Of a stretch of 64,000 nt of DNA, positions 1 to 64,000 are shown piece by piece. The DNA lies in the NCBI GenBank assembly GCA_005776885.1, contig SXOD01000020.1:1-64000 (forward strand). Direction: 5' to 3'. How positions within the stretch are numbered: the stretch's first letter is position 1; each line of letters starts with the position of its first letter. Source of the stretch: Planctomycetia bacterium. Lineage in GTDB: Bacteria; Planctomycetota; Phycisphaerae; Phycisphaerales; SM1A02. Both the position numbers and the translations under genes were made by a program. The notes under the pieces are model-generated. The model worked only from the letters and a program-made list of their open reading frames with translations. It was not told where the DNA came from and ran no database searches.

Positions 1-1976
1 ACGTGTTCTATGGCGAGTACCTCATCAATGCGCAGGGCGAGGATGTGGTCGCTGGCGTCCGCACGCCGTTGCCGGTGGCCGAGATGGCCAACGATGCCAA
101 GATCGGCGGCGCCTACAAGCAGCTCCTCAAGGTTCGCAAGACGCTGGAGAAGAACTTTGGCGATGTGCAGGACTTCGAGTTCACCATCGAGCGCAAGACG
201 CTCTACATGCTCCAGACCCGCAACGGCAAGCGCACCGCGCTGGCCTACGTGAAGATCGCGCATGACATGGTCCGCGAACGCCTCATGACCGCGGACCACG
301 CGCTGGCCAGCTCCGATCCCGAGGCGATGAACCAGCTCCTGCAGCCGGTCTTTGAGCGAGGCGCGTACGCAACGGCGCAGCGCGATGGTCGCGTCCTCAC
401 CAAGGGCCTCGCTGCCGGCCCCGGCGCGGCAAGCGGCGAAGCGGTGTTCAGCCCGGCACGAGCCGTGGAGTGGGCGGCCAAGGGTCGTCGAGTCGTGCTC
501 TGCCGAGTGGAAACAAGCCCCGAAGACCTTCGAGGCATGATCGCCGCGGAAGGGATCCTCACGGCTCGCGGCGGCGTGTCCAGCCATGCGGCGCTCGTTG
601 CTCGCCAGATGGGCAAGGTGTGCGTGGCCGGTGCGGGTGAACTCTCGATTGACTACCACGCGGGCACGATGACCTGCAGGGGGCGCGCCGTGCGCGAGGG
701 CGACCACATCTCCATCAACGGCACGACCGGCGAGGTGATCGTGGGACTCATCCCCACCGCCGACAGCGAGCTCAAGCAGGTCCTCATCCAGCGCACGATG
801 AAGCCCGCCGACAGCGCGGTCTACGGCTACTACGCCTTCGTGATGGGCCTGGCGGACAAGGCTCGCACGCTGGGACTGCGCACCAACGCAGACGGCCCCG
901 AGCAGACCAGGAACGCGATCGCGTTTGGCGCGGAGGGCATCGGCCTCACCCGCACCGAGCACATGTTCTTTGAAGGCGACCGCATCGACGCCGTGCGCGC
1001 CATGATCCTCGCCGGCGACGCCACCGCACGCGCAGCGGCACTGGCTGACATCCAGGTCTTCATGCGAAGCGACTTCGCCGCGATGTTCCGCGTGCTGGAG
1101 GGTCGACCCGCCTGCATCCGCCTCCTGGACCCGCCGCAGCACGAGTTCCTGCCCCACACGGCGCAGCAGCAGGCTGACCTCGCCGCGACGCTGGGGATCG
1201 CGCCCGAGCGCATCGCCGAGCGAGTGCACGCGCTGCACGAAGCCAACCCGATGCTTGGCTTCCGCTGCTGCCGACTGGGAATCGTCTTCCCCGAGATCAC
1301 GATCATGCAGGCGCGCGCCATCTTCGAGGCCGCTGCCGCCGTAAAGCGATCCGGCACGCCCGTCTTCCCAGAAGTCATGGTGCCGCTCACCGGTTTCGCC
1401 GGAGAGGTCAAGGACCAGATTGCGCTCGTCCGTCGCGAGGCGGAGACCATCATGGAGCGTGAGGGCGTGCGATTCAAGTACATGCTGGGCACCATGATCG
1501 AGGTCCCGCGCGGCGCACTGACCGCCAACGAGATCGCCAAGGAGGCCGAGTTCTTCTCCTTCGGCACCACCGACCTCACGCAGACGGGACTGGGCATCAG
1601 CCGCGACGACTCCAACATGTTCATGGCGCCGTACATCGACAAGGAGATCTTCAAGTCGAATCCCTTCGAGTCCATCGACCAGGTGGGCGTTGGCGAGCTG
1701 GTGCGCATCGCGTGCGAGCGCGGCCGCGCCACGCGCCCTGACATCAAGCTGGGTGTCTGCGGTGAACATGGCGGCGACCCCGCATCGATCGCCTTCTTCC
1801 AGGCGTGTGGCCTCAACTATGTCTCGTGCTCTCCCTTCCGGCTGCCGGTCGCTCGCCTCGCCGCGGGCAAGGCGGCGGTGATGGCCAAGCGCGCGGCGGC
1901 GGCCGCAGCAGCTTCGACGTCCGCCGGTGCCCCTTCCGCGAAGAAGTCCTCCTCCAAGCCGAAGCGAAAGGGCTGA
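1..1976 (+). CDS. ppdK: Pyruvate, phosphate dikinase, C-terminal part (5' end outside window)
   Basis: Interconverts pyruvate and phosphoenolpyruvate using ATP and phosphate; cytoplasmic. The reading frame is already open at base 3, and the first residues (FYGEYLINAQGEDVVAG) are an internal PPDK motif, so most of the N-terminal ATP-grasp domain lies upstream. The phosphohistidine swivel domain is seen at GGVSSHAALVARQMG (His about residue 195 of the fragment). The C-terminal PEP/pyruvate TIM barrel contains ETSPED and the catalytic-cysteine region GVCGEHGGDP. The protein ends in an Ala/Ser/Lys-rich tail of about 30 residues (AKRAAAAAAASTSAG...KPKRKG) beyond the usual family end. The next gene starts 2 bases after the stop, suggesting one operon. 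Family assignment is firm; direction in vivo cannot be told. Confidence 0.96.
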   Translation, partial: VFYGEYLINAQGEDVVAGVRTPLPVAEMANDAKIGGAYKQLLKVRKTLEKNFGDVQDFEFTIERKTLYMLQTRNGKRTALAYVKIAHDMVRERLMTADHALASSDPEAMNQLLQPVFERGAYATAQRDGRVLTKGLAAGPGAASGEAVFSPARAVEWAAKGRRVVLCRVETSPEDLRGMIAAEGILTARGGVSSHAALVARQMGKVCVAGAGELSIDYHAGTMTCRGRAVREGDHISINGTTGEVIVGLIPTADSELKQVLIQRTMKPADSAVYGYYAFVMGLADKARTLGLRTNADGPEQTRNAIAFGAEGIGLTRTEHMFFEGDRIDAVRAMILAGDATARAAALADIQVFMRSDFAAMFRVLEGRPACIRLLDPPQHEFLPHTAQQQADLAATLGIAPERIAERVHALHEANPMLGFRCCRLGIVFPEITIMQARAIFEAAAAVKRSGTPVFPEVMVPLTGFAGEVKDQIALVRREAETIMEREGVRFKYMLGTMIEVPRGALTANEIAKEAEFFSFGTTDLTQTGLGISRDDSNMFMAPYIDKEIFKSNPFESIDQVGVGELVRIACERGRATRPDIKLGVCGEHGGDPASIAFFQACGLNYVSCSPFRLPVARLAAGKAAVMAKRAAAAAAASTSAGAPSAKKSSSKPKRKG

Positions 1977-1978
1977 CC

Positions 1979-2851
1979 ATGGAACGGCGAGTGGCAAGAT
2001 TTCTGGTCATGGCATGCGGAATCGGCGCATCGATCGCCGCCTGCACGCCGTACCGAGACGTGCCGCCCTTCACGGACGAGACGACCGGTCGCGAGATGCA
2101 CCGCCCCTTCAACTACCAGTGCGCCTACACGTCGGCACCACCAGCAATCGACGGTGAGCTGGTCGAAGGGGCGTGGGATCTGGCCACCTGGACGGCACTC
2201 TTCCGAGACATTGAGGGAGCTCGGAAGCCTGACCCGAAGTTTGCGACCCGCGTGAAGATGCTCTGGGACGACAAGTACCTCTACATCGCCGCGGACATGG
2301 AAGAGCCGCACCTGTGGGCGGAGTACACCGAGCGCGACAGCATCGTCTTCCACCAGCATGACTTCGAGGTCTTCATCGATCCCGATGGCGATCAGTCGGC
2401 CTATTACGAACTGGAAGTCAACGTCCTTGGCACGATCTTTGACCTCTACCTCCACAACATGTACCGGCAGGGGGGGCCCGCGGATCATTCCTGGGACTGC
2501 GCTGGCCTCAAGACGGCCATCGGCGTGCGTGGCACCGTGAATGACGGTTCGGACCGTGACACGGGATGGACCGTGGAGTGGGCGATTCCCTTTGCGTGCC
2601 TGGTGCCGCCGCCCGCTTACGCGGACGACTCGACGGACAGCAAGCGCGCGGGCAGGGTGCCGCTGCCAGGAGAGTCGTGGAAGATCAACTTCTCCCGTGT
2701 CGAGTGGCCGCTGCAGCTCCGCGATGGCCGGTACGAGAAGGTTCCCGGCACTCGAGAGGACAACTGGACGTGGACCCCGCAGTGGGCCGTGGACATGCAC
2801 CTGCCTCGCCACTGGGGCTTCGTGAAGTTCGTGAAGGAATCAACGCCATGA
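1979..2851 (+). CDS. Lipoprotein with CBM9-like carbohydrate-binding domain
   Basis: 290 residues starting at ATG 1979, inside a longer ORF. The N-terminus is a lipoprotein signal (MERRVARFLVMACGIGASIAAC, lipobox SIAAC), so the mature protein should be membrane-anchored outside the cytoplasm. The body resembles the family 9 carbohydrate-binding-like fold found in many secreted bacterial proteins. Visible hallmarks are IDGELVEGAWDLATW near the start, LWDDKYLYIAADMEEPHLWA, and FEVFIDPDGD followed by YYELEVNVLGTIFDL. No catalytic motif was recognised. Its place between PPDK and a glutamate-dehydrogenase-like gene, coupled to the latter by an ATGA overlap, is unexpected for a secreted sugar-binding-type protein. 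Substrate unknown. Confidence 0.8.
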   Translation: MERRVARFLVMACGIGASIAACTPYRDVPPFTDETTGREMHRPFNYQCAYTSAPPAIDGELVEGAWDLATWTALFRDIEGARKPDPKFATRVKMLWDDKYLYIAADMEEPHLWAEYTERDSIVFHQHDFEVFIDPDGDQSAYYELEVNVLGTIFDLYLHNMYRQGGPADHSWDCAGLKTAIGVRGTVNDGSDRDTGWTVEWAIPFACLVPPPAYADDSTDSKRAGRVPLPGESWKINFSRVEWPLQLRDGRYEKVPGTREDNWTWTPQWAVDMHLPRHWGFVKFVKESTP

Positions 2852-4179
2852 AGAGAGCCGTCGACGCCGAAACGGCGCTCCGATCCACGTCGCACACCGC
2901 CGAGCTTGCCGGCATCGGGAGCGAGTCGGGCGGACTTCATGCGCGCATCTGCCACCGGATGCTTGACGCCGCGACGTTGGCGGGAGTCCCCGAGAGCGTG
3001 CAGCTGATCATGGCGCAGCCTCGCAACGAAGTGTCGTTCCACTTCCCCGTCCACATGGACGATGGATCATGGGAACTCTTCAAGGGGCTCCGCGTGCAGC
3101 ACAATGACGCGCTGGGCCCGTTCAAGGGTGGCCTCCGGTTCTCGCCGCGCCTTGACCTGGACACGGCCAAGGGACTGGCGCTGCTGGTCACGCTCAAGTG
3201 CGCGCTTCTGAACGTGCCCTTTGGCGGCGCGTTCGGCGGCGTGGTGTGCGACCCGCGGATCCTTTCGCGCGCCGAGCTGCAACGTGTGGTCCGGCGATTC
3301 GCGGTCGCCGCGCGCGGCCATTTTGGCCCCGTGCATGACATCCCCGGCCCCGACCAGGGCGCGACGCCGGAGATGCTCGCTTGGTTCCTGGACACCGCCA
3401 TCCAGATGTCGCCATCCGGCGTGCAGCAGGAGATGCGGCCCATCGTGACTGGCAAGCCGGTGGAAATCGGCGGAGTGCCCGGCCGTGCCACCGCGGTCGG
3501 CCTCGGCGTGGTGCACCTGCTGGAAGCACTGGGGAGTGACCTTCAACTGAACCTGGGCCGATCGCGCGTGACGATTGCCGGCTTCGGCCGCATCGGACGC
3601 CAGATCGCCTCGGCACTGGAATTGCGAGGCGCCAAGATCGTGGGCGTGCTCGACCGTGGCGGCGGCGTGTCCAATGCCGAGGGCATCCCGGTGGAAGTCA
3701 TGGAGCGACAGCTTGCGGCGACAGGCTCCGTGCATGGGGTGCTGGGGGGCCATGAGGTCGATGCGACCCGTTTCTTCGGGCTGGACAGCGACGTGGTGGT
3801 GCTGGCGTCGGGCGAAGGCACGGTCAACGAACACCTGGCCCAGCAGATCCGTGCGCCGATCGTGCTGGAAGCGGCCAATGCGCCGTGGACCGCCGAGGGC
3901 GACGAGGTGCTGATCCAGCGAGGCATCGAGGTGCTGCCGTCGATCATCGGCAATGCCGGCGGCGTGGTTGGATCATGGCTGGAGTGGCGAAACGACCGGC
4001 TTCACGGCGGGATGGGTGCCGACTGGTTCGACGCGGAAGTCAGCAGCCGAGTGGCGGACGGCGCGCGCCGGATGCGCGCGGCGCGTGAGCGGTTCGACAC
4101 TGACTGGCGCACGGCGGCATACGCCGCAGCGATGGAGCACATCGGACGCGTGTACGAGCTCCGCGGCGTCTTCCCGTGA
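2848..4179 (+). CDS. Glutamate/leucine dehydrogenase family protein lacking the catalytic lysine
   Basis: 443 residues; ATG 2848 overlaps the previous stop (ATGA). The family normally deaminates glutamate (or Leu/Val/Phe) with NAD(P). The N-terminal domain has GPFKGGLRFSP (Lys93) and LKCALLNVPFGG (Lys117), followed by DIPGPDQGATPEMLAWFLD (Asp169). The C-terminal Rossmann domain has VTIAGFGRIGRQIA, then EAANAPWTAEGDEVL and IIGNAGGVVGSWLEW. The spacing 93-117-129-169 matches Lys89-Lys113-Lys125-Asp165 of Clostridium symbiosum GDH exactly, but position 129 is Phe (GGAFGG instead of GGAKGG). The codon is TTC, three changes away from AAG, so a simple sequencing slip is unlikely. Fold assignment is firm; classical dehydrogenase activity is doubtful. 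Confidence 0.9.
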   Translation: MKRAVDAETALRSTSHTAELAGIGSESGGLHARICHRMLDAATLAGVPESVQLIMAQPRNEVSFHFPVHMDDGSWELFKGLRVQHNDALGPFKGGLRFSPRLDLDTAKGLALLVTLKCALLNVPFGGAFGGVVCDPRILSRAELQRVVRRFAVAARGHFGPVHDIPGPDQGATPEMLAWFLDTAIQMSPSGVQQEMRPIVTGKPVEIGGVPGRATAVGLGVVHLLEALGSDLQLNLGRSRVTIAGFGRIGRQIASALELRGAKIVGVLDRGGGVSNAEGIPVEVMERQLAATGSVHGVLGGHEVDATRFFGLDSDVVVLASGEGTVNEHLAQQIRAPIVLEAANAPWTAEGDEVLIQRGIEVLPSIIGNAGGVVGSWLEWRNDRLHGGMGADWFDAEVSSRVADGARRMRAARERFDTDWRTAAYAAAMEHIGRVYELRGVFP

Positions 4180-4211
4180 TCGCACGGCGCCCGCGCTGAG
4201 GTGATTGCCCC

Positions 4212-4640
4212 ATGGCCACCATCTTCACCAAGATCATCGATCGCCAGATTCCGTGCCATCTCGTCCTTGAGGACGAACACACGATCGCGTTCCTGGACAT
4301 CGGCCCACTCTCGGAGGGACACGTGCTGGTGGTCCCCAAGGAAGAGCGGGAGTTCCTGCACCAGCTGAGCGACACGTCCGCCGCGGCGTTGGGGCTGGCG
4401 GTGGCCAGGGTGTCGCGTGCCGTGGTGGAGGAGTTGGGCTGCACGGCCTACAACGTCCTGCAGAACAACGGATCGGCTGCGCATCAGGCCGTGCCGCACG
4501 TCCACTTTCACGTGATTCCGATGCAGGCGGACGGGCGCGGGTTGGGCGTGCGGTGGGACACGGGCACGCTCGATCACGCCGCCGGCGCAGCACTCGCGGC
4601 ACGGCTCAAGGCCCGCGTCTCGCGCGGGCCGGGCGCATGA
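4212..4640 (+). CDS. HIT family nucleotide-binding hydrolase
   Basis: 142 residues. The histidine triad is VPHVHFHVIP (His96, His98, His100). The N-terminal FTKIIDRQIPCHLVLEDEHTIAFLD and GHVLVVPKEE blocks are typical of the HinT branch. HinT-type proteins hydrolyse purine nucleoside phosphoramidates and act in the cytoplasm; the natural substrate here is unknown. The length is slightly above the usual 110-120 residues because of a C-terminal extension (TLDHAAGAALAARLKARVSRGPGA). It begins 32 bases after the upstream gene and its stop overlaps the nadC start (ATGA), so it belongs to the same rightward transcript. Confidence 0.93.
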   Translation: MATIFTKIIDRQIPCHLVLEDEHTIAFLDIGPLSEGHVLVVPKEEREFLHQLSDTSAAALGLAVARVSRAVVEELGCTAYNVLQNNGSAAHQAVPHVHFHVIPMQADGRGLGVRWDTGTLDHAAGAALAARLKARVSRGPGA

Positions 4641-5539
4641 ACATGCCCGCGACGTGCGCGCCCACCCTGGAAGCAGCCGCGCGCGACGCGGTGGCCCGTG
4701 GCCTCGCGGAAGACATCGGAACGAGTGGCGCGGGGCTGGACATCACCAGCGCGTGCGCCATCGACGAGTCCGTGGCGGGTCGATTCGTCGTTCGTGCTCG
4801 CACCTCGGCGACGATCGCCGGCATGGCATGCGTCGGCGAGGCCGCGCGGGCCTGTGGTGTGTCCAGTTGCGCGCTGCTCCAGGATGGTGACCAGGCCACG
4901 GCTGGACAGGCGGTGGCCTACCTCGACGGGCAGGTGCGGGGCGTCCTGTTGGCCGAGCGCACCGCACTCAACCTATTGGGGCTTCTCTCGGGAACGGCGA
5001 CGACAACGCGCGCGTTCGTGGACGCGGTGAGGGCAGGGGGTGCCGGAACCCGGGTCTGCGCCACGCGCAAGACGATTCCCGGGCTGCGGACGCTCCAGAA
5101 GCACGCGGTGCAATGCGGTGGCGGCGAACCGCACCGCTTTGGGCTCCATGACGCGGTCCTCCTCAAGGACAACCATCTTGCGGGGCTCGACCCCGCGGCA
5201 GTCGCCTCATGTGCCCATCGAGTGTCTCGCGAGGCGCGCGCCCGATTTGCCCCGGCCTTCGTGTGCTGCGAGGTCGACTCGACGCCGCAGCTTGACGCGC
5301 TGCTGGCACTCCCGGATGGCGTGATCGACATCATCCTGCTTGACAACTTCGGCATTGACCAGCTCGCTGAGGCGGTTGGCCGACGCGACGCCGCACGATC
5401 GCGCGTGCTCCTGGAGGCCAGCGGCGGCGTGGCCATCAACACGGCGGGCGCCATCGCCAAGACCGGCGTCGACCGCATCTCGGTTGGCGCCCTGACGCAC
5501 AGCGTGCCGTGGGTGGACTTCGGCCTGGACGACGCATGA
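4637..5539 (+). CDS. nadC: Nicotinate-nucleotide pyrophosphorylase (carboxylating)
   Basis: 300 residues from ATG 4637, which overlaps the HIT stop by four bases; the ORF-track start upstream is not needed. NadC converts quinolinate and PRPP to nicotinate mononucleotide, CO2 and PPi in de novo NAD synthesis. The signature ATRKTIPGLRTLQKHAVQCG is followed by HRFGLHDAVLLKDNHL. Later blocks are CCEVDSTPQLDALLALPDG, IILLDNF and LLEASGGVAINTAGAIAKTGVDRISVGALTHS, all in the usual order and length. nadA and nadB are not in the window. The stop overlaps the birA start. Confidence 0.97.
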   Translation: MNMPATCAPTLEAAARDAVARGLAEDIGTSGAGLDITSACAIDESVAGRFVVRARTSATIAGMACVGEAARACGVSSCALLQDGDQATAGQAVAYLDGQVRGVLLAERTALNLLGLLSGTATTTRAFVDAVRAGGAGTRVCATRKTIPGLRTLQKHAVQCGGGEPHRFGLHDAVLLKDNHLAGLDPAAVASCAHRVSREARARFAPAFVCCEVDSTPQLDALLALPDGVIDIILLDNFGIDQLAEAVGRRDAARSRVLLEASGGVAINTAGAIAKTGVDRISVGALTHSVPWVDFGLDDA

Positions 5540-6300
5540 GCGCCCAGTCGTGGATGGAGGCACTGCGGCCCCAAGTCGCCATGCTCCGGCGCATCCGCGA
5601 CCTCGTCGTCGTGGAGTCCTGCAGCAGCACGCAGGACCTGGCCCGCGAGCGCGGCGCGGGATCGTGCGTGATCGCGCTCGAGCAACGTGAGGGGCGTGGT
5701 CGCCTGGGTCGCCGCTGGATCGATGTTCCCGGTGCCGGCCTGGCCATGAGCGTGGCGCTGGACACCGATCCCGCCGATGGCACTCTCTCCGTCCGTGCGG
5801 GGGTGGCCGTCGCAGAGGCGCTGGAGTCGAAGCCCTCAGCCCAGCGAGTGGGACTGCGTGTCGGACTGAAGTGGCCCAACGACCTCGAGATCGGCGGCCA
5901 AAAGCTGGGCGGCATCCTGGTTGAGCGAACTGGGCGCTGCGCGGTCATCGGCATCGGCATCAATGTCAGCCAAGAGTCCATGCCAAGCGAACTTCAGTCG
6001 CGTGCCACCAGCCTGGCGATGTCGGGTTGCCAAGTCTCGAGGCTTGACGTCGCCGGAGCGATCCTGCAGGCCATCGACCACATGGATCAGGTGTCGCCGC
6101 ACGAGTTGGCGGCTCGATTCGCCACCCGAGATCGGCTCACCGGATGCACCCTCGCCTTCCGCACGCCGGAGGGGCTCGTGCGCGGCGAGGTCCGGCGGCT
6201 GGACCCGCTGCGTGGCTTGGAAGTGTGGTCGGGCGGCCGCCTGCTGTTCCTCCCCGCCGACACCACAAGCGTCGTTCCCGCCGAGGAAGGGGAATCTTGA
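5536..6300 (+). CDS. birA: Biotin--[acetyl-CoA-carboxylase] ligase
   Basis: 254 residues, ATG 5536 overlapping the nadC stop. The enzyme activates biotin as biotinyl-AMP and attaches it to a lysine of biotin carboxyl carrier proteins. The catalytic core shows VESCSSTQDLA, the biotinyl-AMP loop QREGRGRLGRRW, KWPNDLEIGGQKLGGILVE and VIGIGINV. A small C-terminal domain follows (LRGLEVWSGGRLLFLPAD). There is no N-terminal winged-helix region, so it is the monofunctional type and should not repress biotin genes. The C-terminal domain ends in TSVVPAEEGES. It is the last conserved enzyme of this run; the secreted gene downstream may be coupled through a TTGA overlap. Confidence 0.96.
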   Translation: MSAQSWMEALRPQVAMLRRIRDLVVVESCSSTQDLARERGAGSCVIALEQREGRGRLGRRWIDVPGAGLAMSVALDTDPADGTLSVRAGVAVAEALESKPSAQRVGLRVGLKWPNDLEIGGQKLGGILVERTGRCAVIGIGINVSQESMPSELQSRATSLAMSGCQVSRLDVAGAILQAIDHMDQVSPHELAARFATRDRLTGCTLAFRTPEGLVRGEVRRLDPLRGLEVWSGGRLLFLPADTTSVVPAEEGES

Positions 6301-7088
6301 ACCAAGGGTCGAGCCGATTGATACGCTGCTGGATCACAACGATGTCGACCCTTGTCTCACTGGTCTCGCAGGTCTCACTTGTCACGATTGCCTCCGCCGT
6401 CGCGTTCGCCGCGCCGCTGGGGCCTTCGCCCGTGAAACGATCAGATTCGACGTTTTTTTGGTCGATTCTGATCAATTCACGGCAGGGGGCCGCACCCGCC
6501 GCACCCACCGCACCCGCACCCGCACCCGCACCCGCCGCCCCCGGCGCGCAGGCCGTCGGTTCCGCGGCACGCGGCACCAGTGCGGCAGCGTCGACCGGCA
6601 CGGGGCAGGGGACGAAGCCCGACGCGACCGCGATCGACATGGGTGACTTGATCCCCGTGGCCGCCGGAGAAGATGGCGATCCTGGCCGCGCCAGGAGCAT
6701 CGATCCCCGAGTGAGCCTTCGCGTGGACGATTCGTTCGCCGGCACGTACTCGGTGCGAGGGACCGACTTCTTCGCTCGACGCGCCGGCGGCCTCTACGCG
6801 GTCTACCCGCGCGGCGAGTACGTTCGGTACGCGGGCCGGGACGTCGCGGTCGTGCCCGCAGGGACCGTGTACACGATCGGCGAGACCGACATTTCCCGCA
6901 CCTACGGCTCGGAACGCCCGGCGGCACAGGAGCCGAGTCGCGCCAGCTCAGGCCACAGCGCGGCGCGGAGCGTGTCGATCACTCGCGAGCTGCCGCCGGA
7001 ACGGGACGCACAAGGCTCGCGCATCCTCCGCGACCCCGAGTATCGGTCCAAGCGTCTACAGGACCTTCTCTCGCCCGCACGGCCTTGA
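6297..7088 (+). CDS. Secreted protein of unknown function with Ala-Pro repeat
   Basis: Not recognised. I chose TTG 6297 because it overlaps the birA stop (TTGA), as many starts here do, and because it gives arginines before the hydrophobic segment. ATG 6342 is the alternative but leaves a signal peptide with no positive charge. The hydrophobic stretch (STLVSLVSQVSLVTIASAVAFAAP) looks like an export signal. It is followed by an Ala/Pro linker (APAPAPAPAAPGA) from a GCACCC repeat. The C-terminal half (about 150 residues) has YSVRGTDFFARRAGGLYAVYPRGEYVRYAGRDVAVVPAGTVYTIG, which may be a small beta-rich domain. The next secreted gene starts 2 bases after the stop, so the two are probably made together. 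Confidence 0.7.
   Translation: MNQGSSRLIRCWITTMSTLVSLVSQVSLVTIASAVAFAAPLGPSPVKRSDSTFFWSILINSRQGAAPAAPTAPAPAPAPAAPGAQAVGSAARGTSAAASTGTGQGTKPDATAIDMGDLIPVAAGEDGDPGRARSIDPRVSLRVDDSFAGTYSVRGTDFFARRAGGLYAVYPRGEYVRYAGRDVAVVPAGTVYTIGETDISRTYGSERPAAQEPSRASSGHSAARSVSITRELPPERDAQGSRILRDPEYRSKRLQDLLSPARP
6490..6540 (+). repeat. GCACCC/CGCACC short tandem repeat inside a CDS
   Basis: A run of imperfect then perfect hexamers (CCGCACCCGC...) encodes the APAPAPAP linker of the secreted protein at 6297-7088. The reading frame is kept because the unit is a multiple of three. The repeat is likely length-variable by slippage, which is an inference. Confidence 0.7.
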
Positions 7089-7090
7089 CC

Positions 7091-8947
7091 ATGGATCGAT
7101 TCACCCGCATCGGCGCGATGGAATGCGCGATGGAATGCGCGAGTGTCGTGCTCGCGGGCGTGCTCGCGGGCGTGCTCGCACTCTCGTCTGCCGAGGCGGT
7201 GGGTGCGCAGGGCCAATCTCCCACCCAGCCATCGCCGCCTCCCATCCCCGGCTCGTTGCTGGAGCAATACCTCCGCGACCTTGAGGCTGCCGACGCGACG
7301 CTTGATCCCGCCGCCTCTGACGGCCCCGATCTCGTGGCGATCGCGGCCGGCGGGAATTTTGCCGTCAGCTGGGCGCCACCAACGGTTCTTCGCGGGGGGT
7401 TGGCGATGGCGATCGTGGAGCGGACGAACCCCGAGTCGTCCTGGCCCCAGTCGTTCGACGTGAGAGTGGCCGATCACCCAGTGCAATCCGCGCCGTGCCT
7501 GGCCATCCAGCCACTGGCCACGCAGGGTGCTCCGGCATGGTCTGACCCGGTGCAGTGGCTGGCGGCGGCGCAACCCACCGACCAGTCGTGGGCGTGGATC
7601 ATCGTGTCGATCCCGGTTGACGCGCCTCGTCAACTCTCATGGCCCTGCCCATCGACTCCGCCATTCACCAGCAGCGTTCTTGATCCGATCGCACCTGGCA
7701 CGCTCTCCGTACCCGATCCGGTCCTCGACGCTGGCCCAGGGGCCAACCTTGAGAATGCCTCGCCGGCCGCTCGAGCCCCGGCCGAGCACATCCGCGATCG
7801 CATCACGGCACGGGAACTTGGCCGGGCGATCGCGCCCGAGGCCGGGCAGCCGCTGGATCGAACCCTCGCGATGGCGCTGGCCGATCGGTGGGACGCTGCG
7901 CTCGCTGGCGTGGCGGCAGTCGACCCGCTCGCAGCCGAACGATTGGTGCACGCGTTGGCGTCGGTTTCCAAGGGAGCCGCCGAGGATGGTCGCGAGGTGC
8001 TCATCGCGAGCTGGGTGAGTGACCCTGGACAGCTTGACCGGCTCCTCACGGGGCTGGAACAGTCGACGCGCGACGTCGGGCCGGAGTCCGCGGCAGCCTT
8101 CGCGCGCGCGTGGGTCGATGACCAGCCGCTTGTTGGCGTGTGGATCGAGCGACTTTCTCAGGAGGGGGTCGTGCTTGGTGCCATGAACGGCAGCTTCGAG
8201 AATCGCGTGCTCGAGGCCACGTGGCTTGGAGCAGACACCACCGTCACGATTCCGGTGCTCTCAGGCTCGTACCAATCGGTCGTGGTGCCGGTGCCAGCCG
8301 AGGCGGCCTCCAGCCTGAAGACGCTCCTGGTCACCTCTCCAGGGCGCGAGTGGCGATTCGCGGTGCCGCCCGCCGTGGTCCCCGCGCAAGCGCCGGGAAT
8401 CTCCTTCGGCCCGTTCTTCCGCACGGCGACGCTCGCGGAAACCTTGCAGGGAGTCGGCTCGACCGCGACAGCGGAGTGGGCCACCGATGCTCGACTGCGG
8501 CGGCGGCCGTCCGGATGGGAACTGGCGATCGAGGCCCATCGACCCATCGCTGATGAGGGCCGTGACGAGCTCATCATCGACCTTCCCTCGCGCGGTGCCC
8601 GGCTGGTCGTGCCGGAACTCGGCCCCATCAAGATCATGAGCCTGGCCAGCGGCCAGCCACTGCTGGACTCGCCCATGAATGCGCGGCGCATGGAGCGACT
8701 CTCCGGCGCCGACGCCTGGTCCGTCACCATCGAGCTCCCCATGGCCTGGATGGGAGGCGAGCACCCGCCCTTCGGCACGTTCGTGCCCATCGCGATTTCC
8801 CGGCGGATCGCCGGCATGGGTCGATTCACCCCGATGCGACCGCTGGTCCCGTGGAACGAGCGCGGGCACGACGTCGTGGTGGACGTGGGAGCCTGGCCGC
8901 TGCCCGACGAGCCGGCGACTCGTCGCACTGGACTGCTCGCGCCGTAG
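7091..8947 (+). CDS. Large secreted protein of unknown function
   Basis: 618 residues from ATG 7091 (a TTG at 7085 overlapping the upstream stop is possible). The N-terminus is an export signal built from duplicated 12-bp units (AMECAMECA and VLAGVLAGVLA). It is followed by a Pro-rich linker (QSPTQPSPPPIPGS) and then several beta-rich stretches. Visible segments include NGSFENRVLEATWLGADTTVTIPVLSGSYQSVVVPVPAEA and a C-terminal region (GWELAIEAHRPIADEGRDELIIDLPSRGARLVVPELG, AWSVTIELPMAWMGGE, PFGTFVPIAISRRI). The C-terminal region faintly recalls CBM9-like domains used for sugar or surface binding. I do not recognise a family or catalytic motif. It follows another secreted unknown by 2 bases, so they may form an envelope pair. 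Confidence 0.72.
   Translation: MDRFTRIGAMECAMECASVVLAGVLAGVLALSSAEAVGAQGQSPTQPSPPPIPGSLLEQYLRDLEAADATLDPAASDGPDLVAIAAGGNFAVSWAPPTVLRGGLAMAIVERTNPESSWPQSFDVRVADHPVQSAPCLAIQPLATQGAPAWSDPVQWLAAAQPTDQSWAWIIVSIPVDAPRQLSWPCPSTPPFTSSVLDPIAPGTLSVPDPVLDAGPGANLENASPAARAPAEHIRDRITARELGRAIAPEAGQPLDRTLAMALADRWDAALAGVAAVDPLAAERLVHALASVSKGAAEDGREVLIASWVSDPGQLDRLLTGLEQSTRDVGPESAAAFARAWVDDQPLVGVWIERLSQEGVVLGAMNGSFENRVLEATWLGADTTVTIPVLSGSYQSVVVPVPAEAASSLKTLLVTSPGREWRFAVPPAVVPAQAPGISFGPFFRTATLAETLQGVGSTATAEWATDARLRRRPSGWELAIEAHRPIADEGRDELIIDLPSRGARLVVPELGPIKIMSLASGQPLLDSPMNARRMERLSGADAWSVTIELPMAWMGGEHPPFGTFVPIAISRRIAGMGRFTPMRPLVPWNERGHDVVVDVGAWPLPDEPATRRTGLLAP
7118..7183 (+). repeat. Two consecutive 12-bp tandem duplications in the signal-peptide region
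   Basis: ATGGAATGCGCG occurs twice perfectly at 7118-7141, and GTGCTCGCGGGC occurs twice plus a partial third copy at 7148-7183. Both are in frame with the secreted protein at 7091, giving MECAMECA and VLAGVLAGVLA. They fit replication slippage of four-codon units. Confidence 0.85.
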
Positions 8948-9003
8948 CGATTCGGCGACGAGGCAGGGCGGAACGGAAGGGCTGAATGGCCGAGGGCGCG
9001 ACC

Positions 9004-9009
9004 TATACT
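9004..9009 (+). promoter_or_regulatory. Candidate -10 element (TATACT) of parA, leaderless arrangement
   Basis: TATACT lies 7 bases before ATG 9017, so transcription would start at or next to the start codon. No good Shine-Dalgarno fits between them, and no clear -35 was seen. The same arrangement recurs at many genes in this window. Confidence 0.5.
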
Positions 9010-9016
9010 CGCTCCC

Positions 9017-9922
9017 ATGCCGCCGGCCAGACACGCGAGGATTGTCGCGATCCTGAACCAGAAGGGCGGCGTGGGAAAGACGACCAGCGCCGTCAACCTC
9101 GGGGCCGCGCTCGCGCGTGCGGGCAAGAAGGTGTTGCTGGTGGACCTGGACCCGCAGTCCAACCTCTCCATGCACCTGGGCCACGAGCCCACCGACGACG
9201 CGCCAAGTGTCCGCGAACTGCTGGCCGACCCGGCCGTCCGCGTGAAGCATGTGTTGGTCAAGGCGAGGCCGACGCTCCACCTGGTGCCGTCCACCACGGA
9301 GCTGGCGCTGGCCGAGGGCGAGCTGGCGATGCTTGAGGGCATGCACTACCGGCTCGCCGAAAAGTTGGCGGCATCGCGCAAGGACTACGACCTCATCCTC
9401 ATCGACTGCCCTCCGAGCCTGGGCGTCCTCACGGTCAATGCGCTCGTGGCGTCCCAGGAAGTCATCGTCCCGATCGTGCCGCAGTACCTGGCGCTGCGAG
9501 GCCTGGAAAACCTCGTGAAGACCATCGGCATGGTGGTCGCGCACCTCAACCCTGGCCTGGAGCTGGGGGGGGTGATCCTCACCCAGTTCGACAAGCAGGC
9601 GCTGCACTCGCGCGCGGTCGTGGACGAGATCGAGTCGTTCTTCGCGGCCGCTCGAGGCACCGACGGGCCGCTTCGCCGTGCCAAGGTGTACGAGCCGCAC
9701 GTCCGCCGCAACATCCGCCTCGCGGAGGCCCCGAGCTTCGGCAAGACTGCGGTGGAGTATGCGCCTGACAGCCCTGGCGCCCAGGACTACATCGCACTCG
9801 CCGCGCAGTTGGTGACGACGTGGGACGCGCTCGCCGCCACGGCGCCCGCTGGCGGAACGACCGGCGCCACCGCCGCGGAGGCCGCTCCCGCACCGGCTCC
9901 CGCACCGGCACCGGCGGCGTGA
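9017..9922 (+). CDS. parA: ParA family ATPase (chromosome partitioning type)
   Basis: 301 residues. ParA/Soj proteins bind ATP and DNA and move ParB-parS complexes during chromosome segregation. The deviant Walker A is QKGGVGKTTSAVNLG (about residues 14-28), switch I includes LVDLDPQSNLS, and Walker B is YDLILIDCPPSLG. The core ends at about residue 265 with EYAPDSPGAQDYIALAAQLV. A low-complexity tail rich in Ala-Pro (APAPAPAPAPAA) follows, unusual for ParA. No parB or parS is next to it; a VanZ-like gene begins at the base of its stop codon (TGATG). A cargo-specific orphan ParA is therefore possible. Confidence 0.9.
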   Translation: MPPARHARIVAILNQKGGVGKTTSAVNLGAALARAGKKVLLVDLDPQSNLSMHLGHEPTDDAPSVRELLADPAVRVKHVLVKARPTLHLVPSTTELALAEGELAMLEGMHYRLAEKLAASRKDYDLILIDCPPSLGVLTVNALVASQEVIVPIVPQYLALRGLENLVKTIGMVVAHLNPGLELGGVILTQFDKQALHSRAVVDEIESFFAAARGTDGPLRRAKVYEPHVRRNIRLAEAPSFGKTAVEYAPDSPGAQDYIALAAQLVTTWDALAATAPAGGTTGATAAEAAPAPAPAPAPAA

Positions 9923-10728
9923 TGCATCGGTTCCGGCAAGGCATCGCGTGGGGCATGCTCCTGTGCAGCTTCGTGGCCACGCACTGGCCTGCACTCCAGC
10001 TGCCGCCCACCTTCGAAGGTGGCGACCAAGTGCTGCACTTCGTGACGTTCCTCGCCGTCGGCCTCGCCGTGTGGTGGGCCGACTGGTTCCCGACGCCCAG
10101 CCGGTTCCTCCTGGCGGCGCTGGGGTGGTCGCTCCTGGACGAGTCGCTCCAGGGCATCGAAATCATCCAGCGATGGACCGTCGACACGGACTTCCTGGCC
10201 AATGCGTCCGGCGTCACGGTGGCGTGGGCCTTCGCCTCAGCCAATCGATCGACCCCCGCGACGCGACTGGCGATGGAGCGTGCCGTCGTCTCGAGGCGCA
10301 ATGCGATTCCCGCGCTCGCCAGCGCCACGCTCCTGGGTGCGATGGCGGGATCGACCCTGGCCATGGCCGCACTCCCCCTCCTGCGCTGGCTTCACCAGCT
10401 CCCCGCCGTGCAGTCGGCGATCATCGGGGCCGTGCTCGGCGTGTGCGTCGCCTTCCAAGCGATGTGGTGGAGCCTTGCCCAGGCCATCGGCGCGGCACGG
10501 CCGCCTCGCAACGTCCGCGCGCGGGCGGCGTCCACGCTCAACGCCGCCGCCATGCTTGTCGGGGTGGCCCTTGCGTGCGTGGGGGTGGCGCGACTGGGGG
10601 TCGCCCTCGGCGGATTACAGCCTGGCCCATGGGAGCCCGACGCCATCCTCGTGGTCGCGATCCCATTCCTCGTCGTGCCGATCCTCGCATGGATTCGCCC
10701 TGCGGGCGTTCCTTCGACGCACGAATAG
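9922..10728 (+). CDS. VanZ-like integral membrane protein
   Basis: 268 residues from ATG 9922, which overlaps the parA stop by one base. The first 100 residues match the VanZ layout: a helix (IAWGMLLCSFVATHWPAL), then GGDQVLHFVTFLAVGLAVWWAD, and the conserved acid/Gln motif in WSLLDESLQGIE. VanZ-like domains are small membrane modules of poorly known function; VanZ itself gives low-level teicoplanin resistance. The second half adds about four more hydrophobic helices (ASATLLGAMAGSTLAMAALPLL, AIIGAVLGVCVAFQAMWW, LNAAAMLVGVALACVGVA, ILVVAIPFLVVPILAWI), which exceeds a plain VanZ domain. Confidence 0.78.
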   Translation: MHRFRQGIAWGMLLCSFVATHWPALQLPPTFEGGDQVLHFVTFLAVGLAVWWADWFPTPSRFLLAALGWSLLDESLQGIEIIQRWTVDTDFLANASGVTVAWAFASANRSTPATRLAMERAVVSRRNAIPALASATLLGAMAGSTLAMAALPLLRWLHQLPAVQSAIIGAVLGVCVAFQAMWWSLAQAIGAARPPRNVRARAASTLNAAAMLVGVALACVGVARLGVALGGLQPGPWEPDAILVVAIPFLVVPILAWIRPAGVPSTHE

Positions 10729-10731
10729 ACT
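10726..10731 (+). promoter_or_regulatory. Candidate -10 element (TAGACT) of the FAD protein gene
   Basis: TAGACT is 11 bases before ATG 10743, and its first three bases are the TAG stop of the VanZ-like gene. It fits the short-leader pattern seen elsewhere in the window. Confidence 0.45.
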
Positions 10732-10742
10732 GGCCGGGCTCG

Positions 10743-12074
10743 ATGCAGACCGACGTGGCCATCATTGGGGGGTCGATCGCAGCGCTTCGTGCGGCCCACG
10801 AGTGCGCGCGCAGCGGCGTGCCGTGGCTGCTGCTGGTCGCGGAGGATCACCTCGGCGACGGGACCGAGTCCCTGCGGCGCGGCGGATGCGTGCTGGATCA
10901 TCGACCCGCCATCATCGGAGGCGACGAAGAGGAGTGGGTGAGCTGGGACGAGTCGATCCTCGCCGGCGTCGGCCCCACGCCTCCCATGGTCGTCCGCTTT
11001 CGCCACGCCGGGCAGTTCCATGAGATGGCCGATCCGCTGCGGCACCCACTCGCCTCCACGCTGTCCCGCTGGCGAGGCCTCTTCGGCAGTGGACTTGGCG
11101 CCAGCCACTGGTCTGCCATCGCTCGACTGTCACAGATGGCGTCGGCGTGGCATCGATCGAAAGGCAACCAGACTGTGGGCGACGGCGAAGAAACCGTGGA
11201 CGAGATGCTCGATTCCGCTTCGTCGCCGAGGTCGCTCGCGGCCGCCGTCCTTCCACTGGTGCGCATGTTGGGGCTGGATCCGCTGGCCGCGGGAAGTGCG
11301 CGTGGGGCCGCCCGGGCGTGGCGCGGAGGCTCGTTTGGCCCCGCGATCTATGAAACCGGATTGTCGGGACTCCTGGATCATGTGGGTGCCGGCCTGCCCG
11401 TCCTCGACGACGAGCTGTCGGCTTCGCCGTCCGGCGTCCTGATGGACCACCCGGTCACGCGATTGGAACTCACGCATGATGGCGCCACGCTGCGCGTCGG
11501 CGACGATGAGATCCGTGCGCACGCCGTCGTGGTCGCGACCGCGAATCGTCCGTGGGAGCACGCGGACGATGTGCCCGATGATGCCGTCCGCCCGCCCACG
11601 GCGGCCACCATCCACTACCTCCTTCCCGCCAAGTCGCTTCCGTCCATGCTTGCCGGCGGCGCACTGGTCGTGAGTGACGAAGCGGGGCCCATCAACCACA
11701 TCATGGCCACCAGCGACGTGGCACCCGGATGTGCACCGGCGGGACGCGCGCTGGTGTCATGCACCGTGGTTGACCCGGGAGCGGTGGCGCTTGGCGATGT
11801 CGGCGTCGATCGCGCCGTCCGAGCACAACTTGAGGATTGGCTGGGAGCGCGGAGCTTGTCGGCGTGGCGAACCGCCGCCGTGCAGCGATCCCATCGAGCA
11901 CCGGACGCCTCCGGTGATGGCGTGTTGGTGGACGCCACCGGCACGCTGATCGACTGCGACCGAGGCGCGCTCTGCGGGCCACTGGTCGGGCAAGTCAGGG
12001 CCGGGCGGCTGGCGGCTCGGCGGGCGCTGGAGTTGATGGGGCTTCCTGGTTCGCCCCCGCGGCCGTCGAACTGA
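10743..12074 (+). CDS. FAD/NAD(P)-binding oxidoreductase, amine-oxidase-like
   Basis: 443 residues from ATG 10743; the longer upstream ORF is a shadow of the VanZ-like gene. The N-terminus is a dinucleotide-binding fold (MQTDVAIIGGSIAALRAAHECARSG, with GGSIAA in place of GxGxxG), followed by an acidic strand end and GGCVLDHRPAIIGGDEEEW. A second nucleotide-fold strand is seen at EIRAHAVVVATANRPWEH. The C-terminal FAD contact is likely GDGVLVDATGTLIDCDRGALCGPLVGQVRAGRLAARRALELMG. The layout is that of flavin amine oxidase or phytoene-desaturase-like proteins, with weak sequence signals, so the substrate is unknown. Its 3' end overlaps a convergent lipoprotein gene by 80 bases. Confidence 0.75.
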   Translation: MQTDVAIIGGSIAALRAAHECARSGVPWLLLVAEDHLGDGTESLRRGGCVLDHRPAIIGGDEEEWVSWDESILAGVGPTPPMVVRFRHAGQFHEMADPLRHPLASTLSRWRGLFGSGLGASHWSAIARLSQMASAWHRSKGNQTVGDGEETVDEMLDSASSPRSLAAAVLPLVRMLGLDPLAAGSARGAARAWRGGSFGPAIYETGLSGLLDHVGAGLPVLDDELSASPSGVLMDHPVTRLELTHDGATLRVGDDEIRAHAVVVATANRPWEHADDVPDDAVRPPTAATIHYLLPAKSLPSMLAGGALVVSDEAGPINHIMATSDVAPGCAPAGRALVSCTVVDPGAVALGDVGVDRAVRAQLEDWLGARSLSAWRTAAVQRSHRAPDASGDGVLVDATGTLIDCDRGALCGPLVGQVRAGRLAARRALELMGLPGSPPRPSN

Positions 12075-12546
12075 CGTCAATCGTCGCCCGCGACATCTCG
12101 GGATCGATTGAGTTGAACTCGACCAGCACGATCGCGCGGCGATCGCCCTTGAAGTAAGTCGTCTCCACCCGGTCACGGGAGCCCGTGCGCTTGAGCACCG
12201 CCCACCCGTGGTCCGCGAAGCGGCAATCCGTCTCCTTCACCGCCGCCTCGGCGTCTTCCATCGCACCGAAGCAGATCGCGTGGCCCGAGAGGAGCTCGCC
12301 GCCGCGCAGGTGAATGTCGGTGGAGAGGCGTACCTCGGTCCCGGCGACCAAGGGCACGTCCGATTCCAGGATGGTGGTCGGCCCGCTGGAACACCCGGTG
12401 AGGCCAACGGTGACCGCGATCGCCGCGGCGACGGTCGCGGCCACGGCCCGCACCGCCCGCACGGCCCATGTTCGCGACAACGCGCCGCACATCGGAGTGT
12501 CGCGCCGTGCGCCGCGGTTGGCGATTTGTGCCTGCGCCAAGTCCAT
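11995..12546 (-). CDS. Small lipoprotein of unknown function
   Basis: 183 residues on the minus strand. The signal has a long polar lead and then AVRAVAATVAAAIAVTVGLTGCSS, with lipobox LTGC. ATG 12546 was kept because a TATCTT hexamer lies 9 bases upstream; ATG 12492 would give a more ordinary signal length. The mature part has RLSTDIHLRGGELLSGHAICFGAMEDAEAAVKETDCRFADHGW and a beta-strand-rich segment VETTYFKGDRRAIVLVEFNSID. No family was recognised. The C-terminal 26 codons overlap the end of the convergent FAD protein gene. It is divergent from murJ by 23 bases. Confidence 0.65.
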   Translation of the reverse strand: MDLAQAQIANRGARRDTPMCGALSRTWAVRAVRAVAATVAAAIAVTVGLTGCSSGPTTILESDVPLVAGTEVRLSTDIHLRGGELLSGHAICFGAMEDAEAAVKETDCRFADHGWAVLKRTGSRDRVETTYFKGDRRAIVLVEFNSIDPEMSRATIDVSSTAAGANQEAPSTPAPAEPPAARP

Positions 12547-12555
12547 CGAGCCGAG

Positions 12556-12561
12556 AAGATA
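12556..12561 (-). promoter_or_regulatory. Candidate -10 element (TATCTT) of the lipoprotein gene
   Basis: Read on the minus strand, TATCTT lies 9 bases before ATG 12546. It supports the longer start and fits the window-wide short-leader pattern. Confidence 0.4.
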
Positions 12562-12569
12562 CCGCCGCG

Positions 12570-14156
12570 ATGTCCAAGGGCTTTGAGCACCACGCCCGCA
12601 CCTTCACGCTCTTGACGGTGGCCAGCCGCCTCACCGGGCTGGCCCGCGACGCGGCACTCACCCGCGCCTTCGGACTGGGACCGGTCGCCGACGCCTTCAC
12701 GTTCGCGTTCATGATCCCAAACCTGTTCCGGCGGCTCTTTGGCGAAGGGGCACTCTCGTCCGCTTTCCTGCCGGCCTACGCCAAGCGCCTCGAATCAGGC
12801 GGCGAAGCGGAGGCGGGCTACCTGGCGTGGCGAGTCCTGTCGATTGCGACGGTCGTGATGGGCTCGATCGTGGTCGCCGGTGAGCTGGTGCTGGGCGGCA
12901 TCCACCTCACGGACGGCCGCGAGGACACCAGGCTCACGGTATCGCTCTTGGCGATCATGCTGCCGTACATGCCGCTGGTGTGCCTGGTGGCGTTGCTTGG
13001 GGCCGTGCTCCAGGTGCACCACCGGTTTGGCCCAACGGCCAGTGCCCCGGTGATCCTCAACCTGCTGGTGGCGGGGACGGCCGTCGGCGGGTGGTGGCTC
13101 CTGGGGGAGGGGGATGCCACGGGAAGAGTCCTCGCGGTCGCGATCGCGGTGCTTGCCGCCGGCGTCCTCCAGCTGGGCTGGTGCCTTCTCGCGGTCCGGC
13201 CGTTGCGAGCCATCCGTCGAGGTTCGTCGGACTCATCGCTGGTCGCCTCGCGCAGCGTCTGGAAGACGACGCTCCCCATGCTGCTGGGACTTGGCGTCCT
13301 CCAGGTCAACACGTTCGTGGATGGCTTGATCGCCAGCTGGCCCACCACGTTTGGCTCGACGATCCTCGGGTTTGAGTATCCATTGCCAGAGGGCTCGATG
13401 GCCACGCTGAGCTTTGCGCAGCGTCTCTACGAGTTCCCGCTCGGCGTCTTCGGCGTGGCGATCGCGACGGCGATCTTCCCGCAGTTGGCCCGCGAGTCCC
13501 ACGATCCGGCACGATTCCAGTCCACGCTCCGGCGCGGGCTCAGGCTCTCTGTCTTCATCGGCGCGGCCGCGAGCACCGGCCTGGCGGCCGTCTGCTTCCC
13601 CCTCGCCGCCACGCTCTACGTCGGCAATGCCTTCTCGATGGACGACGCGTGGCGCGTGGCGTGGGTGGTCCTCGGGTACGCCCCCGCGATATGGGCCTAC
13701 AGCGTGAACCAGCTCTACACGCGGGCCTTCTATGCCATGGGAGACACGACCACTCCCGTGCGGCTGAGCATCGCCATGGTCGCACTCAACTTCACCCTCA
13801 ACATCATCCTCATCAACACGCCCCTCGGCGTGGCGGGCCTGGCGTGGAGCACGTGCGCGTGCGCCGTCCTGCAGTGCCTCATCCTCGGAAAGAAACTGGC
13901 GCGCCGGACAGGCCAGATCGTCGATCGCGAGGTCGGGCACTCCTTGCTGCGCAGCGCCGGGATCGCGCTCCTGATGGGGATCACGGTCGCCGTCACGCTC
14001 TCGACGATCACCGTGGACTCCTGGCTGAGCGCCGCATTGGCACTCGCCGCAGGCACGACGCTCGGCGCGGGGCTGGCGATTGCCGCCGCCGCGCTGCTGA
14101 AGGCGCCCGAGCTCAGTTGGGCGATGGGGCGACCTGGGGCAGCGGCTTCAGGCTGA
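12570..14156 (+). CDS. murJ: Lipid II flippase MurJ (MviN)
   Basis: 528 residues from ATG 12570. MurJ moves lipid II across the inner membrane for peptidoglycan synthesis. The family N-terminus is clear: FTLLTVASRLTGLARDAALTRAFGLGPVADAFTFAFMIPNLFRRLFGEGALSSAFLPAY, with the conserved basic residues. Further blocks are MATLSFAQRLYEFPLGVFGVAIATAIFPQLA and VNQLYTRAFYAMGDTTTPVRLS. The length and about 14 hydrophobic segments fit the family. Its presence argues for a peptidoglycan-making planctomycete. The last 44 bases overlap the convergent M16 peptidase gene. Confidence 0.96.
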   Translation: MSKGFEHHARTFTLLTVASRLTGLARDAALTRAFGLGPVADAFTFAFMIPNLFRRLFGEGALSSAFLPAYAKRLESGGEAEAGYLAWRVLSIATVVMGSIVVAGELVLGGIHLTDGREDTRLTVSLLAIMLPYMPLVCLVALLGAVLQVHHRFGPTASAPVILNLLVAGTAVGGWWLLGEGDATGRVLAVAIAVLAAGVLQLGWCLLAVRPLRAIRRGSSDSSLVASRSVWKTTLPMLLGLGVLQVNTFVDGLIASWPTTFGSTILGFEYPLPEGSMATLSFAQRLYEFPLGVFGVAIATAIFPQLARESHDPARFQSTLRRGLRLSVFIGAAASTGLAAVCFPLAATLYVGNAFSMDDAWRVAWVVLGYAPAIWAYSVNQLYTRAFYAMGDTTTPVRLSIAMVALNFTLNIILINTPLGVAGLAWSTCACAVLQCLILGKKLARRTGQIVDREVGHSLLRSAGIALLMGITVAVTLSTITVDSWLSAALALAAGTTLGAGLAIAAAALLKAPELSWAMGRPGAAASG

Positions 14157-15651
14157 GCGGATCGCGCGCGGGCAGGTGCTGCACCGGGCCAAAGACAGCC
14201 TCGACATCCTTCATGCTTGCGCGGCCGTTCTCGTCGCCGGGAGCGATCTCCTCCCAGTCGCCCACCACCAGCACGGCCATGGCGCCGGGCTGGAGGAGGC
14301 GCTGCGCGACGCGCTGGACATCCTCTCGCGTGACGGCGTTGACGCGGTCGCGGTAGGTGTCCCACCAGGCCGCGTCGCGCCCGGTCATTTCATCCTCGGC
14401 GAACACCGCGACGGTCGCGGCCTTGGAGCCAAACGTCTGTGGGAAGGTCTCGATGAACGACTTCTTGGCCGTGGCCAGTTCCTCCTCCGACACGAGCGTG
14501 TCACGCATCCGCGCGAACTCCTCGAGGATCAGCTTGATCGAGAGGGCGACGGTCGCATTCTTGCTCTGGACGCCGGCGTTGATCGTGCCAAGCGTGAAGG
14601 GGTCCGCCCTGAAGCCGCTGCCGGCGGAGTACGCCAGACCCTCGTCGGACCGGACGCGCTTGGTGATACGGCTGGTGAAGCCGCCTCCGCCGAGGATCTC
14701 GTTCATGAGCGTCGCCGCGACCACGTCAGGGTCGTCGCGCTGGAGGCTGCGGCCGCCGATGAAGACCTTGCCCTGTGGAATGTCCTTCTGGGCGTGATAG
14801 AGGCCATGGGGCGTCGTGTGGGCATCGGCACCGGGCGCGGCGTTGCGGGCCTGCGCCGGCGTCTCGCTGACGAACGCCTTTTCCAGCTTCTGCATCATTT
14901 GGTCGGGATCAAAGTCGCCCGACACGGTGAGCACGTAGTTGCCGGGGCGGAAGACCTGGCTGGAGGCCTCGCGGAGCTGGCCTTCGCCCATCGCCATGAT
15001 CTCGTCGGCGGTGGGCTGGGCGCCGCGCCATGTGTCTTCGCCGTACAAGAGCATCTTCCACTCGTAGCCCGCGATGGAGTCCGCATCGTCGTTGCGCTGC
15101 TTGAGCCCCTCCAGCATCGTCTCCTTGGCGATGCGGAGCCGATCGGCGTCGAAGCGCGGGGCCTTGAGCATGTCCATCATCATCGACAGCGTGGCGTCGA
15201 AGTTGGTGGCCAGCGCATTGAGGCTGGCTCCGCTGGACCATGGTCCGGACGTGACGCTCACGCTGCTGGCCATGAAATCGAGGTTCTCGTCCACTTCCGA
15301 CGGCGTGAGGCGTTCGGTGCCGCCGGTGCGCATCTGCGACGCGGCGAGCCCGGCGAGGCCGACCATCTCGCCGCCGATCTGGTTCTGCCCACCCATCGCG
15401 TTCACGCTGAGCGTGACCAGCGGGAAGGTCTTGTCCGGTGCCATGAACACGATCGTGCCGTCGCTCAGCGTGCGACGGAACTCGGAGGCCTTCGGTGCCG
15501 CAAACGTGAGTGGCGGGTACTGGATGTCGCGCGGGTGGGAGGGGATGGCGTCATCCGCGGTGGCGATCGCCGACGCGGCACCGGCCAGGCAGGGCAGGAG
15601 GAGCGCGGCGCACAGGAACTGGCACAGGGGAATGGAGAGTCGGTTCAGCAT
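14113..15651 (-). CDS. Secreted M16-family peptidase homologue without the zinc motif
   Basis: 512 residues with a signal peptide (LSIPLCQFLCAALLLPCLAGAASA). The two-half M16 (insulinase/pitrilysin) fold is visible: FRRTLSDGTIVFMAPDKTFPLVTLSVNA at the start, then YVLTVSGDFDPDQMMQKLEKAF. The second half has GKVFIGGRSLQRDDPDVVAATLMNEILGGGGFTSRITKRVRSDEGLAYSAGSGF. Where active members have HxxEH, this protein reads GLAGLAASQMRTGG, so it should not bind zinc. M16 systems commonly pair an active and an inactive chain; the upstream gene (15738-17633) has the motif and is transcribed in the same direction, 86 bases away. It probably acts as the structural partner outside the cytoplasm. Confidence 0.9.
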   Translation of the reverse strand: MLNRLSIPLCQFLCAALLLPCLAGAASAIATADDAIPSHPRDIQYPPLTFAAPKASEFRRTLSDGTIVFMAPDKTFPLVTLSVNAMGGQNQIGGEMVGLAGLAASQMRTGGTERLTPSEVDENLDFMASSVSVTSGPWSSGASLNALATNFDATLSMMMDMLKAPRFDADRLRIAKETMLEGLKQRNDDADSIAGYEWKMLLYGEDTWRGAQPTADEIMAMGEGQLREASSQVFRPGNYVLTVSGDFDPDQMMQKLEKAFVSETPAQARNAAPGADAHTTPHGLYHAQKDIPQGKVFIGGRSLQRDDPDVVAATLMNEILGGGGFTSRITKRVRSDEGLAYSAGSGFRADPFTLGTINAGVQSKNATVALSIKLILEEFARMRDTLVSEEELATAKKSFIETFPQTFGSKAATVAVFAEDEMTGRDAAWWDTYRDRVNAVTREDVQRVAQRLLQPGAMAVLVVGDWEEIAPGDENGRASMKDVEAVFGPVQHLPARDPLSLKPLPQVAPSPN

Positions 15652-15737
15652 GGTCGTCTCGTGACTTTGTTCGTCGTGTGATGGCTGGGGACGTCGCGCG
15701 GTGGCGACGCCATGTCGGTCGATGTGGTGGGGGGGCG

Positions 15738-17633
15738 TCAGTCCTTGGAGGCGGCTTCCAGTTCCGCCAGGCGTTCATTCGCCTTCTTCACCATGTAGTC
15801 CACCAGTGGCTTGGCCTGTGGCGGCATCTGGCTGGCCTGCGCCTCCATCTCGGCGATGGCGCCACGAAGTGTCTCGACGTCGGCAATCGCCATGATCTGC
15901 TGCACCGCCTGCTTGGCCATTCCCTGCATCGGCGCGGGAAGGGCGGCAAGGTCGGCATCCTCGGCGGCGGGGGCCGAGCCGGCCTTTCGCCGGTAGATGG
16001 CGACCGAGCTGTTCTCCGGCGTGAAGTACTTCTTCGCCACGCGCTGGATGTCGTCGGCGGTCACGGCCTGGAGGAGCTTGGGCTCCTCGTTGATGTACCT
16101 CCAGTCGCCCATGTTCTCGGCGAACCCCAGCTGGATCATCAGGAAGAAGTTGTTCTGCAATCGGCGGTAGGCGTCAGCAGCGGACTGGTTGCGGACCTTC
16201 TGCAGCTCGTGGTCGGAGACCGGCTCGTTCTGGAGCTTGGCCACCTCGGCGTACCAAGCCGCTTCCAGCTGCTCAGGCGTAGAGTCGCCCTTGACTTCGG
16301 CCTCGAAGGCAAATGCGCCCGCGTACTTTCGCGAGTCCGATCCGGCGTTGGCGCTGGATGCGATTTCCGATCCCTCGATCATGCCCTTGTAGAGCCGGCC
16401 GGTGCGGCCGTTGAGGACCTGCGACAACATGTCCAGCGCGTAGGAGTCCTTGTGCCCGAAGGGTGCCGCGTGGTACTGCACCGTGACGCTGGGCTGCGCT
16501 TCGGCTTCGGCGACCATCCGCATCGCGGCGCGCTGCGGGACCTCCTCGGTGACGACCGGCGGCGGATTGGTCTCGCCACGCTCCAGTCGCGTGAAGTAGC
16601 GGGTGATCTGCTTCTTGGCGTCGGCGGGGTCAAAGTCGCCGACAAGCACGCCCACCAGGTTGTTGGGGCGATAGTAGATGTTGAAGTAGCGCTGCGCCTC
16701 CTCGAAGGTGTAGGAGTTCAGGTCGCTGGGCCACCCGATGACCGGCCAGGAGTACGGCGACGACTGCCAGAACATGCTCTCGAACTGCTCCTGGAACACG
16801 CCAGTCGGCGTGCTCTCGGTGCGGAGCCGACGCTCCTCGTGGACGACGTCGCGTTCGCTGTAGAACTCGCGGAACGTGGAGTTGGCCAGGCGGTCGCTCT
16901 CCATCCAGCACCACAGCTCGATCTTGTTGCTGGGGATCGTGATGATGTAGAAGGTGATGTCGTAGGAGGTGAAGGCGTTCATTCCCGAGGCGCCGGCCTC
17001 GGTGTAGATGAGGTCGAACTCGTCCTTGACGACGGTGCCGCGCGACTTCTGGTCGGCCTCCAGCCGAGTCAGCTCGCCCTCGAGCGACGACTTCAGGTCG
17101 GCCGTGCCCGGCAGCGCGGGGTCGAGGGCGCCCAGTTCCTTCTTGATCGTGGCGATGCGCTCGGCATGCACGCGGCCCTGCTGCTCCTCCATCTGGGAGC
17201 GGAGCTCGGAGCGAAGGGCCTTGATCTCGTCGGTGTCGTTCGCGGCGTCCCACGGATTGTCGATCTCGCCCGCGCGTGCCCGCTTGTACTGGCCATCCCA
17301 GATGAGCGCATTGATCCGGTCGCGCAGGTCCTTCTGCTTCGCGCGGAAGGCGGCATCGCCCTTGGCGTCGCGGGTGCCGATCGTGTCGGTCCCCTTGAAC
17401 ATCATGTGTTCAAAGAAGTGGCTGATCCCCGTGATGCCGGGCCGCTCGTTGACGCTGCCCACCTTGGCCACCCACCCGGCGGCGATCGCGTTGGGCTGGT
17501 CATGCCGGGGGCACAGGAGGAACTTCATCCCGTTGGGGAGGGTGAACTCCTCGACCTCGACCTGCTGGGCCAGGCAGGGGCTGGCCAAGAGGGCGAAAGC
17601 AAGGAGCGCGATGGCGGTGATTGGGTGCTTCAT
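15738..17633 (-). CDS. Secreted M16-family zinc peptidase (catalytic chain) with large insertion
   Basis: 631 residues. Signal peptide KHPITAIALLAFALLASPCLAQ. The inverted zinc motif HxxEH is SHFFEHMMFKGT (His72, Glu75, His76). The distal zinc glutamate is most likely Glu267 in ERDVVHEERR. That is about 190 residues after the motif instead of about 76. A charged, probably coiled-coil block rich in Lys/Glu/Arg (residues about 85-200) therefore splits the first half-domain. The C-terminal half is normal (PSVTVQYHAAPFGHKDSYALDMLSQVLNGRTGRLYKGM). A further helical tail (AIAEMEAQASQMPPQAKPLVDYMVKKANERLAELEAASKD) follows. It probably forms a complex with the inactive chain encoded next. Confidence 0.92.
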   Translation of the reverse strand: MKHPITAIALLAFALLASPCLAQQVEVEEFTLPNGMKFLLCPRHDQPNAIAAGWVAKVGSVNERPGITGISHFFEHMMFKGTDTIGTRDAKGDAAFRAKQKDLRDRINALIWDGQYKRARAGEIDNPWDAANDTDEIKALRSELRSQMEEQQGRVHAERIATIKKELGALDPALPGTADLKSSLEGELTRLEADQKSRGTVVKDEFDLIYTEAGASGMNAFTSYDITFYIITIPSNKIELWCWMESDRLANSTFREFYSERDVVHEERRLRTESTPTGVFQEQFESMFWQSSPYSWPVIGWPSDLNSYTFEEAQRYFNIYYRPNNLVGVLVGDFDPADAKKQITRYFTRLERGETNPPPVVTEEVPQRAAMRMVAEAEAQPSVTVQYHAAPFGHKDSYALDMLSQVLNGRTGRLYKGMIEGSEIASSANAGSDSRKYAGAFAFEAEVKGDSTPEQLEAAWYAEVAKLQNEPVSDHELQKVRNQSAADAYRRLQNNFFLMIQLGFAENMGDWRYINEEPKLLQAVTADDIQRVAKKYFTPENSSVAIYRRKAGSAPAAEDADLAALPAPMQGMAKQAVQQIMAIADVETLRGAIAEMEAQASQMPPQAKPLVDYMVKKANERLAELEAASKD

Positions 17634-17721
17634 GGCGGGAATTGAGTCGCGAAGCCTAGCCCCCTTTGGCCGGGAACGGAGGAAACATCAGGATCTCGTT
17701 TGGAATCTCACGAATCGGCCC

Positions 17722-17727
17722 TACATT
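17722..17727 (+). promoter_or_regulatory. Candidate -10 element (TACATT) of the EEP-domain gene
   Basis: TACATT lies 8 bases before ATG 17736 in the divergent region between the M16 peptidase and the EEP-domain gene. On the other strand, TAGGCT sits 19 bases before the M16 start and may serve it. Confidence 0.45.
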
Positions 17728-17735
17728 GCAGGCAG

Positions 17736-19562
17736 ATGAACCCACTTCCCCTCGCGATGGCCGTTCTGGCGACCGCGTGCTGTTCGCTCCCGGCAGCCGC
17801 CCAGATGCGCGTCATGTCTTGGAATGTCGCCAAAATGGTGGGTGATGTCACGGCCATCGAAGGGGTGATCGCCGCGGCGCACGTCGATGACAAGCCCGGG
17901 TTTGCCGTCCCTGTCGACGTTTTTGCCTTCCAGGAGGTTCCGTCGAGCATTTCTGCCGACCTTCTCGCCGCCGTGCAGGCCGCTGCCCCCGCCGGCTCGA
18001 CCTATGCGATGGCGACGTTCACGTCGGCCAGTGGAGAAGACTCCGCGGGTGGCGCCCAGTGCCTTGTTTATCGGACACAGTCGATCGCCGAAATCACCGC
18101 CGGCCACGCGGACATTTCGACAGGCGCCAGTCGGTACTCGGACCGCTGGCAACTCCGACTCGTTGGTTACGACTCGACTGTTGCGCGTTTCTACGTTTAC
18201 TCGTCGCATCTCAAGGCGAGCACGGGTTCGTCCAATGAGGACACTCGACTCGCCGGGGCGACGGCATTGCGCAACAACAGTGACGCGCTGGCGGTGAATG
18301 CCCATCTCCTGTTTGTCGGTGATTACAACGTCTACTACAACACCGAACCAGCCTTCCTGCGGATGCTCCAGGCTGGCAACAATCCTGGCGTGGACCCCTA
18401 CGGCGGCAGTGCGTGGGATGGCCAGGGCAATGCGCTCAAGCACACGCAATCGCCCCGGCTCGCCTCTGGCACGTTGGTCGGCGGTGGCATGGATGATCGA
18501 TTTGACCTGCACCTCCCGAGCCCGGCGATGTTGGATGGCGCGGGGCTTTCGGTGATCTCAGGATCGCTGCGGCCATTCGGCAACGATGGCCAGCACTACA
18601 ACCTGGACATCAACAACGGGAACAACACCTATTACCCAACGAACGTGGCTCGATCCAATGCGCTCGCCGACGACGTGTGGGCGGCCAGCGATCACATCCC
18701 GGTCATCGTGGACTACCAGGTCCCCGCGCGGCTGTTGGCGTCTGTCGTGGGACTTCCCGCGAAACTGATAGAGGGTGCCGCGATCCCCGTGACGCTCCGG
18801 GTCACCAACGCCGCCAACGCGGTGGTCCCGCAAGGCGGCGACGAACTGGTCTGGCTGGCGAACGTGTCCGGCAACCTTCAGGGGTCCTGGTCCGGAAGCA
18901 CGCCCGCCGGCTCCTCCAACGACGGCTTCTTCGAGCTCTTTGCCCCCACCCCAGGCGCGGCGTACGGCACCATCGCGATCCAGACCAACTCGCAGATGGC
19001 GTTCCCGACCAGCGCCACGCTGGAAGTGCAGGTTCCCGTGCTTCGGCACGCGCACCCATCGCTGGACGCCGCGTCCATCGTGACCACACAGGCACTGGAA
19101 ATCGACCAGCCATCTGCGGCAACGGTCATCGACATCCCCATCTGGAACAATGGGTGGACGGCCCTGCAGTCATCCACCTCGATCGGCTCCGCGACCTTGG
19201 ATGCCGGAACGAACTGGACGGCGGCGGTCATCACGTCCGGTGCCATCACGAGCGGCTCAGGGAAGGTGCGGGTCACGATCCCCGCCGGGACCAAGGCCAA
19301 TCAGGGGACGCTTCGCGTCACCATGAACGAGGAGGCCGTGCCGGGCGCGGTCTCCAGCCAGCTCGTCGTGTCGATCTCCATCCTGGGTGATGCCTGCCCC
19401 AATCCAGCCGACCTGGACTGTGATGGGGTCGTGTCCGGCGGGGACTTGGCACTGATGCTGGCTGACTGGGGCACCACGGGATCCGTTCCCGCGGACATCG
19501 ATGGAGATGGCATCGTGGGGGGCGGCGACCTGACGGTCCTCCTGGCCAGTTGGGGCAGTTGA
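17736..19562 (+). CDS. Secreted endonuclease/exonuclease/phosphatase-fold protein with dockerin-like tail
   Basis: 608 residues from ATG 17736; signal peptide [21 protein letters not shown]. The EEP (DNase I/synaptojanin) fold motifs appear in order: [30 protein letters not shown] (for GDFN) and [11 protein letters not shown]. Members cleave phosphodiesters in DNA, RNA or lipids with a metal; the substrate here is not evident. After about residue 345 come beta-rich segments, and the end carries two EF-hand dockerin-like repeats ([21 protein letters not shown] and [21 protein letters not shown]). These repeats bind calcium and are common on planctomycete secreted proteins. A metalloprotease with similar repeats follows 65 bases downstream. 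Confidence 0.88.
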
Positions 19563-19627
19563 CCGTCGCCGTTGACGGGAGACACACGAGAAACGAAGCG
19601 AAGAAAAGAGAGCGAGCGATCGAGACA

Positions 19628-21811
19628 ATGACCACGTGCTTCCAAGTCCGAGCCGCCTGCCCCACGATGGCGGTCGTCGCGGCCGCTGCATCGACCGCAC
19701 TCGCGCAGGTCGACCTCGCCCTCTCGGGGATGTACTTCAACCAGGGCAACAACTTCACCACGACCACGCTGGCCGGCCAGTGCCCCACGATGGTGCGCGC
19801 CCGGTTCTCCACGGGGTCGACCTCGGCGGTCGCCGGGGTCGATGCGATCCTCCGCGTCTTCCAGAATGGCGAGGAGATTGCGGGCTCGCCCTTCTTCAGC
19901 GTGAATGGTCCGATCGCGGCGCCCGCAAGCCCCAACCTGGCGACCATCGACCACACGCTCAACTTCATCGTGGTCCCGCCGCAGGGATCGCTTGAGTTCG
20001 TCGTGGAAGTGGATCCAGGCGATGCGATCACCGAGACGGACGAGGCCGACAACGTGTCTCCGCCCTTTGCGCGATCGTTCCTCTGCCGGGACATCGTGGA
20101 CTTCGCCTATGTCACGGTGGACTACACGCCGGGCGGTGGCGTGCCGTCGACCGCCTACACGCAGCCGGGCATCGGCGAGGGGTTCTTGCGCGGCATCTAC
20201 CCGGTCGGGGAGTGGAACTACCACCGGGTTCCATTCGCGCCGCTGACCTGGACCTCCAACATCAACGGCAGCAACGACGCGTTGCTCACCGAGTTGCTGG
20301 ACATCCGCCAGAATGAGATGACCTCGGCGGGCTACGCGCGGCCCGACTTCATCTATGGATGGCTGCCGGGCAACCCGTTCAGCGGCAATGGCCAGGCGAG
20401 CGGCATCCCCGGATACGCCGCGTTCGGGAACACCGACAACTCGCGGTTCCAGCGCACGCTGGCCCACGAGATCGGCCACTGCTTCGGGCTGTCGCACACG
20501 TCCAACACGTGCCTGCAGCCCGGGATCGACGTGGAGCACCATTTGCGCAACCCGCTGAACCTCGCGGTGCTGCACGCCGCCGGCCAGTCCGACGTCATGG
20601 TGGCGGGTCTCCTCACCAATCAGGCCTGGGTGAACCAGTCGACAATCAACGCGGAGCTCGCCGACTCGCGGACACAGTGCGCGCTGGGTGCGACTGCGTT
20701 CGAGGCCCCCGTCCTCCGCGTGGCTGGTCAGGTCAATCACGCCGACGACTCGATCACGCTGGTGCCGGCCCAGCGATTCCCCGCTGGCGAGCCGACGGCC
20801 ATCGATCCCGCAGGAGACCTCATCGTCCGGGTGCTGGACGCCACGGGAGCCGAACTGGGTGCCGTCCGGACGACCGCCGGATCGTGCCGCGAATCCTGCT
20901 GTGCCCAGACGAAAGGCAAGTCGATCCTGCACCCGACGTCGTTGCTCTACGCCGCAGTGGCCATGCCAGGCGACGCCGTGCCTTCGCGCGTGGAGGTGCT
21001 CGACGCACGAACCGGGCGGCTCCGGGCGGCGATCGACCGCACGGCCCATGCCCCGGTCATCGATCAGCTGACGGCGGGGCTCGACGTCGGAATGGCGACG
21101 GTCGGCGGCGGCGCCGATGCGGGTCCCGAGGCGTGCCTGCGGGTGGCCTGGCACGCTAGCGACAGCGACGGCGACTCATTGCGGACCACGATCCTCTACA
21201 GCCCCGACAACGGCCATCGATGGATACCCATCGTGCACGGGGCCACCGGCGAAGGCGAGGCCCTGATCCCGCTGTCGTCCATCCCGGCTTCCCGGGGGAG
21301 CGCCATCGTCCGTGCGCGCGTGCAAGATGGCCTCGACGTGACGGATCACGACTTCGTGGTGACGGCGCAGATGATCGGCAATCCGCCCGACGTGCACATC
21401 ATCACGCCCAACGCGTCGGCCTCGCACTCGGAGTGGTCCAGCGTGCTGCTCCACGCCAGCGGATGGGACCTTGAGGACGAGTACCTCCCGGACGCAGCGT
21501 TTTCGTGGTCAAGCAGCATCGATGGCGCGCTTGGCACCGGCCGGGAGTTCGTCGTGAAGCACCTCTCGCCAGGCACGCACACGATCACGCTGCTGGGGAC
21601 CGACCTGGACGGGCAGTCGACGCAGGTGCAGACGGTCGTCACGATTGTCCCGCGAACGGTCGTCGTGGGCGACCTCAGTGGCGACGCCCTGGTGGACGGT
21701 GCCGACCTGGGTGCGTTGCTGGCCCGGTGGGGACTCCCAGGGCGCGGCGACCTGGACGGCTCCGGCCAGGTCGATGGCGGTGATCTGGGGCTCCTGCTGG
21801 CAGCGTGGTAG
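19628..21811 (+). CDS. Secreted zinc metalloprotease with CARDB-like and dockerin-like regions
   Basis: 727 residues from ATG 19628, preceded by a purine-rich stretch. The signal peptide ends near STALAQ. Residues about 28-150 resemble a CARDB-type adhesion domain (FIVVPPQGSLEFVVEVDPGDAITETDEADNVSPPF). The catalytic motif is HEIGHCFGLSH (metzincin-like HExxHxxGxxH, three zinc histidines). The second half is Ig-like/PKD-like: DIVVR-type segments, ACLRVAWHASDSDGDSLRTTILYSPDNGHRW, and HTITLLGTDLDGQSTQVQTVVTIV. The tail has two dockerin-like repeats (GDLSGDALVDGADLGALLARWG, GDLDGSGQVDGGDLGLLLAAW), with the last ending abruptly at AAW. Likely an exported protease acting at or outside the cell surface. 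Confidence 0.88.
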   Translation: MTTCFQVRAACPTMAVVAAAASTALAQVDLALSGMYFNQGNNFTTTTLAGQCPTMVRARFSTGSTSAVAGVDAILRVFQNGEEIAGSPFFSVNGPIAAPASPNLATIDHTLNFIVVPPQGSLEFVVEVDPGDAITETDEADNVSPPFARSFLCRDIVDFAYVTVDYTPGGGVPSTAYTQPGIGEGFLRGIYPVGEWNYHRVPFAPLTWTSNINGSNDALLTELLDIRQNEMTSAGYARPDFIYGWLPGNPFSGNGQASGIPGYAAFGNTDNSRFQRTLAHEIGHCFGLSHTSNTCLQPGIDVEHHLRNPLNLAVLHAAGQSDVMVAGLLTNQAWVNQSTINAELADSRTQCALGATAFEAPVLRVAGQVNHADDSITLVPAQRFPAGEPTAIDPAGDLIVRVLDATGAELGAVRTTAGSCRESCCAQTKGKSILHPTSLLYAAVAMPGDAVPSRVEVLDARTGRLRAAIDRTAHAPVIDQLTAGLDVGMATVGGGADAGPEACLRVAWHASDSDGDSLRTTILYSPDNGHRWIPIVHGATGEGEALIPLSSIPASRGSAIVRARVQDGLDVTDHDFVVTAQMIGNPPDVHIITPNASASHSEWSSVLLHASGWDLEDEYLPDAAFSWSSSIDGALGTGREFVVKHLSPGTHTITLLGTDLDGQSTQVQTVVTIVPRTVVVGDLSGDALVDGADLGALLARWGLPGRGDLDGSGQVDGGDLGLLLAAW

Positions 21812-21819
21812 TCCCGGAA

Positions 21820-21893
21820 AGGCCGGAGCGGGATTTGAACCCGCGAATAACGGATTTGCAATCCGTCCCCTTAGGCCACTTGGGTATCCGGCC
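21820..21893 (-). tRNA. tRNA-Cys (anticodon GCA)
   Basis: The minus strand folds as a full cloverleaf. Acceptor GGCCGGA pairs perfectly with TCCGGCC. The anticodon arm is ACGGA-TTGCAAA-TCCGT with GCA at positions 34-36, and the T arm is GCGGG-TTCAAAT-CCCGC. The discriminator base is U73 (base 21820), as required for cysteine tRNAs. CCA is not encoded. It lies between the stop of the metalloprotease gene and a secreted-protein gene, with no other tRNA nearby. The ORF track reads through it from 21805, which is spurious. Confidence 0.97.
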
Positions 21894-21927
21894 GCAAGTG
21901 AATCGTTATTCTCCCACACGATCGACC

Positions 21928-23043
21928 GTGCGTCAACGTGTCTGCCTACAAGCCTCCCGCGGCATCCGAACCACCTTCGGCGCGCCATCACGTGCGGCGC
22001 ACGCGGCCTTGGCCATGCTCGTGTGTCTGGCCGATGCTTCACTCGTGACGGCAGGCACAGCATCCCAGGACGCCGCCGCCGTGGGCGTCATCCCAGCGGC
22101 GGATGGCGCCATCCCAATCGACGGCGAACAGTTGACTGCGCCACTCTTCCCCGATGGCTCGCTGCTGAAGCGAGCCCAGGGGCAAGTCAGCGTCGACCAC
22201 GCCTCTGGCATTCCCATCTTCGTGCTCTGGGCTCGAGACCTCTCCGGGGCAAAGCGGCGGCTCTGGCTGATGCCGTGTGCGTCAACCGACGAGCTGATCC
22301 GACTCCAGTCGCGCGAGGGTGGTCAGCAGCTCATTGAACTCAGCGGCCTCATCACCGCAAGCCAGGGGCAGAACTGGCTGCTGCCTGCGGTGGCCAATCT
22401 TGGCGGCACGACGCTCACGGCGGTGGAGAGTGAACCTCCCATCCCGCCGGGTGGCCGACGCCGCACCACCCCGGCCGCCGTCAGCGGCGCCGTGCCTCAC
22501 ACGCCCCTCGACGCCGCGGATCCAAGCGCCGCGGATGCCACGGCCGCGGGCCCCGAAGTCGTCGCCATCGCCCCGGAGACGATCGCCGACGAGCTGGACA
22601 AGATGCTGGACGATGCCGTGCCGGTCGTCCCGCGATCGGCCGATGCCGGCGCCCCCACCATCGCGCCAGCCAACCCGACGGAGCAGGAGCGCGGCGTGAT
22701 CAGCGGCGGCGATGGAGGGGCGGAACATGCTGGATCCAATGCGCCGTCGAACCCGATCCTGCAGCGGCCGACGCGGGTGCAGGATCGACGCGTCACGCTG
22801 GTGCGCGACGAGCGCACGGGCGCTTGGCGCGCGGTCTTCGCGGGTCGCGCCGCCGGGCTCCCGTCCAGTGCACAGCTCCTGCCGTGCGCTCGGCTTGATG
22901 CCATCAACTCGATGGCGCGTGGCGCAGCGCCGGGGACGCCATTCCTCGTGTCCGGGATCCTGACGCACGACGCCGAAGGCAGTGCCTACCTGCTGCCCAC
23001 GCTGGTGCGGCCGCTCCGCGCGGGCAAGTGGATCCTGCCCTGA
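21928..23043 (+). CDS. Secreted protein of unknown function
   Basis: 371 residues if started at GTG 21928, the first plausible start after the tRNA; ATG 22015 is the alternative but leaves little signal sequence. The N-terminus has several arginines and then AAHAALAMLVCLADASLVTAGTA, probably an export signal. Two similar modules flank a disordered Ala/Pro-rich middle: RLWLMPCASTDELIRLQSREGGQQLIELSGLITASQGQNWLLPA near residue 110, and QLLPCARLDAINSMARGAAPGTPFLVSGILTHDAEGSAYLLPT at the end. Both read LLPC/LMPC, then an FxVSGxxT/IELSGLIT strand, then LLPxxV. This internal duplication is my observation; I do not recognise the family. TATTCT at 21907-21912 may be its -10. Confidence 0.68.
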   Translation: MRQRVCLQASRGIRTTFGAPSRAAHAALAMLVCLADASLVTAGTASQDAAAVGVIPAADGAIPIDGEQLTAPLFPDGSLLKRAQGQVSVDHASGIPIFVLWARDLSGAKRRLWLMPCASTDELIRLQSREGGQQLIELSGLITASQGQNWLLPAVANLGGTTLTAVESEPPIPPGGRRRTTPAAVSGAVPHTPLDAADPSAADATAAGPEVVAIAPETIADELDKMLDDAVPVVPRSADAGAPTIAPANPTEQERGVISGGDGGAEHAGSNAPSNPILQRPTRVQDRRVTLVRDERTGAWRAVFAGRAAGLPSSAQLLPCARLDAINSMARGAAPGTPFLVSGILTHDAEGSAYLLPTLVRPLRAGKWILP

Positions 23044-23068
23044 CGAAACGCGCGACGGAAGGGTGTGG

Positions 23069-23074
23069 TAAAAT
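23069..23074 (+). promoter_or_regulatory. Candidate -10 element (TAAAAT) of the cyclophilin gene
   Basis: TAAAAT lies 10 bases before ATG 23085, in the 41-base gap after the previous gene. It fits the short-leader pattern. Confidence 0.5.
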
Positions 23075-23084
23075 CCCCGCCCTC

Positions 23085-23555
23085 ATGGCCTTTCCCACTG
23101 CCACAATCGAGACGGATCACGGGACTGTTGCAGTGGAGCTGTGGGACGACGTCGCCCCGAAGCACGCGGCCAACTTCATGAAGTTGGCGAAGAAGGGCTT
23201 CTACGACGGCCTTTCCTTCCACAGGATCATTCCCGGTTTCGTCATCCAGGGCGGCTGCCCCAAGGGCGACGGGACCGGCGGACCCGGATGGACCGTGAAG
23301 GCCGAGTTCAACGACCGGAAGCACACGCCAGGGGTGCTGTCGATGGCTCGATCAGGCGATCCCGACTCGGCCGGCTCGCAGTTCTTTGTCTGCCTGACGC
23401 GTGAGCAGTGCCAGCACCTCGATGGCCAGTACACGGCGTTCGGCTGCGTCACCGAAGGGATGGACGTCGTGCGGAAGATCGCCGCGACCCCGCTCAAGGG
23501 CAGCCAAGGCACGCCGGTCAAGGCCCCGAAGATCGTCTCCGTCTCCGTCGCCTGA
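23085..23555 (+). CDS. Cyclophilin-type peptidyl-prolyl cis-trans isomerase (cytoplasmic)
   Basis: 156 residues from ATG 23085. Cyclophilins speed up rotation about Xaa-Pro bonds. Visible motifs are TDHGTVAVELWDDVAPKHAANFMKLAKKGFYDG, FHRIIPGFVIQGG (with the catalytic Arg), GVLSMARSGDPDSAGSQFFVCLT and FGCVTEGMDVVRKIA. There is no signal peptide, so it is cytoplasmic. It matches the short bacterial PpiB type. A second, exported cyclophilin is encoded convergently 19 bases beyond its stop. Confidence 0.95.
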   Translation: MAFPTATIETDHGTVAVELWDDVAPKHAANFMKLAKKGFYDGLSFHRIIPGFVIQGGCPKGDGTGGPGWTVKAEFNDRKHTPGVLSMARSGDPDSAGSQFFVCLTREQCQHLDGQYTAFGCVTEGMDVVRKIAATPLKGSQGTPVKAPKIVSVSVA

Positions 23556-23574
23556 GCCGCGCCGCCTGAAGGCG

Positions 23575-24756
23575 CTAGCGATGTCCTGCCGAATCCCCGG
23601 GTGACTGCCTGGTGACGCGCTGCGTCGCACGGGCCGTGCCCACGGCACGTGGCGGGGCGGGAGCCAGTGTTGCGGAGAGGATTCGCGGCGGAACCACGGG
23701 ACGTTGCGTGGCGGGGTCCTCGATGACGCACGATTCAAGTGCGCGAATCGTGGGCTCTCCCTCCACGCAGTACGCGAACGGGCTGTACTTGCCATCCAGT
23801 CGCGCGGTCCCTTCGCGGCCGAGGGAGATGAAGAACTGGCAGCCGATGCTGTGCGGGTCGTCGGCGCGCGCCATCCCGACGACGCCATAATCGAACGGCA
23901 GGCTGGACTCCTCCAGCGTGATCGCGTAGCCAGGCGTGCCGTCGCCGGTGCCGGCGGGGTCGCCGCCCTGGACCACGAATGGATTCCCCAGCCGGTCGAC
24001 GGATGCAATGCGATGGAACGTCAGCCCGTCGTAAAAGCCCTCGCGGGCGAGCTGCCGCAAGTTGTGGCCCGTGGCGGGGGCCTCGTCGTGGGCGAAGGCC
24101 ATCCGAAGGTCACCTCGATCCGTGGAGAGGAGCAGGTCCTCTTCCGGGTAGAGCCGGAACCCGGCCGTGATCTGCGGCTCGACGGGGCGCGGCGTTGACA
24201 TCGCCTCACGCTCCTCGCGCGTGGCGTTGGGGAGCGGGTCCGCATCCCACCCGATGACGTCGGTGCGCACGGTGCCGGACTCATCTGTCCGGTCGCGCGT
24301 CCGCACGCGGCGCGGCGTGCGAAGGGGTTCGACGACGAGCGGTGCGCCGATCGACTCGCCACGCACGGCCCCTTGCAGGTACGACGCTCGTTCGATCTCC
24401 AGCATCGCGGGGATCACCTGCCGAAGGTCGATGGTGGAGGCTCGCACCGGCGACTGGCCGATCAGCTGGCCGTTGGCGTCCAGGAGCATGAGCGTCACTT
24501 CCTCGACCAGGCCGTCCGTCTCGACGCGCACCAGCACGGGAGCATCCTTCGCGTGCCACTGGCGCACGCCGGTCAGCCGCACCGATGGACCGACTTCCGT
24601 GGCCGCCGTGGCCGCCGATGGCGGCGCCAGCAGCGGACCCGGCATCGAAGGCGCATCTGGCGTGGACTGTGCGTCCTGCGCGATGGCCGCGGGCTCCAGG
24701 GCGAGCGCCGTCAACAACGCGAGGGCGGCGTATCGAGTGGTCGTGGTTCGTATCAT
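23575..24756 (-). CDS. Exported cyclophilin-type peptidyl-prolyl isomerase with N-terminal domain
   Basis: 393 residues from ATG 24756; the ORF track runs much further upstream but there it is antisense to gatB. The signal peptide is RTTTTRYAALALLTALALEPAAIAQ. Residues about 50-190 form an uncharacterised domain (VGPSVRLTGVRQWHAKDAPVLVRVETDGLVEEVTLMLLDANGQ). The cyclophilin domain fills the C-terminus: LLLSTDRGDLRMAFAHDEAPATGHNLRQLAREGFYDGLTFHRI, then FVVQGGDPAGTGDG, VVGMARADDPHSIGCQFFISL and FAYCVEGEPTIRALE. It probably folds exported proteins. Its start codon is only 6 bases from that of divergent gatB. Confidence 0.9.
   Translation of the reverse strand: MIRTTTTRYAALALLTALALEPAAIAQDAQSTPDAPSMPGPLLAPPSAATAATEVGPSVRLTGVRQWHAKDAPVLVRVETDGLVEEVTLMLLDANGQLIGQSPVRASTIDLRQVIPAMLEIERASYLQGAVRGESIGAPLVVEPLRTPRRVRTRDRTDESGTVRTDVIGWDADPLPNATREEREAMSTPRPVEPQITAGFRLYPEEDLLLSTDRGDLRMAFAHDEAPATGHNLRQLAREGFYDGLTFHRIASVDRLGNPFVVQGGDPAGTGDGTPGYAITLEESSLPFDYGVVGMARADDPHSIGCQFFISLGREGTARLDGKYSPFAYCVEGEPTIRALESCVIEDPATQRPVVPPRILSATLAPAPPRAVGTARATQRVTRQSPGDSAGHR
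24751..24756 (+). promoter_or_regulatory. Candidate -10 element (TATCAT) of gatB overlapping the divergent start codon
   Basis: TATCAT lies 6 bases before ATG 24763. Its last three bases are the complement of the start codon of the divergent exported cyclophilin. RNA polymerase at gatB would therefore cover the start of the other gene. Confidence 0.45.
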
Positions 24757-24762
24757 GGTTCG

Positions 24763-26277
24763 ATGCCAAGCGCGACGGGCACCAGAACGGTCGTCTCGCG
24801 CCGACTCATCGTCGGCCTCGAGATCCACGTGGAGCTGGCGACGCGCACCAAGATGTTTACCCGCGCGCCCAACTTGGCGCACCCCGGAAATTTCGACGCG
24901 GCCCCCAACTCGCTGGTCGATCCCGTCGTGCTGGCGCTTCCGGGAACGCTCCCGGTCATGAACCGGGAGGCTGTCGAGATGTCGTTGATGGTGGGGTTGG
25001 CCCTCCACTGCCACATCGCCGGCCACGCCAAGTGGGACCGCAAGAACTATTTTTATCCGGACCTCCCCAAGGGGTACCAGATCAGCCAATACGACCAGCC
25101 GCTCTGTGGTGAGGGGTGGCACACGCTTCGATCTGGGCGGCGAATCGGGATCATTCGTGCCCACCTCGAGGAAGACACGGGAAAGCTGGGGCACGAGCTC
25201 CCTGGAGGTCATTCCGCCGACGGATCGCTGGTGGACTTCAACCGGGCCGGGACGCCGCTCCTGGAAATCGTCACCGCACCCGACTTCGGGAGCGCGGAGG
25301 AGGTCGTGGCCTTCGGCGAGGAGCTCCGCGACCTCTGCCGGTTTGTCGGCGTGACCGAGGGGATCATGCAGAAGGGGCACATGCGCTTCGAGCCAAACGT
25401 CAACGTCGCGCTCACGCTGGACGATGGCTCGGAAGTGCGCACGCCCATCGTGGAAATCAAGAACCTGAATTCCTTCCGGGCCGTCCGCGGTGCGATCGAG
25501 CATGAGCTGGTCCGGCAGGAGGCCGAGTGGTGCGCGACCGGCCGCGAAATGGGACCTGGTGCCAAGAGCACGCGGGGCTGGGATGACGTTTCGCTGGAGA
25601 CCGTGCTGCAGCGCGAGAAGGAAGACGCGCACGACTATCGATACTTCCCCGACCCGGACCTGGTCGGCGTCGATGTCGATGACGCCTGGCTGGATCGCAT
25701 CCGCGCCCGGATCCCCACGCTTCCAGCGGCCCACCACGCGCGCTTTTCCGCGTGGGGATTGACCGAGAAGGACATTCGCCAGCTGCTGGACGACCCGGCA
25801 CTGGCGACCTGGCTGTGCGAAGGCCATGCCGTGGCGGGGGGCGCTGCCGAGGATGGCTACGCGCTGGCCAAGCTGCTGCTCAACAACGTCATGAAGCTGG
25901 CCAACGAGCGCGGATGCGGTCCCGCGGCGCTGGGGCTTTCAGCGTCGCAGGCTGCCGGGATCCTGGCCCTGCGCAAGGCGGAAGCCATCGGTGCGCAGGC
26001 CGTCGATCCCGTGCTCGCCGCGCTCTGCGGCACGCCAGGCACGGCACGGCAGGCCGCCGAGCGGCTGGGAGTGCTCCAAGTGCGCGACGAGAGTGCACTG
26101 GACGGTTGGGTCGATGCCGCCATCGCCGGCAACGACCAGGCGGCGGCCGACGTGAGGGCCGGCAAGATGGCGGCCATCGGGCGACTGGTCGGTGCCGTCA
26201 TGAAGCAGTCGGGCGGTCGCGCGAACGCCAAGGATGCCCAGGCTCGCCTCCTCCAGCGACTCGGGAACGGCTCGTGA
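24763..26277 (+). CDS. gatB: Aspartyl/glutamyl-tRNA(Asn/Gln) amidotransferase subunit B
   Basis: 504 residues from ATG 24763. With GatA and GatC it converts Glu-tRNA(Gln) or Asp-tRNA(Asn) to the amidated form. Clear family blocks: VGLEIHVELATRTKMFTRAPN, CHIAGHAKWDRKNYFYPDLPKGYQISQYDQPLC, RIGIIRAHLEEDTGKLGHELPGG, DFNRAGTPLLEIVTAPDF, MRFEPNVNVAL and IVEIKNLNSFRAVRGAIEHE. The C-terminal GatB/YqeY tail domain is present (about residues 360-504). GatA and GatC are not in the window. The stop overlaps the hpt start (GTGA). Confidence 0.97.
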   Translation: MPSATGTRTVVSRRLIVGLEIHVELATRTKMFTRAPNLAHPGNFDAAPNSLVDPVVLALPGTLPVMNREAVEMSLMVGLALHCHIAGHAKWDRKNYFYPDLPKGYQISQYDQPLCGEGWHTLRSGRRIGIIRAHLEEDTGKLGHELPGGHSADGSLVDFNRAGTPLLEIVTAPDFGSAEEVVAFGEELRDLCRFVGVTEGIMQKGHMRFEPNVNVALTLDDGSEVRTPIVEIKNLNSFRAVRGAIEHELVRQEAEWCATGREMGPGAKSTRGWDDVSLETVLQREKEDAHDYRYFPDPDLVGVDVDDAWLDRIRARIPTLPAAHHARFSAWGLTEKDIRQLLDDPALATWLCEGHAVAGGAAEDGYALAKLLLNNVMKLANERGCGPAALGLSASQAAGILALRKAEAIGAQAVDPVLAALCGTPGTARQAAERLGVLQVRDESALDGWVDAAIAGNDQAAADVRAGKMAAIGRLVGAVMKQSGGRANAKDAQARLLQRLGNGS

Positions 26278-26822
26278 GCGCCAAGGGACACGTCGGCGAA
26301 TCCGTTGTCGATGCGGACCGCATCCGCGGGCGTGTTGCGCTCCTGGCACGCGAGATCCACGCGGCGCACCCCGACACCGACGAGCCGCTGGTGGTCATCG
26401 TGGTCCTCGCCGGCGCGGTGATCTTCGCGGCCGACCTCATTCGCGCGCTGCCGCACCGCGTCGTGATGGCGTTCGTCAAGGTCAGCTCCTACCCGGGGCG
26501 ATCGACCACGAGCCAAGGCATCGTGGAGAGCGGCAGCATGCCTGATGCGGTGCGTGGGCGCGACGTCCTCGTCATCGACGATGTCCTGGACACCGGCCGC
26601 ACGCTGCAGCACCTCCGCGCGGAGCTGACCCTGGCGGGGGCGCGGAGCATCCGTTCGTGCGTGCTCTTGCGAAAGGACCGGCCCGAAGCGCGCCTGGTGG
26701 CGTGCGAGCACGTCGGGTTCGACATTCCGGATGTCTTCGTCGTCGGGTACGGCCTGGACTTTGACGACGAGTATCGACACCTCCCCGACATCCGTGCCTT
26801 CACCGTGGTGCCGCCGGCATGA
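26274..26822 (+). CDS. hpt: Hypoxanthine phosphoribosyltransferase
   Basis: 182 residues from GTG 26274 overlapping the gatB stop; the ORF-track start is far inside gatB. It salvages hypoxanthine and guanine with PRPP to IMP and GMP. The PRPP-binding signature is VLVIDDVLDTGRTLQHL. Other family blocks are VVIVVLAGAVIFAADLIRALP, MAFVKVSSYPGRSTTSQGIVE and FVVGYGLDFDDEYRHLPDI, which are standard for bacterial HPRTs. It sits between gatB and a PH-domain-like gene, joined to both by 4-base overlaps. Confidence 0.95.
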   Translation: MSAKGHVGESVVDADRIRGRVALLAREIHAAHPDTDEPLVVIVVLAGAVIFAADLIRALPHRVVMAFVKVSSYPGRSTTSQGIVESGSMPDAVRGRDVLVIDDVLDTGRTLQHLRAELTLAGARSIRSCVLLRKDRPEARLVACEHVGFDIPDVFVVGYGLDFDDEYRHLPDIRAFTVVPPA

Positions 26823-27349
26823 CCATCGCGGGCGACGTCACCACCCTCCGCGCCATCCCCTGCGCCTCCACGGGAGCGGTGGGCGATGGGGAGACGATCT
26901 TGCTCGCACTCAAGCCCAGTCCCGTGATGCTGGTCCACTGGGGACGTCGGTGGTGCGCCGGCGCGGTGATGTTCATCTTCCTCGGCGCGGTGGCGCAACT
27001 GGCCGGCGACGTGCCCATCGACGTGCGTCACGGCATCCTGGCGGCGATGGCCGTGGGACTCGCGCGCACCGCGTGGCGTGCCGCGCAGTGGGCCACGACC
27101 ACGTACGTCCTGACCGACCGTCGGCTGGTGCTGTGCACGGGCCCGGTGCGTCGACAGTCCGAGATCCCGCTCCGGGTGGCCAGCCTCATCGACATTCACT
27201 TCCCGCGATGGGGCCGGCCGATTCGAGTGGGGTCGATTGGCTTCCGCGCACTCACGACGGAGCCCGACCGGATGCGGTGGGAGCATGTCCGGAAGCCCCA
27301 GGCCGTGCGTCGGGCGATCCTCGACGCTCGCAGCCGCTACGGCCGGTAG
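26819..27349 (+). CDS. Membrane protein with bacterial PH-like domain
   Basis: 176 residues; ATG 26819 overlaps the hpt stop (ATGA). It has an N-terminal segment DGETILLALKPSPVMLVHWGRRW, two hydrophobic helices (CAGAVMFIFLGAVAQLAG and HGILAAMAVGLARTAWRAAQW) and then TTYVLTDRRLVLCTGPVRRQSEIPLRVASLIDIHFPRWGRPIRVGSIGF. The pattern of two helices followed by YxLTDRRL and GxIxF matches the bPH2/YdbT-type membrane PH-like proteins. Function unknown. Translational coupling to hpt is likely. Confidence 0.75.
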   Translation: MTIAGDVTTLRAIPCASTGAVGDGETILLALKPSPVMLVHWGRRWCAGAVMFIFLGAVAQLAGDVPIDVRHGILAAMAVGLARTAWRAAQWATTTYVLTDRRLVLCTGPVRRQSEIPLRVASLIDIHFPRWGRPIRVGSIGFRALTTEPDRMRWEHVRKPQAVRRAILDARSRYGR

Positions 27350-27388
27350 CGGGAGCGGGAGGGGGAGCGGGAGCGGTCGCCGAGCAGC

Positions 27389-28381
27389 TCACGTCCCAAT
27401 CCACGGAGACTTCGCGCGCGGGTTCCCGACCGCCTCGCCAAGCGACGCGAGCGACTCGCGCGCCGAGTCCGTCAGTTCGCTCGGTGCCACCACGTCCACG
27501 ACGACGAAGAGGTCGCCCTTTTCGCCGCGCGCCGCCGGGATCCCTTGGCCGGCCAGCCGGATTCGCTTGCCGCTTGATGTTCCCGGCGGCACCCGAACGG
27601 ACGCGGTGCCGCGGAGCAGCGGGACGTCCACGGTGGCGCCGAGCGCGCACTCCACGATGCTCACCGGCACGTGGACCGCGAGATTCAGCCCATCGCGAGT
27701 GAACCACGGGTGCGGCGCGACATGGATCTGCACGAGCAAGTCACCAGCCTCGCCGCCCCCCGCACCGGGGTGACCCTGGCCGCGAAGCCTGATGATCGAT
27801 CCCTCTCCGACGCCGGCCGGGATCCTTACGTCGATCGTCTTGTCGATCCCCTCGCCGTGAAGGCGAAGCGAAGCGTTGCCGCCGAGCGCGGCCGTCTCGA
27901 ACGCGACATGCACTTCCGCATCGATGTCTTCGCCGCGACGCTTGCGGCCACGAGTTCCGCCGCGAGGCGTCCGGCCGGCGTTCCCGGACCCGGCCGTGCC
28001 CCCGTCACCGCCAAACCCGCCGAAACCGCCAAATCCGCTGCCTCCTCCGCCGAAGTGTTGGTCAAAGAAGTCCCGCAGGTCTTCCTCGTTGACCTGTCCG
28101 TGGCCACCCGTTCCTCCGGGCGGCCATCCCGATGGCGATCCCCCGGTTCCTCCCGCGGCTCCCGACACCCCAGCCTCGCCGAACTGGTCGTATCGCGCGC
28201 GCTTCTCCGGATCGGAGAGGACGTCGTAGGCGTTCTGGAGTTCCGCAAACGTGGTCTGGGCGTCGGCGGCCTTGTTCACGTCGGGATGAAGTTTCCGGGC
28301 GAGCGCACGATGCGCCTTGCGGAGATCGTCGGCGGTTGCCGTGCGCGGGACGCCAAGCACTTCGTAGTAGTCGCGAGCCAC
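27389..28381 (-). CDS. DnaJ-family co-chaperone, CbpA type
   Basis: 330 residues if started at GTG 28381, giving the typical N-terminus (V)ARDYYEVLGVPRTATADDLRKAHRALARKLHPDVN. The J-domain HPD triad is in KLHPDVN. The upstream ATG 28426 would overlap the divergent gene's start, and a TACACT hexamer 8 bases before GTG 28381 supports the shorter form. A Gly/Phe-rich linker (FGGGGSGFGGFGGFGGDGG) follows. There is no CxxCxGxG zinc finger; two C-terminal beta domains come instead (VHVAFETAALGGNASLRL, IRLRGQGHPGAGGGEAGDLLVQI, GTSSGKRIRLAGQGIP). It stimulates DnaK and binds unfolded clients. dnaK is not in the window. Confidence 0.93.
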   Translation of the reverse strand: MARDYYEVLGVPRTATADDLRKAHRALARKLHPDVNKAADAQTTFAELQNAYDVLSDPEKRARYDQFGEAGVSGAAGGTGGSPSGWPPGGTGGHGQVNEEDLRDFFDQHFGGGGSGFGGFGGFGGDGGTAGSGNAGRTPRGGTRGRKRRGEDIDAEVHVAFETAALGGNASLRLHGEGIDKTIDVRIPAGVGEGSIIRLRGQGHPGAGGGEAGDLLVQIHVAPHPWFTRDGLNLAVHVPVSIVECALGATVDVPLLRGTASVRVPPGTSSGKRIRLAGQGIPAARGEKGDLFVVVDVVAPSELTDSARESLASLGEAVGNPRAKSPWIGT

Positions 28382-28389
28382 GGCGCGGA

Positions 28390-28414
28390 AGTGTAGACGC
28401 GACGCGCCTACACT
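28390..28414. promoter_or_regulatory. Symmetric divergent promoter with paired TACACT elements
   Basis: AGTGTAG and CTACACT form a perfect inverted repeat (arms 28390-28396 and 28408-28414). Read outward, each arm gives TACACT: 8 bases before GTG 28381 (dnaJ-like, minus strand) and 10 bases before ATG 28425 (membrane ferredoxin, plus strand). The two genes therefore probably share a mirrored, short-leader promoter region. Confidence 0.5.
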
Positions 28415-28424
28415 CGCGTGCGAC

Positions 28425-30410
28425 ATGAGCGCCTCGCCGCGATGCACGGATGTCCCGCTGACCATCCTCGCCGGGGGCCCTCGGTCCGGGGGCGATGCCG
28501 GCCAGCGACGCGTGAACCGCATGTCGCGGCGGCGATTCACCGTGCTGATCGCGATCCAGGTCCTGCTGGCCCTCCACGTGGGACTCTGGCTCTGGGCCGG
28601 CGGCGAGACGCTCTCGCCCGTCGAGCCCAGCGAGAGCATGGAAACGCTCAAGCATGGCATCATCAACGTCGGTGCGCTCCTGTTTGGCACGGCGTTGCTG
28701 AGCACCGCGATCCTCGGCCGCTGGTTCTGCGGCTGGGGCTGCCACGTGATCTTGCTCCAGGACTGGTGCGAGCGGCTCTTGGTGCGATGGGGAATCCGCC
28801 CGAAACCGTTCCGCTCGCGGCTCCTTTTGTGGGTCCCCTTGGCGCTGGCGCTCTACATGTTCGCGTGGCCCGTCGTCTACCGACTTGCACTCGCCCCGTT
28901 CGTGCAACCGGACTTGCACTGGCCAGGCTGGTCCTGGCAGCTCACGACCAACGACTTCTGGAAGACCTTCCCCTCCTGGGCCGTCGCCATCCCGTTCCTC
29001 TTCGTCTGCGGATTCGTCACGGTCTACCTGCTGGGCGGCAAGGCGTACTGCACCTACGGCTGTCCCTACGGCGGGTTCTTTGCCCCCCTGGACCGACTCG
29101 CCCGCGGCCGGATCCGGGTCAACGACGACTGCGAGGGGTGCGGCCACTGCACCGCCTCGTGCTCATCCAACGTGCGCGTGCACGAGGAAGTCCGGGACTT
29201 CAAGATGGTGGTCGATCCAGGCTGCATGAAGTGCCTCGACTGCGTGGCAGCGTGCCCGAAGGAGGCGCTGCGGTTTGATTTCGGCCCCGCACCCGACTCC
29301 TCGCAGCGCCCGGCCGCCGGTCGGCTGTTTGACTTGCGACTGTGGGAAGAACTGGTGATCGCGATCGTCGGCGTCGGCACGATGCTCGCGGTGCGCGGTG
29401 CCTACGGCGCGGTTCCACTCCTCTTTGCCAGCGGCATCGGCGCGTGCGTGGCCTTCGTGGCGTGGAAGGCCACGCGAGTGATCCACGGCGGATCCGCCGC
29501 GTTCCATGGCCACCAGCTCCGGCGCAACGGGAAACCGACGGCGCTTGGGCTGGCGTGGGTCGTGGGTGCGGCACTCGCGCTGGCCGCGGTCGCGCACACC
29601 GGCTGGATCAGCGTGCTGGCCGAGCGGGGCAACGCGGCCTACGTTTCGCTCGACCTTCCGGAGTCCGACGTCTTCGGCGATCACCGGGTGGAACTGGAAC
29701 CCACGCGCCGCGACGCGGCGCAGCGCGGCCTGGAGGACCTCACGGCGGCCTCCAACTTCCGCTCGGGTGGATGGGGAGTGGGCAGCCAGTCCTGGCAGGA
29801 CGGACTGGACCTCCGTCGCGCCTGGATCCACTGCGTGCTGCATGACTACGCCGCCGCGCAGTCACTGCTCCAGGCGATGTACGACCGGTCCCCCACGGAG
29901 GCAGTGGCCGCCAACATCGGGCGGATCATGCGCGCGCAGGGCGATGACCTGGGCGCGGAACGCAGCTACCAGGATGCCATCACGGCGCACCCGGACTGGG
30001 GACGCCTGCGCGACGAGCGGATCCTGTGGCTCATCCAGTCGAGCCGTTACGACGAAGCGCTTGCCGCCGCACGGCACTGGGTGGCCGACCGCCCCGATGA
30101 CCTCATGGGGATGCGTCGACTCTCCTTGGTGCTCCTGGACTCCCCGCAACCGGAGCTGGTGGAGGAGGGGATTGCCTTGGTGCGGCACACACTCACCATC
30201 GACCCATCCAATGGATTTGCCCACTACGCACTTGGGCTGGCGGAGGCTCAGCGCGGGAGGCTGGACCTGGCGTTGCCGGCATTCGAGGAGGCATTGCGGC
30301 TGCAGCCCGAACACCCAGCCGTTCGGCAAGCCTTGGCGCAGCTCTACTCGGAGATTGGACGGGAGTCCGAGGCCGCCAAGTTGCTCGCGCCAGCACAGCC
30401 GCCGCGGTAA
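28425..30410 (+). CDS. Membrane-bound 4Fe-4S ferredoxin (NapH/CcoG-like) fused to TPR domain
   Basis: 661 residues from ATG 28425 (ATG 28521 is an internal alternative). The first 350 residues are a NapH/NosR/CcoG-like polytopic protein: helices near residues 37-55 and 80-100, the motifs GRWFCGWGCHV and YCTYGCPYGGFFAPLD, and two ferredoxin clusters (CEGCGHCTASCSS and CMKCLDCVAACPKEALRF). After two more helices the C-terminal 250 residues are tetratricopeptide-like (AVAANIGRIMRAQGDDLGAERSYQDAITAHP, FAHYALGLAEAQRGRLDLALPAFEEALRLQPEHP). The N-terminal part should carry electrons at the membrane, and the TPRs should bind a partner. This fusion is not one I know. CcoG acts in copper handling for cbb3 oxidase, so a respiratory role is possible but unproven. 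Confidence 0.87.
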   Translation: MSASPRCTDVPLTILAGGPRSGGDAGQRRVNRMSRRRFTVLIAIQVLLALHVGLWLWAGGETLSPVEPSESMETLKHGIINVGALLFGTALLSTAILGRWFCGWGCHVILLQDWCERLLVRWGIRPKPFRSRLLLWVPLALALYMFAWPVVYRLALAPFVQPDLHWPGWSWQLTTNDFWKTFPSWAVAIPFLFVCGFVTVYLLGGKAYCTYGCPYGGFFAPLDRLARGRIRVNDDCEGCGHCTASCSSNVRVHEEVRDFKMVVDPGCMKCLDCVAACPKEALRFDFGPAPDSSQRPAAGRLFDLRLWEELVIAIVGVGTMLAVRGAYGAVPLLFASGIGACVAFVAWKATRVIHGGSAAFHGHQLRRNGKPTALGLAWVVGAALALAAVAHTGWISVLAERGNAAYVSLDLPESDVFGDHRVELEPTRRDAAQRGLEDLTAASNFRSGGWGVGSQSWQDGLDLRRAWIHCVLHDYAAAQSLLQAMYDRSPTEAVAANIGRIMRAQGDDLGAERSYQDAITAHPDWGRLRDERILWLIQSSRYDEALAAARHWVADRPDDLMGMRRLSLVLLDSPQPELVEEGIALVRHTLTIDPSNGFAHYALGLAEAQRGRLDLALPAFEEALRLQPEHPAVRQALAQLYSEIGRESEAAKLLAPAQPPR

Positions 30411-30413
30411 CCT
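30408..30413 (+). promoter_or_regulatory. Candidate -10 element (TAACCT) of the EIIA gene
   Basis: TAACCT lies 9 bases before ATG 30423 and overlaps the stop codon of the ferredoxin-TPR gene. The identical hexamer precedes the other EIIA gene (44434-44439). Confidence 0.45.
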
Positions 30414-30422
30414 TCGCGATTC

Positions 30423-30884
30423 ATGACTGCGGCCCTGAGCGAGATCCTGTCCCTGACGGCGGTGAAGGTGCCGCTTGTGGCCACCACTCGGCAGGGGGCG
30501 ATCGACGAACTGGTGGACCTGCTCGCGGCGCAGGGCGACATCGGTGACGCGGAGACACTCAAGAAGAGCGTCTGGGAGCGCGAGTGCCAACGATCGACTG
30601 GCATTGGGGAGGGGCTGGCCATCCCGCACGGCAAGTGCGCGACCGCCTCACGGCTGGCGCTCGCGGCGGGCATCTGTGCCGAGCCGATTGACTTTCAGTC
30701 CATCGACAAGAAGCCGGTCCACATGATCCTGCTCCTCATTTCGCCACCGGACCGAATCACCGACCACATCCAGGCCCTCGGGCGGATCAGCCGCGCGCTC
30801 TCCAGTGCGTCGGTGAGGCAGCAGGCATACTCGTCCAAGGACGCGAGGGCGCTCTACGAGCTCCTCGCCCAGCACGGCGCCTGA
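30423..30884 (+). CDS. PTS EIIA domain protein (fructose/PtsN type)
   Basis: 153 residues, a single EIIA type-2 domain. The phosphorylatable histidine is in TGIGEGLAIPHGKC (about residue 63). Flanking family features are ILSLTAVKVPLVATTRQGAIDELVDLLAAQG and VHMILLLISPPDRITDHIQALGRISRAL. No EIIB/EIIC permease, HPr or EI is visible, so it is probably regulatory, like PtsN of the nitrogen PTS, rather than for sugar import. It follows the ferredoxin-TPR gene by 12 bases. A second EIIA-only gene sits at 43968-44426. Confidence 0.9.
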   Translation: MTAALSEILSLTAVKVPLVATTRQGAIDELVDLLAAQGDIGDAETLKKSVWERECQRSTGIGEGLAIPHGKCATASRLALAAGICAEPIDFQSIDKKPVHMILLLISPPDRITDHIQALGRISRALSSASVRQQAYSSKDARALYELLAQHGA

Positions 30885-30915
30885 TCGACCGGCCGGTCGG
30901 CGCGAGATCGCCCCG

Positions 30916-32343
30916 TCAGTCGGCGCGCCGCAGCAGTGCGTGGAATGAACCGTTCGCAATCGTCTCCGGGGGAGCCCCGGGTTCGCCGGCGGGAAGCGAC
31001 GTCGCCATGGACTCGGTCTCGAACTCCGCCATCTCGCCGAGTTCCTCAACCATGTGCTCGTTCTCCTCGGAGTCGATGCTGCACGTGCTCCAGAGCAGGT
31101 GCCCGCCGTGTTCCAGGACCCGGATCGCCTTGAAGGCGATCTCCTTCTGCACGCGAAGAAGGGACGAGATCGTGCGACCCGACCAGCGGTAGCGCGCTTC
31201 CAGGCGTCGCGAGAGCACGCCGGAGTTGGAGCAGGGGACGTCCAGGAGGATGAGGTCGTAGCGCTGCCGCGTGGCCAGCGCCTCGTCGAATGTGACCGCG
31301 CGTGCCTTCTCGAACCCACCTTCGGCGAGCCTGGACCGAAGCGAGTCCAGCCGCGCCGCGTCGGTGTCGCAGGCCACGACCTCGGCGTCCGGGTGCGCGT
31401 GCAGCAGCTGCATCGTCTTCGTGCCACGGCCGGCGCACAGGTCCAAGATTCGCCTGGGACCCAGGCCATCGGCGGAGGCGACGGCGAGGGAACTGGCAGG
31501 ATCCTGCACGCGCGCGTATCGGCCGCCCGACTGCAACGCGGCGGACAGCTGCGCATCATCGCCGTGGAAGACCAGCCCGCCACGAGCGTGCGGCGTGGTG
31601 AGTGCCCGCAGCTCTCCCGGGAGCGAGTCGGGATCGACCCCCATCAGCACGACGGGTGATTGGCACAACGACGCGGCCATGACTCGTTCGGCCCGATCGT
31701 CGCCCAGCCGTTCACGCCAGCGGGCGCAGAGTCCCTCGGCCAGGGAGGTCTGTTCGGACATGCCCTCGTTGCGCCCACGGGCAAAGACGCGCGTGGCGAG
31801 ACGACGGACGCGGCCGTCCGCCATCGGGAGCGAGCGCGGGTCCTTCAGCCACTCCGAGGCCGGGACGCGTTCGGTGCTTGGGTCGCCGATGAGCGCCTGC
31901 ACCCGACGCAGCACGGCGTTGGCAAAGGCTCCGGCGCCCATCCGGACATTGGCATCCACCCAATCCACCGTCTCGTGCACGATCGCGTGGTGCGGCACCC
32001 GGTCCAGGAAGCACATTTGTGCCGTCGCGGCAAAGAGCGCTCCCCGCAGCCCCGGCTCGACGTCACGGGCGGGGCGAGTCGAACAGGTCCGGAGCATCGC
32101 GCCAATGGCACGCCAGTGGCGAAGGAGCACCTGCTCGCTGGCTCGCACCAGCGCAGCATCACGGGCATCGATCGCTTCGGTGAGCGGGGGGCTGATCGGC
32201 AGGTCGGGGAATGCATCCACCAAGCGGCTGGCCCTGGAGAGGAGTGCGCCCCGCGCAGGGGAGATGGGGCCACCACTCACAACCGGAGGCTGCGGGTCGA
32301 TGCCAGTCGATTCGTCCGACGGCGTGGGGACCGTGTCACTCAT
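30916..32343 (-). CDS. rsmB: rRNA cytosine-C5 methyltransferase, RsmB/NOP2 family
   Basis: 475 residues from ATG 32343, which overlaps the metK stop (TGATG). RsmB methylates C967 of 16S rRNA with S-adenosylmethionine. The N-terminal 200 residues include a helical NusB-like region (LRGALFAATAQMCFLDRVPHHAIVHETVDWVDANVRMGAGAFANAVLRRV). The SAM-binding motif is ILDLCAGRGTKTMQLLHA. The two catalytic cysteine motifs are DVPCSNSGVLSRRLEARYRW and LWSTCSIDSEENEHMVEE. Being directly downstream of metK, which makes the methyl donor, is a sensible pairing. RsmB versus another NOP2 member is inferred from the NusB-like part. Confidence 0.9.
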   Translation of the reverse strand: MSDTVPTPSDESTGIDPQPPVVSGGPISPARGALLSRASRLVDAFPDLPISPPLTEAIDARDAALVRASEQVLLRHWRAIGAMLRTCSTRPARDVEPGLRGALFAATAQMCFLDRVPHHAIVHETVDWVDANVRMGAGAFANAVLRRVQALIGDPSTERVPASEWLKDPRSLPMADGRVRRLATRVFARGRNEGMSEQTSLAEGLCARWRERLGDDRAERVMAASLCQSPVVLMGVDPDSLPGELRALTTPHARGGLVFHGDDAQLSAALQSGGRYARVQDPASSLAVASADGLGPRRILDLCAGRGTKTMQLLHAHPDAEVVACDTDAARLDSLRSRLAEGGFEKARAVTFDEALATRQRYDLILLDVPCSNSGVLSRRLEARYRWSGRTISSLLRVQKEIAFKAIRVLEHGGHLLWSTCSIDSEENEHMVEELGEMAEFETESMATSLPAGEPGAPPETIANGSFHALLRRAD

Positions 32344-33587
32344 CAACGGCTACGCGCGCGCGAGGCGGCCTTGCGCAGGGCGGCAGCCATGTCGGTGCGC
32401 TCCCACGAGAAGGTTCCCTTGCCCGCCTCGTCCGGCTCGCGGCCGAAGTGGCCGTGATACGCGGTGTGCGAGTAGATGGGCCGGAGCAGGTCGAGGGAGT
32501 CGATGATGCCGGCGGGGGTCAGGTCAAAGTGGTCCTCGACCAGCTTGGCCAGCACCGCATCGGTCACGGTGCCGGTGCCCCAGGACGTCACGAAGACGCT
32601 GGTGGGTTCCGGGACGCCGATCGCGTAGGCCAGCTGGACCTCGCAGCATCGAGCCAGCACGGCCGAGACGATGTTCTTGGCGACGTAGCGAGCCATGTAG
32701 GCCGCGCTGCGGTCCACCTTGCTCGGGTCCTTGCCGCTGAAGGCGCCGCCGCCATGACGGCCGCGTCCACCGTAGGTGTCCACGATGATCTTCCGGCCCG
32801 TGAGCCCGGAGTCGCCGTGCGGCCCGCCAACTTCAAAGCAGCCGGTGGGGTTCACGAAGACTTCGATGCCGTTGTGCCACCAGTCGCCCAGGACGGGCTT
32901 GATGATGTGCTTGATGACCGCGTCGCGAAGGGCGCCTTGCTTGTCGTTCCACTTCGGGTGGTGCTGCGTCGAGAGCACCACGTTGCGGATCCGCGTGGGG
33001 TCGATCCCCGCGTAGTCGACGGCGACCTGGCTCTTGGCGTCGGGGCGGAGGCCGCTCACGATGTCCTTCTCGCGGACCTCGGCCTGCCGCGCCACGAGTC
33101 GATGGCTCAGCGCGATCGGCAGCGGCATGCACGAGCGGGTCTCGTCGCAGGCAAACCCGAACATCATGCCTTGGTCGCCGGCACCCTGCTTCTTGCCCTT
33201 GCCCTTGCCGGCCTTGCCAACCACCCCCTGCGCGATGTGCGGGCTTTGCGAGTGCAGCAGGTTGATGACGCCGCAGCCGTGCGCATCGAATCCGACGCCG
33301 GGCTCGTTGTAGCCGATGCGGCGGATCGTCTCCCGCGCGATGGCCGACACGTCCAGCGCCGGCAGCTTCGCGTTGTCGCGGAAGGTCGTCTCGCCGGCCA
33401 CGATCACCTGCCCGGTCGTGACCATCGTCTCGCACGCGACCCGGCCACGGGAGTCCCTCGTGAGGATCGCGTCGAGCACGGCGTCCTTGATCTGGTCGGC
33501 CTCCTTGTCGGGGTGGCCCATCGACACACTCTCGGAGGTGAAGGTGAAAGTGTCCTGGGCTTGAGACGATTCGCGGGACTGGCTCAT
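32343..33587 (-). CDS. metK: S-adenosylmethionine synthase
   Basis: 414 residues from ATG 33587. It makes SAM from methionine and ATP. Family blocks are [98 protein letters not shown] and [28 protein letters not shown] Lys/Gly stretch ([16 protein letters not shown]) interrupts the usual loop before GDQG. The start is uncertain: GTG 33650 has a TAGACT hexamer 10 bases upstream and would add 21 residues. The 179-base region upstream (33588-33766) holds this promoter and that of the divergent subtilase; I saw no recognisable SAM riboswitch. Confidence 0.96.
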
Positions 33588-33660
33588 AATCGCGGCCGGA
33601 TTCTGGGATTGCTGACGGGTTTTGTTTGGCATTTCCTGCGTAGAAGGCACGATTGAGGTG

Positions 33661-33666
33661 AGTCTA
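33661..33666 (-). promoter_or_regulatory. Candidate -10 element (TAGACT) of metK-rsmB
   Basis: On the minus strand TAGACT lies 10 bases before an in-frame GTG (33650) and 73 bases before the ATG (33587) used here. It either gives a leaderless GTG start or a leader of roughly 65 bases. Confidence 0.4.
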
Positions 33667-33766
33667 CCAGTCATCGGGGAGGGCTTGTCGCTTGGCATGC
33701 CCTCAACCCGTGGCGATCTTGCGTGCCGACTGCTGCCCTAGGCTTTGGAAAGGCAGCCCCAACTCC

Positions 33767-35272
33767 ATGAATCGAATCCCAAGAATGTCATTCTCGAACG
33801 TGCTCGGCACGTTGGCCCTGGCATTGGGCGGACTCCTCATCGCCTCCACGCCCACGCGCGCCGACGAAGCCGTGCAGCCCGCGACGTTGCTGGTGAAGCT
33901 GGCCACCGGCGTGGCGTGGCAGCACGGGCTCGCGCGTGCGGGCGACGCCGGGGACTGGTTCCCTGCCGGTGCCGACGAAGCCACTCGACGTGCCTGCGCC
34001 TGGGCGGAACTGGGCGCCCCCGAACCGCTCTACCGCGCCGGCATCGGGACGGACGCTCCGTCCCTGGCGCTCGCCGCGCAACTTGGCCTGGATCGATGGC
34101 ACCGTGTGGCGTGCGGCCACGGCGAGGATCCGCGCATCATCGCCACGCTGCTGCAGTCAATGGCTGGGCCATTCGAAGTCGTCGAAGCAGACCCGATGGG
34201 TGGGCTGGCCACGAATGACCCAATCTGGGACATGCAATGGAACATGGAAAACACGGGAACGAGCGGCGGGACGGCCGGCGCCGACATCAGTGCGCCGGAG
34301 GCGTGGGCGCAGGCACCGCGCGGTGGCGATGGCATCGTGGTCGCCGTGCTTGATGCCGGCGTGGCCGCTCACCTGGACCTGGCCGGCAGGATTCTCCCCG
34401 GGTGGAATGTGCCGTTGCAGAACACGAATACCGGCGACGTCTGCTCGTACCACGGGACGCATGTCTGCGGCACGATTGCCGCCGCGAGCAACAACCAGGT
34501 CGCGATGGCCGGGCTGGCCTCCCAGGCCCTGGTCTTGCCTGTCGTCGTCGTGAATCCATGCTCTGGCTCGGAATCATGGGTGGCGGAAGGGATCGCCTGG
34601 GCCGCCGATCATGGCGCTGACGTGATCAACATGAGTCTCCAGTACGGCGTGGGTTCGCAGGCGCTGCACGACGCGGTCCTGTATGCAGACGGACTGGGCA
34701 TCCCGATGGCGGCGGCCACCGGCAACAGCGCGCTCGCGCAACCAGCGTTTCCGGCCCGCTGGCCGGAGACGATCGCCGTGACCGCGACCGACAAGTGGGA
34801 TGAGGTCTGGTCGCTCTCCAACACGGGGACCGAGGTGGATCTCGCTGCGCCAGGCGTCACGGTGGACTCGCTCTACGGCACGTCCGGCACGTCGAGCCGA
34901 TCGGGGACCAGCATGGCCGCACCGCATGTGTCGGGCACGATCGCCCTCATGCTCGGTGAAGTGCCGACGCTGTCGACGCCGCTCCTCCGCGCCGCGCTGG
35001 AAGGCACCGCATCCGACATCGAGACGCCCGGCTTTGACACGCTCTCCGGGTCGGGTCGATTGAATGCCGGGGCCGCCGTGGCCGCTGCGATTGCCTTGGG
35101 GCCGGGGCCCGGCGACGTCAATCGCGACGGGGTGGTCAACGGGGCCGATCTCGCGCTCGTGCTGGGCGCGTGGGGCGTGTGCGGTTGCCCCTGCCCGGTG
35201 GACACGAATGCCGATTGCGCCATCGACGGCATGGACCTTGCCGCCGTCCTGGGAGGCTGGAGCAGCGACTGA
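33767..35272 (+). CDS. Secreted subtilisin-like serine protease with dockerin-like tail
   Basis: 501 residues from ATG 33767, with a purine-rich AGGCAG upstream. Signal peptide SFSNVLGTLALALGGLLIASTPTRADE, then an N-terminal pro-region to about residue 140. The peptidase S8 triad is Asp in IVVAVLDAGVAAHLDL, His in YHGTHVCGTIAAA and Ser in GTSMAAPHVSGTIALM. The oxyanion Asn is in MAAATGNSA. The C-terminus has dockerin-like repeats (GDVNRDGVVNGADLALVLGAWG and DTNADCAIDGMDLAAVLGGWSSD) around a GVCGCPCPV linker. It is probably exported and matured by loss of the pro-region. It is the third dockerin-tailed secreted enzyme in the window. Confidence 0.94.
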   Translation: MNRIPRMSFSNVLGTLALALGGLLIASTPTRADEAVQPATLLVKLATGVAWQHGLARAGDAGDWFPAGADEATRRACAWAELGAPEPLYRAGIGTDAPSLALAAQLGLDRWHRVACGHGEDPRIIATLLQSMAGPFEVVEADPMGGLATNDPIWDMQWNMENTGTSGGTAGADISAPEAWAQAPRGGDGIVVAVLDAGVAAHLDLAGRILPGWNVPLQNTNTGDVCSYHGTHVCGTIAAASNNQVAMAGLASQALVLPVVVVNPCSGSESWVAEGIAWAADHGADVINMSLQYGVGSQALHDAVLYADGLGIPMAAATGNSALAQPAFPARWPETIAVTATDKWDEVWSLSNTGTEVDLAAPGVTVDSLYGTSGTSSRSGTSMAAPHVSGTIALMLGEVPTLSTPLLRAALEGTASDIETPGFDTLSGSGRLNAGAAVAAAIALGPGPGDVNRDGVVNGADLALVLGAWGVCGCPCPVDTNADCAIDGMDLAAVLGGWSSD

Positions 35273-35303
35273 TTCCGGCCCGGGCGTGACCAGCCCTGCG
35301 ACC

Positions 35304-35309
35304 TAGACT
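35304..35309 (+). promoter_or_regulatory. Candidate -10 element (TAGACT) of the DUF151 gene
   Basis: TAGACT lies 9 bases before ATG 35319 within the 46-base gap after the subtilase gene, consistent with a leaderless transcript. Confidence 0.5.
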
Positions 35310-35318
35310 CCATTCACG

Positions 35319-35864
35319 ATGGCCGATCTGGTCCCGGTGACTCTGGCGCGACTGCTCATCCGCGAGATGGCCGACATGCAGTTGGTGGAGCTCCGGGAGA
35401 AGGACGGGGATCGACGATTCCCGATTGCGATCGGCCTGCCCGAGGCGTTCGCCATCGAGCGTCGCTGCAAGGGCCAGGCCGTCGAACGTCCCCAGACGCA
35501 CGACCTCCTGGCGAGCACGATCCAGGCCCTTGGCGGCACACTGGCCCGCGTGGAGATCAACGACCTGCGCGATGGCACGTTCTTCGCGCGGCTCGTCGTC
35601 GTGCACGATGGGACCGAAGTCATGATCGACAGCCGCCCCAGCGACGCGATCGCCCTTGCCGTTGCGGAAGACACGCCGCTCTTCGTCGCCGAACACGTGC
35701 TGGGCGAAGCATCGATCGATGCCTCGTGCCCAGACCTGGCCGCTCAATCGTCGGACGAGGACGAGGGTGACGACGGCCCGGAATCGACTTCATCCGGGTC
35801 CGACGACGACTCAGACGACGACTCAGACGACGACGCAGACGACGACTCAGACGACGACGACTGA
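35319..35864 (+). CDS. Bifunctional nuclease family protein (DUF151) with acidic repeat tail
   Basis: 181 residues. Residues 1-130 are the DUF151/BFN domain: VPVTLARLLIREMADMQLVELREKDGDRRFPIAIGLPEAFAIER, RPQTHDLLASTIQALGGTLARVEINDLRDGTFFARLVV, DSRPSDAIALAVAEDTPLFVAEHVL. Some members were reported as nucleases; the biological role is unclear. The last 45 residues are a disordered acidic tail (DDDSDDDSDDDADDDSDDDD) encoded by a 12-bp tandem repeat. The final 121 bases overlap the convergent truD gene, which reads the same repeat as a Ser/Glu tail. Confidence 0.9.
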   Translation: MADLVPVTLARLLIREMADMQLVELREKDGDRRFPIAIGLPEAFAIERRCKGQAVERPQTHDLLASTIQALGGTLARVEINDLRDGTFFARLVVVHDGTEVMIDSRPSDAIALAVAEDTPLFVAEHVLGEASIDASCPDLAAQSSDEDEGDDGPESTSSGSDDDSDDDSDDDADDDSDDDD

Positions 35865-37153
35865 TCGCGATGGCGGCGACGGCTGGCATCCTCAGGCGCG
35901 GCGCCGAGGAGTTCGTGGAGGAGGCTGGTCGCGAAGGCGCCGGCGGGAAGGTCAAACGCCAGGCGAATCGAGCCGCCGTGCTCGTCCATGCTGGCTTCCA
36001 CGTGAGGGTTCCTGATCGGGACGCGCAGCGGCCGCCTCGCACCCAGCGCGGCGTACTGGCTGGATCGCCATTCGCCTCCGTCCAGACGGAAGGCGGCCAT
36101 GGCCTCTCGTTCCATGGCGAGCACCTCGCCTGCCGGCTCGTCCATCTCGGTCCCGAAGAGCGGGCCGCTGGGCGAGAGTTCGCCGGCGGCAATCCGAGCC
36201 TCGATGTCCAGCCGCTGGGGCGAATCGGACGCCCGCGCCTCGTCAAAATGAAAGCGGCCATGCGCACCCGGCCGCCAGAGAATGTCGCCCAGCAACGGCC
36301 GGTGGATCGTCCCCGCCCCAAGTCGCAGGTCGACGACCCGGTTGAAGACCGCGCTCTGGATGCCGCTGACGAAGAACTCCAGGGCCTGCGCGCCCGCCGC
36401 GTGGATCGCCATGGGAAGGGGCCGTCCCTTCGCGCACGCCAGGAGGACGCGCCGTTCGTTCCGCTGTCCTCCACCGAGGAGCGCTGCGGCATCTTGAAAC
36501 TGCCCGGCGGCAGCCAAGGCCCGAGCCCGTTTCAATCGATCCGAATCGAGCGCCGAGCCCTCGCCGAGCATCACTGCGAGGAATCGATCCCACTGCCCGT
36601 GGAGGAGGCACCAGCCCAGCACGTGGTTGGTCTGGAAGAGGCCGAATCGCTGCGGACCGTAGGCGTCCGGCAAGCCAGTCTCCACCAGCGACTGCATGCG
36701 CCGCCAGATGGTGGGAACGAGCAGGGGATCGATCGAGCGAAGCCGGATGCTGAATCGATTGCCGCGCAGCTGCCCTCGCCGAAGCCGGTGCCGGTGCCGC
36801 ATCGACCAGAGGATTCCCATGTCGTCCCACTGCGGATCCACCGCGGGCGCGTTCCGTTGGCACAGGTGAATTGAAGCGGTCTGAAGCGTGATCGCGTGGC
36901 GATCCTTCATTCCCGCAGTGCCGATCGACGACGACGGCACGCCGAAGTGGCGAGCCAGGCGTGCCACCATCTCCTGATGATCCACACCGCGCTTCTGGAC
37001 GCCGACGTAGAGGTGTTCTCCCTCTCCGGTGGGATCGAACAATGGAAGTTCATCCACGAGGAAGTCCTCGGGTCGCTCCTTGATCGATGCATGGATGGGC
37101 GCAACGTCCAGCAGCGTGCGTCGCGCCAGCGGCGGTGGCAGGTCGGGACTCAT
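35744..37153 (-). CDS. truD: tRNA pseudouridine synthase D with long Ser/Glu tail
   Basis: 469 residues from ATG 37153. TruD makes pseudouridine 13 in tRNA(Glu). The catalytic aspartate motif is GTAGMKDRHAITLQ. Other blocks are IKERPEDFLVDELPLF, NRFSIRLR, GLPDAYGPQRFG and FFVSGIQSAVFNRVVDLR, including an insertion (TRUD) domain. E. coli TruD has about 350 residues. The extra length is partly in the middle and partly in a C-terminal tail of about 45 residues (SSSSESSSASSSESSS...SSPSSSSDD) beyond the last conserved LLHELLG block. That tail lies antisense to the acidic tail of the DUF151 gene. A TAACGT hexamer 7 bases before the start supports it. Confidence 0.93.
   Translation of the reverse strand: MSPDLPPPLARRTLLDVAPIHASIKERPEDFLVDELPLFDPTGEGEHLYVGVQKRGVDHQEMVARLARHFGVPSSSIGTAGMKDRHAITLQTASIHLCQRNAPAVDPQWDDMGILWSMRHRHRLRRGQLRGNRFSIRLRSIDPLLVPTIWRRMQSLVETGLPDAYGPQRFGLFQTNHVLGWCLLHGQWDRFLAVMLGEGSALDSDRLKRARALAAAGQFQDAAALLGGGQRNERRVLLACAKGRPLPMAIHAAGAQALEFFVSGIQSAVFNRVVDLRLGAGTIHRPLLGDILWRPGAHGRFHFDEARASDSPQRLDIEARIAAGELSPSGPLFGTEMDEPAGEVLAMEREAMAAFRLDGGEWRSSQYAALGARRPLRVPIRNPHVEASMDEHGGSIRLAFDLPAGAFATSLLHELLGAAPEDASRRRHRDQSSSSESSSASSSESSSESSSDPDEVDSGPSSPSSSSDD
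35802..35861. repeat. 12-bp tandem repeat coding on both strands
   Basis: Five copies of GACGACGAC(T/G)(C/A)(A/C), with units beginning at 35802, 35814, 35826, 35838 and 35850. The plus strand gives DDDS units in the DUF151 protein. The minus strand gives SSSE-type units in TruD. Confidence 0.95.
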
Positions 37154-37160
37154 TGGGCCG

Positions 37161-37166
37161 ACGTTA
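37161..37166 (-). promoter_or_regulatory. Candidate -10 element (TAACGT) of truD
   Basis: On the minus strand TAACGT lies 7 bases before ATG 37153. Its first three bases are the TAA stop of the upstream PEP-CTERM-like gene. Confidence 0.45.
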
Positions 37167-38486
37167 GCGTCGGCGGCGCCCGCGGGCCATCATCGAACCG
37201 CCAAGTCCCAGGAGCACCAAGGCGCCGGGGGCGGGGACGCTCGGCGCAGCGTCCCCGTCGGTGCTGTTTGGCACGACGGAGTCGTCCAGCGGATCGGTCG
37301 GCACCTGTGGGCGGACGACGATCACGCCATTGTCAGGCGGATTGCGATGGCCGGGGTCCTTCCCGTCGGGGTCATCAGGGTCGTTGGGGTCACCGGGACC
37401 ATCTGGGTCATCAGGATCGCCAGGATCATTCGGGTCGGTCGGGTCAGACGGGTCACCCCCGGTCGGGTCGTCCCCATCTGGCTCAAAATCCTCGCCATCG
37501 ATTGGCAGGTCCGGATTGGTCACGATCGTGTACTCATTGCCCGCCTGGCCACCGTCGGGGTTGATGGCGGGAGCGTTTCCGTACGTCATGGAGATGGCGG
37601 AAGGGATCGGGAGGGTTCCTTCCATCTCGCCGTCGTCGTATTGGTCCGGGAACAACACCTTCAGGCGCGAGACACTTGCCTTGTCGATGCCAAGCTGCCC
37701 GCCAAGCGCGGCATCGGGATCGCCGGAGGCGCAGACAGGAATCAGCTGGATGCGCGTGCTGGAGCCCGGCGGAAGCGTGATTTCATAGCCCGTGATGAAC
37801 GCGCCAGTCGGGATGCCCAAGTCGCGCGAACCATCCAGCCCGAGTGCGACAAAGTCCGTGGCGGGCGAGACGCTCAGCGGATCCTCCACGCTGCCCCGTC
37901 CTTGCGCGAGCATGTCAGCCGTGATCGTGAAGGAGTTCTTGCACTGGATCGGGGATTGGTCAGCGCCGCCACACATCGCGCGGAAGTTGGTGCCCACCGG
38001 GAACTCGCCCATCACGATGAGCTCCGGGTCTCGATCCTCTTCCTCCGCCAGGTCAGGCTGTGACGAGCCAAGAAAGAGCTGGATCTTCGTAGGCGCCGCA
38101 CCAGAAAGGTGGACCCACTTGTCGATGGCCGGCCATGCCTGACTGCCGCCCTTGAGGGCGTCGTGGAGTGCTGGGTCGCTGTTGGGGACGAACGAGCCGT
38201 CCACGCTGCCCTCAAGCACCTCGGTCTTGCCGACAGGGAAAACATACGACGAACTGGTGATTGGGTTCTTCCCGCCGAAGTCAAGCGTGTTCAGCGTCAG
38301 GCGTTGCGTCGCGGCGTTCACCTCGAGCCCGCTGCGGCTGCCGGCGAAAGATTGCGCCATCGCCGTGCCGCTCACGAGGAGACTGAAGGCCCCAACGGCT
38401 GCCACGGGCAACGAGAACGGCGGTGCCGATCGCACGGTTGCGCCGAAGCGACTCAAGCCTCCGCAAGGTCCAAGCTCTCGAAGCAT
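37164..38486 (-). CDS. Secreted protein with PEP-CTERM-like C-terminal sorting signal
   Basis: 440 residues from ATG 38486, preceded by a good Shine-Dalgarno (GAGAGGGAAAGTG), unlike most neighbours. The signal peptide includes PFSLPVAAVGAFSLLVSGTAMAQ. The mature part is beta-rich (LTLNTLDFGGKNPITSSSYVFPVG, IPTGAFITGYEITLPPGSSTRIQLIPV) and unrecognised. A linker of Asp/Pro/Asn/Gly units (DPNDPGDPDDPDGPGDPNDPDD) precedes the end VPAPGALVLLGLGGSMMARGRRRR. This has the PEP-CTERM layout (short Pro motif, hydrophobic helix, basic end) but with PAPGA in place of PEP. Such proteins are thought to be cleaved and anchored by exosortase, which is not in the window. The 161 bases upstream hold no gene. 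Confidence 0.8.
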   Translation of the reverse strand: MLRELGPCGGLSRFGATVRSAPPFSLPVAAVGAFSLLVSGTAMAQSFAGSRSGLEVNAATQRLTLNTLDFGGKNPITSSSYVFPVGKTEVLEGSVDGSFVPNSDPALHDALKGGSQAWPAIDKWVHLSGAAPTKIQLFLGSSQPDLAEEEDRDPELIVMGEFPVGTNFRAMCGGADQSPIQCKNSFTITADMLAQGRGSVEDPLSVSPATDFVALGLDGSRDLGIPTGAFITGYEITLPPGSSTRIQLIPVCASGDPDAALGGQLGIDKASVSRLKVLFPDQYDDGEMEGTLPIPSAISMTYGNAPAINPDGGQAGNEYTIVTNPDLPIDGEDFEPDGDDPTGGDPSDPTDPNDPGDPDDPDGPGDPNDPDDPDGKDPGHRNPPDNGVIVVRPQVPTDPLDDSVVPNSTDGDAAPSVPAPGALVLLGLGGSMMARGRRRR

Positions 38487-38647
38487 CACTTTCCCTCTCT
38501 GACGTGCACAAACGGTGCCAGACGCGCCATCCGACGCCCAACGGGCGATCGGGGCACGGCTTCCGAAGGGAAGTATGGCGTTCGCACGGCAGAAGTCAAG
38601 ACGAATCCGGAAGTGTTCCGGCTCAGGCCCGGAACGGTCCTGCGTGG

Positions 38648-39160
38648 TTATCGGATTGCGGCGGCCCGGCGGGCCCGAAAAAACGTCCGGAGCAATCCGG
38701 CCGAGGCGGCGGCAAGCACCCCGCCGACGACCGCTGGGCGGTGATTGAGGCGGGCGTCCTGCGGGATTCGGTAGAGGGATCGGCACGCACCGGCCTTGGG
38801 GTCATCCGCGCCGTACACGATCCTGGCGAGTCGGCCGTTCACGGTGGCCCCGGCACACATGGTGCAGGGTTCCAGCGTGACGGCCATCGAACACCCCTCC
38901 AGCCGCCATCCGCCCAACCGCTGCGCGGCCAACCGCATGGCGACGATTTCGGCATGGTCCGATGGATCCGTGGATGCCTCCCGTCGATTCCCGGCCTCAC
39001 CCAGCACGTCGTCGCCCCGGTAGACGACGGCACCCACGGGCACCTCCCCCTCACCCGCCGCCCGTGCCGCCAGCGCGAGCGCTCGCTGCATCATCCTGAC
39101 GTCAAGGGCCGAGCACCCGGCGGGCAGCCGGCGGCGGCGCCTGGCCAGCGACGAACTCAT
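38648..39160 (-). CDS. tadA: tRNA-specific adenosine deaminase
   Basis: 170 residues; ATG 39160 overlaps the tatC stop (ATGA). TadA converts A34 to inosine in tRNA(Arg). The zinc-deaminase motifs are SDHAEIVAMR (His ligand, catalytic Glu) and EPCTMCAGATVNGRLARIVYGADDPKAGA (two Cys ligands). EGEVPVGAVVYRGDDVLGEAGNRRE precedes them as in the family. The N-terminus has an Arg-rich stretch (ARRRRRLPAG). It is the last gene of the seven-gene leftward operon that begins at 44426. Confidence 0.95.
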   Translation of the reverse strand: MSSSLARRRRRLPAGCSALDVRMMQRALALAARAAGEGEVPVGAVVYRGDDVLGEAGNRREASTDPSDHAEIVAMRLAAQRLGGWRLEGCSMAVTLEPCTMCAGATVNGRLARIVYGADDPKAGACRSLYRIPQDARLNHRPAVVGGVLAAASAGLLRTFFRARRAAAIR

Positions 39161-40200
39161 TCACCCCCCGATGCGTCGCCATCCGGCTCACGCATTCGGC
39201 GTCCCACGCTTCCGGCGGCCACGCGATGGGCGGGGGCGATCACGAGCAGCACGATGCTTCCCTCGTAGAGTGCGTAGAGCGGGACGATCAGGAGCACCAT
39301 CGTCAGGATGTCGCCGGGCCCGGCGATGGCGGCAACCACCGTGATGGCCATGAGCGCGATCCGCCGCTTGGATCGAAGCATCGGGGGATCGACCACGCCA
39401 AGCCAGCCGAGGAGGAGCACGGCGACCGGCAGCTGGAACGTGATGGCCACCGCGGCGGCGACCAGCAAGACGAAGTCGATGTAGTCCTTGAGCCGGAAGA
39501 CTTGGTGCAGCGCGTTGGGCCGGTTCATCCCGATCGTCACGATTTCCAGCCCAGCGGAGGCCATCCCCTCCGCCGTCGGCGACGAGGCCTCGGATTGTTC
39601 GGTGGTCGCTGGAATCGCCAGGCGCAGTTCGTGTGCCGTCGAGTTGAACCACATCTCGCCCGGTGCGGCGACCGTGGGATCGGCGGTGACCACGGGCAGC
39701 GACGGTGACCCATCATGCGCCCGGGCGCCAGCGGTGATGACGGTCGGAGCCGACTCGCCGAAGCCGATGAGCCCCGCCATCATCAGGGGCAACATCACCC
39801 AGTAGAGGAGCGACATGCCTCCCACGACGAGGAGGGACGAGAGCGGCACCAGGAACCGCGCAAAGCGCCGTTCGTGGATGTAGAGGCCGGGGGAGACGAA
39901 GAGCCAGAACTGCCAGAGCACCCACGGTGCGCTCACGACCAACGCCGCGATGAGGGAGAGCTTGAAGTCGGTGGTGAGTGCCTCGACCGGCGACATCACC
40001 TGCATCGACGTCGGGAGGCCGCGCGCTTGCTGCGCCGCAAAGACGGGCGCGCACAGGAACTGGCGCATGTGCGGCGCAACGAAGAACAGGGCGATCGAGG
40101 CGGGGAGCGGGATGGCCAGCGCCCAGAAGATCCTGCGACGGAGCTCCTCCAGGTGCCCACCGAAGGGCATCGACCCACTCTCCTGTGACGAATCGATCAT
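39157..40200 (-). CDS. tatC: Twin-arginine translocase subunit TatC with large periplasmic insertion
   Basis: 347 residues from ATG 40200, which overlaps the tatD stop; the ORF-track start 10 codons upstream is less likely. TatC recognises twin-arginine signal peptides and with TatA exports folded proteins. Conserved features are MPFGGHLEELRRRIFWAL, the helix pair before FVSPGLYIHERRFA, and LKDYIDFVLLVAAAVAITFQLPVAVLLLGWLGVV. E. coli TatC has about 258 residues. The excess here is a polar block at about residues 148-232 (GESAPTVITAGARAHDGSPS...MNRPNALHQVF) in the second periplasmic loop. tatA and tatB are not in the window. ActB of the neighbouring operon has a Tat-like signal. Confidence 0.95.
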   Translation of the reverse strand: MIDSSQESGSMPFGGHLEELRRRIFWALAIPLPASIALFFVAPHMRQFLCAPVFAAQQARGLPTSMQVMSPVEALTTDFKLSLIAALVVSAPWVLWQFWLFVSPGLYIHERRFARFLVPLSSLLVVGGMSLLYWVMLPLMMAGLIGFGESAPTVITAGARAHDGSPSLPVVTADPTVAAPGEMWFNSTAHELRLAIPATTEQSEASSPTAEGMASAGLEIVTIGMNRPNALHQVFRLKDYIDFVLLVAAAVAITFQLPVAVLLLGWLGVVDPPMLRSKRRIALMAITVVAAIAGPGDILTMVLLIVPLYALYEGSIVLLVIAPAHRVAAGSVGRRMREPDGDASGGE

Positions 40201-41015
40201 GGGGCTGGTGGTGGTGACGGGGCGGCGCACGCCGCCGCCAGTGCGGGGCCGAAGAAGGTTACCGCGTTGGCGTCCAGCTGACGCTCGAACGCTTCAGGGT
40301 CGATGCCCCGCACGCGCGCCAGACACTCGGCGACGTGCCCGACGAATCTCGGGGCATTTGGACGCACGGACCGGTGGGGCTCGGGCGTGAGGAACGGGGC
40401 ATCGGTCTCCACCATCACGCGGTCCGCGGGAACAAGCGCAGCGGCTTCGCGGATGGCGGCGGCATTCTTGAAGGTCGCCGCGCCGGTGAAGGAGATCCAC
40501 GCTCCCGCGTCCAGAATCTGGCGTGCCTCGTCCGCCGTCTCGGTGAAGCAGTGAAAGACCATCTCGTCCATCGGGATGCCCGAGGCACGCAACACGGGAA
40601 GGAGCCTGGGGACGGCCTTGCGGCAATGGACGACCAGCGGCTTCCCCACGCCTTCCGCGCGCAGGCATCCGATCCGAGCGAGTTGCTCGGTCAACACGCG
40701 CTCCTGCACGGCGGGCAGGGGGCGCTCGTGGTGTTCGTCAAGCCCGAGCTCGCCGAAGGCCACGCACCGCTCGTCACGGGACAGTTCCGCGTGCCGGGCC
40801 CAGTCGATGGGCTGGTCGGCGTAGCTCGGATGGATGCCGACGCTGAACACCACCCGAGGATCGGCATGCGCGATGTCCCGGGCCTCCCCGGCATCGGTCG
40901 TTGTCGTGGAGATCGTGATCGCGGCCCGCACCCCCGCGGCGCGCGCGTCATCCATCACTCGACGGACATCGTGCCTGAACTCTGGGAAGGTGAGATGGCA
41001 GTGGGTGTCGATCAC
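40197..41015 (-). CDS. tatD: TatD-family metal-dependent hydrolase (DNase-like)
   Basis: 272 residues from GTG 41015, which overlaps the antiporter stop (GTGA). The amidohydrolase barrel is clear: VIDTHCHLTFPEF (two metal histidines), SVGIHPSYAD, AFGELGLDEH, PLVVHCRKA, FHCFTETADEA and MVETDAPFLTPEPHR (metal Asp). TatD enzymes are 3'-5' exonucleases or tRNA-quality nucleases and, despite the name, are not needed for Tat export. Its position next to tatC mirrors the tatABCD order of proteobacteria. The ORF-track extension upstream of 41015 lies inside the antiporter gene. Confidence 0.93.
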   Translation of the reverse strand: MIDTHCHLTFPEFRHDVRRVMDDARAAGVRAAITISTTTTDAGEARDIAHADPRVVFSVGIHPSYADQPIDWARHAELSRDERCVAFGELGLDEHHERPLPAVQERVLTEQLARIGCLRAEGVGKPLVVHCRKAVPRLLPVLRASGIPMDEMVFHCFTETADEARQILDAGAWISFTGAATFKNAAAIREAAALVPADRVMVETDAPFLTPEPHRSVRPNAPRFVGHVAECLARVRGIDPEAFERQLDANAVTFFGPALAAACAAPSPPPAP

Positions 41016-42418
41016 GGGAGGGTCGATTCGTCTCGTCGCAGCGCCAGGCGCAGGAACGCCGGCCCGAGCAGTGCATTGAACACCACCATCCCCAGCAGCA
41101 TGGCGTGCATGGATCGAGCCCACGGATGGCCACCGAGTTGGCTCTCGAAGTCCGCCAGCAGCGCGATGGCCACGGCCGCCTGCGGGAGGAAGGCCATCCA
41201 GGCATTGGCGCGCAGCGATGGCGATGGCGCGCGAGTCGCCGGCAGGGCGGCCCGGCATGCCAGCCAGAGTCCGCCCGCGCGCATCAAGGCCAACCCGAGC
41301 GCGACGGGGGCCAATGCGAGGGCGGCACCCAAGTCCAGTCGCGCCCCGATGATGGGGAATGCCACGCAGAGCACGGGAACGAGATAGGTGTCCGTCGCGT
41401 GGGTGAGCCGAGCGGCGTCCAGTCTCGGGAAGTTGGCGGCAGCGATGCCTGCGGCCAGGCTGGTGAGCAGTATGGAGAGGTCGAAGTGGATGGCCACCGC
41501 AACGATCACCACGGCCGAGAGTCCGGCGAGAGCATCGTCACGGATCGGTGTTCGTGCGGCCAACCACGCCAGCATCGGCCCGACGATCGCCCCGGCGAGC
41601 AGGCTTCCCACCAGGTGGGTGGCGACCGTTGCCATTCCTTCCACCAATCCGGCGCCTTCGGTGCTTCCGGGGCCCAAAGCCACGGCGCCGCCGAGCACCG
41701 CCGTGAAGGCGACGGTCAGCACCAGGTCCTTGAGGATCGTCGTGGCCAGTGCGGTGCGCGCGACGATCCCCCTTGCGCCAAGTTCGCGCACCACCGCCAC
41801 GACGATGGCGGGGCTGTTGGCAACCAAGACCATCCCCGCCGCCAGGCTCCCCAGGATGAGGCCCGGCTGGAGCGATCCTTCCAGGTGCCACCCGGCGGGT
41901 GCCGCGATGGCCACGGCGAAAAGGGCTGCGGCCCCCGCTGGCGCCAGGAGTGCCAGCTGCCAACCCACCAGTCGGAGCGAGACGTGGAGGTGAGGTCGCA
42001 ACACGCTGGCGCGGAGCTCACTGCCGGCCAGCAGGCCGATCAACGCGATGGCGGCGTCGTCGACCAGTGCCACGCTTGAGAGGGCACGATCATCAAGGAT
42101 CGTGACCGGGAAGTGGGCGAGCGCCGCAAGTCCTGGGCCGGCGGCGAGTCCCACCAACAGGTAGCCGGTGACTCGCGGGAGTGACGCACACTCCGCGAGT
42201 CGGCCCGCGACCCACCCGCTGAGCAGGAGCCACCCAAGCATGAAGGGCCCCAGTGCCGACTCGGGCACGTCCCCGACGCTGCCCCACCGCACGGCAGCAC
42301 CGGCAATCGTCAACATCAGCATGGCCAGCGCCAGCATGTGTGGACCGCGCACCGCGGCCTTTGTGATCGCGAACGCAGGATTGCCTTCGCGTCCGCTCAA
42401 CCGGGAACCCTCCGCCAC
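41012..42418 (-). CDS. Cation/proton antiporter-like membrane protein (CPA2/KefB type)
   Basis: 468 residues from GTG 42418; ATG 42337 (MLALAMLMLTIAG) is an alternative that avoids the 22-base overlap with the gene before. About 12 hydrophobic helices are visible. The Na+/H+ exchanger fold is suggested by LPRVTGYLLVGLAAGPG, DDAAIALIGLLAGSELR, LVANSPAIVVAVVRELGARG, TTILKDLVLTVAFTAVLGG and SLAAGIAAANFPR. There is no C-terminal RCK/TrkA domain. It is adjacent to a second, diverged antiporter-like gene and downstream of PII-like and EIIA genes. Ion specificity is unknown. Confidence 0.82.
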   Translation of the reverse strand: MAEGSRLSGREGNPAFAITKAAVRGPHMLALAMLMLTIAGAAVRWGSVGDVPESALGPFMLGWLLLSGWVAGRLAECASLPRVTGYLLVGLAAGPGLAALAHFPVTILDDRALSSVALVDDAAIALIGLLAGSELRASVLRPHLHVSLRLVGWQLALLAPAGAAALFAVAIAAPAGWHLEGSLQPGLILGSLAAGMVLVANSPAIVVAVVRELGARGIVARTALATTILKDLVLTVAFTAVLGGAVALGPGSTEGAGLVEGMATVATHLVGSLLAGAIVGPMLAWLAARTPIRDDALAGLSAVVIVAVAIHFDLSILLTSLAAGIAAANFPRLDAARLTHATDTYLVPVLCVAFPIIGARLDLGAALALAPVALGLALMRAGGLWLACRAALPATRAPSPSLRANAWMAFLPQAAVAIALLADFESQLGGHPWARSMHAMLLGMVVFNALLGPAFLRLALRRDESTLP

Positions 42419-43626
42419 GCCATGCGCCGAATGTTCGCAATGGCCAGTGGCGCGATCGACACGAACGGCGCCGTCAGGGCCACGGCCAGCAGGAGGCCTC
42501 GCGCCAGCGGCGATGGAGTGAACAGCGCAAAGTTGAGGGCCAGCGCCACGGCGAGCGGTGCCTGCCGTGACGTGGCGTGCATGAGTGGGCTGGCAAGATC
42601 AACGGAGGTTCCTTCGTGGCGAAGGGCGTCACGCAAGAGCGCGGGCTTCAGCACCAGTCGGGTTGCCGCGAACGCCATCGGCAAGAGGAGCCACCACATG
42701 GAATGCCCGGAGGCCCCGTAGAACCCCGCTCCCAGTTGGACCAGCCACGCCGCGAGCGGCTCCAGCTTTTGTGCGACGGATTCGATGGAGAGCAGTGCGC
42801 CTCGAACGTTGGCCACTGCCGCGCCGACGAGCAGTGCCAGCAGCATCGGCCCGATCCCGACGATGCCAGCCGCGCCAGCGGCAAATGCCATCATGCCGAT
42901 GAGGACCACCATCCGGCGTGTCGCCATGGCGGAATCCGGGACTCGGTCGGCCATCACCACCCAGCCCGCACCGACGATGGCGGCCGCTGCCACCAGCGCA
43001 CGCGCCAGGCCCACCGGTTCCTGCCAGGATGCGGCCACGCTGGCGATCGCGAGGCCGAGGAGAGCCGCCAGGCCGCTCCCGGCCTGCACGATCGTGGCGA
43101 GTCGACCCGACGCCACCTCAAATCGAACGCGGAGCGACCGGGTCTCTGGATTCCACCCGGACAGGGCCACGAAGATCGTGACGCCGCCCAGGAGCAGCGC
43201 ACTTGGTCCAGCCGCGACGCCTGTGCGGGCGAGGATGACGGTGGCCAACAGCGCGAGCAACGCGGCGACGACCAAATCGATCCACACCAGCCGCCAGAGC
43301 ACGCCGGGCACCCTGCGCAAGAGCAGGGGACGGGCCTGCATTCCCACGATGAGGGCCACCCACGCACACCCGATCACGAAGAGGGGTTCCAGTTTTGTGG
43401 CTGTGTCCGAGTCGACCATGGACAGGCTCTCCGGTCCGGCCGCTGCGCCAAGGGCCAGGGGAATGACGCCGGATGAGGCAAGGGCGGCGACGGCCGGCCG
43501 ACGGCGCCACCGTCGAAAGCGCGTGCTGATGGTGGCCAGCGCCAGCACTCCCACGATCGTGGCCAGAAGGGCGAGCAGGAGGGGGCTGGCTGGCGTGGCA
43601 GCGGTATGGGTCACGGTGTCAGTCAC
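42397..43626 (-). CDS. Second antiporter-like membrane protein, diverged
   Basis: 409 residues from GTG 43626, which overlaps the PII-like stop by 8 bases (GTGACTGA); the ORF-track start lies inside that gene. It has about 11-12 hydrophobic helices (PLLLALLATIVGVLALATI, LFVIGCAWVALIVGMQARPLLL, LVVAALLALLATVILARTG, ALLLGGVTIFVALSGWNPE, VVLIGMMAFAAGAAGIVGIGPMLLALLVGAAVANVR). The arrangement resembles the next gene and CPA2 exchangers. I do not see the acidic ion-binding pair clearly, so it could be a partner subunit rather than an independent transporter. Together with the next gene it may form a two-gene transporter. Confidence 0.7.
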   Translation of the reverse strand: MTDTVTHTAATPASPLLLALLATIVGVLALATISTRFRRWRRRPAVAALASSGVIPLALGAAAGPESLSMVDSDTATKLEPLFVIGCAWVALIVGMQARPLLLRRVPGVLWRLVWIDLVVAALLALLATVILARTGVAAGPSALLLGGVTIFVALSGWNPETRSLRVRFEVASGRLATIVQAGSGLAALLGLAIASVAASWQEPVGLARALVAAAAIVGAGWVVMADRVPDSAMATRRMVVLIGMMAFAAGAAGIVGIGPMLLALLVGAAVANVRGALLSIESVAQKLEPLAAWLVQLGAGFYGASGHSMWWLLLPMAFAATRLVLKPALLRDALRHEGTSVDLASPLMHATSRQAPLAVALALNFALFTPSPLARGLLLAVALTAPFVSIAPLAIANIRRMAWRRVPG

Positions 43627-43975
43627 CGGGGAGGACCGATCCGGCGAGCGGGAGTGCCGCGATGATCGGGCGGTCGGACGCCGGGAGCTGACGAGCGAAT
43701 CGCAACGCCGTGTCGGCGGCCGCCGCGGGGGCGATCGCGAGCAGCACTCGACTGCCGCTCGCGGCGGGAAGCAATGCAGCGAGCCCGGAGAAGATCGGGA
43801 GTTCTTCACGGAGGATCGACGCGAGGCCCCGACTCTCTATGACGGTGCCCCCCGGCACGCCGGCATCGAGGAACACATTGACCAGTTGTTCAAATCCGGA
43901 CTCGGACCGGGCGATCCCGATCAGGAGTTGCTGCGAGGAGCCCGAAAGTCCGGCGCTTGGAGCAGGGTCAGTCAT
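43619..43975 (-). CDS. Small PII-like (GlnB-fold) protein
   Basis: 118 residues from ATG 43975, overlapping the EIIA gene by 8 bases (ATGACTGA). The sequence LLIGIARSESGFEQLVNVFLDAGVPGGTVIESRGLASILREELPIFSGLAALLPAASGSRVLLAIAP has the beta-alpha-beta pattern of PII-like proteins, including the helix-turn-strand GVPGGTVIESRG. The T-loop is short and no tyrosine for uridylylation is seen. PII-like proteins bound to transporters (for example SbtB with SbtA) sense nucleotides. Its place between an EIIA and two antiporter-like genes suggests a sensor for them. The family call is from pattern only. Confidence 0.65.
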   Translation of the reverse strand: MTDPAPSAGLSGSSQQLLIGIARSESGFEQLVNVFLDAGVPGGTVIESRGLASILREELPIFSGLAALLPAASGSRVLLAIAPAAAADTALRFARQLPASDRPIIAALPLAGSVLPGD

Positions 43976-44426
43976 GGCGCTGGTCCTCCTCCCGAAGTGC
44001 GGCCTCGAGGCTCGCGGAATCGATCGATCCCCGGAGGCGGGCAGCGCTTGCGGGGTCGCGGAGGATCCTGGCCAACCTCGCGAGCAGTTGCACATGATTC
44101 CATGGCTGTGTCGAAGGTCCTATAATGCATATCACTAGTGTTATAGGACTATGAGGTCCATCCCATTCGATTCCGGACTTCACGAGTAGCGGTAGGACCT
44201 GAAACTTGGTCGCCTTTGGGAGGATGGCGTGCGGAATGGCCAACCCATCGGCCACGATGGTCCCTCCTTGTGCCTCGCGGGCGAGGAGAGCTCCCTTGAC
44301 CGCCGATTGATCGAGGGCCGGATCTTCGGCCGCTGCGAGCGCAGCCAATCGCCGAAACGCATCGTCGCGAGAGAGCCGATCTTCCACCTGGGCGGCTCCG
44401 AACGCGAGTGAGTCTCTGACACGCAT
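43968..44426 (-). CDS. PTS EIIA domain protein heading the antiporter operon
   Basis: 152 residues from ATG 44426, with TAACCT 7 bases upstream. The EIIA type-2 phosphohistidine is in GTIVADGLAIPHAIL (about residue 64). The following strand is PITLVICIIGPSTQPWNHVQLLARLARIL. No other PTS part is near. It is the first of seven coupled genes, followed by a PII-like protein and two antiporter-like proteins. Regulation of ion transport by phosphorylation is therefore a reasonable inference, as with PtsN and potassium uptake in E. coli. The middle of the gene has an AT-rich stretch with codons (ATA, CTA, AGT) that its neighbours avoid. Confidence 0.88.
   Translation of the reverse strand: MRVRDSLAFGAAQVEDRLSRDDAFRRLAALAAAEDPALDQSAVKGALLAREAQGGTIVADGLAIPHAILPKATKFQVLPLLVKSGIEWDGPHSPITLVICIIGPSTQPWNHVQLLARLARILRDPASAARLRGSIDSASLEAALREEDQRHD
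44117..44149. repeat. AT-rich inverted repeat inside the EIIA coding sequence
   Basis: GTCCTATAA and TTATAGGAC form perfect 9-bp arms around a 15-base loop. On the plus strand the segment contains an exact TATAAT (44121-44126). It lies within the EIIA gene but is far more AT-rich than anything around it. Confidence 0.7.
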
Positions 44427-44433
44427 TGTTGAA

Positions 44434-44439
44434 AGGTTA
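44434..44439 (-). promoter_or_regulatory. Candidate -10 element (TAACCT) of the EIIA-antiporter-tat operon
   Basis: On the minus strand TAACCT lies 7 bases before ATG 44426. It is 9 bases from the -35-like element of the divergent respiratory operon, so the two promoters are back to back in a 74-base gap. Confidence 0.5.
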
Positions 44440-44447
44440 TCGCCTGC

Positions 44448-44486
44448 TTGACCGACCGGAACTCAGGACACTACGATCCTGAGTTC
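44448..44486 (+). promoter_or_regulatory. Candidate promoter and palindromic operator of the alternative complex III operon
   Basis: TTGACC (44448-44453), an 18-base spacer and TACGAT (44472-44477) make a sigma-70-like promoter, with the expected start some 17 bases before ATG 44501. A perfect palindrome, GAACTCAGGA-N8-TCCTGAGTTC (44459-44486), covers the spacer, the -10 and the start region. It could be a repressor or activator site for the respiratory operon. Confidence 0.55.
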
Positions 44487-44500
44487 GAGATTGTGAAAAA

Positions 44501-45181
44501 ATGCACAATGTCGCAGGGCCGCCACCCGTGAGCAGATTCCTCTTCCCTCGTTGGACCAATCTCGTCCTGCCCCTGATCCTCATCGTGGGGGCCACCGCGC
44601 CGATCTACATGGCTTTCGTGGTGGCCTACGGGCTCAGCCCGAAGACGCTTGACGTGGGGTACCAGCCGACGCAACCCGTGCCGTACTCCCACGCGCTCCA
44701 CGTCGGGGAGCTTGGCCTGGATTGCCGGTACTGCCACAACACGGTCGAGTCATCCCCGCAAGCCTCCGTCCCGCCGACGCAGACGTGCATGAACTGCCAT
44801 ACGCAGATCCGCAAGGAGTCGCTCAAGCTGGAGCCCGTCCGAGCTTCCTACGAGTCGGGCATGCCGATCGAGTGGACGCGGGTGAACAAGGTTGGCGATT
44901 ACGCCTACTTCGACCACAGCGCCCACGTGAATCGCGGCGTTTCGTGCGTGGAGTGCCACGGACGCGTCGACCAGATGGAAGTGGTGCAGCGCGCTGCGCC
45001 GCTGAGCATGGGGTGGTGCCTGGAGTGCCACCGCGACCCGATCGATCGCATTCGCCCCGTCAGTGAGGTCTTCAACCTCGGGTGGGACGCTGCGGCCAGC
45101 CTCACGGATGCCGACCGCGACGCCCTCGTCCGGCAGTACCACCTCAACCCCAGCGAGAACTGCTCGACCTGCCATCGCTGA
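44501..45181 (+). CDS. actA: Alternative complex III subunit ActA, pentaheme cytochrome c
   Basis: 226 residues from ATG 44501 (GTG 44528 possible). Alternative complex III oxidises menaquinol and passes electrons to cytochrome c or the oxidase. One N-terminal helix (LVLPLILIVGATAPIYMAFVVAYG) anchors a periplasmic domain with five CxxCH sites: CRYCH, CMNCH, CVECH, CLECH and CSTCH. This count matches ActA. The gene opens a rightward operon of at least thirteen genes running to 59065 and lies behind a palindrome-covered promoter. A 91-base gap separates it from actB. Confidence 0.93.
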   Translation: MHNVAGPPPVSRFLFPRWTNLVLPLILIVGATAPIYMAFVVAYGLSPKTLDVGYQPTQPVPYSHALHVGELGLDCRYCHNTVESSPQASVPPTQTCMNCHTQIRKESLKLEPVRASYESGMPIEWTRVNKVGDYAYFDHSAHVNRGVSCVECHGRVDQMEVVQRAAPLSMGWCLECHRDPIDRIRPVSEVFNLGWDAAASLTDADRDALVRQYHLNPSENCSTCHR

Positions 45182-45272
45182 TCGCGACGGACGGGACTGA
45201 GCATCCCAGACAAGCACGACCGAGACAGACACTGGCCGCCCCGCGGCCGACCAGCACAGGTACCACGAAGCG

Positions 45273-48200
45273 ATGCAGACCCCGCCCACCTGCCAGTCGA
45301 AGGCCGAGACGACCAGCGCGAGCGTTGCCCCCAAGGGGAAGACGCTCTGGCGCAGCGTCGCCGAGTTCGAGGGAACACCTGAGTTCGCCGCGCTCGTGCA
45401 GCGCGAGTTCCCCGAGGGCGCCGACACGGCCAGCCACGAGGAACGTCGACAATTCATCCGCGTCATGGGCGCCAGTTTCGCCCTGGCCGGCTTGGCGATC
45501 ACCGGATGCCGCCGATGGCCTGAGCAGAAGATCGCCCCGTATGCCAGCCGACCGGCCACCCGCATGCCCGGGCAGGCGGTTCGCTACGCCACGTGTGTGG
45601 AGATCGACGGCGTGGGCACGCCGATCCTCGCCAAGAGCCTGGATGGCCGGCCGATCAAGGTGGACGGCAATGGCAGCGTTGCCGGCGCGACCGGCGGCAC
45701 GAGCGCCGGCGTCCAAGGAACGGTGCTTGATCTCTACGACCCGGACCGGCTCCGCGTCGTGCTTCACGAGGGTCACGAATCCAGCGTGCCCGAGTTCCAG
45801 GCCTTTGCGGCAAACGAGATTGGCAGGCTCCGCGGGACGCAGGGTGCCGGATTGGCGTTCCTCCTTGAGCCGACCGCGAGCCCCTCCCGCGTCGCGATGC
45901 GGCAGGCGATCGCCAAGAGCTTTCCCAAGGCTTCCATGCACGAGTGGACGCCGCGTCACGGCGACGCCGAGCGGGCCGGCACCGCGGCAGCCTTTGGCAG
46001 TGCCAAGCGGCCTTTCCTGAAGTTGGATGAGGCAAAGATCGTCGTCGCGTTTGACGCCGACGTCCTGATGGATGGCGCCGATGCACCCCGAGTGACCGCA
46101 GCATGGGCCTCCACCCGCCGCGTGAACGGGGAGGGCGCAGCGCACCAGGAACTGTCCCGCCTCTACTCGTTCGAGAGTCGACTCAGCGTCACCGGCATGA
46201 ACGCCGACGAGCGCGTGGCGATGCGCTCGAGCGAGATCGCCAATGTGGTGGCAGAGTTCGCCAAGCGACTGGGGGTCGACGGCGGCGACCTCAACGTCCG
46301 CAACGCGCTGGCCGGATTGGGAAGCGGCGCCAAGCTCGACTCCCATGCCGAGGCCGTGCTGGCCGCGGCCGTGAAGGACGTCCAAGCCGCCAAGGGCAAG
46401 TGTGCCGTGGTGGCCGGTCCTGCCCAACCCGCCGCGGTGCACGCGCTGGTCGCGCTGGTCAACGAGCGGATCGGTGCGGCTGGACGGACCGTCACCTATG
46501 CGCCCGCGACGGGCCCGTCCTCATGCGTCGACAGCATTGCCGCGCTGACCGCTGCACTGAACGCGGGCTCGATCGAGACGCTGGTCATCTGCGGCGCCAA
46601 CCCGGCCTACGACGCCCCGCCGGAGCTGGCCTTCGGTGATGCGATGGCCAAGGCCAAGCACGTGGTTCGACTTGCCGAGAAGCTCGACGAGACCGGCGCG
46701 CTCACTTCGTGCCACTGGAGCATTCCCGCCGCGCACTCGTTGGAGTGCTGGGGCGATTCGGTGGCGGCCGACGGCACGATCCTCCTGCAGCAGCCGCTCA
46801 TCCTTCCGCTCATCGAGCCGAACGCCGGCGGCCTGTCGGAAATCGAGCTGCTCGCGATGCTGGCCGATGAGAAGGCCACGACTCGCGCCGGCTACGACGT
46901 GGTGCGAGAGGTGCATGCCAAGCGCGTGGCGTCCAGCGGCTCCGCGTTTGAAGCCTCCTGGCGCGCCGCACTCGAGTCCGGAGCCATGGGCTCCAGTTAC
47001 AGCACTTCCGCCCCGACCGTCAACGCCGGGGCCGTGGCCTCCATGGCACTGAGCCACAAGGCCGCGACCGGGCAGGGCATCGAGCTCGTGCTCTTCACCG
47101 ACAGCAAGGTCCTCGCGGGCCGATGGTCCAACAACGCCTGGTTGCAGGAGTTGCCGGATGCGGTCACCAAGGTCACCTGGGACAACACGCTCAACCTCGC
47201 TCCAGCGACCGCGAAGTCGATGGGTGTCAGGCACGGCAGCGTCGTCACGGTGACGGTCGATGGCCGCAGCGTCGACGCCGCAGTCTTCGTCCTCCCCGGC
47301 CATGCCGAGGGATCGGCCTCACTCGCTCTCGGCTACGGCCGCGGCGCGGTCGCCGGCCGCATCGCCGACGGTGCGGGATGCGATTCCTTCTCGCTCCGCG
47401 AAGGTGGCGCCGACCTCCAGGCCGCCACGTTCCAGCCCACCGGCCGGACCTACCCCATCGCCAACACGCAGGACAAGGGCATCGCCGAGGCGATCATGCC
47501 CGAGGTTCCGCTGCAGGGCATCCAGGATCGACTCCCCACGCTGGTGCGCGAAGGCACGCTGGAGGAGTATCGGCTCCACCCGGACTTCGCCAAGCACCGC
47601 ACGCACGTGGTGCATCGACTGAGCCTGTGGGAAGAGTCCAACCTGGACGGTGCGCAGTTCCGCTGGGCGATGTCGGTGGACCTCAACACCTGCACCGGCT
47701 GCAGCGCGTGCGTCACCGCGTGCCAGTCGGAGAACAACATCCCCGTCGTCGGCAAGTCGATGGTCCTGCGCGGACGCGAGATGTCGTGGATTCGCCTCGA
47801 CCGCTACTTCAAGGGAAGCGACCCGAGCAGCCCCGTCGACTATCGCATCCAGCCCGTGGCGTGCCAGCACTGCGAAAACGCGCCGTGCGAGCAGGTGTGC
47901 CCCGTCGCGGCGACCGTCCACGACAAGGACGGCCTCAACGTGATGGTCTACAACCGCTGCATCGGCACGCGGTACTGCTCCAACAACTGCCCGTACAAGG
48001 TCCGTCGATTCAACTTCTTCGACTACAACGCGAAGCGGCCCGAGCGCGAGGAGGGATTCCTCAAGACCGACCTGGGCTACTACGAGCGCTACTACACGCT
48101 CAACCGTGACGAGGGCCCGGACCTCTTCCGGCAGATGCAGTTCAATCCCGATGTCACCGTGCGTTCGCGCGGCGTCATGGAAAAGTGCACCTTCTGCACG

Positions 48201-48544
48201 CAGCGCATCCAGGAAGCCAAGATCGACTTCAAGAACCGGTGGGCGCAGAAGGGTGGCGAGAAAGCCGGCACGGCCAACTTCTCGATTCCCGACGGCGCGA
48301 TCGTCACCGCCTGCCAGCAGGCTTGCCCGGCGGGCGCCATCGTCTTTGGCGACCTCAACGACGCCAACAGCCAGGTCGCCAAGCTGTTCAGCCAGGGACG
48401 CTCCTACCAGATGCTCGAGGAACTGAACACGAAGACCCGCCTGCGCTACCTGGCCAAGGTCACCAACCCGGCCTTGCCTCGCGAGGATGACCCGCACGCC
48501 GGCCACGACCACAGCCACGACGGCCACGACCACGAGACCCACGC

Positions 48545-48548
<4 letters not shown>
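45273..48548 (+). CDS. actB: Alternative complex III subunit ActB (molybdopterin-oxidoreductase-like plus Fe-S domain)
   Basis: 1091 residues, a fusion of B1 and B2 parts. The N-terminus carries a Tat-like signal ([24 protein letters not shown]), so export needs TatC, encoded just upstream on the other strand. Residues about 90-720 resemble the molybdopterin-binding protein family ([20 protein letters not shown]), without the N-terminal Fe-S motif. The C-terminal ferredoxin region holds [53 protein letters not shown] and CTFCTQRI with [15 protein letters not shown], enough for four clusters. The C-terminus ends in a His-rich stretch. The stop overlaps the actC start. Confidence 0.96.
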
Positions 48549-49969
<1,421 letters not shown>

Positions 49970-50032
49970 CCGCACCCGCTGAACTGACCGCCATCGCCGA
50001 CCAGCCATCCCCCAGGACGCCAAGGAAACACA

Positions 50033-50656
50033 GTGTCGACCCTCACCATCGAACGCCCAACAGCCACCAAGGCCCACGACGGCTCCACCAGCCGCCTCTG
50101 GGGATTGATGGCGGAGTTCAAGACGCCCGCCGCCATCTTTGAGGCGGCCGGGAGAGTCCGCGACGCGGGCTACCGCCACTGGGACTGCCACGTGCCGTTC
50201 CCCGTGCACGGGCTCGACAAGCAGATGGGCGTCAAGCGGACCATCATCCCGGTGATCGTCTTCTTCGCCGGCCTGACTGGCTGCTCGGTTGGCTTCCTGC
50301 TGCAGGCATTCACCAACGGCACGGGTGCCGAGTGGTCCTTCTGGGCCATCGTGTGGGTCACCGGTTACCCCTTCCTCATCAGCGGCAAGCCCCTCCTCTC
50401 CATTCCCGCGTTCGTCCCCGTGATGTTCGAGCTCACGATCCTGCTGAGCGCACTCACCACCGCCGGCGTGATGCTCCTCTTCAACGGCCTGCCGCGCTGG
50501 AATCACCCGCTCCTGGCGAAGAAGCGGTTCCTGCGTGCCTCGGACGACCGGTTCTTCATCGTCATCGAGGCCCGCGACTCCCGATTCATCCGATCCAAGA
50601 CCGAGGACTTCCTGAAGTCGCTCGGGGCCACCCATGTCGAAGCGGTGGAGGACTGA
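50033..50656 (+). CDS. actD: Alternative complex III subunit ActD
   Basis: 207 residues from GTG 50033, with AAGGA about 9 bases upstream, a normal Shine-Dalgarno. DUF3341 family. It has a soluble lead (WGLMAEFKTPAAIFEAAGRVRDAGYRHWDCHVPFPVHGLDKQMGVKRT) and two helices (IIPVIVFFAGLTGCSVGFLLQAF and PVMFELTILLSALTTAGVMLLFNG). It ends in RASDDRFFIVIEARDSRFIRSKTEDFLKSLGATHVEAVED. This is the standard ActD layout. The actE start follows the stop by one base. Confidence 0.95.
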   Translation: MSTLTIERPTATKAHDGSTSRLWGLMAEFKTPAAIFEAAGRVRDAGYRHWDCHVPFPVHGLDKQMGVKRTIIPVIVFFAGLTGCSVGFLLQAFTNGTGAEWSFWAIVWVTGYPFLISGKPLLSIPAFVPVMFELTILLSALTTAGVMLLFNGLPRWNHPLLAKKRFLRASDDRFFIVIEARDSRFIRSKTEDFLKSLGATHVEAVED

Positions 50657-50657
50657 C

Positions 50658-51338
50658 ATGCCATCGATCCCGCGCATCCTCATCTACATGGCCCTGCTCG
50701 GCACCCTCGCCGCGGCTGTCCCGCCGCTCGTGGTGGCGTGGTCGCGCAGCGAGCCAGTCGACAAGCGTCCGGTCACCATGTTCCTGGACATGGACCTGCA
50801 GAAGAAGTTCAAGGCCCAGTCGACCAACGACCTCTTTGCCGACGGCCGGTCGATGCGGCCCCTCATCGAGGGAACCGTCGCGCGGGGCGAGTCGTTTGGC
50901 GACACCCACCTCTACGGCGGATTCGTCGGCAGCGAGTGGGCCGCCACGCTCCCCAATGGCATGACGATGTCGATGGACCTCCTCGTGCGCGGACAGGAGC
51001 GGTTCACCATCTACTGCACACCGTGCCACGGCCAGGCTGGCGAGGGCAACGGCATGGTGAACCAGCGCGCGATGGCGCTGGTGGCCAATGCCAACGGCCC
51101 CGTGCAGGGGACCGTCTGGGTGCCGGCCAAGAGCCTGCACGACGCCACGGTGTCGGGGCAGCCCATCGGCCAGATCTACGGCACGATCACCAACGGCATC
51201 CGCAACATGGCGTCGTACTCGGCGCAGATCCCGACCGAAGACCGTTGGGCGATCGCGGCCTACGTCAAGTCGCTGCAACGCGCATTCGACGCATCCCTGC
51301 AGGACGTTCCTCCCACCGAGCGGAGCAAGATCCAATGA
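50658..51338 (+). CDS. actE: Alternative complex III subunit ActE, monoheme cytochrome c
   Basis: 226 residues from ATG 50658. The N-terminal hydrophobic segment (IPRILIYMALLGTLAAAVPPLVVAW) acts as signal or anchor. A cytochrome c domain follows with FTIYCTPCHGQAGEGNGMVNQRAM (heme CxxCH) and a likely Met ligand in GIRNMASYSAQI. ActE carries electrons from the complex to soluble or oxidase-bound cytochrome c. The stop overlaps the actF start (ATGA). Confidence 0.95.
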   Translation: MPSIPRILIYMALLGTLAAAVPPLVVAWSRSEPVDKRPVTMFLDMDLQKKFKAQSTNDLFADGRSMRPLIEGTVARGESFGDTHLYGGFVGSEWAATLPNGMTMSMDLLVRGQERFTIYCTPCHGQAGEGNGMVNQRAMALVANANGPVQGTVWVPAKSLHDATVSGQPIGQIYGTITNGIRNMASYSAQIPTEDRWAIAAYVKSLQRAFDASLQDVPPTERSKIQ

Positions 51339-52672
51339 GCGGCCACGACCACCACGCTGCAGCCCCCGAGCTCCCGCAGAGCGCCATCGTTGACGATGGC
51401 CGGATTGCCACCTTCGCCCGTGCGATCTTCGCCGCAGGCGTCATTGCGCTTGGCGTTGGCCTGTACGTCGGCTGGAAGCAGGGCGACCCCAATCAGTTCG
51501 CGAAGATCTACCTGGTGAACTTCATGTTCGTCCTGGCGCTCGCGCTGGGCGCATTGGTGTTCACGATGATCCAGCACCTGACCAAGGCGGGCTGGAGCCC
51601 CGCGGTTCGGCGCGTCGCGGAAGCGCACGGCGCGAACCTGCGATGGCTCTGGGTGCTGGCGCTCCCGATCGTGTGGCTCTGGTGGAACGGTCGGTCCCAC
51701 GCCGAGGGGCACGGTCCGGGCCTGGACCTCCTCTGGCCGTGGGCCAACCTCGAGCACCTGGCCGCGCATGACCCAGCCGAGGCGGAACTCGTGGCGAAGA
51801 AGTCGGCGTACCTGAACCCGGACTTCTTCATGATCCGGAACCTGGCCTACTTCGCCATCTGGGCGTTGCTGGCCAACTTCTACTTTGGCCGGAGCGTCCA
51901 CCAGGATTCCACCGGGTCCGAGGCGGACACCAGGTCGATGCGCAAGTGGGCCGGTCCCGCCATCATCCTCTTTGGCGTCACCACCACGTTCGCCGCGTTC
52001 GACTGGGCGATGTCACTGAACCCGGCTTGGTTCAGCACGATGTTCGGCGTCTACTTCTTCTGCGTCTGCTGCACGATCGGCTTTTCCGCGATCGCCGTCA
52101 CGCTCCTGAGGCTCAAGCACCTGGGCTTCCTCAATGGGGTCGTCACTGCGGAGCACATGCATGACATCGGCAAGTTCATCTTTGCCTTCGGCGTCGTCTT
52201 CTGGGCCTACATCGCCTTCAGCCAGTACATGCTGATCTGGTACGGCAACATCCCCGAAGAGACCACCTGGTTCGCCGCCCGGCAGGTCGGCGCGTGGGCG
52301 TGGGTCAGCGCCGCGCTCCTCTTTGGCCACTTTGTCATCCCGTTTGTCTTCCTCATCTCCAGGTGGGTGAAGCGCTGGCCGACGCTGCTCCTCATCGGCG
52401 GCATCTGGATGCTGGCGTTTGGGTGGCTGGATGTGTGGTACCTGGTGGTGCCGGTCATCCCCTCCGACATCGGCACCTTCGACACCTGGAACGCCTTCGC
52501 CGCAGCCCACGCCGGCGCGACCACCGGCCTTGGCAATCCTGCGATCTACCTCATGCTGTTTGGCATGTTCGCCATCTGCATCGGCAGCGCCGCGAAGCGC
52601 CTTGCGCGAGTCGGGCTGACCTGCCGCCGCGATCCCCGCATGGCCGAGAGCATCGCGTTCGAAAACTTCTGA
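51335..52672 (+). CDS. actF: Alternative complex III subunit ActF (membrane)
   Basis: 445 residues from ATG 51335. It is a second polytopic membrane subunit related to ActC, with about 10 helices. Identifying stretches are AYLNPDFFMIRNLAYFAIWALLANFYFGRSVHQD, TTTFAAFDWAMSLNPAWFSTMFGVYFFC, HDIGKFIFAFGVVFWAYIAFSQYMLIWYGNIPEETTWF and FLISRWVKRWPTLLLIGGIWMLAFGWLDVWYLV. The N-terminus has a His-rich lead (SGHDHHAAAPE). A short unknown membrane gene begins 18 bases after its stop. Confidence 0.95.
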   Translation: MSGHDHHAAAPELPQSAIVDDGRIATFARAIFAAGVIALGVGLYVGWKQGDPNQFAKIYLVNFMFVLALALGALVFTMIQHLTKAGWSPAVRRVAEAHGANLRWLWVLALPIVWLWWNGRSHAEGHGPGLDLLWPWANLEHLAAHDPAEAELVAKKSAYLNPDFFMIRNLAYFAIWALLANFYFGRSVHQDSTGSEADTRSMRKWAGPAIILFGVTTTFAAFDWAMSLNPAWFSTMFGVYFFCVCCTIGFSAIAVTLLRLKHLGFLNGVVTAEHMHDIGKFIFAFGVVFWAYIAFSQYMLIWYGNIPEETTWFAARQVGAWAWVSAALLFGHFVIPFVFLISRWVKRWPTLLLIGGIWMLAFGWLDVWYLVVPVIPSDIGTFDTWNAFAAAHAGATTGLGNPAIYLMLFGMFAICIGSAAKRLARVGLTCRRDPRMAESIAFENF

Positions 52673-52690
52673 TCCCACACGGAACCCACC

Positions 52691-53086
52691 ATGTCTCACG
52701 GTCACGCCACTGACGCCCACCTCGAGGTCCACGACGACCCGGAACCAACCCAGACCTGGGTGGCTTCCGTCGTCTTCGTGCTCGGCACCGTCATCACGAT
52801 TGCCGCGGTTGCCGCCGCCTACTTCAACATCGACCGGTCCGGGGTCGAGGCGCGAGTGGTGGACCCAGCCTTCCAGGAGCTGGTTGACCTGAAGGCCGCG
52901 CAGGCCGCCTTGCTGACCAGTTACGGCACCATGACCACCGAAGTCGATGGCAAGCCCGTGAAGAAGATCCGCATCCCGGTCGCCAAGGCCATGGAGCTCA
53001 TCGTCGCCGAGAGCGCCACGGCGAAGACCGTTTCGGCCGTTCCCGCGCCGCACATCGCCTCGAAGAACCAAGCTCCATCCCACTGA
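52691..53086 (+). CDS. Single-helix membrane protein of the ACIII-oxidase operon
   Basis: 131 residues, family not recognised. It has a His/Asp-rich N-terminus (SHGHATDAHLEVHDDPEPTQ), one helix (WVASVVFVLGTVITIAAVAAAYFNI) and a polar domain of about 80 residues (PAFQELVDLKAAQAALLTSYGTMTTEVDGKPVKKIRIPVAKAMELIVAE). It lies between actF and the SCO gene with gaps of 18 and 8 bases, so it is co-transcribed. It might be an extra subunit of complex III or of the oxidase, or a linker between them. This is inferred from position only. Confidence 0.78.
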   Translation: MSHGHATDAHLEVHDDPEPTQTWVASVVFVLGTVITIAAVAAAYFNIDRSGVEARVVDPAFQELVDLKAAQAALLTSYGTMTTEVDGKPVKKIRIPVAKAMELIVAESATAKTVSAVPAPHIASKNQAPSH

Positions 53087-53094
53087 TTCCACCC

Positions 53095-54039
53095 GTGTCA
53101 CTCCGCTTCCCACAGATGACCCTCGCATCGCTCGCCGCCGCGGCTGCGATGTGCCTTGCCTGCGCGTCGATGGTGCATGCACAGGGCGGCGATGTCGGTC
53201 CCGCCTACGGGATTGGCGAGCTGGCGGAACTGTCCACCGCCATGCCCACCGAAGTCCAGGGAGTGGACATCGTCGAGCACCTGGGCGAGGTGGTGCCGCT
53301 GGATGTGTCGCTCACGCACGACTCGGGCAAGCAGGTCACGATGCGCGAGATCCTCGCCTCCGGCCGGCCCGTGCTACTTCACTTTGGATACAACCGGTGC
53401 CCCATGCTCTGCAGCCTCGTGCTCAACGAGCTGGTTCGAGGGCTGGAGGGCGTGGACTGGACCGCGGGCACCGAGTTTGATGTCGTGAGCATCTCGGTGA
53501 ACCCCGACGAGGGGACGGAACTGGCGCACGCCAAGAAGCTGGGCTACTTGGCGCAGTACGAGCGGGCGGGGAGCGAGCGCGGCTGGCACTTCCTGACCGG
53601 GAGCGCCGAGGACACCAAGGCGCTCGCTGACGCGGTTGGCTTCCAGTACAAGCGACTCCCGGACGGGGAGTATTCGCACCCGGCGATGGTCGCTGTGCTT
53701 GCGCCCGACGGCACGGTTGTCCGCTACCTCTACGGCGTCAAGTACGAGCCGGCCACGCTGCGCATGGCCTTGCTTGAGGGTTCGCAGGGAACCATCGGCA
53801 CGCCGCTGGATCGATTCATCCTCTGGTGCCACCAGTATTCCGCCAGCGACGGCGGCTATGTCCTCGGCGCCTTCCGACTCATGCAGCTGGGCGGGCTCGC
53901 TGCAGTCGTCGTGCTCGGCACCGGCATCGCCGGCTTTGTGGTCCGCGAGCGGCGCGCACGGCGGCTTGCCCCACCGAAGGCGAGCGGGTCCGCCGGTGCG
54001 GGCAGCACCACGACACCCACCACCACGATTCACGCTTGA
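53095..54039 (+). CDS. SCO1/SenC-type copper chaperone, membrane-anchored
   Basis: 314 residues from GTG 53095. Signal peptide LASLAAAAAMCLACASMVHAQ, then a thioredoxin-fold SCO domain. The copper ligands are in YNRCPMLCSLVLNEL (CxxxC), with the distal histidine probably in DGEYSHPAMVAVLAPDG. Other family parts are VSISVNPDEG and HFLTGSAEDTKALADAVGF. A C-terminal helix (LMQLGGLAAVVVLGTGIAGFVV) and a basic Thr-rich tail follow. SCO proteins deliver copper to the CuA site of subunit II, which is the next gene, 16 bases away. Confidence 0.94.
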   Translation: MSLRFPQMTLASLAAAAAMCLACASMVHAQGGDVGPAYGIGELAELSTAMPTEVQGVDIVEHLGEVVPLDVSLTHDSGKQVTMREILASGRPVLLHFGYNRCPMLCSLVLNELVRGLEGVDWTAGTEFDVVSISVNPDEGTELAHAKKLGYLAQYERAGSERGWHFLTGSAEDTKALADAVGFQYKRLPDGEYSHPAMVAVLAPDGTVVRYLYGVKYEPATLRMALLEGSQGTIGTPLDRFILWCHQYSASDGGYVLGAFRLMQLGGLAAVVVLGTGIAGFVVRERRARRLAPPKASGSAGAGSTTTPTTTIHA

Positions 54040-54055
54040 ACCACCAGGTTTCCCC

Positions 54056-55171
54056 ATGACGATGCTTGACTCCATTCCCACGATGCTCGCCACGCTGGCC
54101 GCCGCAGCGCCCGCCGAGAGCGCCCCGTCGCCAGCCGGATTCTGGATGCCCGTTGGGGCGTCGACCGTGGCCGGTGACGTCGATTTCACGATGGACTTCA
54201 TCAACTGGGTCTGCGGGTTCTTCTTGCTCCTGGTTACGGTGCTGATGGTCATCTTCGTCGTGAAGTTCCGCGCGAAGCCGGGCGACGCGATCCGCATGGG
54301 CGGCCCGGTCCACCACACGGGACTGGAACTGACCTGGACCATCATCCCCGGCATCCTCTCGATGGCTTTCTTCTGGTTCGGTTTCAAGGGGTACCTTGAC
54401 ATGCAGACCGTCCCGAAGAACAGCTTTGATGTCAATGTCACGGCGATGAAGTGGGCGTGGAACTTCAAGTACCCCAACGGGGCGCAGAGCGAGGACCTCT
54501 ACGTGCCGGCCGGGCGACCCGTCCGCCTGATCCTCCGCGCCAGCGATGTCCTGCACTCGTGCTACATCCCGGCCTTCCGCGTCAAGAAGGACTGCGTTCC
54601 CGGCCGGACCACCAACATCTGGTTCCAGTGCGACTTCCCCACCGGCCTCGATGTCGATGCCGCCCACGCCCTGCGGTGCGCCGAGTACTGCGGCACCGGC
54701 CACAGCAACATGAACCGCAAGGTCTACGTGCTGGTCCAGGAAGATTTTGACAACTGGGTCACCAAGCAAGCCAACTGGCTGGACGAGGTCCCTGACTCCG
54801 AGTTGTCCAGCATCGCCGGTCCCAAGCTCTACGCGCGCTGTGCGCAGTGCCACTCCCTGGACGGAACGCCCGGCATCGGGCCCACCTGGAAGGGGCTCTG
54901 GGACCGCGTGAACGGCGGCGCCGGGAGCGATGGGAAGTTCACCGATGGCAAGGGCTACAAGGACATCATCGGCCCCGGCAAGGAGTTTGAGACTCCCGAG
55001 GCCTACATCGAGGACAGCATCTGGAACCCCGGCAAGCATGTCGTGGCGCCATTTGGCAATGTGATGCCCACCTTCAAGGGCCAGGTGAACCAGCGAGGCG
55101 CGGAGGCCATCATCGGCATGATGAAGTCCCTCGACCAGTTTGATGCCAAGGGGAAGCCAATCGCCAAGTAA
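54056..55171 (+). CDS. coxB: Cytochrome c oxidase subunit II fused to cytochrome c (caa3 type)
   Basis: 371 residues from ATG 54056. Two N-terminal helices (MDFINWVCGFFLLLVTVLMVIFVVKF and ELTWTIIPGILSMAFFWFGF) are followed by a cupredoxin domain. The CuA site is HSCYIPAF with CAEYCGTGHSNM (two Cys, His, Met). The C-terminal 110 residues form a cytochrome c domain with KLYARCAQCHSLDG (CxxCH) and a Met in FGNVMPTFKG. The attached cytochrome identifies a caa3 oxidase that can take electrons directly from the upstream complex. WAWNFKYPNG carries the aromatic electron-entry residues. Confidence 0.97.
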   Translation: MTMLDSIPTMLATLAAAAPAESAPSPAGFWMPVGASTVAGDVDFTMDFINWVCGFFLLLVTVLMVIFVVKFRAKPGDAIRMGGPVHHTGLELTWTIIPGILSMAFFWFGFKGYLDMQTVPKNSFDVNVTAMKWAWNFKYPNGAQSEDLYVPAGRPVRLILRASDVLHSCYIPAFRVKKDCVPGRTTNIWFQCDFPTGLDVDAAHALRCAEYCGTGHSNMNRKVYVLVQEDFDNWVTKQANWLDEVPDSELSSIAGPKLYARCAQCHSLDGTPGIGPTWKGLWDRVNGGAGSDGKFTDGKGYKDIIGPGKEFETPEAYIEDSIWNPGKHVVAPFGNVMPTFKGQVNQRGAEAIIGMMKSLDQFDAKGKPIAK

Positions 55172-55210
55172 GGCTCGCCCGAGAGAAGTGACTCCAAGAG
55201 ACGACAGACC

Positions 55211-56938
55211 ATGAGCACGATTTCCACAGCATCGCCCGCTGCCGCCCCGCACGGCGGCCACACGGCCGACGAGAACTACCTGAACTGCTCGCGAGGGTTC
55301 CTCTCGTGGATCCTCACGCTGGACCACAAGCGCATCGGCGTGATGTACACGGTGAGCGTCCTCGTGTCGTTCCTGGTGGGCGGCATCTTTGCGCTCTTGG
55401 TGCGCACGGAGCTCCTGACCCCCGGGCCGACGATCACCGACAGCGCCGAGACCTACAACCAGTGGTTCACGCTCCACGGCGCGATCATGGTGTTCCTGGT
55501 GATCATCCCCAGCATCCCGGCGGCGCTGGGCAACTTCATCCTCCCCATCATGCTGGGCGCCAAGGACGTGGCCTTCCCCAGGCTCAACCTTTTCTCGTAC
55601 TACCTGTGGATCGCTGGCGCCGTGCTGGCCGTGACCTCCCTGCTCATGGGCGGCTTCGACACCGGCTGGACCTTCTACACCCCGTACTCGACCACCACCA
55701 CGGCGGGCGGCGTCATCCCGGTCGTGGTGGGTGTGTTCATCCTGGGCTTCTCAAGCATCTTCACGGGGATGAACTTCATCGTCACGATCCACAAGCTGCG
55801 TCCACCGGGCATGACCTGGTTCCGGATGCCGCTCTTCCTGTGGGCGCTCTACGCCACGGCGCTCATGCAGGTCTTGGCGACGCCGGTGCTAGCCATCACC
55901 CTGGCCCTCCTCGTGGTGGAGCGTTCGCTGAACATCGGCATCTTCAACCCGGACATGGGCGGCGACCCGGTGCTCTTCCAGCACTTCTTCTGGTTCTACA
56001 GCCACCCGGCCGTCTACATCATGATCGTGCCGGCCATGGGCATCATCTCGGAGCTGATTGCGGTGCATTCGCACCGGCACATCTTTGGCTACAAGTTCAT
56101 CGCCTTCTCGTCGATCGCGATTGCGATGTTCTCGTTCCTCGTGTGGGGCCACCACATGTTCCTCAGCGGCCAGTCCGGGCTCATGAACGTGATGTTTTCG
56201 TTCATCTCGTTCTCGGTGGGCATCCCCTCGGCGGTCAAGATCTTCAACTGGCTCTCCACGCTCTACAAGGGGACGATCAGCCTCAACACGCCGATGCTGT
56301 ACGCGCTGGCGTTCCTCTTCCTGTTCACCATCGGCGGCCTGACGGGCATGCACCTGGCCACGCTGTCGACCGATGTCCACCTCCATGACACCTACTTCGT
56401 CGTGGCCCACTTCCACTATGTCATGATGGGCTCGGCGCTGATCGCGATGGTCGGCGGGTTGCATCACTGGTGGCCCAAGATCACGGGCCGCATGTACGAC
56501 GAGAAGCTGGGCATGATCGCCTGCGGCTTCGTGTTCGTCGGCTTCAATGTCACATTCTTCACCCAGTTCATGCTGGGCAGCCAGGGGATGCCGCGTCGCT
56601 ACTACGACTACGCAGCCGAGTTCCAGACCTACCACGTGGTCTCCACCATCGGCTCGTACATCATGGCCACCGGCTTCTTCATGACGGCCGGCTACCTGCT
56701 CCACTCGCTCTTCCACGGCCGAAAGGCGCCCGCCAACCCATGGGGGGGTCGGAGCCTGGAGTGGCAGTGCGCCTCGCCGCCGCCGCACTTCAACTTTGAC
56801 GAGACGCCCGCCGTGGGCGACTGCTACGACTTCTCGGTCGTCAAGTGGGACCCGAAGCAGCAGGGGTACTACGTCGACCGTTCCGCCGACCCTGAGATTG
56901 CCAAGGCCGAGGCTGAACGCGGCCACATGCACATGTGA
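55211..56938 (+). CDS. coxA: Cytochrome c oxidase subunit I, A2-type heme-copper oxidase
   Basis: 575 residues with 12 helices. It holds heme a, heme a3 and CuB and reduces O2 while pumping protons. Heme a ligand His89 (LHGAIMVF); CuB ligands His265 and Tyr269 (crosslink) in [10 protein letters not shown] and His314/315 in WGHHMF; the remaining heme ligands are in [17 protein letters not shown]-channel residues Asn108, Asp119 and Asn126 are in [21 protein letters not shown]-channel Lys343 is in [10 protein letters not shown]. The usual pumping glutamate (SHPEVY) is alanine, with Tyr-Ser before the His (YSHPAVY). This is the A2-type signature known from Rhodothermus and Thermus caa3. Confidence 0.97.
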
Positions 56939-57948
56939 GGCCCACCTTGAGCACACTGAACCCAAGCACCATGGGCACCACCGCCTCCAATCACGACGCC
57001 GCTCAGGGTCACGCCAACGATGGCGGGCACACCCATGCCCACCATCCGATGCAGGCCCACCATTTTGAGTCGATGGGCCAGCAGTTCGACTCGGCCAAGC
57101 TGGGCATGTGGCTCTTCCTGGCCACGGAAGTGCTCTTCTTCGGCGGGCTGTTCGTGGCCTACGCCGTGCTCCGCGCGCGGTTCCCGGAGGTGTTCAAGTA
57201 CGCCAGCCTGTACCTGGACACCCAGATGGGAGGCATCAACACCTGTGTGCTGATCCTCTCCAGCCTCACGATGGCGATGGCGGTCTACTTCGCGCAGACG
57301 AGCAAGAAGGGGCCGATGCTGGCGTGCCTGTGGCTGACGCTGGCCGGCGCCTTCGGGTTCATGATCATCAAGTACTTCGAGTACACCCACAAGATCCACG
57401 AGCATCTCGTGTGGGGCCCCACCTTCTACGTGCCGCCCCATGACCGTGCGGGCGAGGAGCTGACGGTCGAGCTTGGCGCGCATGCCCCAGGAGAACCGCA
57501 GCCCTCAATGCCGGCCGTGACCGCCACCGGCGAGCCTTCACAGACGCCAGTGAAGGCGTTCCAGCTGGCTGTGGCCGGCCCCGCGTCGGAGGCATCCGCC
57601 ATCGCACCAGCCGCGACCGGACCCTCGAACGTCAGCTTTGCCGTGGCTGAGCCATCGACGGTGGCGCACGGCGACGAAATCGCCGCCGACGAGCCCGAGA
57701 TGCACCTGGCTGATGCCCAGATGCCGCCCAACACGCACTTGTTCTTCGCGATCTACTACGCGATGACCGGGCTCCACGGCATCCACGTCGTGATCGGCAT
57801 CTTCGTCATCTCGTGGCTGATCTGGCGCGGGATGAAGGGTCACTTCAACGCCAGCTACTACACCCCGGTCGACTTGGTGGGCCTCTACTGGCACATCGTC
57901 GACCTTGTCTGGATCTTCCTCTTCCCGCTCTTCTATCTCATCGACTAG
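56935..57948 (+). CDS. coxC: Cytochrome c oxidase subunit III with Ala/Pro-rich insertion
   Basis: 337 residues from GTG 56935, which overlaps the coxA stop (GTGA); ATG 56971 is possible. A His-rich lead ([18 protein letters not shown]) precedes five helices: [98 protein letters not shown] and [19 protein letters not shown]. Between the third and fourth helix is a block of about 100 residues rich in Ala, Pro and Thr ([18 protein letters not shown]...[24 protein letters not shown]). The homologous loop is normally short. Subunit III supports proton uptake and stability. Confidence 0.94.
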
Positions 57949-57950
57949 CC

Positions 57951-58388
57951 ATGAGCCACGACCACGCACACGCCACAGCGGATGCCCACCAGGGCGGCGA
58001 CGGCCACGAGCACGTCGGCCACGTCGTCAACCCGAAGATCCTCTTCGCGACGGCGTTCGCCCTGCTCGCGCTGACGGGCGCCACGCTTTTCTTCCATTCC
58101 ATCGACGCCGAAGACCTCAACATCTGGATCGCGCTGGGCATCGCCTTCGTCAAGGCGTCGCTGGTTGGCGCATTCTTCATGCACCTGGTCTGGGACCGGC
58201 CGTTCAACCTGCTGGTGTTTGTCGGGTGCACGCTCTTCGTGGCGCTCATGATGGCGTTTTGCCTCATGGACACGGCGCAGTACCGACCGACCCAGTTCCT
58301 CGGGAATCCGCCGGCGGCGCAGGCCGTGCTGGACAAGGACGCTCCCGACGCGCCGATCGCCGCGCACAAGCAGATCACGGGCGAGTGA
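57951..58388 (+). CDS. coxD: Cytochrome c oxidase subunit IV (prokaryotic, CoxD type)
   Basis: 145 residues from ATG 57951. A His/Asp-rich start (SHDHAHATADAHQGGDGHEHVGH) is followed by three helices: ILFATAFALLALTGATLFF, IWIALGIAFVKASLVGAFFMHLVWD and LLVFVGCTLFVALMMAFCLMD. The second contains the family motif KASLVGxFFMHL. It is a small structural subunit of the oxidase. The stop overlaps the next gene start (GTGA). Confidence 0.93.
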   Translation: MSHDHAHATADAHQGGDGHEHVGHVVNPKILFATAFALLALTGATLFFHSIDAEDLNIWIALGIAFVKASLVGAFFMHLVWDRPFNLLVFVGCTLFVALMMAFCLMDTAQYRPTQFLGNPPAAQAVLDKDAPDAPIAAHKQITGE

Positions 58389-59065
58389 ACCGCCGCACGA
58401 TCCTCGGCCGGCTGCTCCTCGACCCCGCGGGCGAGGAGCGCGACCCATTCAGCGGAGAACTTTCTCGCCAGCGGGCCAGCGTCCTGGGGATGTGGCTCCT
58501 CATCCTGACCTTGGCGATCCTTTTCGCTGCGGCAATCATGGCGTTCGTGGTCGTGCGCTTCGACCTCTCGTCGCGGGGAGAACGATTCGTTCCGTTTGGC
58601 TCACCGGGATTGCCAAGGATGCTCTTGGCCAGCACGGCGCTGCTCATCGCGTCGGGGGTCGTGCTGCACGGGGCGGTGAGGTGCGCTCGCCAGGCGGGTC
58701 GGCCTGACCGCGTCGCCCGATCGCTCAAGGTCTCGCTCGTTCTTGGCCTGGGATTCCTGGTGACGCAACTGATCGCCTGGTGGCAGATGGCCACGGCAAT
58801 GGCCCCTGATGCCAGCGGCCTTCGCGCCGTGCTCGCCGCCGCGACCGCCAATCTCTACGGGTGGACCTTCTTCGTGATGACCGGACTCCACGCCGCGCAT
58901 GTCGTCGGAGGCTTGGTGCCGCTGGCCATCGTCACGCACCGGGCCGGAAAGGGTTGGTACTCAGCCGGCGCCGAGCGCGGCCTCGTGATGGTGTCGATGT
59001 ACTGGCACTTCCTCGATGCCGCCTGGATCGTGCTCTACCTCACGCTCTGGCTGGCGACGGGGTGA
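58385..59065 (+). CDS. Second heme-copper oxidase subunit III-like protein
   Basis: 226 residues from GTG 58385. It has five helices with subunit III motifs in diverged form: VLGMWLLILTLAILFAAAIMAFVVVRF, LLASTALLIASGVVLHGAV, VSLVLGLGFLVTQLIAWWQM, GWTFFVMTGLHAAHVVGGLVPLAIV and MVSMYWHFLDAAWIVLYLTLWLATG. The pairs TGLHAAHVVGG and YWHFLDAAWIVLY are the same as those of coxC at the same places. A second subunit III at the end of the operon may be an alternative or an assembly factor. Its last 31 bases overlap the convergent DUF3179 gene. Confidence 0.88.
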   Translation: MNRRTILGRLLLDPAGEERDPFSGELSRQRASVLGMWLLILTLAILFAAAIMAFVVVRFDLSSRGERFVPFGSPGLPRMLLASTALLIASGVVLHGAVRCARQAGRPDRVARSLKVSLVLGLGFLVTQLIAWWQMATAMAPDASGLRAVLAAATANLYGWTFFVMTGLHAAHVVGGLVPLAIVTHRAGKGWYSAGAERGLVMVSMYWHFLDAAWIVLYLTLWLATG

Positions 59066-60120
59066 AAGACCTCCCAGGCGCCGCGGCAAGCAGGCACGGT
59101 CTGCCACGCTGCGGCATCGCCGGCGAGGAGAGCACCACTGGCCCCCACCAAGGCGTCAAGATCGAGGTCAATCGTCAACGGCACTTCGCGCGTGAAGCCC
59201 GCCGCCCCGGTGCCGGCCGGCAATGACTGGACCAGCCATGGTGCGTCGGCGTGGCCCGCGCCCCGGTAGGCAAGGATTGGGGCTTTCCATGCCATCGGAT
59301 CGTCCGAGGAAACGCCAGGGGGAAGCGCGCGCTGTGCGTACCACCGCACATAGGACGTGTCCTTGATCATCTTCTTGTCTGATTCAGGCGCGAGGGCAAC
59401 CGTGGACTCGGGGTGTGCCGTGGACCAGGTCTCCCACGAACACAGCGCCACGCCCGGGAGTGGCTGGAATGCTTCGCCCGCCGACTGTGCCGGTCCACTC
59501 ACGGCACCAAACGCCAGCGGCGACCACAGGCTGCGAGGGGGCGCCTCGGATGTGTCGTAGAGAAGCATGCTCCCCGCCAACAACAGGCCGGAGAGCGCGA
59601 AACGGCGCTCGCGCCCACTGATGCGCCGATCGATGACGACAGCGCTCCGAGTGAGCGGGCTCCAGGTCACGCACACGGGGATGCCGGCGACGGTGTCATG
59701 CACGACCTCGTGCACATTGAGGAGGGGGACGGGCCAGGCGCGTGCCTCGCTGCCCAGCACGATGCCGACGACTTGGTCCGATGGCACCACCGCGCGCATC
59801 CGGTGCGACTCGTTGTAGGCGGGCACCTCGCTTGCCGGAAGCGACGCAGGGGCATCCAATGGCCGGAGGAAGTCACGCGGATTGCCGCTGGCCGCCAGGT
59901 GCGGTGCGAGCGTGGAGGGGAGGTCCAAGTCAAAGCCGTACGACTCTGGGTGTCGCCCATCGCCGATGCGCGGCGTTCCCATGACAACCCCCGAGAGTGC
60001 CCACGCCATGAGGCTCAAGATCACCAGCCCGCTCGCCGCCAACACCCATCCGCCGCCGCGCCAGTCCAGCGACTGGGCTCGTCGGCTGGCCGTGCCATCA
60101 CCCTGTGCCCGCTCGCTCAC
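59035..60120 (-). CDS. DUF3179 domain membrane protein
   Basis: 361 residues from GTG 60120, which overlaps the cyoE stop (GTGA); the ORF-track extension upstream reads the cyoE repeat in another frame. One N-terminal helix (GGWVLAASGLVILSLMAWALSGVVMG) precedes the conserved DUF3179 domain: LVIGIVLGSEARAWPVPLLNVHEVVHDTVAGIPVCVTWSPLTRSAVV, LLYDTSEAPPRSLWSPLAFGAVSGP, LPGVALCSWETWSTAHPEST and SYVRWYAQRALP. The family is common in marine bacteria with no established function. Its coupling to heme synthesis and its convergent overlap with the oxidase operon suggest a link to respiration, which is only an inference. Confidence 0.88.
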   Translation of the reverse strand: MSERAQGDGTASRRAQSLDWRGGGWVLAASGLVILSLMAWALSGVVMGTPRIGDGRHPESYGFDLDLPSTLAPHLAASGNPRDFLRPLDAPASLPASEVPAYNESHRMRAVVPSDQVVGIVLGSEARAWPVPLLNVHEVVHDTVAGIPVCVTWSPLTRSAVVIDRRISGRERRFALSGLLLAGSMLLYDTSEAPPRSLWSPLAFGAVSGPAQSAGEAFQPLPGVALCSWETWSTAHPESTVALAPESDKKMIKDTSYVRWYAQRALPPGVSSDDPMAWKAPILAYRGAGHADAPWLVQSLPAGTGAAGFTREVPLTIDLDLDALVGASGALLAGDAAAWQTVPACRGAWEVFHPVASQSVR

Positions 60121-61139
60121 GGCCCACCCGGGGGAGCGGGAAGCGCGTCCACCCCTGGCGGCGTCGCCGATGGCATCACCGGCGGCGTCACCGATGGCGC
60201 CACCGATGGCGCCACCGATGGCCATCCATCGCGGATGGCGATGCCACTGCCGCGAAACTCCGCCGCGACGGTCGCGGGTCCGCGATCGAGCACCAGTGCC
60301 GCCAGGACTGGAGGCAAGTACACGAGGCTGGCCAAGAAGAGTCGCCGCGCACTGGCGTCGTCACGGCATCGCGCAAACCGGAGGGCTGCCCAGCTGAGCC
60401 ACAGTCCCAGGATCGTCGCCACCAGCGCGTACCAGATGCCAGCGACACCCTCAAGCGTCGCCATGAGCGAGGTGGGCACCAAGAGCAGGCTGGTGCTGAG
60501 GCACACGAGTGCCGTCACCCGCCCATCGGGGTCAAACACCGGAAGCATCTTGAGGCCGCCACGGGCGTAATCGTCCCGGTACATCCAGCTGAGCGCGAAG
60601 AAATGTGGGAGCTGCCACACGAAGAGCAGCGCGGCGAGCGTCCATCCGCCGCCGCCAAAATCGTCGTGCCTCGCGGCGACCCAGCCGATCAGCGGGGGGG
60701 TGGCGCCAGTCACCGCCCCGACGATGGTGTTGAGGGTCGAGAGCCGCTTCATCGGCGTGTACACGGCGGCGTAGAGCACAATCGTGCCAAGCGCCAGCAT
60801 GGCGGCGCCCACCGTGGACCACGCGAGCAAGATCGCCCAGCTGGCAAACGAGAGCAGCGTCGCGGCGACGAACACATGGAGCACCGAGACCCGGCCCGCG
60901 GGGAGCGGCCGTCCCGCCGTGCGCTCCATCGACGCGTCCGTCCGGCGCTCCAGGAACTGGTTCCACATGGCGGCGCTGGCGGCGGCGATCGCGGTGCCCA
61001 GGAGCGTCCAGCCAAGCAGCGGCCAGTCCGTGTCGAGGCCCCTCGGAGTGGCGGCCAGGAAACCGGCGAGGGTCGTGATCACGACGAGCGTGCTCAGCCG
61101 TGCCTTCGAGAGTTGCAGGTAGATGCGCACGACTTCCAT
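60117..61139 (-). CDS. cyoE: Protoheme IX farnesyltransferase (heme O synthase)
   Basis: 340 residues. It adds a farnesyl group to heme b to give heme O, the precursor of heme A for the caa3 oxidase. UbiA-type membrane enzyme: KARLSTLVVITTLAGFLAATPRG, the first Asp-rich motif WNQFLERRTDASMERTAGRPLP, YTPMKRLSTLNTIVGAVTGATPPLIGWVAA and FFALSWMYRDDYARGGLKML. After the last helix the C-terminus extends for about 40 residues of Pro/Ser/Val units (SVAPSVAPSVTPPVMPSATPP) from a 12-bp repeat. Divergent from ctaA, with 31 bases between the starts. Confidence 0.95.
   Translation of the reverse strand: MEVVRIYLQLSKARLSTLVVITTLAGFLAATPRGLDTDWPLLGWTLLGTAIAAASAAMWNQFLERRTDASMERTAGRPLPAGRVSVLHVFVAATLLSFASWAILLAWSTVGAAMLALGTIVLYAAVYTPMKRLSTLNTIVGAVTGATPPLIGWVAARHDDFGGGGWTLAALLFVWQLPHFFALSWMYRDDYARGGLKMLPVFDPDGRVTALVCLSTSLLLVPTSLMATLEGVAGIWYALVATILGLWLSWAALRFARCRDDASARRLFLASLVYLPPVLAALVLDRGPATVAAEFRGSGIAIRDGWPSVAPSVAPSVTPPVMPSATPPGVDALPAPPGGP
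60160..60219 (-). repeat. 12-bp tandem repeat in the 3' end of cyoE
   Basis: Five copies of GGCG(T/C)C(A/G)CCGAT-like units beginning at 60160, 60172, 60184, 60196 and 60208 (plus-strand view). On the minus strand they encode the SVAPSVAP tail of CyoE. They also explain the GAIGGAIGDAAGDAIG stretch of the over-extended DUF3179 ORF. Confidence 0.9.
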
Positions 61140-61155
61140 GCAGGTGCTCGGGCCT

Positions 61156-61161
61156 TAGCAT
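61156..61161 (+). promoter_or_regulatory. Candidate -10 element (TAGCAT) of ctaA
   Basis: TAGCAT lies 9 bases before ATG 61171. On the opposite strand TATGCT, partly overlapping it, lies 17 bases before the cyoE start, so both divergent heme genes could use this short region. Confidence 0.45.
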
Positions 61162-61170
61162 AGGTCCCCC

Positions 61171-62553
61171 ATGTCGACCCAGATCCACTCCAACGCATCA
61201 CGCGCCGTTGCCCACGCGACAGCAACCCCAGGCCGATTGCTTGCGCCAGCCTTCGCAGCGGCGGGACTGTTGTGGGCCTGCGGCTATGTCGCGCTGACGG
61301 CTCCCGGGCAGGCCATTGGCGAAGCCCTGTTTGCGGCGATGGCGGTGAGCGTGGCGTTGGGCGGGGCCGCAAGCGTCGTGCTTGGCGCCTCCTGCGGGAG
61401 CAGCGCTGCGTCTGCTGGTGCTCGAACCGGTGCGCTGGTGGGCGTGATCAACCTCCTGATCGTCGGCTCGCTTGCGCCGCGCAACGCCGACGGCCAGGTG
61501 GAATGGCTCATGCTCGGCGTGTGGGCGGCGGGGATGCTGGTGGGATGCGCGGTGCTGGGCGCCATCGGCGGAGTGCTGGTTCCTGCCCCCCGCCAGGGAT
61601 CGCGTGCGTGGATGGACCCGACGGCGCTCTTCGCGGCGGTTTCGGCGGCGTTGATCTTTGGCATGCTGGTGACCGGTGGGATCGTGACGGGCGAGGAGTC
61701 GGGACTGGCGGTGCCTGATTGGCCAAACTCGTTTGGCCACAACATGATCCTCTTGCCGCTCTCCGCGATGAAGGCCGACCATGGCGTCTTCTACGAGCAC
61801 GCCCACCGCCTTTCGGGCATGCTGGTTGGCTTGACCTCGATCGCGCTGGTGATCCAGGCCTTCCGCTCAGGCCAACGCGCCGCAGTGCGAAACCTCGCCG
61901 TGCTCGCCGTCGCGCTGGTGTGCGTGCAGGGACTCCTTGGCGGGCTTCGCGTCACGGGAGAGCTCACGCTTTCGCAGGACCGTGCCCAGCTGGCTCCCAG
62001 CACGGCCATGGCGATCGTCCATGGCGTGAATGGACAGGTGGTGTTCGCGATCTTCTGCGTCATCGCCGCCATGACCAGCCGCGCCTGGAATCAGCTGGGT
62101 GCCGAGCAGGTCGCCCGCTCCACGATGGGCACGCGGATCCCGACGATCGGGCTCGTCGTCGTGTTGCTCCAGGTCACGCTTGGCGCGATCTACCGGCATG
62201 TCCAGGTGGTCAACCCGGAGACACTGGTGCCGTCGGGCGTGAAGTGGGCCCTCCATGCACATCTCGGCGTGGCGCTCCTGGCGCTCGCCGCGATGGTGAT
62301 GGTGGGCATCAAGGCCATGCGCGATGGCGCGTGCGTGCGTGCAGTCAAGCGCGCCGGCATGTCGATCCACGCACTGCTCCTGATCCAGATCGTGCTGGGA
62401 ACCCTGGCCCTGGTCGCCGTGATGATGCGAAAGTCCGGCTCGATCCCCGCGTGGGAGGTGGCTGTCACGACCGCCCACCAAGTCTGCGGCGCGGCGATCG
62501 TCGCGGCGATGGCGCTGGTCCTGGCCTGGGCGCTCCGGATGCGCCGGGGCTGA
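61171..62553 (+). CDS. ctaA: Heme A synthase (COX15/CtaA) with N-terminal membrane extension
   Basis: 460 residues. It oxidises heme O to heme A. The core starts near residue 150: LIFGMLVTGGIVTGEESGLAVPDWPNSFGHNM, then FYEHAHRLSGMLVGL, AIVHGVNGQVVFAIF, VLLQVTLGAIYRHVQ, LHAHLGVALLALAAMVM and TTAHQVCGAAIVAAM. The histidines of the heme sites are in place. CtaA usually has about 310-360 residues. The extra N-terminal 140 residues add about four helices (LLAPAFAAAGLLWACGYVAL, LFAAMAVSVALGGAASVVLG, GALVGVINLLIVGSL, WLMLGVWAAGMLVGCAVLGAIGGVLV). Divergent from cyoE, the preceding enzyme of the pathway. Confidence 0.93.
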   Translation: MSTQIHSNASRAVAHATATPGRLLAPAFAAAGLLWACGYVALTAPGQAIGEALFAAMAVSVALGGAASVVLGASCGSSAASAGARTGALVGVINLLIVGSLAPRNADGQVEWLMLGVWAAGMLVGCAVLGAIGGVLVPAPRQGSRAWMDPTALFAAVSAALIFGMLVTGGIVTGEESGLAVPDWPNSFGHNMILLPLSAMKADHGVFYEHAHRLSGMLVGLTSIALVIQAFRSGQRAAVRNLAVLAVALVCVQGLLGGLRVTGELTLSQDRAQLAPSTAMAIVHGVNGQVVFAIFCVIAAMTSRAWNQLGAEQVARSTMGTRIPTIGLVVVLLQVTLGAIYRHVQVVNPETLVPSGVKWALHAHLGVALLALAAMVMVGIKAMRDGACVRAVKRAGMSIHALLLIQIVLGTLALVAVMMRKSGSIPAWEVAVTTAHQVCGAAIVAAMALVLAWALRMRRG

Positions 62554-62593
62554 GTCTCGCGCACGCGGCGTCTCGCCCCCTCGCGCGCTCCCG

Positions 62594-63937
62594 TCACTCC
62601 ACCTTGAGTGTCGGCTTGAGCGCTTCCTCCAGCGCGAGGAGCGCGTAGATCGTCACCAAGTCGGCGTGGCCCTCTTCCCAGCGGTCGGCAGGATTCACCC
62701 ACGAGCCATCGGGCTGCTGCATCGCGACGAGGGCCCGCACGAGCTCGTTGCGCCAGTTGTGCGAGGCACCATTCGCGTCGATGACCTCGTCTTGCTGCGC
62801 CGCCGCGAGCGCACGCGCCATCGCGTGCAGGTAGTAGTAGTGGCCCTGCGCGCCGAGCCCTGGGTTTTCCGCGAACGTCCAGTGGTGCCTGACCCAGTCC
62901 CATGCCGCGCGCACTCGCGGATCGTCGCGAGTGAGGCCTGCGTAGAGCATGCTCTTGAGTCCTGCGTAGGACATCGATCCATAGGAGCGGAGGGACTGCG
63001 GGGCGCCCTCGGGCCGGATCTCGCCGTATCGACCCTCGCCCGCGGCCTCGCTGGCAAAACTCTCGCCGCCACTGGTCGGGGTGTAGACGAAGCCCCCATC
63101 GTTGGATCCATGTCGGGCCCAGGCGGCATCATTGGTCGCCCTGAAGTTCTGCGTGCGCGCCACGAACACGAGGGCGCGCTGGACGGCGGGATCCTCCGGA
63201 CTGATGCCCGCATCATGCAAGGCGTCGAGCATCACCTGGGTGTTGGACAGGTCTGGCCGACCGTGCTTCCCGTAGCCGGCCCCGCCGAACCAGTCCTGCG
63301 TCGGCTGGATTCCCTCGGCCTGGTCCCATTGGTTCGACTTCAGCCACTGGACCGCCGCATCTCTCAGTTGGACGACGCGCACGTCGGAGGTGTCGCCGAG
63401 CGCGGCCCATCCGCTGGCCACGGCTGCAGCGACGTAGTTGCCCAGTCCTCCCTTGCCGTCGGGCTCGAACACTCCATCCCGCATGGTCCGAAGCGTCACC
63501 CAGTGACAGGCCTGCGCGACGGCGGGGGACGTCGGCGGCTCGCCCGACTGCACAAAGGCGCGAACGCCCAGGGCAGTCACGGCGGTGCTGGCGGCCAGCG
63601 ATCGTTGTTCCTGGTCCGTCCCGGCGGCGGCCTCTCCCTCCATCCATCCGCCTCGCGGGCCTTGCGACGCCTTCAGGAACTGGAGCCCTTTCTCCAACGA
63701 CGCGCGCGCGGCAGCGAAGTCGCCGGCATCCATCGGCACCTCTGGCGCACGTGCGGCGATCCGTGTGGCCACGGGGAGCGGCTGTGCCAGCGAGGACGGA
63801 AGCGTCGGCAGTGCCCGGGTGCCCACCTTGTCCGGCTGAACGCGGGCATCGACGGCACCGGCGGCGGGCGCGAGCAGCGTGTCGTCAGCCATTCGAAGTG
63901 CCATGGTGGCGGTGAGGATCAGGCCAATGGTGAGCAT
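62594..63937 (-). CDS. Secreted prenyltransferase/squalene-oxidase-repeat protein
   Basis: 447 residues with a short N-terminal hydrophobic segment (LTIGLILTATMAL). The body is an alpha-alpha barrel of terpene-cyclase/prenyltransferase-like repeats: LEKGLQFLKASQGPRGGWMEGEAA, LSNTQVMLDALHDAGI, MSYAGLKSMLYAGLTRDDPRVRAAWDWVRHHW, QGHYYYLHAMARALAAA and LVRALVAMQQPDGSWVNPADRWEEGHADLVTIYALLALE. The QW-type repeats (GGWxxG, PDGSWxN) are clear. There is no cyclase DxDD motif, so it is probably not an enzyme of squalene cyclisation. Such proteins are common and unassigned in planctomycetes. TAAACT lies 6 bases before the start. Confidence 0.88.
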   Translation of the reverse strand: MLTIGLILTATMALRMADDTLLAPAAGAVDARVQPDKVGTRALPTLPSSLAQPLPVATRIAARAPEVPMDAGDFAAARASLEKGLQFLKASQGPRGGWMEGEAAAGTDQEQRSLAASTAVTALGVRAFVQSGEPPTSPAVAQACHWVTLRTMRDGVFEPDGKGGLGNYVAAAVASGWAALGDTSDVRVVQLRDAAVQWLKSNQWDQAEGIQPTQDWFGGAGYGKHGRPDLSNTQVMLDALHDAGISPEDPAVQRALVFVARTQNFRATNDAAWARHGSNDGGFVYTPTSGGESFASEAAGEGRYGEIRPEGAPQSLRSYGSMSYAGLKSMLYAGLTRDDPRVRAAWDWVRHHWTFAENPGLGAQGHYYYLHAMARALAAAQQDEVIDANGASHNWRNELVRALVAMQQPDGSWVNPADRWEEGHADLVTIYALLALEEALKPTLKVE

Positions 63938-63943
63938 GGTTCC

Positions 63944-63962
63944 AGTTTAGAGCGGGTAACGT
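63944..63962. promoter_or_regulatory. Divergent -10 pair (TAAACT and TAACGT)
   Basis: TAAACT on the minus strand (63944-63949) lies 6 bases before ATG 63937. TAACGT on the plus strand (63957-63962) lies 6 bases before ATG 63969. Both match the leaderless spacing found elsewhere. Confidence 0.45.
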
Positions 63963-63968
63963 GCCGGG

Positions 63969-64000
63969 ATGAAGATCACTGCGATGTCGACGATGATTTC
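63969..64000 (+). CDS. Start of a gene cut by the window end
   Basis: ATG 63969 begins MKITAMSTMI and runs open to the last base. The TAACGT hexamer 6 bases upstream supports a real start, possibly of a signal peptide. Ten codons are too few for any assignment. Confidence 0.4.
   Translation, partial: MKITAMSTMI

Follow-up and report, generated by a model that had tools for sequence, protein, structure and literature searches.

A planctomycete NapH/CcoG-type membrane ferredoxin carrying a C-terminal TPR domain and its genomic association with the secreted GTTSCNxG family

The window, a 64,000-nucleotide stretch of a planctomycete contig (SXOD01000020.1), contains one uninterrupted open reading frame of 661 a.a. 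at 28425-30410 on the forward strand, with its ATG at 28425 and its stop codon at 30408-30410. The original prediction of a NapH/CcoG-like polytopic ferredoxin fused to a TPR domain is borne out by this single frame, by Pfam and by an AlphaFold model (mean pLDDT 90.8), and orthologous genes were found at about 80 loci. In Pfam, Fer4_5 was matched at 1.2e-7, TPR_19 at 1.8e-10 and the Fer4 dicluster models at about 2e-6. Fer4_5, the PF12801 NapH-like module, scored 32 bits against a gathering score of 22, and TPR_19 scored 41.4 bits against a cut-off of 25, with the best TPR match at residues 598-657; the TPR assignment agrees with the alpha-solenoid of the model and with Foldseek. The protein is ordered as four transmembrane (TM) helices, a cytoplasmic-type 2x[4Fe-4S] domain, three further TM helices and an alpha-solenoid extending to the C-terminus.

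All of these parts lie on the forward strand. TM1 (residues 32-57, an AlphaFold helix; 28518-28595) harbors His51, which is invariant in 68/68 orthologues. TM2 (residues 82-97) and the juxtamembrane motif FCGWGCH occupy 28668-28745, and C102, C106 and H107 of the motif are all invariant (68/68). H107 takes the place of the proline in the usual first CX3CP motif, and this histidine is equally invariant in the 29 paralogues of a sister clade described below (29/29). TM3 (residues 134-160; 28824-28904) was assigned from hydropathy and AlphaFold, and TM4 (residues 185-203) is followed by the second juxtamembrane motif, YCTYGCP (28977-29066), a CX3CP motif in which C209, C213 and P214 are invariant. 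The predicted cytoplasmic dicluster ferredoxin domain (C236-C277; 29130-29255) contains two 4Fe-4S motifs, CEGCGHCTASC (C236/239/242/246) and CMKCLDCVAACP (C267/270/273/277), both of which had been predicted and are present as sequence motifs with Fer4 Pfam matches. The eight cysteines are invariant or almost so, except C270 (60/68); Thr or Ile replaces it in 8/68 clade-A proteins (A1, position 270), clade A being that of the window protein. TM5-TM7 (residues 306-323, 332-354 and 373-408; 29340-29648), assigned from hydropathy, charge and AlphaFold helices, include a positive, predicted cytoplasmic loop at residues 348-375. The predicted periplasmic C-terminal TPR/alpha-solenoid spans residues 413-654 (29661-30386), in agreement with the roughly 250 residues of TPR-like repeats claimed at the outset. 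The TPR residues are poorly conserved, with no position at or above 95% in residues 460-661.

The AlphaFold model, built from 68 relatives, had a pTM of 0.86, and the pLDDT of the C-terminal helical solenoid was mostly above 95. Foldseek matched the model to TPR structures; searches of solved structures and folds returned mainly TPR chains, and the membrane ferredoxin part had no structure match. Averaged over the alignment, the charge was positive at the N-terminus (+5.7) and in loops 111-131 (+3.5) and 348-375 (+5.6), and negative in loop 59-77 (-2.0) and the C-terminal domain (-9.2). From hydropathy, this positive-inside charge bias and the seven TM helices, the TPR domain is predicted to be periplasmic, opposite the cytoplasmic clusters. 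With this topology, any client that binds would sit outside the cytoplasm, and electrons would need to traverse the membrane. The original prediction had the TPR domain recruit a client that receives electrons; client recruitment is plausible and indeed the most sensible role, but a cytoplasmic site for it conflicts with the predicted topology.

The proposed survey of the fusion across genomes showed that it recurs in about 80 loci and across the phylum. A same-genus orthologue is 73% identical across nearly the full length, and most of the genomes sampled in its family retain a recognizable copy. In the 80 loci from the GTDB contig scan, every open reading frame is about 580 a.a. or more, most being 650-700 a.a., and thus long enough for both the ferredoxin and TPR parts. 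Among 68 aligned members (A1), Fer4_5 was matched in 68/68 at E<=0.001 and TPR_19 in 60/68; the clade-B paralogues (A2) matched Fer4_5 in 29/29 at the same threshold and a TPR model in about 22. The CcmH/CycH TPR model was matched in 16/68 (A1) and 12/29 (A2) at E<=0.001. A frameshift or chimera was ruled out, since about 80 database loci share the architecture, and no Pfam or NCBIfam model names a ferredoxin-TPR fusion; the two outcomes that the original prediction named as refuting it were thus both absent. We found no description of it among open-licence papers, and a plasmid protein search with the fusion gave distant matches alone, chiefly E. coli YccM. Among planctomycetes this membrane protein is widely conserved, although it has no family name.

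The divergent DnaJ gene and the EIIA gene just downstream, which had also been pointed out, were both confirmed. The DnaJ homologue (27389-28381, reverse strand; likely GTG start at 28381) has a J domain and DnaJ_C without a zinc-finger match in Pfam, and is therefore CbpA-like. The EIIA gene (PTS_EIIA_2, 8.7e-29; 30423-30884, forward strand) starts 12 nt past the stop codon of the fusion gene. Both are neighbors, and putative partners at most. DnaJ was divergent in 35/35 loci where it was found. For EIIA, the 51 orthologous loci divide into 19 with the gene on the same strand and 32 with it on the opposite one. In another lineage, DnaJ is absent and the fusion gene is preceded by an Ndk-like gene and a sigma factor. 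The synteny of the window's clade comprises gatB, HPRT, a small membrane protein, DnaJ, the fusion gene, EIIA, rsmB and metK, mostly housekeeping-like genes whose names, besides DnaJ and EIIA, were assigned by sequence inspection. A functional link with DnaJ or EIIA was rejected because orientation and presence vary among orthologous loci, and both look like syntenic bystanders that neither indicate a function for the fusion nor favor cytoplasmic clients.

Between the DnaJ and fusion genes lies a promoter-like divergent inverted repeat (28383-28421), which is imperfect (19-nt arms at 28383-28401 and 28403-28421, 79%) and contains two outward-facing TACACT hexamers, at 28409-28414 on the forward strand and 28390-28395 on the reverse strand, each 8-10 nt from the likely start codon of its gene. 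The predicted "mirror-image promoter" thus holds as an inverted repeat in the sequence, but no consensus sigma-70 promoter was detected in the divergent start region, and promoter activity is only putative. Within 60 nt upstream of 68 relatives, TANNNT occurred 32 times at the six positions from -12 to -17 versus 17 times over the remaining positions, suggesting a very short leader. Together with the mirrored hexamer for dnaJ, this raises the possibility of near-leaderless divergent transcripts.

An unannotated secreted protein family, defined by the motif string GTTSCNxG...HPVIGQN...KHGF...CxxC...GCSDPYS and hereafter called GTTSCN, accompanies the fusion across genomes. Its proteins have four well-conserved cysteines (SCN, CxxC and C-x-D) and conserved histidine. 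The common domain matched no model in Pfam or NCBIfam and had no convincing relative in the PDB; add-on domains such as GSDH were the sole Pfam/NCBIfam matches. Some members of the family are fusions with GSDH or with other domains. The family is often present in several copies per genome, with 2-11 matches in many genomes. Two copies, C47:34125-35354 and C52:11249-12460, occur in the window genome, on other contigs and unlinked to the window gene, and both of their proteins end in a dockerin-like region as judged by eye. In the loci L265 and L266, these own-genome genes lie on the reverse strand (L265:8066-9901 and L266:7160-8653); relatives lie on the forward strand at L237:10751-11944, L234:7837-9051 and L242:6498-9029. 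Redox activity of these proteins is a guess, because a known cofactor or fold is absent.

The co-occurrence was evaluated in one draw of 343 genomes of the planctomycete phylum, used for both families. The main NapH-TPR family was found in 65/343 genomes and the GTTSCN family in 78/343, about a fifth. GTTSCN was encoded in 65/65 genomes with the main NapH-TPR family versus 13/278 without it, so that 13 genomes had GTTSCN alone and 265/343 had neither. The Fisher test gave 1.9e-57 by genome, genomes being phylogenetically non-independent units, and 7.6e-17 by family, where a count by hand gave 18 families carrying both, 4 carrying only GTTSCN and about 84 carrying neither. The 65-genome set leaves out 15 genomes whose matches scored low (about 30% identity), by a cut set after seeing the scores. 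Within the window's own family, G008, G010, G032 and G039 lack both the fusion and GTTSCN, and G011 and G048 have GTTSCN only (Fisher 0.003); G041 alone among those checked has the fusion without GTTSCN, and its fusion gene is a fragment. In G225, of the same order, the fusion is present and a GTTSCN protein was undetected. GSDH, another extracytoplasmic redox family, occurs irrespectively in 231/343 genomes, too common for a matched control.

In addition, the two genes are physically adjacent in many relatives. Core-to-core adjacency (<=4 kb) of NapH-TPR and GTTSCN was observed in 18/65 genomes, against a rough expectation of 1%, and the shortest gaps were -1, 9 and 24 nt on the same strand. 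On the tree, GTTSCN is a neighbor in every leaf of the basal clade-A group (10/10) and of the group that follows (3/3), and the window's subclade (85 leaves) has neither GTTSCN nor a cytochrome nearby. The window's clade has lost the GTTSCN adjacency.

The sister clade, clade B, comprises 29 paralogous sequences, one of them in the window genome at C14:48247 (L139). A five-haem c-type cytochrome gene adjoins the clade-B gene in 16/29 tree leaves. In the window genome the two are 9 nt apart, the pentahaem cytochrome (L139:8079-9929) lying directly upstream of the NapH-TPR paralogue (L139:9939-11402). The clade-B cytochromes gave weak Pfam matches to Mtrc-MtrF and Cytochrome_C7. In 26/29 clade-B proteins, the second cysteine of the second ferredoxin motif is an aspartate (A2; position 266 of L139), and substitution of this cysteine suggests an altered second cluster in clade B and in the 8/68 clade-A proteins mentioned above. 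At L162, L164-L167 and L170, clade-B genes are near genes for a large molybdopterin oxidoreductase, a two-haem EB_dh subunit, a cytochrome b and an octahaem cytochrome, surroundings that are possibly a respiratory island. Two sulphatase-like genes, assigned by eye, flank a NapH-TPR relative at L231 (7595-8923 and 11025-12407).

In a more divergent group of 15 genomes, at about 30% identity, GTTSCN was absent in 14/15 and TPRs were present in 2/3 proteins examined. This combination of TPRs with a general lack of GTTSCN suggests that the fusion probably predates the GTTSCN link. The group's CGWGCH ferredoxins examined at L245:9457-11004 and L246:8324-9838 end in TPRs; near the one at L245 are cytochrome genes with four and five haems whose sizes resemble NrfH/NrfA.

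The architecture, its conservation, the co-occurrence and the gene adjacency in relatives are direct products of the computation and the topology is a prediction; we infer bound cofactors, partner binding, and electron flow with its direction. In our preferred interpretation, which we hold with moderate confidence, the protein conducts electrons across the membrane in the manner of NapH/CcoG/NosR and docks secreted partners on a periplasmic TPR arm. Either the quinol pool or a donor in the cytoplasm would supply the electrons, which would pass through the two cytoplasmic [4Fe-4S] clusters and the membrane module, with its juxtamembrane CX3CH and CX3CP motifs and its invariant histidine in TM1, toward (or from) the periplasmic face. 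On that face, a secreted partner would dock on the TPR arm at the C-terminus, most likely a GTTSCNxG protein in clade A, and a pentahaem c-type cytochrome in clade B. More broadly, with about even confidence, NapH-TPR and GTTSCNxG may constitute an uncharacterized planctomycete extracytoplasmic redox or maturation system in which the TPR arm selects the partner, the sister branch being paired with pentahaem cytochromes.

The main alternative, which we regard as rather unlikely, is that the protein is a maturation factor that reduces a metal or disulphide in a secreted client (GTTSCN or cytochrome) held by the TPRs, after which the client leaves. NosR acts for NosZ and CcoG for cbb3 oxidase, which provides analogues for such a role. 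The four conserved cysteines and conserved histidine of GTTSCN would suit a metal or disulphide, a single membrane protein serving several secreted copies is what a maturase would do, and the matches to the CcmH/CycH TPR model recall the periplasmic TPR of cytochrome c maturation. Furthermore, CcoG, an assembly factor that acts as a cupric reductase, has the same core and a periplasmic C-terminal Ig-like domain (PMC7558416). However, we identified no copper or thiol-disulphide gene beside the fusion gene, and the window genome already has a separate CcoG-like protein (L249:496-1977; Fer4_18, 4.3e-35).

It is less probable still that the TPR arm serves oligomerization or membrane organization only, with the GTTSCN link reflecting a shared planctomycete lineage and lifestyle. 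The weak conservation of the TPRs, the loss of adjacency in the window's clade and the scarcity of GTTSCN in the divergent group are consistent with this explanation, whereas the operon-like adjacency recurs in separate lineages, the four genomes of the window's family show joint absence, and GSDH, by comparison, is found in most genomes irrespective of the fusion. A cytoplasmic TPR recruiting a cytoplasmic client, perhaps tied to DnaJ or EIIA, is very improbable despite the widespread DnaJ/EIIA synteny in the window's clade, given the predicted periplasmic TPR, the frequent opposite orientation of EIIA, the absence of DnaJ in other lineages and the mostly housekeeping-like character of the other neighbors (gatB, HPRT, metK and rsmB).

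NapH-like proteins exchange electrons with extracytosolic enzymes via FMN domains or separate cytochromes. If the proposed conduit does dock its partners on a periplasmic TPR arm, this NapH-like clade would have another way of choosing partners, and the GTTSCN proteins, which matched nothing in Pfam, NCBIfam or the PDB here, would gain their first functional lead.

The best-matching named ferredoxin family was NapH/MauN (TIGR02163; 4.8e-13), at 49.2 bits against an NCBIfam cut-off of 213. The window protein shares with NapH/MauN (TIGR02163, PRK09477) the Fer4_5 module, two juxtamembrane Cys motifs and the 2x[4Fe-4S] cytoplasmic domain, including, by sequence and predicted topology, the two cytoplasmic-side 4Fe-4S motifs of NapH. 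However, its first motif is CX3CH instead of CX3CP, it has three extra TM helices and the TPR domain, and both its locus and those of the orthologues have a housekeeping neighborhood instead of a nap or mau cluster. With the cupric reductase CcoG/FixG/RdxA and E. coli YccM it has in common the core and, by its predicted topology, a C-terminal extracytoplasmic domain, but this domain is a TPR rather than an Ig-like domain or Fer4_18 architecture, and a cco cluster is absent at the locus. CcmH/CycH (CcmI) has a periplasmic TPR domain that binds a secreted client; the window protein matches its profile weakly, below the Pfam cut-off (22.8 vs 42), and the CcmH/CycH TPR is not joined to a ferredoxin. 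The PF12801 module is used modularly for electron exchange with extracytosolic oxidoreductases (PMC8238504), where the NapH-like systems belong to flavinylation-linked clusters and the main text is without the word "tetratricopeptide". NosR/PceC (RdhC) likewise combines the membrane module with an extracytoplasmic domain, which binds FMN and is proposed to transfer electrons to an extracytoplasmic enzyme (PMC5928378), but theirs is N-terminal whereas the TPR of the window protein is C-terminal, and FMN_bind was neither matched by Pfam in the window protein nor present in the family listings of its relatives. We rejected filing the protein as NapH, CcoG or NosR, whose defining features were tested and found lacking. 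Taken together, these known relatives, with the FMN domain of NosR/PceC and the Ig-like domain of CcoG placed outside the cytoplasm on the same module, support a conduit with a periplasmic TPR.
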